A program made the position numbers and the translations under genes. The notes beneath the pieces are model-generated. The model had not been told where the DNA came from, did not search any database, and saw only the letters and a program-made list of their open reading frames with translations. Source: Treponema denticola (GTDB taxonomy: Bacteria > Spirochaetota > Spirochaetia > Treponematales > Breznakiellaceae). Taken from it: DNA of 34,076 nucleotides. Position 1 is the stretch's first letter. The number at the start of each line of letters is the position of its first letter. Shown here piece by piece: positions 1-34,076 of this stretch. The stretch covers positions 2,479-36,554 of the forward strand of contig DYPP01000016.1 in NCBI GenBank assembly GCA_020719845.1, in the 5' to 3' direction.

Positions 1-18
1 CGAATCCCTCTCTCTCCG
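1..18 (+). tRNA. 3' end of a tRNA, probably tRNA-Ser (partial)
   Basis: The first 18 bases have the shape of a tRNA 3' end: the end of a T loop (CGAATC), the 3' strand of the T stem, and an acceptor strand TCTCTCC followed by discriminator G. They are nearly identical to the 3' end of the complete tRNA-Ser at 79-165, so this is likely another serine tRNA whose body lies left of the window. The anticodon is not visible. No clear terminator follows; a 4-bp CGGC/GCCG hairpin and a T-run further on are too weak and too far apart to call. Confidence 0.7.
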
Positions 19-78
19 CCTAAAAAGCGGCCTAAAGCCGTGGATTCCATCTTGGTTTTTTTACTGGTTTTCTTATCT

Positions 79-165
79 GGAGAGATGTCCGAGTGGTCGA
101 AGGTGCACGCTTGGAAGGCGTGTGTGCCCGAGAGGGTACCGAGGGTTCAAATCCCTCTCTCTCCG
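79..165 (+). tRNA. tRNA-Ser, anticodon GGA
   Basis: An 87-base class II tRNA. The acceptor stem pairs GGAGAGA (79-85) with TCTCTCC (158-164), with discriminator G165. The anticodon stem CACGC/GCGTG encloses the loop TTGGAAG, putting anticodon GGA at 113-115, which reads UCC and UCU serine codons. A long variable arm (GTGCCCGAGAGGGTACC region) follows, as expected for serine tRNAs, then a T arm with GGTTCAAATCC. The CCA end is not encoded. The SRP RNA begins only 8 bases downstream, so the two RNAs are probably transcribed together. Confidence 0.96.
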
Positions 166-173
166 TATTTTTA

Positions 174-281
174 CCCCGCAATCAGGAACCATGCGAATGA
201 ACATCGCCCAACTCCGCCAGGTCCGGAAGGAAGCAACGGCAAGCGTGTGTGCGTTGCGCCGTGGCCTCCCTGGTCGCGGGG
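174..281 (+). ncRNA. ffs: Signal recognition particle RNA, small bacterial (4.5S) type
   Basis: The hallmark SRP-RNA segment CAGGTCCGGAAGGAAGCA is present at 218-235. It forms the apical hairpin with GGAA tetraloop (225-228) and the asymmetric internal loops bound by Ffh. The ends pair as one long rod: CCCCGC (174-179) with GCGGGG (276-281), then TCAGG with CCTGG and CCATG with CGTGG. Length is about 108 nt, matching the 4.5S type with no Alu domain. The RNA works with Ffh and FtsY to target membrane and secreted proteins co-translationally. It lies between tRNA-Ser and dnaX, a common position in bacteria. The exact ends are inferred from pairing. Confidence 0.93.
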
Positions 282-287
282 TTTTTT
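276..287 (+). terminator. Rho-independent terminator formed by the SRP RNA end
   Basis: The closing strand GCGGGG of the SRP RNA is followed immediately by six T residues (282-287). The terminal stem of the RNA therefore doubles as the terminator hairpin, separating the RNA genes from dnaX. Confidence 0.7.
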
Positions 288-310
288 ATCCCCCGAGTTT
301 TCGCTATACT
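282..310 (+). promoter_or_regulatory. Putative dnaX promoter with -10 next to the start codon
   Basis: TATACT at 305-310 is a strong -10 hexamer ending 7 bases before the dnaX ATG at 318. At 17-bp spacing the -35 position is the T-run of the SRP terminator, a poor match to TTGACA. Transcription would begin at or within a base or two of the ATG, and no Shine-Dalgarno sequence precedes it. The weak -35 is the main doubt. Confidence 0.45.
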
Positions 311-317
311 CATTCCC

Positions 318-2132
318 ATGTCGTATGAAGTAACCGCCACCCGGCGGCGACCTAAAACCTTTGACGAGATGGCCGGTCAGGAATTCGTCGTCGCCACGCT
401 CAAGAGCTCCATCGAATCCGGGCGCATCGCCCACGCCTACCTTTTTTCCGGACCCCGGGGCTGCGGCAAGACCAGCGCCGCCCGGATCCTGGCCCGATCG
501 CTCAACTGCGAAAAGGGACCCACCGCGACACCCTGCGGGGTCTGCAACAACTGCGTGGAAATCGCCCGGGGCGCCAGTATGGACGTCATCGAAATCGACG
601 GCGCCAGCAACACCAGCGTCAACGACGTGCGGCAGATCAAGGATGAGGTGCTTTTTCCTCCCCACTCGGGGCGCTACAAAGTCTACATCATCGATGAAGT
701 GCACATGCTTTCCAACAGCGCCTTCAACGCGCTGCTCAAGACCATCGAAGAACCGCCGCCCTATATCATTTTCATCTTCGCCACCACGGAACTGCACAAG
801 GTGCCGGCGACCATCAAGAGCCGCTGCCAGCAATTCGCCTTCCGCCTGATTTCCATCGATACGATCAAGGTCCTGCTGGCCGAGGCGTGCCGGGAAATGA
901 ACGTGGAAGCCGAGGACGAGGCGCTCTTCTGGATCGCCAAGGAGGCTACCGGCAGCCTACGGGACGCCTACACGCTGTTCGACCAGGTCCTTTCCTTTTC
1001 CGACGGGCGTCTGCGGTCCGATCTGATCCGGGAAAAGCTCGGCTTGGCCGGATTGGACGCGGTCAACGCGCTGGCCGAGGCCTGCGCCGCCGCGGATCCG
1101 GCCGGCGCGCTGGCCCAGGTGGACGCCCTGCTGGAGCGGGGCATCTCGGTGGAGCAGTTCGTGATCGACCTAGCGGGCTACTACCGGAGCCTGCTGTTGA
1201 TCAAATCCGGCGTGACCCGGGAAGCCCTGCTGGGGTACGCCGGGGACCGGTTTTCTCCATTGGCCCGGGAGGCGTATTCGGCGCTGCAGCTGGAACGGGC
1301 GGTTTCGCTGCTGCTGGATCTGTACCGGGACATCCGTTTTTCCGTATCCCCCCGCTTCGAGCTGGAAGCCGCGGTTTCCCGCCTCTGCTGGCTGGGCAAG
1401 TGGATTTCGCCTGCGGAGCTCAAGGACGCCGTGGACGGCGTAAGGGGGTGTCTTCCAGGACCCGGCAACGGCCTCCCCGGGCCGCCCACCGCAACGGCGC
1501 TGACCAGCCGGGCGGCGCCGCTCCAGGCCCTGGAGCCCGTTGCGGCGGACGAGGATCTGGACCTGTCCCGCCCCGGGGCGCTGACCGAAGGTTTCAAGCG
1601 CTTCATGGCCGCCAAGGGAAAAGGAGAAGTCTTGCCGACTCCGCCCCCACCGCCCGCACCAGCCGCAGCGCCGGAGCCGGTGCCCGCAAAAGCCGGCGTA
1701 CCGCTTCCTGTTTTGTCGGTAGATGAGGAAGACACGGATGATACGGATGACGAGGATGATTTTACCCCGCCGAGTACGATCCCGGCGGTGGCCGGGGATC
1801 CCCGGCAGATCCGGCAGGGGATGATCGGGGCTTTGAAAAAGGAACGGGGCATGTTGGCGTCGGCGCTGGAGAAGACCCTGGATTGGGAGTTTTCCGGCGG
1901 CGTGTTGACGATTCCCGTCCGGGACCGCCTGACGGCGGAAATGCTGCGCAAGGAGATCGTCGCGCTGTCCGCCGTCGCCCGGGATCAGGGCGGTGCGGTG
2001 GCCGAATTCGAAATCGTCGAAAAGGCCGAGAACGGCGCGGCGGGAGCGGCGCCGAACGACAAGCAGCCCGTGCCGCCGGAAGCGGAACTGGTCCGCCGCA
2101 TGTTCCGGGGCAGCATCGTGCGCGCCCAATGA
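318..2132 (+). CDS. dnaX: DNA polymerase III subunit gamma/tau
   Basis: Clamp-loader ATPase that loads the sliding clamp and, as tau, couples polymerase cores to the helicase. The 604-residue product has Walker A GPRGCGKT at residues 45-52, a zinc site of C64, C73, C76 and C79, Walker B VYIIDEVH at 122-129, sensor-1 ATTE, and the SRC arginine-finger motif. After the AAA+ and lid domains comes a Pro/Ala-rich linker, then an acidic run (DEEDTDDTDDEDD) and a C-terminal domain. I chose ATG 318 because the protein then begins SYEVTATRRRPKTFDEM, the usual start, whereas the upstream in-frame start at 249 lies inside the SRP RNA. No canonical A-AAA-AAG slippery heptamer was found, so only tau is predicted. 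ybaB and recR follow, as in many bacteria. Confidence 0.97.
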   Translation: MSYEVTATRRRPKTFDEMAGQEFVVATLKSSIESGRIAHAYLFSGPRGCGKTSAARILARSLNCEKGPTATPCGVCNNCVEIARGASMDVIEIDGASNTSVNDVRQIKDEVLFPPHSGRYKVYIIDEVHMLSNSAFNALLKTIEEPPPYIIFIFATTELHKVPATIKSRCQQFAFRLISIDTIKVLLAEACREMNVEAEDEALFWIAKEATGSLRDAYTLFDQVLSFSDGRLRSDLIREKLGLAGLDAVNALAEACAAADPAGALAQVDALLERGISVEQFVIDLAGYYRSLLLIKSGVTREALLGYAGDRFSPLAREAYSALQLERAVSLLLDLYRDIRFSVSPRFELEAAVSRLCWLGKWISPAELKDAVDGVRGCLPGPGNGLPGPPTATALTSRAAPLQALEPVAADEDLDLSRPGALTEGFKRFMAAKGKGEVLPTPPPPPAPAAAPEPVPAKAGVPLPVLSVDEEDTDDTDDEDDFTPPSTIPAVAGDPRQIRQGMIGALKKERGMLASALEKTLDWEFSGGVLTIPVRDRLTAEMLRKEIVALSAVARDQGGAVAEFEIVEKAENGAAGAAPNDKQPVPPEAELVRRMFRGSIVRAQ

Positions 2133-2159
2133 ACCGAATTTTATCCGATGGAGCCGACT

Positions 2160-2462
2160 ATGAACATCAATCCCTTTGATCTTCTTAAAAACGCGCAAAA
2201 AATACAGGAACAGATGGGGGATATCCAGGAACGGCTCGGCGCGATCGTGGTGGTCGGGTCCGCCGGGGGCGGCATGGCTCAGGTGGAGCTGAACGGCCGT
2301 TTCGAAGTGGTCGCGGTGCGCCTGGCGGCGGAAGCGGTAGACCCGAACGACGTCGGCCTGCTGCAGGACCTGATCAAGGCCGCCTTCAGCGACGCGGGCG
2401 AAAAGGTGCGGGAACGGCTCAAGACCGAAGTGGGCGCCTTGGCGGGGGGCTTGGGCTTCTGA
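2160..2462 (+). CDS. ybaB: YbaB/EbfC family nucleoid-associated protein
   Basis: Small dimeric DNA-binding protein of 100 residues, normal for the family, usually encoded between dnaX and recR. It starts MNINPFDLLKNAQKIQEQM, typical of the helical N-terminus, followed by the central VELNGRFEVVAVRL strand region and a C-terminal helix with many charged residues. ATG 2160 is preferred to ATG 2148 because GGAG at 2150-2153 sits at a good distance before it and the family normally starts here. The gene begins 28 bases after the dnaX stop, and its TGA overlaps the recR ATG by one base. Its exact role is unsettled; it is thought to affect nucleoid structure or recombination repair. Confidence 0.93.
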   Translation: MNINPFDLLKNAQKIQEQMGDIQERLGAIVVVGSAGGGMAQVELNGRFEVVAVRLAAEAVDPNDVGLLQDLIKAAFSDAGEKVRERLKTEVGALAGGLGF

Positions 2463-3049
2463 TGAACGCCATCGACCGGCTGGTCAACCTGCTGACCAAA
2501 CTGCCCGGGGTAGGTAAAAAAAGCGCCGGCCGGATGGCTTACCACATCCTGGACGCCGATCCCGGGTACGCCCGGGCGTTGTCCGCAGAGTTGGCGGCCC
2601 TGCACACGGCCATCCGGCGCTGTTCGGTCTGCGGCAGCTTCACCGAAACCGACCCCTGCCCGATCTGCGACGATCCGGGGCGGGACGGATCCATCATCTG
2701 CGTGGTGGAACGCGCCCAGGACGTGCGGGTCATAGAGGAATCCCGGGAGTTCCGGGGTCGCTTTCACGTGCTGGGCGGACTCATCGCCCCGTTGGACGGC
2801 GTCGGGCCGGATGATCTCAACATCGGCCGGCTCCTGGCGCGCGTCCGCCGGGGCGAAGTGCGGGAAGTGATTTTGGCCATGAATCCCACCGTGGAAGGCG
2901 ACACGACGGCCCTGTACCTGCAGCGCCTGATGAAGGATCTGGCCGTCGAGGTTTCGCGGCTGGCTTCGGGCTTGCCCGTCGGCGGCGACCTGGAGTACGC
3001 CGACCGGCTGACCCTTTCCCGCAGTTTCCGCGGCCGGGTCCGCATGTAG
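2462..3049 (+). CDS. recR: Recombination mediator protein RecR
   Basis: Acts with RecO (and RecF) to load RecA on gapped, SSB-coated DNA. The 195-residue product has the family's usual length and domain order: helix-hairpin-helix LPGVGKKSAGRMA at 14-26, a zinc finger of C54, C57, C66 and C69, a Toprim domain beginning near VVERAQDV (residue 81) with NPTVEGDTTA at 141-150, and a C-terminal Walker-B-like tail. The ATG overlaps the ybaB stop (TGATG), so translation is probably coupled. The stop lies 7 bases from the end of the convergent gene at 3057 with no visible terminator. Confidence 0.97.
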   Translation: MNAIDRLVNLLTKLPGVGKKSAGRMAYHILDADPGYARALSAELAALHTAIRRCSVCGSFTETDPCPICDDPGRDGSIICVVERAQDVRVIEESREFRGRFHVLGGLIAPLDGVGPDDLNIGRLLARVRRGEVREVILAMNPTVEGDTTALYLQRLMKDLAVEVSRLASGLPVGGDLEYADRLTLSRSFRGRVRM

Positions 3050-3056
3050 GTCCTGT

Positions 3057-5915
3057 TCACCATTCCAGGGAAAACGCGATGCCCCACTGGTAGTCGTTCG
3101 CCCGGTCGCCGTCGTCCAGGTCGGATAGTTTGAGCGAACCCCAGACGTAGGGTGAGAACCGGACCGGCACCATCGCCGCGGGCAGCGCCGAAACGACAAA
3201 CCCCGCCCGGGCTTGCAGCGCCTGCAGGCTGCGGAATTCTTCCTTCAGGTCGTCCTCGTACACTACCCCACGGTAGGCCAACGTACCAAAAAGCCGGTTG
3301 AAGTACAGGTGGGACAGGTTGGACTGGATTTCCAGGGAGAACAACTGCAGCTCCAGTTCGCCCCCGGCTACCCAGGGCAGGTCGGCAGAGGTCTCGGCCA
3401 GGTATTCCGCCGCGGCCACGTCGGCAAAAGCGGCCGGGCCGTAGCGGTCGGCGGAGCCGTCCAGGGCCATCCCGGTGGCGTCCGCCGCGGCGTACGCGGA
3501 AAAGCGCAGCGGCGCCCGGGGCTGAAAGGCCGACCGGAAGACGACGTCGACCCGGGGTTCGTAGGCGTCCAGGGTGGACCGAAGCGAAAACGCCAGCGCG
3601 GCGCCGTTGCCGAACAGCTGCCAGGGGAGTTTTTCCAGGGTTGAAAAGCCCAGACCGGCGCCCAGCGAATAGACCGGCGGCCGGTAGACCCAGCTGTAGG
3701 CGCCGGAGTCGTCCTGCGGGTTGTCCGCGAACAGAGCCAGGGCGGCAAAGGGCGTCAGGCTGAGGCGCAGCCGTTCGTTGCCGATGCCCCGGTTGAACAG
3801 GAGGGCCGCTGAGGCCCGGGTAGCCCGGTACGAGTCGGCGGACAAGAGGCCGGTGCTTTCGACCCGGTCGGAAAGGTTGACCTGCAGGGGCAGGCCGAAG
3901 CCCAGGGACGCCCAGGTGACGTCGAAGTAGCCCATTTCGCCCACCAGGTCGCCTCCGGCGTCGATCAGGAAGGTGTGGGTGTCCGTCGGGTCGGACATGA
4001 AGGTCAGCACGCCGCCGCCGTCGATGCGCACCTCGTCGGCGTCGGAACGGATCAGGGGTAGGGGAATCCAGAACCGCAGCGGGTTGAGGTAGCGCAGCGG
4101 AGAATACCGGCGTTCCGGCGGGGGCGCCGGATCCGTCGTCGTCGCGTCAAGCTTTTCCCCTGCCTCTGGGTCCGCTGAAGTCCAGGACTCCCAGGCCAGG
4201 GGCGTCCAGTCGTCGGACCGGGACGGTACCGGCTCCGGATAGGGCACCAGCGCGTCCCAGGTGGAATAAGCGGCTCGATAATAGACTCTGTTGCCCACCG
4301 CCACCGGGGCAAAGACGCCGCCGGAAAAATCGCGTCCGGCAAAATAAGCCCGGGCGTCCGCCGGGTCGGATGAGGTCAGGTCGGCGATGCCCAGTTTGTA
4401 CATCCCGTCGTCGTCGTTGTAGACGAAGTAAGCCCGGCCTTCGGCAATCCGCAGGTCCCGGGCGTAGCGCCAGCGCTGGGGATCCGATGCCGCCATGACT
4501 GCGGTGCGGGCATCAAAGTCGTACAGGCCGAGACGGCGGCTGCCGTTCTCGGCGGCCAGGAAGGCGATACGGTTGTCGTCCACCGGAGCGGGATTGGAAA
4601 AGAGCAGCGTCGCGCTGCCCCGGAGCAGGGTCCGTTCCCCGCCGTCCACCGCCCGGTAGACCAACCGGTTGGCGTGCAGATCCGGCGCGACGCCCACCAC
4701 GCCGTCCCGGAAATAGCGGGCTTTGTACAGGCCGCTCCAGGTTTTGCCGGTGGGACGGCCGGTCCGGGCTGAGTATTCGGTCACCACCGCGGCAGCCAAC
4801 GCGCCCTTGTAGCGGTAGCCGGCGACCAGCAGACGCTCTCCGTCGGCGGAGACGTCCAGATCGTAGGCCGTAGCGTCCACCCCCAGGACAGTCCGTGCGG
4901 TCCCTGTGGCCGGGTCGACGGCGTCGAGTTTGCCGTTCACCGCGTCCAGCACGTAGACCAGGCCGCCGGCCGCCGCAGTGGCGGCGATGCCGGCCTGCCG
5001 GCCCCAGACCGGCGCCGCGGGATTGTCTTCCAGACCGGCCAGGGCCAGTTCGGCGGCAAAGTCGGCCCAGGCTTCGGTAACTTCCAGTCCATAGGTATCC
5101 TTGAATATCCGGTAAAACCCGTTTCGGTAGTAGCGCAGCGAAAGGGGTACCCGCTTGCCCATGGTTTGCCACAGGCGGGCATAACGCTCCATACCGTACT
5201 TTTTTTGCAGGTAGGCGGAAAAAAGTCCGCCGTATTCGTACCAGGCGTTGCCCTGGGGCGGCAGGTCGTACACGCCGCCGGCCTGAAAGGGGGTAAGCAG
5301 GCGGCCTTCGTGGATCGCCTGACGAATTCTTTCCCTGACCAGGGGATCGTTGGTCCGGCCGAACCCGTCCAGGCTTTCAAAACTGACGGTGACGCCTTCC
5401 ACCATGAAGAGCGGCGCCGTCAGGCCGGTGGGCATGACCCAGGAGCCGAAAACGTCGTGCATAAAATCGAAGACCCTTCCCCGGCTGGCAAGGGAAAGGG
5501 CATGGGTAAGTTCGTGGATGAACAACCCCTTCAGGGAATGGGAAAAAGTGGTCCATTCCGGGTCCATCGGGGTGTCGAAGAGCAAAATATGCGGATAGGG
5601 GAAGGGGTTGAAGTAGCCGTTGAAGCGGTCCGTGTCGGGGGTGATGGTCACCGGAATCCGCCCCGGGATCTCGATGCCCAGCAGGCCGGAGACCTGTTGG
5701 TAGGTATCGTCCGCAAACCCGGCCAGCGCGAGCGCGGTGGGTGCGGAGCGTTCGGAATAGATGATCTCGAAGTGCCGGGTCCGGATCAGGCGCAGCGGCG
5801 TAAAGGGTTTGAAGTTTTGGGCTTTTCCGGGAACGGCGACGCCGATGAAAACGGACAGCCAGGCGGCTACGGCGACGCCCCTGATGGCGGTGGAAGTATC
5901 CATAAAGTCCAGCAT
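3057..5915 (-). CDS. Exported HEXXH metalloprotease-like protein with propeller-like and C-terminal beta-barrel-like regions
   Basis: A 952-residue protein of unknown specific function. A signal peptide is visible (hydrophobic residues about 11-31, likely cut after GKA at 30-32). HELTH at 134-138 followed by Glu in MVEG (E173) fits a gluzincin-type zinc site, as in peptidase-MA-like domains. The middle (about 310-590) has repeated beta-strand segments (for example VSADGERLLVAGYRY) like a TolB/WD40-type propeller. The last 300 residues alternate polar and aromatic strands and end in FSLEW, an aromatic terminus typical of outer-membrane barrels. ATG 5915 is chosen because GGAG lies 6 bases before it; an in-frame start at 5954 has no such site. 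Peptidase activity and surface location are inferences. Confidence 0.8.
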   Translation of the reverse strand: MLDFMDTSTAIRGVAVAAWLSVFIGVAVPGKAQNFKPFTPLRLIRTRHFEIIYSERSAPTALALAGFADDTYQQVSGLLGIEIPGRIPVTITPDTDRFNGYFNPFPYPHILLFDTPMDPEWTTFSHSLKGLFIHELTHALSLASRGRVFDFMHDVFGSWVMPTGLTAPLFMVEGVTVSFESLDGFGRTNDPLVRERIRQAIHEGRLLTPFQAGGVYDLPPQGNAWYEYGGLFSAYLQKKYGMERYARLWQTMGKRVPLSLRYYRNGFYRIFKDTYGLEVTEAWADFAAELALAGLEDNPAAPVWGRQAGIAATAAAGGLVYVLDAVNGKLDAVDPATGTARTVLGVDATAYDLDVSADGERLLVAGYRYKGALAAAVVTEYSARTGRPTGKTWSGLYKARYFRDGVVGVAPDLHANRLVYRAVDGGERTLLRGSATLLFSNPAPVDDNRIAFLAAENGSRRLGLYDFDARTAVMAASDPQRWRYARDLRIAEGRAYFVYNDDDGMYKLGIADLTSSDPADARAYFAGRDFSGGVFAPVAVGNRVYYRAAYSTWDALVPYPEPVPSRSDDWTPLAWESWTSADPEAGEKLDATTTDPAPPPERRYSPLRYLNPLRFWIPLPLIRSDADEVRIDGGGVLTFMSDPTDTHTFLIDAGGDLVGEMGYFDVTWASLGFGLPLQVNLSDRVESTGLLSADSYRATRASAALLFNRGIGNERLRLSLTPFAALALFADNPQDDSGAYSWVYRPPVYSLGAGLGFSTLEKLPWQLFGNGAALAFSLRSTLDAYEPRVDVVFRSAFQPRAPLRFSAYAAADATGMALDGSADRYGPAAFADVAAAEYLAETSADLPWVAGGELELQLFSLEIQSNLSHLYFNRLFGTLAYRGVVYEDDLKEEFRSLQALQARAGFVVSALPAAMVPVRFSPYVWGSLKLSDLDDGDRANDYQWGIAFSLEW

Positions 5916-5956
5916 AGCATGCTCCGGCCTTCTTTTCGAGACGTGAATGCCCACCG

Positions 5957-5985
5957 TTGACGTCCTTCCCTCCGGCGGGTACAGT
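5957..5985 (+). promoter_or_regulatory. Promoter for murA
   Basis: TTGACG (5957-5962), a 17-bp spacer and TACAGT (5980-5985) form a good sigma-70-type promoter. The -10 ends 6 bases before ATG 5992, so the predicted transcript starts at the ATG itself. No Shine-Dalgarno sequence lies within normal distance. Confidence 0.65.
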
Positions 5986-5991
5986 CTTAAA

Positions 5992-7275
5992 ATGAATCAG
6001 TACAGTATCGAAGGCGGCCACCCCATCCGCGGCAGCATTCGCGCCAGCGGGAACAAGAACGCCGCGTTGCCCTGCATCGCCGCGGCGCTGCTCACCGACC
6101 AGCCGGTCATCCTGCGCAACATTCCGGATATCGAAGACGTCCAGGTGATGCTGGACGTCTACCGCGCCCTGGGCGGGACGGTGCAGGCCATCGGGCCCAA
6201 CGCCTACCGGCTGCAAGCCGGGAACATCGTCACCTCCGAGATCCCCGTCCACCTGGCCAAAAAAATACGCGCTTCCATCCTCTTTGCCGGTCCCCTGCTG
6301 GCCCGGACGGGCACGGCCTTGCTGCCGCCGCCCGGCGGGGACGTCATCGGAAGGCGCCGGCTGGACACCCATTTTTTGGCCCTGACCGAGCTGGGCGCGG
6401 CGGTGGACGTCAACGGCGCCTACGGCTTCAGCGCCGCCGCCCTGGTGGGGGCGGATATCTTTCTGGACGAAGCTTCGGTCACGGCTACGGAAAACGCGGT
6501 GATGGCCGCGGTGCTGGCCAAGGGTCGCACCACGCTGACCAACGCCGCCGGGGAACCCCACGTGCAGGATCTCTGCCGTCTGCTGACGGGCATGGGCGCG
6601 CGCATCGGCGGCATCGGCTCCAACATTCTCACCATCGACGGCGTGTCCCGCCTTGCGGGCTGCGACTACGAGATCGGCGCCGATTTTATGGAAGTCGGAT
6701 CCTTCATCGGCATGGCCGCCGCTACCCGGGGGGAGTTGGTCATCGAGGGCACCAATCCTCAGGACCTGCGCCCGGCCAAGATCGCCTTCGGCAAACTCGG
6801 CATCCGCTGGGAATCGGAAGGCAGCGTCATCCGGGTCCCCGGAGACCAGCAAATGCGGGTGAACACCGACCTGGGGGGCATGATCCCCAAAATCGACGAC
6901 GCCCCCTGGCCGGGATTCCCTGCGGACCTGACCAGCATCATCACCGTCGTCGCCACCCAGGTCGACGGGACCGTCCTGGTCCACGAGAAGATGTTCGAGT
7001 CCCGGATGTTCTTTGTGGATAAACTGATCGGCATGGGGGCGCGCATCGTATTGTGCGATCCCCACCGGGCGGTGGTGACCGGCCCTTCGCGCCTGGCGGG
7101 TTCCGAATTGACTTCCCCCGACGTCCGCGCCGGCATGGCCATGGTCATCGCCGCCATGTGCGCCGAAGGCCGCAGCGTGATCCGCAACGTGTACCAGATC
7201 GAACGGGGGTACGAACACCTGGTGCGCCGGCTTTCGGCTCTGGGCGCGCACATAACCCGGAGCGACGGAGACTAG
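5992..7275 (+). CDS. murA: UDP-N-acetylglucosamine 1-carboxyvinyltransferase (Asp-type MurA)
   Basis: First committed step of peptidoglycan synthesis: transfer of enolpyruvate from PEP to UDP-GlcNAc in the cytoplasm. The 427-residue product has the full family pattern: SGNKNAALP with K22, the catalytic loop PPPGGDVIGRRRLDTH at about 113-127, a Asn/Glu-rich TENAVMAAVLAKG segment, and the RMFFVDKLIGMGA region near the end. In the catalytic loop the usual Cys (Cys115 in E. coli) is Asp117. This substitution is known from Mycobacterium, Chlamydia and Borrelia and gives fosfomycin insensitivity. ATG 5992 is chosen because the family begins here and a strong promoter leads into it; an in-frame ATG at 5947 lies upstream of that promoter. 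The 3' end overlaps the convergent J-domain gene by 4 bases. Confidence 0.97.
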   Translation: MNQYSIEGGHPIRGSIRASGNKNAALPCIAAALLTDQPVILRNIPDIEDVQVMLDVYRALGGTVQAIGPNAYRLQAGNIVTSEIPVHLAKKIRASILFAGPLLARTGTALLPPPGGDVIGRRRLDTHFLALTELGAAVDVNGAYGFSAAALVGADIFLDEASVTATENAVMAAVLAKGRTTLTNAAGEPHVQDLCRLLTGMGARIGGIGSNILTIDGVSRLAGCDYEIGADFMEVGSFIGMAAATRGELVIEGTNPQDLRPAKIAFGKLGIRWESEGSVIRVPGDQQMRVNTDLGGMIPKIDDAPWPGFPADLTSIITVVATQVDGTVLVHEKMFESRMFFVDKLIGMGARIVLCDPHRAVVTGPSRLAGSELTSPDVRAGMAMVIAAMCAEGRSVIRNVYQIERGYEHLVRRLSALGAHITRSDGD

Positions 7276-8102
7276 GACGGGGCGGACGAGCCGGATTTGC
7301 GCAGCCTGAGTATCTCCCGGTACGCTCTTTCGATGGTCATGAAGGCTTCCGCGGCGCTGCGCTGACGTTCTTCCTCCAGATCCCGCAGCGCGTCCGGGTG
7401 AAACTGCGTGGCCAGTCGCCGGAAGGTCGTTTTGATCTGCCGCAGGGACGCCCCCGGGTCCAGCCCCAGCACCGACCAGGGGTCCCGTTCTCCGGCACGT
7501 CCGGATTCTTTCGGGGCGGCCCGATAGGCGGGATCGAGGATGCGCCGTACCCGCTGCGCCGTAGCCAGGGCTTTTTTCCCCAAAGCCATGGCGGACAGCA
7601 GGTTGCCGAGATAGGCGGCGTCGCCGTAGGCGGCCCGCCGGGACGACAGGCTTTCGGCCAGCAGGTCCGGGTTGAGCTGGCGCAAGCGCGACGCGGCCAG
7701 CCGGCAAAACGATTCTACCGTCGGCATCTCCGTCTCCCGGCAGCCGAAGGCGACTTCGGCGCTCCTTGCGACCAGCTCGATCTGGGCGCTGCCGCGCTCC
7801 GCAGCGCCTCCGGTGCGGTCCCGTTCCAGGGACCCGGCGATGATGACCGTTCCCAGGGCGCAATAGGCGGCCAGGCCGGGGCAGGGCTCAAAAAAGGCGG
7901 ATTTACCCGGTGCTTCCAGGTAGGCCTGAATTTCCCGGTCGCCGCGGTACTGCCTGGCCAGCTCGTCCATCAGGTGTCCCAGCAGCAGCCCGATGAGCAC
8001 ACCGAAGAAGCCGCCCAGCAAGCCCAGCAGCGCGCCGATCGCCTTGCCCAGCCATGGCGTACGGTGTTCGGTCAGGCAGCGCAGGATGGCGTGTGCGGTC
8101 AT
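7272..8102 (-). CDS. DjlA-like membrane J-domain protein
   Basis: A 276-residue protein with one glycine-rich membrane segment near the N-terminus (about 20-44), a middle helical region beginning AFFEPCPGLAAYC (69-81) that resembles a TerB domain, and a C-terminal J domain with DPWSVLGLDPGA (208-219) and the HPD motif at 235-237. This order matches DjlA-type co-chaperones, which stimulate DnaK at the membrane. The TerB assignment is tentative. The start follows the stop of the upstream membrane gene by 3 bases, so the two are co-transcribed. It could serve assembly or turnover of the two membrane proteins encoded before it. Its 3' end overlaps murA by 4 bases. Confidence 0.85.
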   Translation of the reverse strand: MTAHAILRCLTEHRTPWLGKAIGALLGLLGGFFGVLIGLLLGHLMDELARQYRGDREIQAYLEAPGKSAFFEPCPGLAAYCALGTVIIAGSLERDRTGGAAERGSAQIELVARSAEVAFGCRETEMPTVESFCRLAASRLRQLNPDLLAESLSSRRAAYGDAAYLGNLLSAMALGKKALATAQRVRRILDPAYRAAPKESGRAGERDPWSVLGLDPGASLRQIKTTFRRLATQFHPDALRDLEEERQRSAAEAFMTIERAYREILRLRKSGSSAPS

Positions 8103-8105
8103 GTT

Positions 8106-9908
8106 CTAGCCGTGCTGGCCCGCCAGAAAAAGGAGCGCGAAAATAAAAAGCGCGATGCCGACGACGGAAAAAATCAGCAAGGCCATGGCGTAACCCAGGC
8201 TCAGGATCAGCCACAGCGCGATGGTGTCGGTTATCACGTGATAGGCCGTAACCAGGAGTTGAAAAACCGCCGGCATGATGATGACCATGGGCAACCCGAT
8301 AAAACCCGCACCCCGGGGAGAGCGCAGGCGCCAGCCCAGGGCGATGACCAGGACGCTCAGGGCCAGGAAGACCGCGGGTTCGAACAATCGGTGGATGATT
8401 TCAGCTTGCGTGGCCTGGGGAATAAAGCCGTAGTCGCCCAGCTTGTCCCGGGCCGCCAGCAAATCATTGAGCGGCAGCGCGGCGATGCCGTTCTGCGCCC
8501 GGGCGGCGAGCAGCAGATCTTCGTAGTCGATATTCAAAAATAGCTGGCCGATGGTGGAATCCGGCAGTTTGGCGCCCGATTCCCGGGGTGCCTCTCCGAC
8601 CGGGGCTGCGCTGTTCCGGTCCAGCATCCGCAGCAGGACCAGGGTCCGACGGAAACTTTGGTCGTTGTTTGAGTCCCCGGTCTGACGGTCGGTGTTCAGG
8701 GGCATGATCTTGGCGTAGGGCGCGGTAATCCGATATTCTTCCCGTCCTTCCGCATCTACCGCCAGCGCTTCAAATCCGGTTCCGTAGGCCACGTCGGAAA
8801 AAAGCGACAAGGAATCGAAGCGGACGACGATCCGCCGGTTCTGCCGGGCGGACAGGTCGGATTGGGAGAGGGAAAACAAGGCATTGTTGTGGACCTCCCC
8901 GACGGTCCTTCCGATTTCGTCCTTGAAGAAGGCCAGCGTGGCCATCTCGGCGCCGGCTTTGCCCAGGTATTTCTTTAGGTCCGGGTCCTGGGGATAGGCA
9001 TCGGCCAGTTCCTTGAAGATGTAGTAGGCGCGAATCCAATCCTCGCCGTCCAGGGCTTGATAACCTTCCCTTTTGCGGTGATAGACGCGGTACGCTTCGC
9101 TTTCGACTTCATTCGGCTCCAGCGAATTTACCGCCTGCCAGGCGGTACCGGCCAAAACCGCCGCCTCTGCGGCTTCCGGGCTGCCCGGTTTGGCCAGGCG
9201 CGAAGCCAGGGCGGCAAACCAGTGGGCGTCATAGGGTTGATCATCCTGCAGCGCCTGCCGGGCGGTGCGCAGGGCGTCGGCGGCCGTCAGCGGCGTGGCG
9301 TACCCGTGAATCACCGGCGCATCGCGGCCCCAACCCGGGTCGGGGTCGCGGGCGTCGGCGGCCTTCTCCAGCCTATCCTGGCCGGTCCGGATCGTATCCC
9401 GCAGTTCCTCGATCTTTTCGTTGCCCGGCCAGATCCGTTCGCAGGTAGCCAGGTGGTAAGAAGCTTCCAGCCAAGCTTTTTTCTGCGACGCCGCTTCCGC
9501 GCGGTCCCGGGCGGCGTGGTACAGTTCGCCCTTCAGGCGCATGTCGGCCTGGGCGTCCAGCAGCAGGGGCAGGGCCAACAAAAACAAGCCGCCGTAGATG
9601 AAGGTGGCCACGATGGCCGTCATGATCGGCTTGGTCATGCTCTCCAGAAATTTGAGCGAAAAGCTGCCGTAGTCGTGGGCTTCGCCGTCGTGGAAACCGA
9701 AAGGGACGACCAGGGCGGACAGCACCAGCGCGGGGAACAGGTTGATGAAGGCCACCGAACCGGCCGCCAGGCGCCACCAGACCGAATACAGCTCCAGCGG
9801 CACCGGCGACCCCGGATAAAGGGCCCGGAAAGCCAGGGATAGGGCCAGGGCGGCCAGGGCGTACAACGCCAAGGCCCCGGGAGCTCCCGTGCGCTTAAGC
9901 CCGGGCAT
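8106..9908 (-). CDS. Unknown polytopic membrane protein with large TPR-like central region
   Basis: I do not recognise this 600-residue protein. Three hydrophobic segments near the N-terminus (about 11-31, 47-72 and 95-115) and about three to four at the C-terminus (from about 500 on) flank a soluble part of nearly 400 residues. Its first half is helical with TPR-like stretches (for example DWIRAYYIFKELADAYPQDP). Its second half is strand-rich (IVVRFDSLSLFSDVAYGTGF). The start ATG 9908 has GGAG 8 bases upstream and overlaps the previous gene by 14 bases. The layout of membrane helices around a large insert is reminiscent of LptF/LptG, but I see no diagnostic motif, so no function is assigned. 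Confidence 0.8.
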   Translation of the reverse strand: MPGLKRTGAPGALALYALAALALSLAFRALYPGSPVPLELYSVWWRLAAGSVAFINLFPALVLSALVVPFGFHDGEAHDYGSFSLKFLESMTKPIMTAIVATFIYGGLFLLALPLLLDAQADMRLKGELYHAARDRAEAASQKKAWLEASYHLATCERIWPGNEKIEELRDTIRTGQDRLEKAADARDPDPGWGRDAPVIHGYATPLTAADALRTARQALQDDQPYDAHWFAALASRLAKPGSPEAAEAAVLAGTAWQAVNSLEPNEVESEAYRVYHRKREGYQALDGEDWIRAYYIFKELADAYPQDPDLKKYLGKAGAEMATLAFFKDEIGRTVGEVHNNALFSLSQSDLSARQNRRIVVRFDSLSLFSDVAYGTGFEALAVDAEGREEYRITAPYAKIMPLNTDRQTGDSNNDQSFRRTLVLLRMLDRNSAAPVGEAPRESGAKLPDSTIGQLFLNIDYEDLLLAARAQNGIAALPLNDLLAARDKLGDYGFIPQATQAEIIHRLFEPAVFLALSVLVIALGWRLRSPRGAGFIGLPMVIIMPAVFQLLVTAYHVITDTIALWLILSLGYAMALLIFSVVGIALFIFALLFLAGQHG

Positions 9909-10824
9909 GCGGTTTGCTCCGATCCCGGCTTTTGTCCCGGGCCAGAAAATTCAAAAACATAAAAACGTTGAGCAGAACCGCCAGGACCGCCATGCCGAAG
10001 GGCTGGGCGTAAACCCGGGGAACCAGGGGGCCGCCCAGGTCGGCGATAAAACCGATGATCTCTGGACTGCCGATAAAGAGGTCCAGGGAGACCAGCCACC
10101 GGAACAGGATGGTGCCGAGGAACAGGTCCGCCAGGGGCCATTTGGTTATCTGCAGGATAAAGCGGAACGACGCCAGAAAAAACGCCAGGCTGAGTACGTA
10201 AGCCATGTAGGGCAGGCGACCGGTCTCCCGGCGGGCGCGGAAACGCTCGGCGTACGCGGCGAGGTCGGCAATCAGACCCTGCATACTCGGCGGGACGCTT
10301 CTCCGCAGGGTAGAGACCGACAGGTCCGCCGCCATCGAGGCGTCCATGCGCCGCAGGCTCAGGGGCTTGCCGGGCTGGGCGATCACCCAGTCCGCATCCG
10401 GTCCGGTATCCCTGCCCACCAGGACGGCGTTGCCCATCCCGTAGGACCGTATCTGGCCGGTCCGGAGCGGCGTCTGCGCCGTTGCCGATCCGGCGAGCTT
10501 CAAGCTCTGCTCCAGGCGGTCCAGGCCTTCGCCGAGTCCGATCACCGCGCCGCCGACCAAAAGCGTCAACAGCACGGTGCTCAGCGGAGCAAGGATTCCC
10601 CGCCGGCCGGAATAGCTCAGGGAGAACAGTATGGTTATGTACAGGACAAAGGGAACAACCTGCCATACCGCAGCCGCCAGTTCGGGCAACAGCGCAAAAG
10701 GAGCGGGCGGGATGATTTGGGCGGCCAGGATCCAGTGCTGCAGGGTGGCTACGGCCGTCGCGGTCAGGAGTATGAAAGTGAAGAATATACTGGCAAACAG
10801 TATCAGCCGCGCTACGCCTTTCAC
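9895..10824 (-). CDS. Unknown six-helix membrane protein
   Basis: A 309-residue protein not recognised by motif. Three hydrophobic segments (about 7-29, 44-70 and 78-100), a polar region of about 90 residues, then three more segments (about 205-225, 232-255 and 275-295). The C-terminus is basic (RDKSRDRSKPHARA). The start is GTG 10824, placed 8 bases after a -10 box with no Shine-Dalgarno site. It is the first gene of a three-gene unit with the 600-residue membrane protein (14-base overlap) and the J-domain protein. Two adjacent membrane proteins with similar helix-insert-helix layout suggest they form one complex; that is inference. Confidence 0.78.
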   Translation of the reverse strand: MKGVARLILFASIFFTFILLTATAVATLQHWILAAQIIPPAPFALLPELAAAVWQVVPFVLYITILFSLSYSGRRGILAPLSTVLLTLLVGGAVIGLGEGLDRLEQSLKLAGSATAQTPLRTGQIRSYGMGNAVLVGRDTGPDADWVIAQPGKPLSLRRMDASMAADLSVSTLRRSVPPSMQGLIADLAAYAERFRARRETGRLPYMAYVLSLAFFLASFRFILQITKWPLADLFLGTILFRWLVSLDLFIGSPEIIGFIADLGGPLVPRVYAQPFGMAVLAVLLNVFMFLNFLARDKSRDRSKPHARA

Positions 10825-10832
10825 AATGCTTC

Positions 10833-10861
10833 AGCCTAGCACGGGTAAACCGTGAATGCAA
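10833..10861 (-). promoter_or_regulatory. Promoter for the three-gene membrane/J-domain operon
   Basis: On the minus strand: TTGCAT (10856-10861), a 17-bp spacer and TAGGCT (10833-10838). The -10 ends 8 bases before the GTG start at 10824, predicting a leaderless or nearly leaderless transcript. Confidence 0.5.
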
Positions 10862-10897
10862 GCGCGGTAAACAAAACACCCGCCGGCTTTTAACAAG

Positions 10898-10906
10898 TTA
10901 TCCACA
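10898..10906 (+). promoter_or_regulatory. DnaA box, perfect consensus
   Basis: TTATCCACA matches the high-affinity E. coli R1/R4-type DnaA box in all nine positions. It is flanked by AACAAG and G, the same context as the box at 11121. Confidence 0.75.
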
Positions 10907-10944
10907 GCAATTTTTTACCGATCCGGGCTGTTGATTTTTGAGTC

Positions 10945-10953
10945 CATGGATAA
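10945..10953 (-). promoter_or_regulatory. Weak DnaA box
   Basis: The minus strand reads TTATCCATG, matching 7 of 9 positions of TTATCCACA. It directly borders an AT-rich tract (TAAATTAGAGATTATTAAG). Alone it would be unconvincing; the neighbouring perfect boxes give it weight. Confidence 0.4.
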
Positions 10954-10967
10954 ATTAGAGATTATTA

Positions 10968-10976
10968 AGCGGATAA
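10968..10976 (-). promoter_or_regulatory. Weak DnaA box
   Basis: The minus strand reads TTATCCGCT, matching 7 of 9 consensus positions, including the core TTATCC. It lies on the far side of the AT-rich tract from the 10945 box. Confidence 0.35.
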
Positions 10977-11120
10977 ACTTCCCGCAATAAGGGGTTGGCG
11001 CGTTTATTTCTTTCTGCAACAACAATTTAATATGTCATTGAGAAATTCGTTGTCCCCCGGGCTCCGTCAGGCGTCTACAAAGCTATACATTTACGGAATT
11101 GATCCCCGGCTATGAACAAG

Positions 11121-11129
11121 TTATGCACA
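11121..11129 (+). promoter_or_regulatory. DnaA box, perfect TTATNCACA
   Basis: TTATGCACA fits the relaxed consensus TTATNCACA exactly and repeats the surrounding AACAAG...G context of the first box. A third, weaker box-like sequence, TTGTCAACA (11132-11140), follows 2 bases later in the same orientation. Confidence 0.7.
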
Positions 11130-11144
11130 GATTGTCAACAGCTT

Positions 11145-11747
11145 TCAATATGAAGAAAGATAATAGCCAAATCTTCGTGTAGAACGAATTTGCGGACCTT
11201 GCCGGGGTTCATGGAGCTCTCGGATATAGCGTCGCAAGCGTGATACGGCGCTATCCACAACCCGCGAATCCTCCCCCAGGGTGGGCCACAAAAATCGCTG
11301 CAGGGCCGACCGGGCCAGCGGCTGGGGAGCCCGGATCAGCAGGGTTTGCAGGATATAGGCTTCTTCCCGGTTCAGTCGGCGCGTCCCCGCGGGCCCGAAC
11401 AGCGTCGTCCCCTCCAGCCGCAGGGAAGATCCGGTCAGGGTGATGCTTTTGCCGATTCCCAACACCTGGGCTACCCGGATTTCCAGTTCCGCGGCGCTGA
11501 AAGGGTCGCGCAGGTAGTCCGTCGCGCCCTGGGCAAAGGCGTCGGGAAGATCCTCAATCCGGCCCATACAGATAAAAGGCCGGTGCCGGGGCAGGCGCGG
11601 AATGAGGTCGGCGTTTTCCGGGTAGGATAGCAGAAACGCGCTGTACACCGACAATGCGTCGGGCAGGGCGTCCGCATAGGCGATTCTAAATGAAAAAGGC
11701 CCGTTTCCGAGCCTTTTGGCCAGCCTGTCGGCTGAAGAGAGAACCAA
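11145..11747 (-). CDS. OmpR-type winged-helix regulator with degenerate receiver
   Basis: A 200-residue probable transcription regulator. The C-terminal half (about 100-200) is an OmpR/PhoB winged helix: RVVDSAVSRLRRYI is the recognition-helix region and RSTRRFGYYL the wing. The N-terminal half keeps the receiver's last part (GATDYLRDPFSAAELEIRV), but the conserved Lys of the KPF motif is Asp, the first segment is short, and no phospho-acceptor Asp is evident. Regulation by aspartyl phosphorylation is therefore doubtful. The start appears to be TTG 11747; no in-frame ATG lies nearby. The gene follows pspA by 26 bases in the same operon, and its 3' end abuts the candidate oriC. Confidence 0.75.
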   Translation of the reverse strand: MVLSSADRLAKRLGNGPFSFRIAYADALPDALSVYSAFLLSYPENADLIPRLPRHRPFICMGRIEDLPDAFAQGATDYLRDPFSAAELEIRVAQVLGIGKSITLTGSSLRLEGTTLFGPAGTRRLNREEAYILQTLLIRAPQPLARSALQRFLWPTLGEDSRVVDSAVSRLRRYIRELHEPRQGPQIRSTRRFGYYLSSY

Positions 11748-11773
11748 GAGTACCGCCCGATCTGACGGGAGGG

Positions 11774-12481
11774 TCAGGAGTTCCCCGAACTGGAACCCTC
11801 CGGCAGGGCCTTCATCTTTTCTTTCAGGCTGAGCAGCAAAAGGTCTGCGGAACTATCCGATTTTTCCAGCTCCGCAAAACGCTTTTCCAGGTTGGATCCC
11901 TGGGTCAGATCATCCAGTTCCTTGGCGGCGTCCGCCTGGGCTTCCATCTGGTCCACCTTCTGGGCCATGCGGTCAAAGGCTTCAAAGGCGCTCCGGTTGC
12001 CGGAAACGCTGGAAATGGTGCTTTGTATCTTCTGCTGCGCTTCGGCGCGTTTGGCCCGGGCCACCAGCAGGTTTTTCTTGCGCTGGGCTTCTTCGATCTT
12101 GGTCTGCAGTTCCCGGAGCGATTCCTTGAGCTTGTCCACCGAAGCCTTCTGGGACTCCCACTGCTTGCGGTATTCCAGATAGGCGCTTTCGTTTTCCTGC
12201 TTCCGCAGCAGCGCCTCTTTGGCCAGGTCGTCCTTGCCGGCGTTGACGGCCAGCATGGCCTTGCGTTCCCATTCCTGGGCTTGGGTTTGCTGGTTGAGGG
12301 CTTCCCGCTCCAGCTTTTTCTCGTCCGCGATGGCCATGGCTACGGCTTTCTTGGATTCGATCAGCTGTCCGTTCATGTCGATGATCAGCTGATTGAGCAT
12401 TTTTTCCGGATTTTCGGCTTTATTGATAACGTCGTTTACGTTGGACGAAACGAGCGTCTTCAGTCGGTTGAAGATTCCCAT
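11774..12481 (-). CDS. pspA: PspA/IM30 family membrane-protecting protein
   Basis: A 235-residue, almost wholly helical protein starting MGIFNRLKTLVSSNVNDVINKAE, the typical PspA/Vipp1 amphipathic N-terminal helix and its continuation. Long coiled-coil heptads follow through about residue 180 (for example KKLEREALNQQTQAQEWERKA), and then an acidic C-terminal part. The family forms ESCRT-III-like rods on damaged inner membrane and in some bacteria controls a stress response. ATG 12481 is preferred to TTG 12487 because GGAGG lies 9 bases before it. The position between the YbjN-like gene and an OmpR-type regulator suggests an envelope-stress unit, but no PspB/PspC or PspF partner is present here. 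Confidence 0.92.
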   Translation of the reverse strand: MGIFNRLKTLVSSNVNDVINKAENPEKMLNQLIIDMNGQLIESKKAVAMAIADEKKLEREALNQQTQAQEWERKAMLAVNAGKDDLAKEALLRKQENESAYLEYRKQWESQKASVDKLKESLRELQTKIEEAQRKKNLLVARAKRAEAQQKIQSTISSVSGNRSAFEAFDRMAQKVDQMEAQADAAKELDDLTQGSNLEKRFAELEKSDSSADLLLLSLKEKMKALPEGSSSGNS

Positions 12482-12520
12482 AAGCAATGACCTCCCGAGG
12501 ACCTGAGTCCGTATCTGTGT

Positions 12521-12901
12521 TCAGTCCCGAAACTGCGAAAGAAGGGGATAGTGCTGGGCCAGCGCCAGGCCGACGGACTCCAGGGAAGCGCGCAAATCCC
12601 CAAAATCCATGGAATCGTACTCCAGGGTGTCGACGAGGATGATATCGTTCTTGTCCAGGGCGTACGCTCCGTGCAGCACTTCCGACGCGTTCAGTTCCAG
12701 TATTTTGGTAAAAAATTCCAGCCGTTTGGTTTTGGGCGCGGGCATCACCACCACCCGGACCACCACGATCGGCGCGGCGTACATGACGACGACGCCTTCC
12801 AAACTATTGGCGTCGTCATTGATCAGCCACATGTCTTTTTCTATCTCCGTGTAGCTGAGCATGAGGTCGATCAGATAGCGTTCAATTTTGTTTTCCGACA
12901 T
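12521..12901 (-). CDS. Small YbjN-like / secretion-chaperone-like protein
   Basis: A 126-residue soluble protein, probably of the YbjN or CesT-like fold. The pattern is N-terminal helix (IERYLIDLMLSY), beta strands (MWLINDDANSLEGVVVMYAAP, VVVRVVVMPAP), helix (FFTKILELNASE) and a conserved-looking LHGAYALDKNDIILVDTL segment, ending in a helix. No catalytic motif is seen. The start is supported by GGAG 6 bases upstream. It lies 10 bases after the STAS/zinc-ribbon gene and 39 bases before pspA. The family assignment rests on fold pattern, not a signature, so it is tentative. Confidence 0.65.
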   Translation of the reverse strand: MSENKIERYLIDLMLSYTEIEKDMWLINDDANSLEGVVVMYAAPIVVVRVVVMPAPKTKRLEFFTKILELNASEVLHGAYALDKNDIILVDTLEYDSMDFGDLRASLESVGLALAQHYPLLSQFRD

Positions 12902-12911
12902 GCTGCGCTCC

Positions 12912-13463
12912 TTAACCCAGAAAGACCTGCCCGGCGTTGTCGATGGCCAGTATGGTTTTACATTCGGAACAACGGAAACGGCCGGGTTTGACCGCCTTCA
13001 GCTTCTTTGAACAGATCGGACAGCTGAAAATCTTGGGAAATATCGCCGTCTTTTCCGCAGGGGCGCCGGAACGGAAGAAGTCGATCGATTCGTCCAGGTT
13101 GTCCTTGATGTTGAAGAACTGGGAAAAACCGAGCAGCTGGAACACTTCATACACTTTGGGCTGAATTTCCAGCAACACCAAATCCCCGCCCCGGGGTTTG
13201 ACCGACTTGAGAAAGGCGGTAAAGGAACCGATACCGGTGGAAGAAACGTAGTTCAGGCCGCCGCACTGAAAAATCAGGCGAATGAATCCGGCTTCAATGG
13301 CCTTGGCGACTCTTTTTTGAAAGTAGTTGGAGTTATAGGTATCGATGTATCCGGTAAGATACAACACAAGACACCCCTCAACCTCTCCAACCTTCTGAAG
13401 TTTTATTTTGAGGCTTTCATCTTTCTCGTCGTCAAATCCGGGTACAATGTCGTTGTTAGTCAT
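12912..13463 (-). CDS. STAS-domain anti-sigma antagonist-like protein with C-terminal zinc ribbon
   Basis: A 183-residue protein. Residues about 20-130 are a STAS domain with the loop NYVSSTGIGS (71-80). By alignment with SpoIIAA, Ser75 is the likely phosphorylation site, and the usual Asp before it is Ser74. The C-terminus holds a four-cysteine zinc ribbon (C148, C151, C165, C168), not normal for SpoIIAA or RsbV. In the family such proteins sequester anti-sigma kinases when unphosphorylated; the ribbon suggests an extra protein or nucleic-acid contact. The start has GGAAGGAG 4 bases before ATG. It is first in an operon with the YbjN-like gene, pspA and the regulator, from a near-consensus promoter. 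No partner kinase or phosphatase is in the window. Confidence 0.85.
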   Translation of the reverse strand: MTNNDIVPGFDDEKDESLKIKLQKVGEVEGCLVLYLTGYIDTYNSNYFQKRVAKAIEAGFIRLIFQCGGLNYVSSTGIGSFTAFLKSVKPRGGDLVLLEIQPKVYEVFQLLGFSQFFNIKDNLDESIDFFRSGAPAEKTAIFPKIFSCPICSKKLKAVKPGRFRCSECKTILAIDNAGQVFLG

Positions 13464-13477
13464 GACGCTCCTTCCGT

Positions 13478-13500
13478 CCCGAAGGCCGTACGGTTTCGGG
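13478..13500 (-). promoter_or_regulatory. Hairpin in the 5' untranslated region of the STAS gene
   Basis: The stem CCCGAA/TTCGGG (13478-13483 with 13495-13500) encloses a self-complementary CCGTACGG core. It ends three bases before the Shine-Dalgarno sequence (13468-13475). No T-run follows, so it is not a terminator in this direction. It could affect ribosome access or mRNA stability. Confidence 0.4.
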
Positions 13501-13569
13501 CAGAAACCGCTGGCACACTATGGGGGGTCCCTCATCATAGTATCGGCCGTCGCCAGCTCAACATACAAT

Positions 13570-13598
13570 ATATTATTAGTCTATATCCACTTTGTCAA
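13570..13598 (-). promoter_or_regulatory. Near-consensus promoter of the STAS-YbjN-PspA-regulator operon
   Basis: On the minus strand: TTGACA (13593-13598, perfect), a 17-bp spacer and TAATAT (13570-13575, 5 of 6). This is among the best sigma-70-type matches in the window. The start site would be near 13563, giving a leader of about 100 bases before ATG 13463. This is the clear exception to the leaderless pattern. Confidence 0.75.
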
Positions 13599-13650
13599 AC
13601 ATGGCGCGCCGATTTTCTCAATAAAAGCGATGAACCGCGCCACTTCTCGG

Positions 13651-14379
13651 TCAAAACGAAAACCCTCCGTCCACGGGCAAGATGGCCCCGTTGATATCGC
13701 CGTTGGCCAGCAGTCCGACGGCGGCTTCCGCCACCGCGTCCGGGGCGAGCAAAACGCCGCCGGGAGCGCGTTGTCGGGCGTAGGCCCGGGCTGCGCTGTC
13801 CAGGTACTCGGTATCCACGAATCCGGGACACAGGACGTTGCAGGTCACGCCCCGGGGGCCGCCCGTCCTGGCCGCCGACTTGGCCAGCACCGCCAGGGCG
13901 GTTTTGGCGGCGGAATAGGCCGTGGAACTGGTAAAGCCGCGGATGGAGTCCGTGTTGGTGCCCCCAAAAAGGAGGATCCGTCCCCACGCACGTTCCATCA
14001 TATCACGCATTGCTGCGGAAACCACTATTCCCGGCAGCGTCAGGTTGGCCAGGGTCAGAAATTCCCAGTCCGCGACGGTGTATTCCGGCAGGGGGCGGCG
14101 GGAAAAAGGACCCCAGGCGTAGATCAACAGGTCCGGTTTGGGGACCTGTTCCAGCAGGAGCAGCGCCGAGGCGCCCTCTTGGAGGGGCAGCAGGATGCCG
14201 TCGGCTTTGCCGCCGGCGGCGATGATGGCGCCGACGGTCCGGTCCAGTCGTTCCCGGGAGTGGGCGCCATGGACGGTTACCGCGGCGCCCAGGGCGGCCA
14301 GGCGCAGGGAAATCGCCGCCCCGATGCCGCCGGAACCGCCGATGACCAGGGCTTGTCTGCCCGCGAAGGGACCTTCCAT
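13651..14379 (-). CDS. Short-chain dehydrogenase/reductase (FabG-like)
   Basis: A 242-residue protein with the SDR Rossmann glycine motif GGSGGIG (14-20) and the catalytic YSAAK motif (Y155, K159), ending LPVDGGFSF as FabG-like enzymes do (family usual: VDGG near the end). The substrate is unknown. The residue 13 before the catalytic Tyr, normally Ser, is Asn142 (FGGTNTDS), and the usual NAG motif is read as YAWG at 87-90, so activity may be altered. The start is ATG 14379 with no Shine-Dalgarno site but a -10-like TACCAT 7 bases upstream. The gene is divergent from the trmJ-like gene. Confidence 0.85.
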   Translation of the reverse strand: MEGPFAGRQALVIGGSGGIGAAISLRLAALGAAVTVHGAHSRERLDRTVGAIIAAGGKADGILLPLQEGASALLLLEQVPKPDLLIYAWGPFSRRPLPEYTVADWEFLTLANLTLPGIVVSAAMRDMMERAWGRILLFGGTNTDSIRGFTSSTAYSAAKTALAVLAKSAARTGGPRGVTCNVLCPGFVDTEYLDSAARAYARQRAPGGVLLAPDAVAEAAVGLLANGDINGAILPVDGGFSF

Positions 14380-14386
14380 ACTGTGA

Positions 14387-14392
14387 ATGGTA
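14387..14392 (-). promoter_or_regulatory. Putative -10 box of the SDR gene
   Basis: The minus strand reads TACCAT, 7 bases before ATG 14379. The -35 region 16-17 bp upstream (TTCATG or GTTCAT) is weak and lies within the start region of the divergent trmJ-like gene. Confidence 0.4.
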
Positions 14393-14405
14393 GCATTTTT
14401 TCTGC

Positions 14406-14411
14406 TATCAT
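14406..14411 (+). promoter_or_regulatory. Putative -10 box of the trmJ-like gene
   Basis: TATCAT, 10 bases before ATG 14422; the -35 position (14383-14388, GTGAAT) is weak. It overlaps the divergent SDR promoter region. If this is the promoter, the in-frame ATG at 14410 would lie within it and could not be used. Confidence 0.4.
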
Positions 14412-14421
14412 GAACACACGT

Positions 14422-15150
14422 ATGCAAATTTCGGACGTCATCGTACTGCTTTCCCGACCATCCGAGGCGGGAAACGTCGGCGCCGCCTGCCGGGCCATGA
14501 AAAATATGGGCCTTTCCCGCCTCCGCATCGTGGCGCCGGCCAAAGAGATGGACGGAGCCGTCATCCGCGCCCGGGCGGTGCACGCCGCGGAACTGTGGGA
14601 CGGAGCTGAATTTTTTGACGATCTGGGCACGGCGACGGCGGATTGCAGCCTGGTGGTAGGCACGACGCGGCGGCAGCGGAAGCGGAAAGCCCTCACCCTT
14701 ACCCCGCGGGAACTGGCGGAAACGCTGGCGCCGCGGTCCGGTACGGCGGCCATCCTTTTCGGCAACGAGCGGACCGGGCTGGAAGCCGCAGAACTGGCTT
14801 ACTGCCATCTGGCCTCGCATATCCCCACGGCGGCGGCTTTTCCGTCGCTCAATCTGTCGCACGCCGTACAAATCTACGCCTACGAGCTGTCGTTGGCTTT
14901 GACGCGGCCCGCCGCCGGCCGCTGGGTGCCCCTGGCCGCGGAGCCGCTGCGGGAATTGGCGCGGTCCATCGCCGACTCCCTGGCTTCGGTGGGTTTTTAT
15001 ACCCAGGCGGGGCGGGAGGACCACGAAAAATTGTTCCGCGATCTTTTTGCCCGGGCGGGCATTACCCTGGACGAGTCCCGTTACGTGGACCGGATTTTTA
15101 AAAAAGCGGCCCGGCTTATTGATAAACAGGACGGGTCCGGTCATACTTAA
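14422..15150 (+). CDS. trmJ: TrmJ/LasT-like tRNA 2'-O-methyltransferase (SPOUT family)
   Basis: A 242-residue SPOUT methyltransferase. It starts MQISDVIVLLSRPSEAGNVGA, typical of TrmJ, where the Asn in this loop is conserved. It carries LFGNERTGLEAAEL (motif 2) and PSLNLSHAVQIYAYEL (motif 3, the knot). TrmJ uses SAM to methylate the 2'-OH of nucleotide 32 in the tRNA anticodon loop. The C-terminal 70 residues (LFARAGITLDESRYVDRIF...) match the usual extension. An in-frame ATG at 14410 would add four residues but lies in the likely -10 box. Target specificity is inferred from family only. Confidence 0.88.
   Translation: MQISDVIVLLSRPSEAGNVGAACRAMKNMGLSRLRIVAPAKEMDGAVIRARAVHAAELWDGAEFFDDLGTATADCSLVVGTTRRQRKRKALTLTPRELAETLAPRSGTAAILFGNERTGLEAAELAYCHLASHIPTAAAFPSLNLSHAVQIYAYELSLALTRPAAGRWVPLAAEPLRELARSIADSLASVGFYTQAGREDHEKLFRDLFARAGITLDESRYVDRIFKKAARLIDKQDGSGHT
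15119..15147 (+). promoter_or_regulatory. Promoter inside the 3' end of trmJ for the small exported protein
   Basis: TTGATA (15119-15124), a 17-bp spacer and CATACT (15142-15147). The -10 ends 6 bases before ATG 15154. The whole promoter lies within the last codons of the preceding gene. Confidence 0.5.
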
Positions 15151-15153
15151 GGC

Positions 15154-15606
15154 ATGAAAAGGTATTATTTGCCGTCCCTGCTGCTCGCGGTTGCCGTAAG
15201 TTTGGGGGCCCAGGACCTGCCCCTTGATTTTTCCATCCGCCTGGCCGACCTGCACCAGGCCGCTGAAAGCGGGGACGACCGGGCGATTCCCGGGGGTAAG
15301 TCCCTGCTCATCGACGCCGATATCGGTTCCATCACGGTGCGCGCCGACACGGCGGACCAATTTGTGGCCGAGGTAGAGCTGGTGGGCGGCGCTTGGCGCG
15401 GGGAAGATGCGGTCTCCCTCTTCCGGGCCTACGCGGTTTTTGAAGGCCTGGACTACAAGGAAAGTTTCTCTCCCCGCTCCCCCCAGCGCCTTCAACCGGG
15501 ACAGCACCTGCTGGTTTTAGCCCAATACTTGGGACTGGGAGTGGATTATGATGAGACCACGCCCATCGCGGTGGTGGCAGGGCTGGCTTTTCGCCTGCTC
15601 GACTGA
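15154..15606 (+). CDS. Small exported protein of unknown function
   Basis: A 150-residue protein with a clear signal peptide (KRYY, then a hydrophobic core LPSLLLAVAVSLGA; likely cut after GA at about residue 19). There is no lipobox cysteine, so it is not a lipoprotein. The mature part contains strand-like stretches (KSLLIDADIGSITVRA, QFVAEVELVGGAW) and ends with LAVVAGLAFRLLD-like hydrophobic text (IAVVAGLAFRLLD), possibly a strand pair. I do not recognise the family. It begins 3 bases after the trmJ stop and ends 9 bases before the end of the convergent regulator gene. Confidence 0.7.
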   Translation: MKRYYLPSLLLAVAVSLGAQDLPLDFSIRLADLHQAAESGDDRAIPGGKSLLIDADIGSITVRADTADQFVAEVELVGGAWRGEDAVSLFRAYAVFEGLDYKESFSPRSPQRLQPGQHLLVLAQYLGLGVDYDETTPIAVVAGLAFRLLD

Positions 15607-15615
15607 AAATTTCAT

Positions 15616-16755
15616 TCAATAACAGCCGCGCAAGTGCTGGGTTTCGATTCTTTTTCCCTGAGAAAGCAGCCAAGCCCGGTCGACGCAGGTTTTTAGTTGC
15701 CGCACGTTGCCGGGCCAGCTGAAAAGCTCCAGGTCCGCCAGCGCCTTGGCGGAAATGCCGGGTACGGGATGGTCTGCGCCGGGCGCGCCCTTTAAAAAAT
15801 AGGCCACCAGGACCGGGATATCCTCTTTGCGGTCCCGGAGCGGCGGAATCCGGATGGTAAGCCCTTCGATGCGGTATTTTAGGTCCGCCCGGAAGCGGCC
15901 CTGGGCGATCAAGGCATCCAGATCGTGGTTGGTGGCGCAGACCAGGCGGGTATCGACGTGGTATTCACGGTTGCCGCCGAGACGCCGGACAAAGCCATCA
16001 TCGACGATGCGCAGCAGGGCAACCTGAACGGCTGCGTTGGCGTCGCCGATCTCATCCAGAAAAAGCGTGCCCCCATGGGCAGTTTCAAAACAACCCTGCC
16101 GGGAGCGGGCGTCGGTAAAAGCGCCGGCTTCGGAACCGAACAGCTCGCTGCCGACCAGGGTGTCCGGAAGGGCGGCCAGGTTGCGCACCTCGTAGGGGCC
16201 GCTGCGGCGGGGCGATGCCCGATGAATCTCCCGGGCGGCTACGTCTTTTCCGGTCCCGCTCTCTCCCAGCAGCAAGACCGGCAGGGGGCTGGGTGCGTAG
16301 GCGGCTATTTCTTGCCGGACCGCGCGCATCGCCGCCGAATCGCCGACCAGCAGCGACGGACCTCCGCCGTGGGTGGCGGTCTGGTCCGGTTTATTGCCGG
16401 CCTGGTCGATGATCCGTTCCACCCGGCGGCGGAGCATGGAAAAATTATAGGGTTTGGCGATGAAGTCGCTGGCTCCCTCGCGTAGCGCCCGGACGACAAA
16501 AAGAGGCTCGGAGTAGCCCGACAGCATCAGGACGGGCGGCGGATCCGGCAGATTCCGCAGGTCCCGGAGTACTTTGAACCCGTCGTAGCCGGGCATCTGG
16601 ATGTCGAGGATGACCGCGGAAGGACGCTCCCGGCGCAGGACGGTCGCGGCTTTGGCCCCGTCGCGGCAGGTAATTACCTGATAGAAGTCTTGGAAATAAA
16701 ATTCAAGGGCCTGCAGTTCGTCCATTTTATCATCGATACAGAGTACCGAGCGCAT
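15616..16755 (-). CDS. NtrC-family response regulator (sigma-54 activator type) without a DNA-binding domain
   Basis: A 379-residue protein. The receiver (1-120) has acidic residues D8 and D9, phospho-acceptor D51 in VILDIQMPG and K101 in KPY. The AAA+ domain has Walker A GESGTGK (164-170) and Walker B LFLDEIGD (231-238). The sigma-54-contact loop, normally GAFTGA, reads GAFTDA (211-216). The protein ends soon after WPGNVRQL at HLRGCY, so the C-terminal Fis-type helix-turn-helix is absent, as in some other HTH-less activators. It would act from solution or with a partner. Its ATG is 3 bases after the TagA-like gene's stop, with GGGGG upstream. No sigma-54 gene or clear -24/-12 promoter is visible. 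Confidence 0.93.
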   Translation of the reverse strand: MRSVLCIDDKMDELQALEFYFQDFYQVITCRDGAKAATVLRRERPSAVILDIQMPGYDGFKVLRDLRNLPDPPPVLMLSGYSEPLFVVRALREGASDFIAKPYNFSMLRRRVERIIDQAGNKPDQTATHGGGPSLLVGDSAAMRAVRQEIAAYAPSPLPVLLLGESGTGKDVAAREIHRASPRRSGPYEVRNLAALPDTLVGSELFGSEAGAFTDARSRQGCFETAHGGTLFLDEIGDANAAVQVALLRIVDDGFVRRLGGNREYHVDTRLVCATNHDLDALIAQGRFRADLKYRIEGLTIRIPPLRDRKEDIPVLVAYFLKGAPGADHPVPGISAKALADLELFSWPGNVRQLKTCVDRAWLLSQGKRIETQHLRGCY

Positions 16756-16758
16756 GGG

Positions 16759-17499
16759 TTACCCCCGATCGAACAATTTGTAATAAACGAGCAAAATCTT
16801 ATAGTAGAAGTATGGGAAGATTCGCAATAAGCGCAAGGGATTCCGGAAACAAAAACCGATCCACTCCAGCCCGCGGTCGAAGGAAGCCCGGGAAGGCCTG
16901 CGCCGACGTTCGGCAAAGACATCAAAAAGATCGCTTACCCATAGCCGCAGCCCCGGCCCGAAGGCGGCGTTGTTGCGTCCGATCCAGCGCTCCTCCCCGG
17001 GCACGCCGTCGGAGACCAACAGCAGGGACGGGGAGGCTTTGCGCACCGCCTTCAGGATCGTATCCTCATCCTGGCGTTTGAAACCGCCGGCGCAACGGCC
17101 GACGATCCGCAGGCCCGGAAAGGTGTGCCTGAGGTTGCGTTCCGCAGTCTGCAGGCTTTTCCGCCGCGATCCCAGCAGGTATACCGACCGACTCCGTTCT
17201 TCCAGGGCAGCCAGGATTTTGACCGTAAAATCAAAGGGCATGTACCGGAACGGTGTTTTGCCGGTCAGGAACTTTGCCCCGCTGACGATGCTCTTGGAAA
17301 TGGGGATGACCAGGGCGGCGCTGAGGACGTAGGCGCGATAATCGTTGTTGTAATGAGCCCGCATCAGGTCCATCAAGGACAGCAGGACGATATGCTTGCC
17401 CTCGCCTTCGGCGAGCAGGTTATGGATGGCTTCGGGCAGAACCTCGGGGGGCAGTATGTCCAGGGGGACCTTCAGGCAGGAGACGCGTTCAATATCCAC
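16759..17499 (-). CDS. WecG/TagA/CpsF-family glycosyltransferase-like protein
   Basis: A 246-residue protein resembling the WecG/TagA/CpsF family, which transfers ManNAc or related sugars to a lipid-linked acceptor at the inner membrane. Visible are VYLLGSRRKSLQTAERNLR, GLRIVGRCAGGF and SDGVPGEERWI (family G-x-P-x-QE-x-W region), plus a hydrophobic, basic C-terminal membrane-association tail. The motif that normally reads P-D-G, with the catalytic Asp, appears as VIPISKS (64-70), so the Asp is missing and activity is uncertain. GTG 17499 is the start; GGAG lies 8 bases upstream inside rsmE, with which it overlaps by 28 bases. Confidence 0.78.
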   Translation of the reverse strand: MDIERVSCLKVPLDILPPEVLPEAIHNLLAEGEGKHIVLLSLMDLMRAHYNNDYRAYVLSAALVIPISKSIVSGAKFLTGKTPFRYMPFDFTVKILAALEERSRSVYLLGSRRKSLQTAERNLRHTFPGLRIVGRCAGGFKRQDEDTILKAVRKASPSLLLVSDGVPGEERWIGRNNAAFGPGLRLWVSDLFDVFAERRRRPSRASFDRGLEWIGFCFRNPLRLLRIFPYFYYKILLVYYKLFDRG

Positions 17500-18260
17500 G
17501 TTTTTTTCTCCAGAAGAAGTACTTGAGTTGCGGCCACCGCGTACAGGGCGGCGGTTTCCGTGCGCAGCACGCTGGCGCCGAAGAGTACGGGTTTGAACCC
17601 GTTGGCCATAAAAAGCGCCGTCTCTTCGGCGGAGAAGCCGCCTTCGGGCCCGACCGCGAGGACGACGCTGCCGATTTCTCCGCTAAGATAGCCGTGCAGG
17701 GTTCCCTGCGCAAGGGGGTCCTGGTGCAGGAGCACCGCGATGCTCCCGGGTTCCCGGGAGCGGTGCTCTTGCCACCAGCGGATCAGCCCCGGGGTATCGG
17801 TGGGAGGGGATAGTTCGGTGGCTACCGGGGATCCGCTCTGCTGGCGGGCTTCCTTGACGATGCGGTTCCACCGTTCCAGCTTGACCCGGTCCGCCCCGTC
17901 GGGGCGGGGCAGGGAGTGGCGGGAGGCGAAGGGCAGGATGCGGGACACGCCCGCCTCGACGGCCTGCCGGATGATGAGGTCCATCTTCTGGCCTTTGGGC
18001 AAAGCCTGGCAGAGGATGACCGGGGGCAGGATCGCCGCCGGCCGGGGCGCCGCGTGCTCCGGGACGGTGACGTCGCCGTCCAGCCCCGCCTCGTCGATGG
18101 CCCGAACGAGGACCAGGGCTTCAGTGCCTTCGGGCAGACGCACCGGAAACCGGTCGCCCACGCGGAGGCGCAAAACCCGGGTCAGGTACCGGAAATCCTG
18201 GCCCGAAATCCGTACCGACCCGGCTTGGTCCGGCAGGGTCGGCAACAGCAAGAGGCGCAT
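17472..18260 (-). CDS. rsmE: 16S rRNA (uracil-1498-N3)-methyltransferase
   Basis: SPOUT-family methyltransferase that methylates U1498 in 16S rRNA with SAM. The 262-residue product has the family length. The N-terminal PUA-like part includes FRYLTRVLRLRVGDRF (the typical H/Y-L-x-x-V-L-R pattern). The C-terminal knot carries VLAVGPEGGFSAEE, the RsmE signature, and the LG/FGASVLRTETA segment (VLRTETA). AGGGAG precedes ATG 18260 by 4 bases. It follows ctp by 19 bases in the same operon and overlaps the TagA-like gene. Confidence 0.95.
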   Translation of the reverse strand: MRLLLLPTLPDQAGSVRISGQDFRYLTRVLRLRVGDRFPVRLPEGTEALVLVRAIDEAGLDGDVTVPEHAAPRPAAILPPVILCQALPKGQKMDLIIRQAVEAGVSRILPFASRHSLPRPDGADRVKLERWNRIVKEARQQSGSPVATELSPPTDTPGLIRWWQEHRSREPGSIAVLLHQDPLAQGTLHGYLSGEIGSVVLAVGPEGGFSAEETALFMANGFKPVLFGASVLRTETAALYAVAATQVLLLEKKTWILNASPA

Positions 18261-18279
18261 GCCGCTCCCTTTCCGCCGC

Positions 18280-19791
18280 TCAGGGCGTCGGCGCTTTCTC
18301 GGCCGCTTTTTCCGCTGCCGCCGCCTCTTCCTGCAGGATCTTGAGCGTTTTTGTGGTGGCGATCAGCTTGGGATACCGCCCTTCCCGGAGCAGATCCACC
18401 GCCGCCTTGAGCTGGATGTCGTATTCCAGGTCAAAGACCGGCGCGATGGTGGTGCGGTTGCGTTCGTCCCGCACCAGGCGGCTCAGGAGAAGGTCGTTCA
18501 GGCCGTACTCGACGGACAAGCCGCGCACAAAACCGGCGATCCGGGTGGCCGACGCCTGGGGTTCGGCTTTGACAAAGGCCGCGATGGTTCCGGCGCCGAT
18601 GAGCTTGTTCAGCGCTTCCGCTTCCGCGTCGGCAAGTTCCGGGAACTGGATGGCCAGGTCCGGGGGTATGCCGATCTTGTCGATATTCACGTCGCTGGGC
18701 GTGTAGTAGCGGGCGGTGGTGATCTTGAAACCCGATTCGTCGATGGGGTACACCTGCTGGACCGATCCCTTGCCGAAGGATTTTTCTCCCACCAGGTAGG
18801 CCCGCCGGCGATCTTTGAGCGCTCCGGCCACGATTTCCGACGCCGACGCCGAGCCGCGGTTGATGAGGACGACGATGGGCGTGCTGTCCGGCACCAGCGT
18901 CCCCTTTTTGGCGGTGACCATCGTGTTTTCGCCGGAGATCCGCGACTTGGTGGAGACGATGACGCCGTCGTTCAGAAAAAAGTCGCTGACGCCGATGGCC
19001 GACTGCAGCAAGCCGCCGTAATTGTTGCGGAAATCCACGATCAGGTAACGGTAACCCCGGGATTCAAACTCCTTCAGCGCCTCCGCCACCCGCTCGGCGG
19101 TCATGGGCGTAAAGGTGATGATGCGCAGGTAGCCGACGTCCTGGCCGATCATGGCGTGCTTGACCGTGGGCACTTCGATGATGGCCCGGGTCAGGGTAAC
19201 CGGGAATTCCATCTTTTCTCCCCGGCGGATGAGGATGGTCACCGGCGTGCCCGGGACGCCCCGCAGGCGGGAGAGCACTTCGTCCATGGTCAGCGCATCC
19301 GTCGATTCGCCGTCGATCTTGACGATCAGGTCACCGGGGCTGATGCCTGCCCGCCAGCCGGGAGTATCTTCAATCGGAGCGGCGACTTCCACATAGGGCG
19401 GTTTGCCGTCGGCCTGCGTTTCGACGGGCTTGGTGATGTACAGTCCCACGCCGCCGAAACTGCCCTGGGTGGTATCGTTCAGGTCCGACATTTCCGCGTC
19501 CGTCAAAAAGACGGAATACGGATCCTTCAGGGAATCGAACATGCCCTTCATGGCCCCGTCGTACAGGGTTTTGGCGTCCACTTCCTCGACGTAGTGGCGC
19601 TGGATGAAGTCGAAAACGTTCTGGATAATGGAGGAATAGCGTCCGGCGTCGTCTTCCGCGCTTTGGGCATCGACCCGGGGAACCGAAGCCAGTACAAAAA
19701 AAGCGCAGAGGATCGTGGTGGAAGCGATCCATACCAAGGAAAAAGGCAACCGGGACTTTCTCCCGGGGGCTTGGGGCTGTTGATTGTTCAT
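18280..19791 (-). CDS. ctpA: S41-family C-terminal processing peptidase (CtpA/Prc-like)
   Basis: A 503-residue serine protease, exported by an N-terminal signal anchor (about 18-40) and acting in the periplasm or envelope. A PDZ domain (about 112-200) includes GVGLYITKP and WRAGISPGDLIVKIDG. The S41 domain follows, with NRGSASASEI (311-320), the likely nucleophile Ser316, and FGKGSVQ with Lys341, 25 residues later as in the family. The enzyme cleaves C-terminal tails of exported proteins and tagged substrates. The start is ATG 19791 with a strong promoter ending 6 bases before it. It is first in the operon with rsmE, the TagA-like gene and the NtrC-type regulator. Confidence 0.96.
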   Translation of the reverse strand: MNNQQPQAPGRKSRLPFSLVWIASTTILCAFFVLASVPRVDAQSAEDDAGRYSSIIQNVFDFIQRHYVEEVDAKTLYDGAMKGMFDSLKDPYSVFLTDAEMSDLNDTTQGSFGGVGLYITKPVETQADGKPPYVEVAAPIEDTPGWRAGISPGDLIVKIDGESTDALTMDEVLSRLRGVPGTPVTILIRRGEKMEFPVTLTRAIIEVPTVKHAMIGQDVGYLRIITFTPMTAERVAEALKEFESRGYRYLIVDFRNNYGGLLQSAIGVSDFFLNDGVIVSTKSRISGENTMVTAKKGTLVPDSTPIVVLINRGSASASEIVAGALKDRRRAYLVGEKSFGKGSVQQVYPIDESGFKITTARYYTPSDVNIDKIGIPPDLAIQFPELADAEAEALNKLIGAGTIAAFVKAEPQASATRIAGFVRGLSVEYGLNDLLLSRLVRDERNRTTIAPVFDLEYDIQLKAAVDLLREGRYPKLIATTKTLKILQEEAAAAEKAAEKAPTP

Positions 19792-19797
19792 GCTTCT

Positions 19798-19825
19798 ATT
19801 CTAGAAAAGCCCCGGCCTTTGTCAA
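19798..19825 (-). promoter_or_regulatory. Promoter of the ctpA operon
   Basis: On the minus strand: TTGACA (19820-19825, perfect), a 16-bp spacer and TAGAAT (19798-19803). The -10 ends 6 bases before the ATG, predicting a leaderless mRNA. Its -35 lies 9 bp from the -35 of the divergent promoter at 19835. Confidence 0.65.
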
Positions 19826-19834
19826 TCCGCCCCC

Positions 19835-19863
19835 TTGACCCGGACCGGGGAGAACCGTAGAGT
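19835..19863 (+). promoter_or_regulatory. Promoter of the 19870-27272 operon
   Basis: TTGACC (19835-19840), a 17-bp spacer and TAGAGT (19858-19863). The -10 ends 6 bases before ATG 19870. This is the expected promoter for the operon containing the MinD-like, FapA, lgt and thrC genes. Confidence 0.6.
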
Positions 19864-19869
19864 TTTAGC

Positions 19870-20373
19870 ATGATTCACCTTCGGCCGCTTCGGTTGACCT
19901 TGTTTGTGTACGATCTAGTCCGCCTTGCGGCCCTGCTGAGCGTGTTGTCCGCAGTTTTTCCCGGTTTGGGCGGAGGCGCTAACGGCGGCTCGGCGCTGCC
20001 GCTGGTGGCGTATAGCGCGCCGAACGCGCTGTTCCCCCTGATGGGGCTGTTCCTGCTGTTGCGTCCCGCGGACTATGGGCCCTTTACGGCGCTGTACGCG
20101 GCGGGTAAAGCCATATTCGCCAGCGGCGTCGTGGCCTGGTTCTTCTTTTCTTTCAACGCGCTGCTGGGTACCCTGAGCTTCGACGCCGCCGGCGTGTTCC
20201 GATCCGCGGGCATCCTGGCGCTGCTGACTGTGGCGGATCTGATCAGCGTCGCCGTGGCGCTGGCCGCGGACAAGAAAAACCGGCAAGCGTCCCGGAACGC
20301 GCCGGACGACCGGTTGCCGGCCTATGCGGTGGACAAGGTTGCGCCGGCGGAGACTGCTCCAGGGGGCCCTTGA
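19870..20373 (+). CDS. Unknown four-helix inner-membrane protein
   Basis: A 167-residue protein with four hydrophobic segments (about 18-32, 40-64, 75-96 and 108-132), short loops and a polar Ala/Lys-rich C-terminal tail. No family motif is recognised. The start follows a promoter with no Shine-Dalgarno site. It is the first gene of the operon, and its TGA overlaps the ATG of the MinD-like gene by one base (TGATG), so the two are translationally coupled. Possibly a membrane partner of that ATPase, which is inference. Confidence 0.75.
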   Translation: MIHLRPLRLTLFVYDLVRLAALLSVLSAVFPGLGGGANGGSALPLVAYSAPNALFPLMGLFLLLRPADYGPFTALYAAGKAIFASGVVAWFFFSFNALLGTLSFDAAGVFRSAGILALLTVADLISVAVALAADKKNRQASRNAPDDRLPAYAVDKVAPAETAPGGP

Positions 20374-21512
20374 TGCGGATCATCCCCATCGCCAGCGGCA
20401 AGGGCGGCGTCGGCAAGTCCCTGGTCGCGGCCAACCTGGCGGTGGCCTTTGCCCAGGCGGGCAGACGGGTCGTCCTGACCGACCTGGACTTGGGCGCTTC
20501 CAACCTGCACCTCATCATCGGGCACCAATCGCCGGAAACCGGCATCGGCACCTTCCTCAACAATACCCGCTCGGATTTTTCCCGGGTCATCGCCGAAACG
20601 GATGTTCCCAACCTGCGCTTTATCCCGGGCGACAACGAGATACCCGGCAGCGCCAACCTGAAGGCGACCCAGCTGAGCGCCCTGGCGCGCCGGCTTTTAA
20701 GCGTCGACGCGGATATTCTGGTCCTGGACCTTGGCGCGGGGTCCCACCAGTCCATCCTGGACTTCTTTTTGCTTTCCGGCCAGGGCATCGTGGTCAGCGC
20801 GCCGACGGTGACGGCGACGCTGAACGCCTACCTATTTCTGAAAAACGTGGTTTTCCGGCTGATGAACTCTTCCTTCGCCAAGGGGTCCAAGGCCCGGGCC
20901 TACCTCGAGAAGCTGCGCAAAGACGGCAGCGGGCTGCAAAGGCTGTACATTCCCAAGTTCATGGAAGCGGTACGGGGCATGGATGAGGCTTCCTACAACA
21001 AGTTCAGGGAACGGATGGCGCTTTTTCACCCCCGGCTGATCCTGAATATGGTGGAAGACCCCAAGCAAGCCGACGTGGCCCTTAAAATCCGGCGGTCCTG
21101 CGCCGAGTATCTGGGGCTGCAGCTGGAACACCTGGGGATCATGTACCGGGACGCCCTGCAGGACAAGGCTTTGCAGGCCCGGCTGCCCATCACGCTGTAC
21201 AAGCCCAACGCCGTGCTTTCCCAGGCGGTCTACCGGATCGCCGATAAAATTCTGCAGTCCGAAGAAGACGCGCTGCCCCTGGCAGGCCGTTCGATCGAAG
21301 AAAGCTTTCAGGAAGCAGGGCTGGAAGCGGAACTGGATTTTGAGGCCAAAATGGACTACGTCGAGGAACTGCTGCACAGCGGCGCCCTGTCCATGGGCGA
21401 CCTGGTAGAAACCGTCAAGGCCCAGCAGTTCGAAATTGTCCAGTTGCGCAAAGAATCCCTCTTTCTCAAGAGTACGCTGGCCAAAGCTTTTGCCCGGGGT
21501 TTTAGGCCCTAA
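20373..21512 (+). CDS. MinD/ParA-family P-loop ATPase (FlhG/Mrp-like)
   Basis: A 379-residue deviant-Walker-A ATPase: KGGVGKS (10-16), DLDLGASNLH (37-46, Walker A' region) and LVLDLGAGS (Walker B). These proteins dimerise with ATP, bind membrane or partner proteins, and position cell structures. It is longer than typical MinD (about 260-270) because of an extended C-terminal part with acidic helices (LEAELDFEAKMDYVEELL). The start is ATG 20373, overlapping the previous stop. The fapA gene lies 20 bases downstream. FlhG-type ATPases control flagellar placement and FapA is flagellum-linked in some bacteria, so a role in motility or cell polarity is plausible, but specific function is not shown. 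Confidence 0.87.
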   Translation: MRIIPIASGKGGVGKSLVAANLAVAFAQAGRRVVLTDLDLGASNLHLIIGHQSPETGIGTFLNNTRSDFSRVIAETDVPNLRFIPGDNEIPGSANLKATQLSALARRLLSVDADILVLDLGAGSHQSILDFFLLSGQGIVVSAPTVTATLNAYLFLKNVVFRLMNSSFAKGSKARAYLEKLRKDGSGLQRLYIPKFMEAVRGMDEASYNKFRERMALFHPRLILNMVEDPKQADVALKIRRSCAEYLGLQLEHLGIMYRDALQDKALQARLPITLYKPNAVLSQAVYRIADKILQSEEDALPLAGRSIEESFQEAGLEAELDFEAKMDYVEELLHSGALSMGDLVETVKAQQFEIVQLRKESLFLKSTLAKAFARGFRP

Positions 21513-21532
21513 GGCCGGGGAGAAGCGGGAAA

Positions 21533-24469
21533 ATGGCAGGGGTAACGGTAAAAGGCGCGGCGTCCATCGAGATCGACGCCCTTGAAGTGCAGGCCAAACT
21601 GGTCTTTGCCCCCGACAAGGCCGGCGCGGACTGGAATACCGAGGGTATTCTGAAACTTTTTGGGGAAAAGCGGCTTTCTCCCGCGCCGTCGCCCCGGGCC
21701 ATCGAAGAATTTCTGCAAAAAGCGGCCAAGTCCCGGGAGCCGCTGTCCACGGTGGCGCTCAAGGGGCTGGTCCCGGAGGCGCCGACGCCGGAGCGCGTTG
21801 CCTGGGCGGACCTGCCGGTGCCCGCGGATCTGGCGCAGGCCGTGCGGGATACCCTGTCCGGCGCGGCGGCGCCGCTGCTCTACCGGATCATTACGGAAAA
21901 AATAAAACGCGAAACCCGGGTTAAGAAACCGTCGCCCCTGCCCTTTCTGCCGCCCAAAGAAGAAGTGATCGTCGCGTGGGAAAAGATAGAAACCAGGGAA
22001 CAGGTCTACGTCGACACTACCGTAGTGGACCATCTGTACGCCGAAAAGGACGTCAAAGTCGGCCTTTTGGCGCCGCCGAAACCCGGCAAGCCGGGAAAGA
22101 GCGTCTTCGGCAAGCCCGTGGCGTCGCCGCCGGATACGGCCGGCCCCTTTTTGCTGGGCGAAGGCCTGATCCGGGAGAAGAGCGAAATCCGTTCCACTAC
22201 GGCCGGAATTGTGCGCATCGGCCGGAACTGGGCCGACCTGGTGCCCCTGGCCAAGCACGACTGGAAGGTGGAAAAAAGCGTCGACGGGACGACCCTGCTG
22301 CTGCGGTTTGTACCCGGCGACCGCCGATTTCCGCCGCCCGGCGCGACGGATGTCCTGTCTACGGCCATCGCTTCCGGCGCCCGGGAGGAGTACCTGATTC
22401 CGGCGGCGGAAATAGAAGCCGCGCTGGCGCAGGCCCTGCGTACCGGGACGGCGCTGCCGGATTTTCCGCTTTCCCGGAAAATCGACGCCCAGGCTCGGGT
22501 GGACGTCTCGTTGGACAAGCTGCGGGCCCTGCTTGCCCTGCGCAAGGCCGTCGCCGGTTCCGCCCCGCTGGACCTGAAGACCGTCTCCCGGGTGATCCGG
22601 GAATCCGGCGTGCGGGGGTTCAACGCCGAAAAGGTCAAAGCCGACATTCTGGCGTTTTATTCCGGACCGGACATCGAACTCAAGGATTACCCCCTGGCGG
22701 TGGGCAAGGCGCCCACCCGGGGCAAGGACAAGGAAGTACAGGTCGCCGGCGTTTTTTTGCCGGAAGAGAAAAAAAAGGAATTGCTGGACCGCCTGGCGGC
22801 CAATCCGCAGCTGGCGCGCAGCATCGTCGATCAGGGGGCGTTTCCCCTGTCCGGGGTGACCGATCTGGCTTTGGTGGAAAAAGGGGTTAAGGTAGCCTTG
22901 GTTACGCAGCCGCCGCCGGGGATCGCGGGGAACGACGTTTTCGGCGCCGCCCTGCCCGGCTTGCCGGGCAACGATCCGGAAATCAAGCTGTTCAAGGGCT
23001 TGCAGCTCCGGGGCGCCGAGATCGTTACGGATCTGCCCGGGCTGTTGTTGGCGAAACGCGGCGCAAACGCGTTTTCCGCCTGGGTGCTGCCCTTCAAGGA
23101 CGCGGCGGTCCAGGTCAAGGTAGCCACTGACGCCATGGAGGCCACGCTGGTCCTGGAACGGGAAATAGGTCCCGGCAAGGCGCTGAGCGCCGAAGCGGTT
23201 TCCGCGGCCCTGGCTGCGGCGGGGGTGGTCCGGGGCATCGACGGCGCGGCGGTGGCGGAGGCGTTGCTGGTCGCGCTGGAGCGGGGGTCCTGTCCGCCGA
23301 CCCGGGTGGCCCAGGGCGAAGCCCCCGTCTCCGGCGGCGGCAGCGCCGTCAAATGGCTGGTGAACCTGGACGTGTCCAAGGGCGTGACCATCCGGGAAGA
23401 CGGGACGGCGGACTTCAGGAACCAACGGCGTTTTGTGGCGGCGACCGAGGGGTTGCCCCTGGCGGAAATCATCCAGGAAGGGGAAGAAGGACGGGCGGGC
23501 TTCGACGTGACCGGAAAGCTGCTGGATCCCGACAAGGGCGTTTCCGCCCGGCTGGACCATGACGAGACGATCCGGGAGCAGGCCATCGACGGCGGCGTGC
23601 GCCTGATGGCCGCCAAAACCGGCGAGCTGCTGTTCGACGGTACGACCGCCCGGATCAACAGCCTGCACGGCGTCAAGGGGGACGTCGGACTGGCCACGGG
23701 CAACCTCAAATTTTCCGGAGAGATCCGGATCAGCGGCAAGGTGGGCGCCACTTTTGCCGTCATGGGTGGTCAGGACGTGCTGATCGGCGAAATAGTGGAG
23801 GCCGCGTTGGTGTCCGCGGACGGCAAGATCGTGATCGGCCAGGGCATCCTGGGCGGCGGCAAGGGCATCATCCGGGCGCGCAAGTCGATCGAAGCCGCCT
23901 TTGTGGAACAGGCCACCCTGCTGGCGGTGGAAGATATCCGCATCAAAAACGGCTGTCTGCTTTCCAACATCAAGACCAACGGCCGACTCATTCTATCCAG
24001 CGAGCAGGGCAACCTGGTGGGCGGCGTCTGTCGGGCGCGGCTGGGCGTCGAGGCGGCCAACATCGGCTCCGAACGGAGCAGCCGCACCGAAATCTCCTTC
24101 GGCCAGGACTATCTGATCATGGATCAGATCGAACAGACCGAACGGGAGACGGACAAGCTCAAGAAGGCGCTCCTGGACCTGGAGCTGCGCGGCAGCCAAG
24201 CGGGAAAAGGTGCGGGTTCGATCGAAGCCCTGCGGGCCGAAAAGGTGCGCCTTTTGAAGCTGCTGGAAAAGTACAGCCTCCGGCTCTTTACCCTGCGGGA
24301 GAAATTTGAAGAAGACCATGGTTCAGCCATCCAGATCCGGGGCAACGTGTATCCGGGGGTGGTCATGGAAAGTCATGGCCGGTATTATGAAGTGAAACAG
24401 AAGCGGAGCCGGGTCGTCTTTTACTTCGACAAGGGCGTCGGCCGGATTCAAGAGAAACCCCTGAAATAG
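21533..24469 (+). CDS. fapA: FapA (DUF342) family protein, very long
   Basis: A 978-residue cytoplasmic protein of the flagellar assembly protein A (DUF342) family, usually about 450-700 residues. The C-terminal third holds the beta-helix repeats (about 700-830; GDVGLATGNLKFSGEIRISG, IKNGCLLSNIKTNG) and a coiled coil (about 861-925). The N-terminal two thirds seem to contain three related modules marked by KPGKSVFGK (about 185), IAGNDVFG (about 466) and RAGFDVTGKLL (about 653). This explains the large size. In Vibrio FapA regulates polar-flagellum-related glucose signalling; its role here is unproved. It follows the MinD-like gene by 20 bases. GGGGAG precedes the ATG by about 10 bases. Confidence 0.87.
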   Translation: MAGVTVKGAASIEIDALEVQAKLVFAPDKAGADWNTEGILKLFGEKRLSPAPSPRAIEEFLQKAAKSREPLSTVALKGLVPEAPTPERVAWADLPVPADLAQAVRDTLSGAAAPLLYRIITEKIKRETRVKKPSPLPFLPPKEEVIVAWEKIETREQVYVDTTVVDHLYAEKDVKVGLLAPPKPGKPGKSVFGKPVASPPDTAGPFLLGEGLIREKSEIRSTTAGIVRIGRNWADLVPLAKHDWKVEKSVDGTTLLLRFVPGDRRFPPPGATDVLSTAIASGAREEYLIPAAEIEAALAQALRTGTALPDFPLSRKIDAQARVDVSLDKLRALLALRKAVAGSAPLDLKTVSRVIRESGVRGFNAEKVKADILAFYSGPDIELKDYPLAVGKAPTRGKDKEVQVAGVFLPEEKKKELLDRLAANPQLARSIVDQGAFPLSGVTDLALVEKGVKVALVTQPPPGIAGNDVFGAALPGLPGNDPEIKLFKGLQLRGAEIVTDLPGLLLAKRGANAFSAWVLPFKDAAVQVKVATDAMEATLVLEREIGPGKALSAEAVSAALAAAGVVRGIDGAAVAEALLVALERGSCPPTRVAQGEAPVSGGGSAVKWLVNLDVSKGVTIREDGTADFRNQRRFVAATEGLPLAEIIQEGEEGRAGFDVTGKLLDPDKGVSARLDHDETIREQAIDGGVRLMAAKTGELLFDGTTARINSLHGVKGDVGLATGNLKFSGEIRISGKVGATFAVMGGQDVLIGEIVEAALVSADGKIVIGQGILGGGKGIIRARKSIEAAFVEQATLLAVEDIRIKNGCLLSNIKTNGRLILSSEQGNLVGGVCRARLGVEAANIGSERSSRTEISFGQDYLIMDQIEQTERETDKLKKALLDLELRGSQAGKGAGSIEALRAEKVRLLKLLEKYSLRLFTLREKFEEDHGSAIQIRGNVYPGVVMESHGRYYEVKQKRSRVVFYFDKGVGRIQEKPLK

Positions 24470-24478
24470 AGGTGCCCC

Positions 24479-25522
24479 ATGTTGTTGGCCGTCAATTTTC
24501 CCGTCTGGCTGTCGCCGGAGATCATCCCCGGGCTTCCGTTCCGCTGGTACGGACTCATGTACCTGTTCGCCTTCGGCGTCACCTACCTTTTGTTCCGCAA
24601 ACAGGTGCGGGAGCGGTCTTATCCGCTGGATGAGGACGGCATGTCCTCCCTTTTCTTCTGGACCATCCTGGGCTTGCTGCTCGGCGCCCGGATTTTCGCC
24701 ACCCTGGTCTACGACACCAGCGGCGTCTACCTGACCAAGCCCTGGCTGGTCTTCTGGCCCTTCGACGGGACACGCTTTGTCGGTCTACAAGGCATGAGCT
24801 ACCACGGCGGTCTGATCGGCGCCACCCTCGGCGTTGTTGCCTTTTCCCGCTCCAAGCACTACCGTTTTCGGGAGCTGGGCGATCTGCTGGCCGCAGGGAT
24901 TCCCCTGGGCTACACTTTCGGGCGTCTGGGCAACTTCATCAACGGCGAACTCTACGGCCGGGTGACCACCGGACCCCTGGGCATGATCTTTCCCCAGGCG
25001 GAACGCTTTTCGGTCCGGCTGGACTGGGTGCGCCGCGTCGCCGAAAAGACGGGCATCCCGATTCCGGCGCCCGACGCCCTGCTCAACCTGCCCCGCCATC
25101 CGTCCCAGCTGTACGAGGCTTTTTTTGAGGGCATCGTGCTGTGGGCCATCCTGTGGTTTTTACGCAACCGGAAACCCTTCAAGGGGTTTCTGGTCGGTTT
25201 GTACATCATCGGCTACGGGGCCATCCGTTTTGTCATCGAGTACTTCCGCGAACCCGACGCCGACCTGGGCTACCGGATCCAGCTGGTCCAGGACGGGGTG
25301 CCGCCGGCGCTGTTTTCTTCCCTGTTCAACTTTTCGACCGGCCAGATTCTGTGTTTTCTGATGATTCTGGGGGGCGCCCTCTGGCTGGCGGTCGCCGCCA
25401 GGCTGCCGGACCGGAATGCCGGGGATGCCATAGCGGTTAGCCCTGAAAAGTCGGAGGAGCGGAAGACCCAAGCCGCCGTCGACCGCCAGCAACGCCGGAA
25501 GCTGCGTAAAAAACTAAAGTAG
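24479..25522 (+). CDS. lgt: Phosphatidylglycerol-prolipoprotein diacylglyceryl transferase
   Basis: Transfers diacylglycerol from phosphatidylglycerol to the lipobox Cys of prolipoproteins at the inner membrane, the first step of lipoprotein maturation. The 347-residue product has about seven membrane segments, the family signature GRLGNFINGELYG (about 147-159), YHGG, and RHPSQLYEAFFEG. A basic tail (QQRRKLRKKLK) closes the protein. GAGGTG precedes the ATG by 4 bases and the gene begins 9 bases after fapA. It is shared with thrC in one unit by proximity, not function. Confidence 0.97.
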   Translation: MLLAVNFPVWLSPEIIPGLPFRWYGLMYLFAFGVTYLLFRKQVRERSYPLDEDGMSSLFFWTILGLLLGARIFATLVYDTSGVYLTKPWLVFWPFDGTRFVGLQGMSYHGGLIGATLGVVAFSRSKHYRFRELGDLLAAGIPLGYTFGRLGNFINGELYGRVTTGPLGMIFPQAERFSVRLDWVRRVAEKTGIPIPAPDALLNLPRHPSQLYEAFFEGIVLWAILWFLRNRKPFKGFLVGLYIIGYGAIRFVIEYFREPDADLGYRIQLVQDGVPPALFSSLFNFSTGQILCFLMILGGALWLAVAARLPDRNAGDAIAVSPEKSEERKTQAAVDRQQRRKLRKKLK

Positions 25523-25533
25523 GAGCAAAGCAG

Positions 25534-26886
25534 GTGCGCTATTTCAGTACCAGAAGCCGGTCCGAGCCGGTCGGGTTCGCCGTCGCCGCCCTGGCCGGCC
25601 TGGCGTCGGACGGCGGCCTGTACATTCCCGAGAGCATCCCCGAGCTGCCCCGGTCGGTGCGTTCCTCCCTGGCGGGCATGTCCTTCCGGGATATCGCCTA
25701 CGAGACGATACGGCCCTTTGTGCACCCCGAACTGCCGGATGCCGTGCTGGCCGACCTGGTGGGCCAGGCGTATTCCTTTCCGGCGCCTCTGGTCCCGGTG
25801 GGCGACCGGCTGGTGCTGGAGCTGTTCCACGGGCCTACCGCGGCGTTCAAGGATTTCGGCGCCCGCTTCATGGCCCGCGCCTTTGCCTGGCTGCGCCGGG
25901 GCGAGGATAAACCGTTGCGGATCCTGGTAGCCACCTCCGGCGATACCGGCGGGGCGGTGGCGGACGGTTTTTTCGGCGTACCGGGAATTTCGGTCACCAT
26001 CCTGTACCCCAAAGGCCGGGTAAGTCCCCTGCAGGAACGGCAGATCGCCGGCCTGGGGGGCAACATTTCCGCCCTGGCCGTGGAGGGCAGCTTTGACGAC
26101 TGCCAGGCGCTGGTCAAGAGCGCCTTTGCCGATTCGGGGCTGACCCGCCGGCTGGCGCTGTCTTCCGCCAATTCCATCAACGTCGCCCGGCTCATTCCCC
26201 AGGCGGTCTATTACGTCGCCGCCGCGGGCAAGGCCGCCGCAGGCTTGTCCGACGAAGACGGCGAAGCCACGCCCCGGCTGGCGGGCGCCGTAGTCTCCCG
26301 GGGACGGCCCAAAGCCCAGCCGGCGGTCTTCTGCGTTCCCAGCGGCAACTTCGGCAACCTGACTGCGGGCTTGTACGCCCAAAGAATGGGCGCCCCCATC
26401 GCCGGGTTTTTCGCGGCCACCAACAGCAACAAAACCGTGCCCGACTACCTGAAGAGCGGTGAATACCGGCCCCGGCCTTCCCTGGCGACCATCTCCAACG
26501 CCATGGACGTGGGAGCGCCCAGCAATTTCGAGCGCCTGAGCGCCCAATGGACCTACGGCGAACTGAGCACCCTGCTGGACGGCGCCGCGGTGGACGACGA
26601 CGAGACCCGGCGGACCATCGCCCGGGTGGCCAAAGATGCCGGCTACGTCCTGGACCCCCACGGGGCGGTGGGCTGGCGGGTTGCGGAACTGCTGGCAGAC
26701 CGGCCGGACGCCCCCGGCGCGCCCCGGGTAGTGCTGGCTACCGCCCACCCCGCCAAATTCGCCGATACCGTGGAAGCCCTGGTCGGCCCCGTCGCGGTGC
26801 CCGCTTCCCTGAGCGCCGCGCTGAACCGGACCGTCGTTTCCCGCACGATACCCGCCGATCCAGGGGCGCTTTTCAGCGCGCTATGA
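25534..26886 (+). CDS. thrC: Threonine synthase
   Basis: PLP enzyme converting O-phosphohomoserine to threonine. The 450-residue product starts with RYFSTRS...ASDGGLYIPE, the N-terminal domain of the larger ThrC class. HGPTAAFKDFGARF carries the PLP lysine K106, ATSGDTGGAV is the phosphate-binding loop, and NSINVARLIPQAVYY and PSGNFGNLTAGL are class signatures. The start is GTG 25534 with AGGAG 8 bases upstream. Its stop overlaps the next start (ATGA). Confidence 0.97.
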   Translation: MRYFSTRSRSEPVGFAVAALAGLASDGGLYIPESIPELPRSVRSSLAGMSFRDIAYETIRPFVHPELPDAVLADLVGQAYSFPAPLVPVGDRLVLELFHGPTAAFKDFGARFMARAFAWLRRGEDKPLRILVATSGDTGGAVADGFFGVPGISVTILYPKGRVSPLQERQIAGLGGNISALAVEGSFDDCQALVKSAFADSGLTRRLALSSANSINVARLIPQAVYYVAAAGKAAAGLSDEDGEATPRLAGAVVSRGRPKAQPAVFCVPSGNFGNLTAGLYAQRMGAPIAGFFAATNSNKTVPDYLKSGEYRPRPSLATISNAMDVGAPSNFERLSAQWTYGELSTLLDGAAVDDDETRRTIARVAKDAGYVLDPHGAVGWRVAELLADRPDAPGAPRVVLATAHPAKFADTVEALVGPVAVPASLSAALNRTVVSRTIPADPGALFSAL

Positions 26887-27272
26887 CCGGACGGATTCCC
26901 ACGTTCTGCGGCAAGGACTGCGGCGGCGCCTGTCCGCTGCTGGCGGTGCGCGAAGCCGGCCGGGTCCAGCGTCTGGAACGCGGCCTGTCCGACGGCGGAG
27001 CGGTTCTGGTGTACAACCAACGGGGGCGGGTGCGGGCGACGGCGCGGATTTCCGCGGACATCAGGCCCGGGGTCGTCTGCCTGCACCAGGGCGTAGGGGC
27101 GGACCTGGCCCCGGACGGCACCGACCGGGCCGGGTCGGCCAACCTGCTGACCGGGACGGAGGGCAGCGGTCCCGCCGCGGCTCCGGTGATGCACGCCGTG
27201 GCCGTGACCTCGGTCGCCGGGCTCGGGCAACACCGGGCAACCCTTGCACAGGGCGACCTTTCCGGTTCATAG
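26883..27272 (+). pseudogene. Internally deleted molybdopterin (DMSO reductase-type) oxidoreductase remnant
   Basis: The 129-residue frame joins two pieces of a Mo-bisPGD oxidoreductase that are normally about 600 residues apart. Residues 8-30 (FCGKDCGGACPLLAVREAGR) match the N-terminal Fe4S4 motif, with C-x3-C-x3-C-P-L as in DmsA-type enzymes. From about residue 36 the text VLVYNQRGRVRATARI, PGVVCLHQGV and SANLLTG match the C-terminal cofactor-binding domain. The catalytic core and fourth cluster Cys are missing, so enzyme activity is not expected. The frame is intact, starts in overlap with thrC (ATGA), and the junction is near 26970-26990. It is either a recent in-frame deletion or a small protein kept for another role. 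Confidence 0.78.
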
Positions 27273-27273
27273 T
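27244..27273 (+). promoter_or_regulatory. Possible promoter in the tail of the molybdoenzyme remnant
   Basis: TTGCAC (27244-27249), an 18-bp spacer and CATAGT (27268-27273), ending 9 bases before ATG 27283. No Shine-Dalgarno sequence precedes that ATG. Spacing and matches are moderate. Confidence 0.35.
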
Positions 27274-27282
27274 GGCTTATTC

Positions 27283-29292
27283 ATGACCGTTGCCCAGGAA
27301 GACGCCCTTTATGATTATCTCGACGCGGTGCTGCAGCCCTTTACGGAAAGCGACGCCGTCGCCTCGATCCGCAAAGCCGACTCCAGCGGGATCCGCCGTC
27401 TGGCGGAGGAAGTCCGGGCCTTCATCGATTCCCGGCGCCTGGCCTTTCCCCGCCCGGACGGCAGCTGGCTTTCCCGGAGGGGCTGTTTTGAGTCCGCCCT
27501 CTTCGTCATCGCTCCCACCAGGCTGGAGATCCTCAACGGCATCCTGATTCCCGGGCACCGCTGCGTTCCCTTCGCCAACCCGATCCTGCTGCCCCATGAA
27601 TACCTGTTCCGCCGGCAGGGAGCCGTGATCCCCGGCACCACCACCGAAGGACCGCCGGAGGATCTATACCCCTACTACAGCCTTTTCGGCGAGGAATACG
27701 CCCCCCAGTACATCGCCCGGGACAATATGGACAACGAAGCGGCGTTCAACGCCGACCCCTACGAAGATCCGCCGGAAGTCTCGATCCACACCCTGGACCT
27801 GCGCGCCGTCTACCGGGAGACTTCCTTTGTGCCCGGAGACCGTTTTTTGGTGCGCGTGGCGGACTGGAAGAGCGGCATTTTTGAGCTGGAAGGGGTGCAG
27901 AAGGGGAAATGGGACGCCGACGCGCTGGCGCCCTGGAAGAAGGCCCTGGAAGCCGGGTTCGCCGCCGGCTTTGACCGTATCGGTCCGGCGGCATCGACGG
28001 AAGAACAGATCGCCTTTGCCTACTATTTCGGCGGTCCGGACACGCGGGCCGTACCGGCTTGTTCGCTGGAAGAGTTCCTCTACGAGCGGACCGAGGCGAT
28101 CGATACCGTCCCCTACGGCATGGAAACCCGCTTCTGGTACGCCGGCAAGGAGATCCCCGACGAAGGACCCTGGAACCAGGACAACGGTCCGCCGGACAAG
28201 ACGGAGCTGGAAGAAGTCCTCTCCAGCTACGGCATACCCATCTCGGAATACGTGGTCCAGTCCTACGTGCGGGACGCCCTGTTCCGGGACGACCAGGTGA
28301 TGAAGACGCTCATCGAACGGATCGTACCGCCGTCCATCCCGATGGACGCCCGGCACCAGATCGACCTGGTGCGCTATCTGGTGGAACTTTTCGACGACTA
28401 CCAGACCAGCTACAACGTCTTTACCGACCGGGCCATGGGGCCGCTCCGCCAGCGGGTAGGCGAGCTGCACACCGCCGTCGTGGATCTCGTCGCCCGGCTG
28501 GACAAGGGCGAGCCCACCGCCGCCTGGCTGCCCAAGCACACCTTCGTCATCCTGTCCCAGATCGAAGCCCACGCGGCGCACCTGCTGGAAGACCTGGACG
28601 TGGACGAACCGCCGGAGGACCAGGAGCTGGAGGGCATGGAAAACTCCCTGGACGGCATGATCGAAACCTACGAGGACATCAAGGAACGGATCGAAGAATC
28701 CCGGGATACCTTCCGGCGCAGTCGAATTTCGATGGTCAAAGCCGAGCCCGCCGCGGCGGACGCCGCCGTCGGCCGGACCATCCAGGCCGCGCTGAGCGGC
28801 ACCGAGGTCTGGCGGCGCTTCGAGGTGCCCGAATCCGCCAGCCTGGCGGACCTGCACCGCATCATCCAGGCGCTTTTTTCCTGGAGCGGCGGCCGGTTGC
28901 ACGGCTTTGTCGTGGACGGGGACGTGTTCGGACCCGATCCGGGGGAAGGCGAGCGGGCGGAGCGGGAAACATCGATCGGTCAGCTGGTGACTGATGGCGT
29001 AACCGAGTTGACCTACGATTACGATTACGGCGCCGAATGGGAAGTCAAGCTGACCCTGCTGCACCGGCTGGTCGACGATGGTCTTAAGGGACCGCGTTGC
29101 GTGGCCGGCTCGGGCGCGGCGCCGCCGGAGCATATCGGCGGGCCCCTGCGCTATCGGCGTTTTGTGTCCGCCCTGCTAAAGCCTGAGGGCAGCGAGAAGA
29201 CTCTAGCCCGGAATGAACTGGGCCCGGGGTTCGACCCCGACCGTTTCGACGTGGAAGGGTGCAACCGTAACCTGTCATCGATGAAGCTGTAG
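27283..29292 (+). CDS. Protein with C-terminal pRiA4b ORF-3-like domain
   Basis: A 669-residue protein of unknown function. The C-terminal part (about 500-645) resembles the plasmid pRiA4b ORF-3-like family: TEVWRRFEVPESASLADLHRIIQ, HGFVVDGDVF and ELTYDYDYGAEWEVKLTL. The first 430 residues are unassigned and rich in acidic and aromatic residues (for example EDPPEVSIHTLDLRAVYRET). A helical, acidic stretch (about 440-495) links the two. ATG 27283 is the first in-frame Met after the remnant; an in-frame start at 27244 lies inside it. The pRiA4b domain is common on plasmids and chromosomes but has no established activity. Confidence 0.75.
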   Translation: MTVAQEDALYDYLDAVLQPFTESDAVASIRKADSSGIRRLAEEVRAFIDSRRLAFPRPDGSWLSRRGCFESALFVIAPTRLEILNGILIPGHRCVPFANPILLPHEYLFRRQGAVIPGTTTEGPPEDLYPYYSLFGEEYAPQYIARDNMDNEAAFNADPYEDPPEVSIHTLDLRAVYRETSFVPGDRFLVRVADWKSGIFELEGVQKGKWDADALAPWKKALEAGFAAGFDRIGPAASTEEQIAFAYYFGGPDTRAVPACSLEEFLYERTEAIDTVPYGMETRFWYAGKEIPDEGPWNQDNGPPDKTELEEVLSSYGIPISEYVVQSYVRDALFRDDQVMKTLIERIVPPSIPMDARHQIDLVRYLVELFDDYQTSYNVFTDRAMGPLRQRVGELHTAVVDLVARLDKGEPTAAWLPKHTFVILSQIEAHAAHLLEDLDVDEPPEDQELEGMENSLDGMIETYEDIKERIEESRDTFRRSRISMVKAEPAAADAAVGRTIQAALSGTEVWRRFEVPESASLADLHRIIQALFSWSGGRLHGFVVDGDVFGPDPGEGERAERETSIGQLVTDGVTELTYDYDYGAEWEVKLTLLHRLVDDGLKGPRCVAGSGAAPPEHIGGPLRYRRFVSALLKPEGSEKTLARNELGPGFDPDRFDVEGCNRNLSSMKL

Positions 29293-29300
29293 GAGCGTGT

Positions 29301-29786
29301 ATGCCGGGACTCACGACCAACGAAGACCTGATCGAACTCGTGCAACGGGGGGGCGTGTTCTACAACATCGCCGGATCCACCCCGAAAGAGGCGCTGACCG
29401 ACCTGGTGGCCACCGTGCCCCTACCGCCGGCGGTGGCCGCCGGAGACCTGCTGACGGCGGTGCTGGAGCGGGAAGCGCTGATGCCCACCGCGGTGGGCAA
29501 CGGTATCGCCCTGCCGCACCCGCGCAGCCCCCTGCTGTCCTTCGCGGCGCAGCAGTTCATTTCCATCTGCTTTCTCAATCATCCCGTGGACTGGAACGCC
29601 CTGGACGGCAAACCGGTGCGGACCCTGATCCTGATCGTTTCGGCGTCGCCCAAGCTGCACCTGGGCACCCTGTCGCGCATCAGTTTTCTCTGTCAGCAAC
29701 CCGCCTTCCGCTCCCTGCTGGACCTGCGGGCTTCCCGGGAAGAGCTGGTGGAAGCCATTTCCGCCGCCGAACGGGCCTGGACCTAG
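29301..29786 (+). CDS. ptsN: PTS EIIA-type protein (fructose/nitrogen-regulatory class)
   Basis: A 161-residue EIIA domain (PTS_EIIA_2). It carries the phospho-His motif GNGIALPHPR with H73, and the flanking LTAVLEREALMPTAVGNG pattern is typical of PtsN and FruA/FruB-type EIIA. The family takes phosphate from HPr or NPr and regulates targets or feeds a transporter. No EIIB or EIIC gene is nearby, so a regulatory role like PtsN is more likely. The symbol is therefore tentative. AGGAG precedes ATG by 5 bases, 8 bases after the upstream stop. Confidence 0.85.
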   Translation: MPGLTTNEDLIELVQRGGVFYNIAGSTPKEALTDLVATVPLPPAVAAGDLLTAVLEREALMPTAVGNGIALPHPRSPLLSFAAQQFISICFLNHPVDWNALDGKPVRTLILIVSASPKLHLGTLSRISFLCQQPAFRSLLDLRASREELVEAISAAERAWT

Positions 29787-29795
29787 GAGCCGGGC

Positions 29796-30353
29796 ATGAG
29801 CCGAAGCTATGAACTGGCGGCGCTGCGGGACCGCAAGAACGCCGCCGTCGACGCCGCCGCCCGCCGATTTGCCAAGAACGAGCTCAGCCTGGAAGAATAC
29901 GAGGACTTAGTGGCGGATATCACCAACGCCGCCGACCCGGGCGAACTGGAATCGATGGAAAGAATCGCTTTTGGACCGGCAGCGGCCGCCAACGGCGGCT
30001 TTTTGCCCGACGGCCAGGTGCAGGGCAGCTTTGCCGTACTCGCCGAGCGGCGTTTGACCGGCAAATGGCTGCGCGGCGCCGGGGCTACGGCGGTGAGCTT
30101 TCTGGGGTCCCAGATCATCGATTTTCGGGACGTGGACCTGCCCCGGGGGCCGATCCGCCTGGAGGTCTTTGCCCTGCTGGGATCGGTGGAAATCCTGGTG
30201 CCCCGGGACATGGCGGTGCGCGTCGACGTGGTGCCCATCCTGGGGGAAACGACCATCAAAAAGAACGTGGCCACCCGGGAGCAGCCGGGAGCGCCGCTGC
30301 TCGTAGTGACGGGCAGCGCGATTCTTGGTAGTATCGTGATCAAACAGCGGTAA
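29796..30353 (+). CDS. DUF1707 / LiaF-like C-terminal domain protein
   Basis: A 185-residue protein. The N-terminus (about 5-48, ELAALRDRKNAAVDAAARRF and LSLEEYEDLVADITNA) fits a DUF1707/SHOCT-like helical hairpin. The C-terminus (about 105-185, IIDFRDVDLPRGPIRLEVFA, GSVEILVPRDMAVRVD) is the beta-rich domain of LiaF/cell-wall-active antibiotic response proteins. No membrane segment is evident, unlike Gram-positive LiaF. It starts 9 bases after the EIIA gene with GGAG upstream. A link to envelope stress is suggested by family only. Confidence 0.8.
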   Translation: MSRSYELAALRDRKNAAVDAAARRFAKNELSLEEYEDLVADITNAADPGELESMERIAFGPAAAANGGFLPDGQVQGSFAVLAERRLTGKWLRGAGATAVSFLGSQIIDFRDVDLPRGPIRLEVFALLGSVEILVPRDMAVRVDVVPILGETTIKKNVATREQPGAPLLVVTGSAILGSIVIKQR

Positions 30354-30392
30354 GCGCCGCTGCGGTATGAACCTTATTTGAGGAGCGACGGA

Positions 30393-32351
30393 ATGAACAG
30401 CAACGCACTGGAAAAAGTCTCCCTGACCATCAGGGCCCTTTCCATGGACGCCATCCAGAAAGCCAATTCGGGCCATCCCGGCTTGCCCCTCGGCGCGGCC
30501 GAACTGGGCGCCGTCCTGTACGGAGAATTGCTCCGCCATGACCCGTCGGACGCCGCCTGGGCCGACCGGGACCGCTTTGTGCTGTCCGCCGGGCACGGTT
30601 CCATGTTCCTCTATTCCCTGCTGCACCTCTGCGGGTACGGAATTACCCTCGAGGATATCCGGAATTTCCGCCAGATCGGCTCACCCTGCGCGGGGCATCC
30701 CGAATACGGCATGGCCGCGGGCATCGAGACGACCACCGGCCCCCTGGGCCAGGGCATCGCCACGGCGGTGGGCATGGCCATCGCCGAATCCATGCTGGCG
30801 GCGCGCTTCAATACGGACAAGCGTACGATCGTCGACCACTACACCTACACCCTGGCCGGCGATGGCTGCCTGCAGGAGGGCGTTTCCGCGGAAGCCTCCT
30901 CCCTGGCCGGGCACCTGGGCCTGGGCAAGCTGATCGCCTTCTACGACGCCAACAAAATTTCCATCGACGGCAGCACGGACCTGTCCTTCACCGAAAACGT
31001 CGGGATGCGTTACCAGGCCTACGGCTGGCAGGTGCTCCGGGGGTCGATGTACGACTTTGCGGGCATCGCCGCGCTGGTGGCCCAGGCCAAGGCGGAAACC
31101 AAAAAGCCGAGCCTGATCATCCTGGACTCGGTGATCGGCAAGGGCGCGCCTTCCAAGCAGGGTACCCACGGCGTACACGGCGCTCCCTTGGGCGCCGAAG
31201 AGATCGCCGCGGCGCGCAAGGCGCTGGGCATCCCCGGCGATTTCTACGTGGCTCCCGAAGCAGTGGCTTATTTCGACGCCAAGCGGGTGGAATGGAAGCG
31301 CGTCCGCGCGGCCTGGCAGGCCGAGTTCGACGTCTGGTCCAAAGAAAATCCGGACCAGCGCCGCGAATGGGACGCCTTCCACGCGGGCAAGCCCGCCGCC
31401 GCCGCCCTGCCGTCCTTTGCGGTGGGCGACAAGATCGCCACCCGCACGGCGTCCAACAAGGCGCTGGTGGCGGTGGCCAAGGCCAACGCCAACCTGGTCG
31501 GCGGCTCCGCGGACCTGCAGGGTCCCAACGCGGTGGTGCTGCCCGACGCGGGCGTGTATTCCGCCGCCAACCCCGGCGGCAGGTACATACACTTCGGCAT
31601 CCGCGAGTTCGGCATGGCCGCCGCGGCCAACGGCCTGCAGCTGCACGGCGGGCTCCGTTCCTTCTGCGCCACCTTCCTGGTCTTTGCCGACTACCTGCGG
31701 CCCAGCCTGCGCCTGGCGGCGCTGATGAAGCAGCCCGTGGTCTACGTGCTGACCCACGACTCGATCTACATCGGCGAGGACGGCCCGACCCACCAGCCCG
31801 TGGAGCACGTGGCTTCCCTGCGGGCCATACCCAACGTGCGCGTGCTGCGTCCGGCGGACGCCGAAGAGAGCGCCGAAGCCTGGAACATGGCCATGGAGCG
31901 GCTGGACGGACCCAGCGCCCTGATCCTGACCCGGCAGAATACGACGGTGTTCGCCAAGGCCGACCCGGACTGGCGCAACACCATCCGCACCGGGGCGTAC
32001 ATCGCCCAGCAGGTCGACGGTACGCCGGACGTGACCGTGATCGCCACGGGCTCCGAAGTGGGGTTGGCTTTTGAGGCCGCCGCGCTGGTGCCGGGCAAGA
32101 AGGTGCGCATCGTGTCCATGATCAGCCGGGAACTGTTCGAAGCCCAGAGCGACGTCATCCGGGAGGCCATCGTGGCTCCGGGCGTGCGCACCGTGGTGGC
32201 CGAAGCGGGTTCCCGCATGGGCTGGGAACGCTGGGCCAAGACGGAGGACATCCTGTCGGTGGACCGCTTCGGCGAATCCGGTCCGGGGGACAAGGTGGCC
32301 ATTCATCTGGGCTACACCGCTGCCGCCCTGGCGGACATCATCCGGAGGTAA
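30393..32351 (+). CDS. tkt: Transketolase
   Basis: Thiamine-diphosphate enzyme of the pentose-phosphate pathway, transferring two-carbon units between sugar phosphates. The 652-residue product has normal length. N-terminal SGHPGLPLGAAELG includes H28; GDGCLQEG is the ThDP/Mg motif; LYSAGHGSM-like text appears as VLSAGHGSM; and the C-terminal pyrimidine domain includes GEDGPTHQPVEH. The start is ATG 30393 with GAGGAG about 6 bases before it, preferred over TTG 30378. It is 39 bases after the LiaF-like gene and 5 bases before the PanE-like gene. Confidence 0.97.
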   Translation: MNSNALEKVSLTIRALSMDAIQKANSGHPGLPLGAAELGAVLYGELLRHDPSDAAWADRDRFVLSAGHGSMFLYSLLHLCGYGITLEDIRNFRQIGSPCAGHPEYGMAAGIETTTGPLGQGIATAVGMAIAESMLAARFNTDKRTIVDHYTYTLAGDGCLQEGVSAEASSLAGHLGLGKLIAFYDANKISIDGSTDLSFTENVGMRYQAYGWQVLRGSMYDFAGIAALVAQAKAETKKPSLIILDSVIGKGAPSKQGTHGVHGAPLGAEEIAAARKALGIPGDFYVAPEAVAYFDAKRVEWKRVRAAWQAEFDVWSKENPDQRREWDAFHAGKPAAAALPSFAVGDKIATRTASNKALVAVAKANANLVGGSADLQGPNAVVLPDAGVYSAANPGGRYIHFGIREFGMAAAANGLQLHGGLRSFCATFLVFADYLRPSLRLAALMKQPVVYVLTHDSIYIGEDGPTHQPVEHVASLRAIPNVRVLRPADAEESAEAWNMAMERLDGPSALILTRQNTTVFAKADPDWRNTIRTGAYIAQQVDGTPDVTVIATGSEVGLAFEAAALVPGKKVRIVSMISRELFEAQSDVIREAIVAPGVRTVVAEAGSRMGWERWAKTEDILSVDRFGESGPGDKVAIHLGYTAAALADIIRR

Positions 32352-32356
32352 GCGGC

Positions 32357-33289
32357 ATGAAACGGATCATCGTATTCGGACTGGGCGGCATCGGCGGCTA
32401 CATCGGCGCGCGCCTGGGCGGCGCCGGAGCGGGGACGGAGGTGGTTTTTATCGCCCGGGGCGCCCATCTGGCGGCCATCCGGAAAAGCGGCCTGCGCTTC
32501 CGGTCGCCCGACGGCCGGGAGGAGACGGTGAAGCCCTTTCTGGCTACCGACGCGGTGGCCGAAGCGGGAAAGGCGGACGCGGTCTTCATCTGCACCAAGG
32601 GCTACGACCTGGTCGAGGCCTGCCGGTCGCTGGTTCCCGCGATCGGGCCGGATACGGTGGTCCTGCCGCTGCTCAACGGGGCGGACATCCACGATCGCGT
32701 GCGGGGCGTCCTTAAAACCGGCGTCGTGCTGCCCGGGGGCATCTATATTTCTTCCACCGTGATCGAACCCGGCCTGGTGGCGCAGGCCGGCGGCAAGGGA
32801 AACCTCTTTCTGGGCAAGGACCCGGGGCGTCCCGACTTCGACCAGGCTTCCTTCCTGGCCCTGCTGGGCCGGGCGGGCATCCCCTACGACTGGCAGGACG
32901 ACCCCTTCCCGGCCATCTGGGCCAAGTACCTCTTCATCGCCGGGTTCGGCTTGGTGACGGGCTTGAGCGGCAAGACCATCGGCGAGGTGATCGCCGACCC
33001 GGAACTGGCGGCCACGGTGCGGGGCATCCAGGGCGAAGCTGCGGCGCTGGCCCGGGCCACGGGGGTCAAGTTGCCCGAGGACGCCGCGGAAGCGGCCTTC
33101 GAAAAGGGCAAGGCCTTTCCGCCGGCCACCAAGACTTCCTTTCAGCGGGATCTGGCGCAGAGCGGCAAACCCCACGAGGGGGACCTGTTCGGCGGCACCA
33201 TCCTGCGCCTGGCCAAGGAAACGGGCTTGCCCGCGCCGACCGCCGCCCGGGTCTACGATGCGATACTGGCGCGGAAGGCGGCGCGCTGA
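32357..33289 (+). CDS. panE: 2-dehydropantoate 2-reductase family protein (PanE/ApbA-like)
   Basis: NADPH-dependent reductase family that forms pantoate for CoA synthesis. The 310-residue product has the N-terminal Rossmann motif GLGGIGGYIGARL (8-20), FICTKGYD (K at the usual hinge), a PLLNGAD loop and WAKYLFIAGFGLVTGLSG, which holds the conserved Lys near the start of the C-terminal domain. GGAGG precedes the ATG. Because many PanE paralogues act on other ketoacids, the assignment to pantoate is not certain. The stop is 2 bases before the next ATG. Confidence 0.85.
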   Translation: MKRIIVFGLGGIGGYIGARLGGAGAGTEVVFIARGAHLAAIRKSGLRFRSPDGREETVKPFLATDAVAEAGKADAVFICTKGYDLVEACRSLVPAIGPDTVVLPLLNGADIHDRVRGVLKTGVVLPGGIYISSTVIEPGLVAQAGGKGNLFLGKDPGRPDFDQASFLALLGRAGIPYDWQDDPFPAIWAKYLFIAGFGLVTGLSGKTIGEVIADPELAATVRGIQGEAAALARATGVKLPEDAAEAAFEKGKAFPPATKTSFQRDLAQSGKPHEGDLFGGTILRLAKETGLPAPTAARVYDAILARKAAR

Positions 33290-33291
33290 AA

Positions 33292-34076
33292 ATGGCCGAA
33301 TATTTTCCCGGCGATACCTACATCACGCCTCCGGGGGTAAAGAAAGCCCTGCGGGAATACCTGCTGCTGGGTTCCCGCTGGAGCCCCTATACCCACTTCT
33401 TCCAGATCATCCTGCGCTACCGCAAAGAAGCCCTGGCGGGAACCTATACGGATGAAGTGTGGTCCCGCAGTTCCCTGGAAACCATGCAGGGTCTGGAAAA
33501 ATGCGGCGCCCATTTCGACATCCGGGGCATGGACCACATCCGCGCCGTCAAGGGCCCGGCGGTCTTTGTCGGCAACCACATGGGCACGCTGGAAACCACC
33601 GTGCTGCCCGGACTGATCTGCCCGATCAAGCCCGTCACCTACGTGGTCAAAGAAAAACTCAGCCGTGGGCTGATCTGGGGTCCGATCATGCGTTCCCGGG
33701 ACCCCATCCTGGTGACCCGCCGGGATCCGCGCAAGGACCTGGAGGCCGTCCTGACCGGCGGCGGCGAGCGCCTGGCCCGGGGCATCTCCATCATCGTGTT
33801 CCCCCAGGGCACCCGGACGGAGGTCTTTGAACGGAGCGGCTTCAACAGCCTGGGCGTCAAGCTGGCCGCCAAGGCGGGGGTTCCGGTGATCCCGGTGGCC
33901 CTCAAGACCGACTTCTGGAGCAACGGCAAGGTACTGCGGGGCTTCGGCCCGGTGCACCGGGACCGGAAGGTGTATATCGAATTCGGCCCGCCGCTGACGG
34001 TGGAAGGCCGGGGCAAGGCCGAACACGAAGCCTGCCTGGACTTCATCGAAGGCCGGCTGCGCGGCTGGGGCGGCAA
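33292..34076 (+). CDS. PlsC-like acyltransferase (partial, cut by window end)
   Basis: The open frame runs off the right edge after 261 codons with no stop. It resembles the lysophospholipid acyltransferase family: FVGNHMGTLETT (92-103) corresponds to the NHxSxxD block, and VFPQGTRTE to FPEGTR. Both catalytic blocks vary: the acid four residues after His96 is Glu101 rather than Asp, and the Glu of FPEGTR is Gln. So it may be a specialised or inactive member. Later LGVKLAAKAGVPVIPVALKTD is the usual third block. The ATG is 2 bases after the PanE-like stop. Confidence 0.82.
   Translation, partial: MAEYFPGDTYITPPGVKKALREYLLLGSRWSPYTHFFQIILRYRKEALAGTYTDEVWSRSSLETMQGLEKCGAHFDIRGMDHIRAVKGPAVFVGNHMGTLETTVLPGLICPIKPVTYVVKEKLSRGLIWGPIMRSRDPILVTRRDPRKDLEAVLTGGGERLARGISIIVFPQGTRTEVFERSGFNSLGVKLAAKAGVPVIPVALKTDFWSNGKVLRGFGPVHRDRKVYIEFGPPLTVEGRGKAEHEACLDFIEGRLRGWGG

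Follow-up and report, generated by a model that had tools for sequence, protein, structure and literature searches.

The gene neighbourhood

The window, by which we mean the whole stretch of 34,076 bp that was analysed, comes from C30, a contig of 39.8 kb in an assembly of 3.3 Mb distributed over 252 contigs. It contains dnaX-ybaB-recR (249-3049) and, further on, an intergenic gap (10825-11144) that is the subject of this report. On one side of the gap stands a gene for an uncharacterised protein (9895-10824, - strand), which adjoins the module described below on its downstream side and served as a marker for finding the locus in relatives. It is followed by an LptF/LptG-family permease gene (8106-9908, - strand; Pfam PF03739, E=1.8e-7). 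The uncharacterised protein had no match in Pfam or NCBIfam, and a search of viral contigs with it returned no relatives. Its assignment as LptG was rejected, since Pfam gives an LptF/LptG match to 8106-9908 only.

On the other side lies a gene for an OmpR-type winged-helix regulator (11145-11747, - strand; Pfam PF00486), the 3' end of which abuts the module. The N-terminal part of this regulator is short and divergent; the winged-helix domain was matched and the receiver family was not. The gene adjoins the module in several families and is missing in most termite-gut relatives, and it was rejected as a necessary partner because the module persists in many genomes where the regulator is absent. 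The best conserved neighbour is a STAS-domain gene (12912-13463, - strand; Pfam PF01740), which was the marker for named genomes. Between the STAS and PspA genes, 12521-12901 (- strand) matches the chaperone-like CesT_Tir_1 family and keeps its synteny through much of the order. The original prediction had placed dnaX-ybaB-recR, a membrane operon and an OmpR-like regulator in this neighbourhood, and all three are as it described them.

Within the gap, a candidate promoter of the 9895-10824 gene (10833-10861, - strand; TTGCAT-17-TAGGCT) lies outside the module, and its bases are kept in relatives; this assignment is our inference and does not appear in the promoter scan output. No strong terminator or listed promoter was found in the gap beyond chance. 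An RNA element was considered and rejected, as Rfam gave no match to the gap at E up to 1.

DnaA boxes and repeats in the gap

Homology to relatives delimits a module of about 250 bp (10887-11140, + strand), which is matched at C30:13365-13618 by R1, a sequence-only model of the module. It holds two strong DnaA boxes on the + strand, TTATCCACA in the left cluster (10898-10906) and TTATGCACA in the right cluster (11121-11129), placed at -115 and +108 from the centre of a palindrome. Both belong to a direct repeat of 25 bp (CCGGCTTTTAACAAGTTATCCACAG and CCGGCTATGAACAAGTTATGCACAG) with 88% identity and 223 bp from start to start, which confirms the predicted pair of boxes in shared context and the same orientation about 220 bp apart. 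Apart from these two places, the 3.3-Mb genome has no exact match to the 16-mer AACAAGTTATSCACAG. Weaker boxes stand in tandem with the strong ones at 11-bp steps, namely CTTTTAACA (10887-10895, + strand), 11 bp before the left strong box, and CTATGAACA (11110-11118, + strand) and TTGTCAACA (11132-11140, + strand) in the right cluster; in each case the tandem position is kept in relatives. Another weaker box, CTATCCACA at 11251, falls within the OmpR-type regulator gene. The gap is AT-rich, as the original prediction had it, with 54-64% A+T per 100 bp vs about 35-40% in its surroundings.

Two further elements complete the module. The central 25-bp palindrome (11005-11029) is degenerate in the window, with 8 mismatches to TAATTCNTTATATTATAANGAATTA, and well preserved in most relatives. 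To its right, the inverted repeat CGTCTACAAAGCTATACA (11072-11089) has 2 mismatches to the consensus TGTATN8ATACA. An additional exact copy of TTATCCACA occurs at 7014-7022 (- strand), inside murA and isolated from any module.

Conservation in Treponematales

The first comparison covered the gaps upstream of homologues of the 9895-10824 gene across the family, where the protein is only about 30% identical. The boxes recur in these gaps at a spacing of 209-223 bp. In a model-free count, two boxes on one strand at a distance of 190-235 bp are present in 38 of the 42 gaps upstream of the marker gene, vs a mean of 0.28 and a maximum of 3 in shuffles. The aligned modules follow one order: they begin with the box pair TTATTAACA-AG-TTATCCACA, which is followed after about 95 bp by the palindrome TAATTCCTTATATTATAAGGAATTA, after about 48 bp more by TGTATAAAAACAGATACA, and after another stretch of about 20 bp by the second tandem box cluster.

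R1 matches the module in many of the 119 relatives on which it was run. The module is found beside the STAS-CesT-PspA genes, or beside STAS alone, in four families of the order (f1, f3, f4 and f5). Of the 80 named GTDB loci collected with the STAS gene as marker, about 54 carry the module of about 250 bp with its box pair, 25-bp palindrome, TGTAT-N8-ATACA and second box pair, the weakest of these matches, near 20 bits, resting on position. A leave-one-out profile built without the host genome recovers the copy in the window at E=2.6e-11, and no other hit comes near it in 152 kb. By homology, therefore, the module is conserved in at least four families of Treponematales. It is not universal in the order, because R1 found nothing in one 1.1-Mb genome (G045) and weak or no matches in one genus (g38). 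A weak partial match in another genome (G095:C114, 22.7 bits) is unassigned.

Single boxes are common, and the motif TTWTNCACA occurs three times in the whole window vs 0.63 expected, a count reached in 4 of 100 shuffles; two exact TTATSCACA boxes on one strand, by comparison, arose in none of 20,000 dinucleotide shuffles of the gap. With conservation across the order, the leave-one-out recovery, the helical registers described below and movement of the module as a unit all against it, the view that these are functionless chance boxes in an AT-rich gap has almost nothing left to recommend it.

Likeness of the module and oriC

Weaker R1 matches appear upstream of dnaA in many genomes, and an alignment of 16 oriC regions of the family has the same part order and palindrome as the module. 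Measured from the palindrome centre, the boxes of the module fall at -93/-104/-115/-125 and +96/+107/+118, and those of oriC at -94/-105/-116 and +86/+97/+108. On each side, the best-box distances follow steps of about 10.5-11 bp in registers common to module and oriC, with different genera occupying different turns of one register series. The Rayleigh test for the module register gives p of about 1e-10 on the left and 1e-12 on the right, values that are inflated by shared ancestry. The TGTAT-N8-ATACA repeat likewise occupies positions one turn apart, at +52 or at +63 to +65 from the palindrome centre. This one-turn spacing of boxes and inverted repeat suggests that the bound proteins line up on a single face of the helix.

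Module and family oriC therefore share their box pairs, palindrome, spacing and registers, whereas the module differs in lacking an adjacent dnaA and a skew minimum and in carrying TGTAT-N8-ATACA, which is present within 1 mismatch in 35 of 54 modules vs 2 of 16 oriCs. The richest 50 bp in the host genome reach 74% A+T in the module vs 90% in oriC. The AT-rich stretches of module and oriC are comparable in several relatives, and the relatives are mixed overall.

Location of the chromosomal origin

The gap is not the chromosomal start site. The host dnaA gene is found on a different contig (C210:86053-87396), flanked by DnaA boxes: TTATGCACA/TTGTGCACA and TTATCCACA upstream and TTATCCACA downstream. 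Host skew was followed along two contigs, C210 with dnaA and C30 with the gap. On C210, cumulative GC skew falls over 87 kb to a minimum at 87376, in dnaA, and then rises; on C30, it shows no minimum or switch at the gap. Comparable results were obtained for Breznakiella homolactica RmG30 (NZ_CP067089.2; G033), a same-family relative that marks the host as a spirochaete of this family, in which skew is weak and 200 kb was sampled per place: skew reaches its lowest point at 3,162,714, some 30 kb away from dnaA, and no minimum is found at the module (2,729,915).

The proposal of a main chromosomal origin at the gap, to which the two strong boxes in an AT-rich intergenic stretch had given rise, can hardly be held against a dnaA gene with boxes of its own and the skew minimum on another contig. 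The original prediction had named a skew minimum elsewhere, or a better DnaA-box cluster beside dnaA, as findings that would overturn it, and C210 has its minimum in dnaA and boxes on both sides of that gene. The likeness to an origin that the prediction saw does hold at defined points: the box pairs, the palindrome position and the helical registers are those of the family oriC. Its second argument, that dnaX-ybaB-recR marks an origin nearby, was rejected on distance, with dnaX-recR 0.23-0.57 Mb from dnaA in complete members of the family (recR to dnaA 229 kb in G027, 573 kb in G028 and 321 kb in G033).

In complete relatives, the module itself lies about 210 kb (G061), 260 kb (G027), 404 kb (G033), 475 kb (G108) and roughly 0.35-0.4 Mb (G028) from dnaA. 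These distances amount to about 5-10% of the genome in G061, G027, G033 and G028, and to 17% in G108.

A candidate datA-like control locus

How replication is limited to once per cycle in spirochaetes is little known. In Escherichia coli, datA is a non-coding locus of about 260 bp, away from dnaA but near enough to oriC to be duplicated shortly after initiation, in which essential DnaA boxes of the same direction surround a site for a bending protein (PMC5742627). The module shares with datA (the DnaA-inactivating locus of the DDAH system) a non-coding nature, a similar length (about 250 bp vs about 260 bp), boxes in one direction and, in complete relatives, proximity to oriC. The two differ in the central site, which serves IHF in datA and is the 25-bp palindrome common to the family oriC in the module. 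Unlike datA, the module also has tandem box pairs about 105 bp on either side and an extra TGTAT-N8-ATACA, and it belongs to a spirochaete host. Its parts match the working principle of datA, which is why a DnaA control locus is proposed. We consider the gap to carry a second, oriC-mimicking, DnaA-binding control locus of the datA kind, with a probability of roughly 0.6; both the binding of DnaA and the control function are inferred. The module probably captures DnaA and so helps to time initiation.

The mechanism we envisage begins with DnaA, which would bind head-to-tail on the two same-strand box clusters, about ten helical turns on either side of the palindrome. A putative protein on the palindrome would join the clusters by bending or bridging the DNA, taking the role of IHF, and the clusters brought together would build a nucleoprotein core as at oriC. 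Because it is copied early after initiation, the module would then take up DnaA or promote its inactivation, restraining re-initiation in the manner of E. coli datA, if the direction of control is as supposed. Inactivation, reactivation or plain titration of DnaA may each be the mode of action. Recent work in E. coli supports titration by sites on the chromosome close to oriC (PMC12371093). The host genome encodes only one DnaA-like protein, and thus no Hda-like inactivator was detected in it.

Other known systems resemble the module less closely. E. coli DARS1 and DARS2 are, like the module, chromosomal DnaA-box clusters; DARS2 has accessory-protein sites, and DARS alter the nucleotide state of DnaA. 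In the DARS core, box I is opposed to boxes II and III (PMC5742627), whereas the strong and tandem boxes of the module are all on one strand, and this uniform direction argues against a DARS core. Chromosomal DnaA-box clusters in Bacillus subtilis and Streptomyces repress untimely initiation (cited in PMC5742627). On this description, what sets the module apart is that it copies the layout, register and palindrome of oriC.

In the open-access papers searched, no locus of this kind was found described for spirochaetes. If the control function holds, the phylum would have in the module, to present knowledge, its first candidate for a control site like datA. As a clean natural test case, the module could show which purposes the architecture of an origin serves beyond the start of replication, and it illustrates how box clusters that resemble an origin can lead origin prediction astray.

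Alternative functions

Transcriptional control by DnaA is an unlikely alternative that deserves to be weighed. The module would here couple the permease operon to the replication cycle, with DnaA as an activator or a looping repressor. In most genomes it lies just upstream of one permease operon gene, with a candidate promoter between; DnaA of the spirochaete Borrelia binds promoters and acts as a transcription factor (PMC9879097); and the palindrome is an intergenic site elsewhere in genomes too. It is the nearly constant position upstream of the permease operon that leaves room for such a role. A DnaA-regulated promoter should keep a fixed orientation and spacing to its gene, however, and the module does neither. 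In 10 genomes, the whole module, inverted repeat included, is inverted while the flanking genes keep their order and direction, and its distance to the downstream gene ranges from about 50 to 520 bp. In one genome (G066), a complete module stands between the genes for an EF-G-type GTPase and for RNase Y (rny). Neither the inversions nor the G066 location fits a promoter element of the permease operon, and an ordinary promoter has no need of the exact oriC registers that the module keeps.

A somewhat less likely reading is that the chromosomes of Treponematales carry in the module a dedicated decoy or second origin. Built in exact oriC register, it would form a complete origin complex at a distance from dnaA, there to compete for the initiator as a clock or to fire conditionally.

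Replication from the module itself, as a second, conditional or cryptic origin firing under some conditions, is more doubtful again. The module has every box and palindrome feature of oriC, in matching registers, and several relatives have comparable AT-rich stretches. Against this reading, neither the host nor B. homolactica has a skew minimum at the module, and the host module lacks the very AT-rich stretch of its oriC.

The palindrome as a wider signal

Many genomes of the family (G028, G061, G096 and others) contain the palindrome TAATTCNTTATATTATAANGAATTA at roughly 10-40 places, most of them intergenic, and its interpretation as a private mark of oriC and module was rejected for this reason. 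Three genomes were examined more closely, and among their 23 palindrome sites only those at oriC and at modules are accompanied by boxes on the same strand about 100 bp on either side. The host genome has no palindrome site within 3 mismatches, and the copies at its oriC and its module are both degenerate; good palindrome sites are lacking in G027 as well. Such joint decay suggests that one factor is shared by the two loci, and this palindrome factor has probably been lost or changed in the host genome. The host DnaA retains a DHTTV motif, part of the box-recognition helix of DnaA.

Two further arrangements of the palindrome were observed. In G073, palindrome pairs 207 bp apart recur on several contigs (e.g., C20:30838 and C20:31045) and look like a repeated element. 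In G061, a palindrome with weak opposed boxes (C1:1838-1862) lies just downstream of dnaA (328-1713), beside the oriC region.
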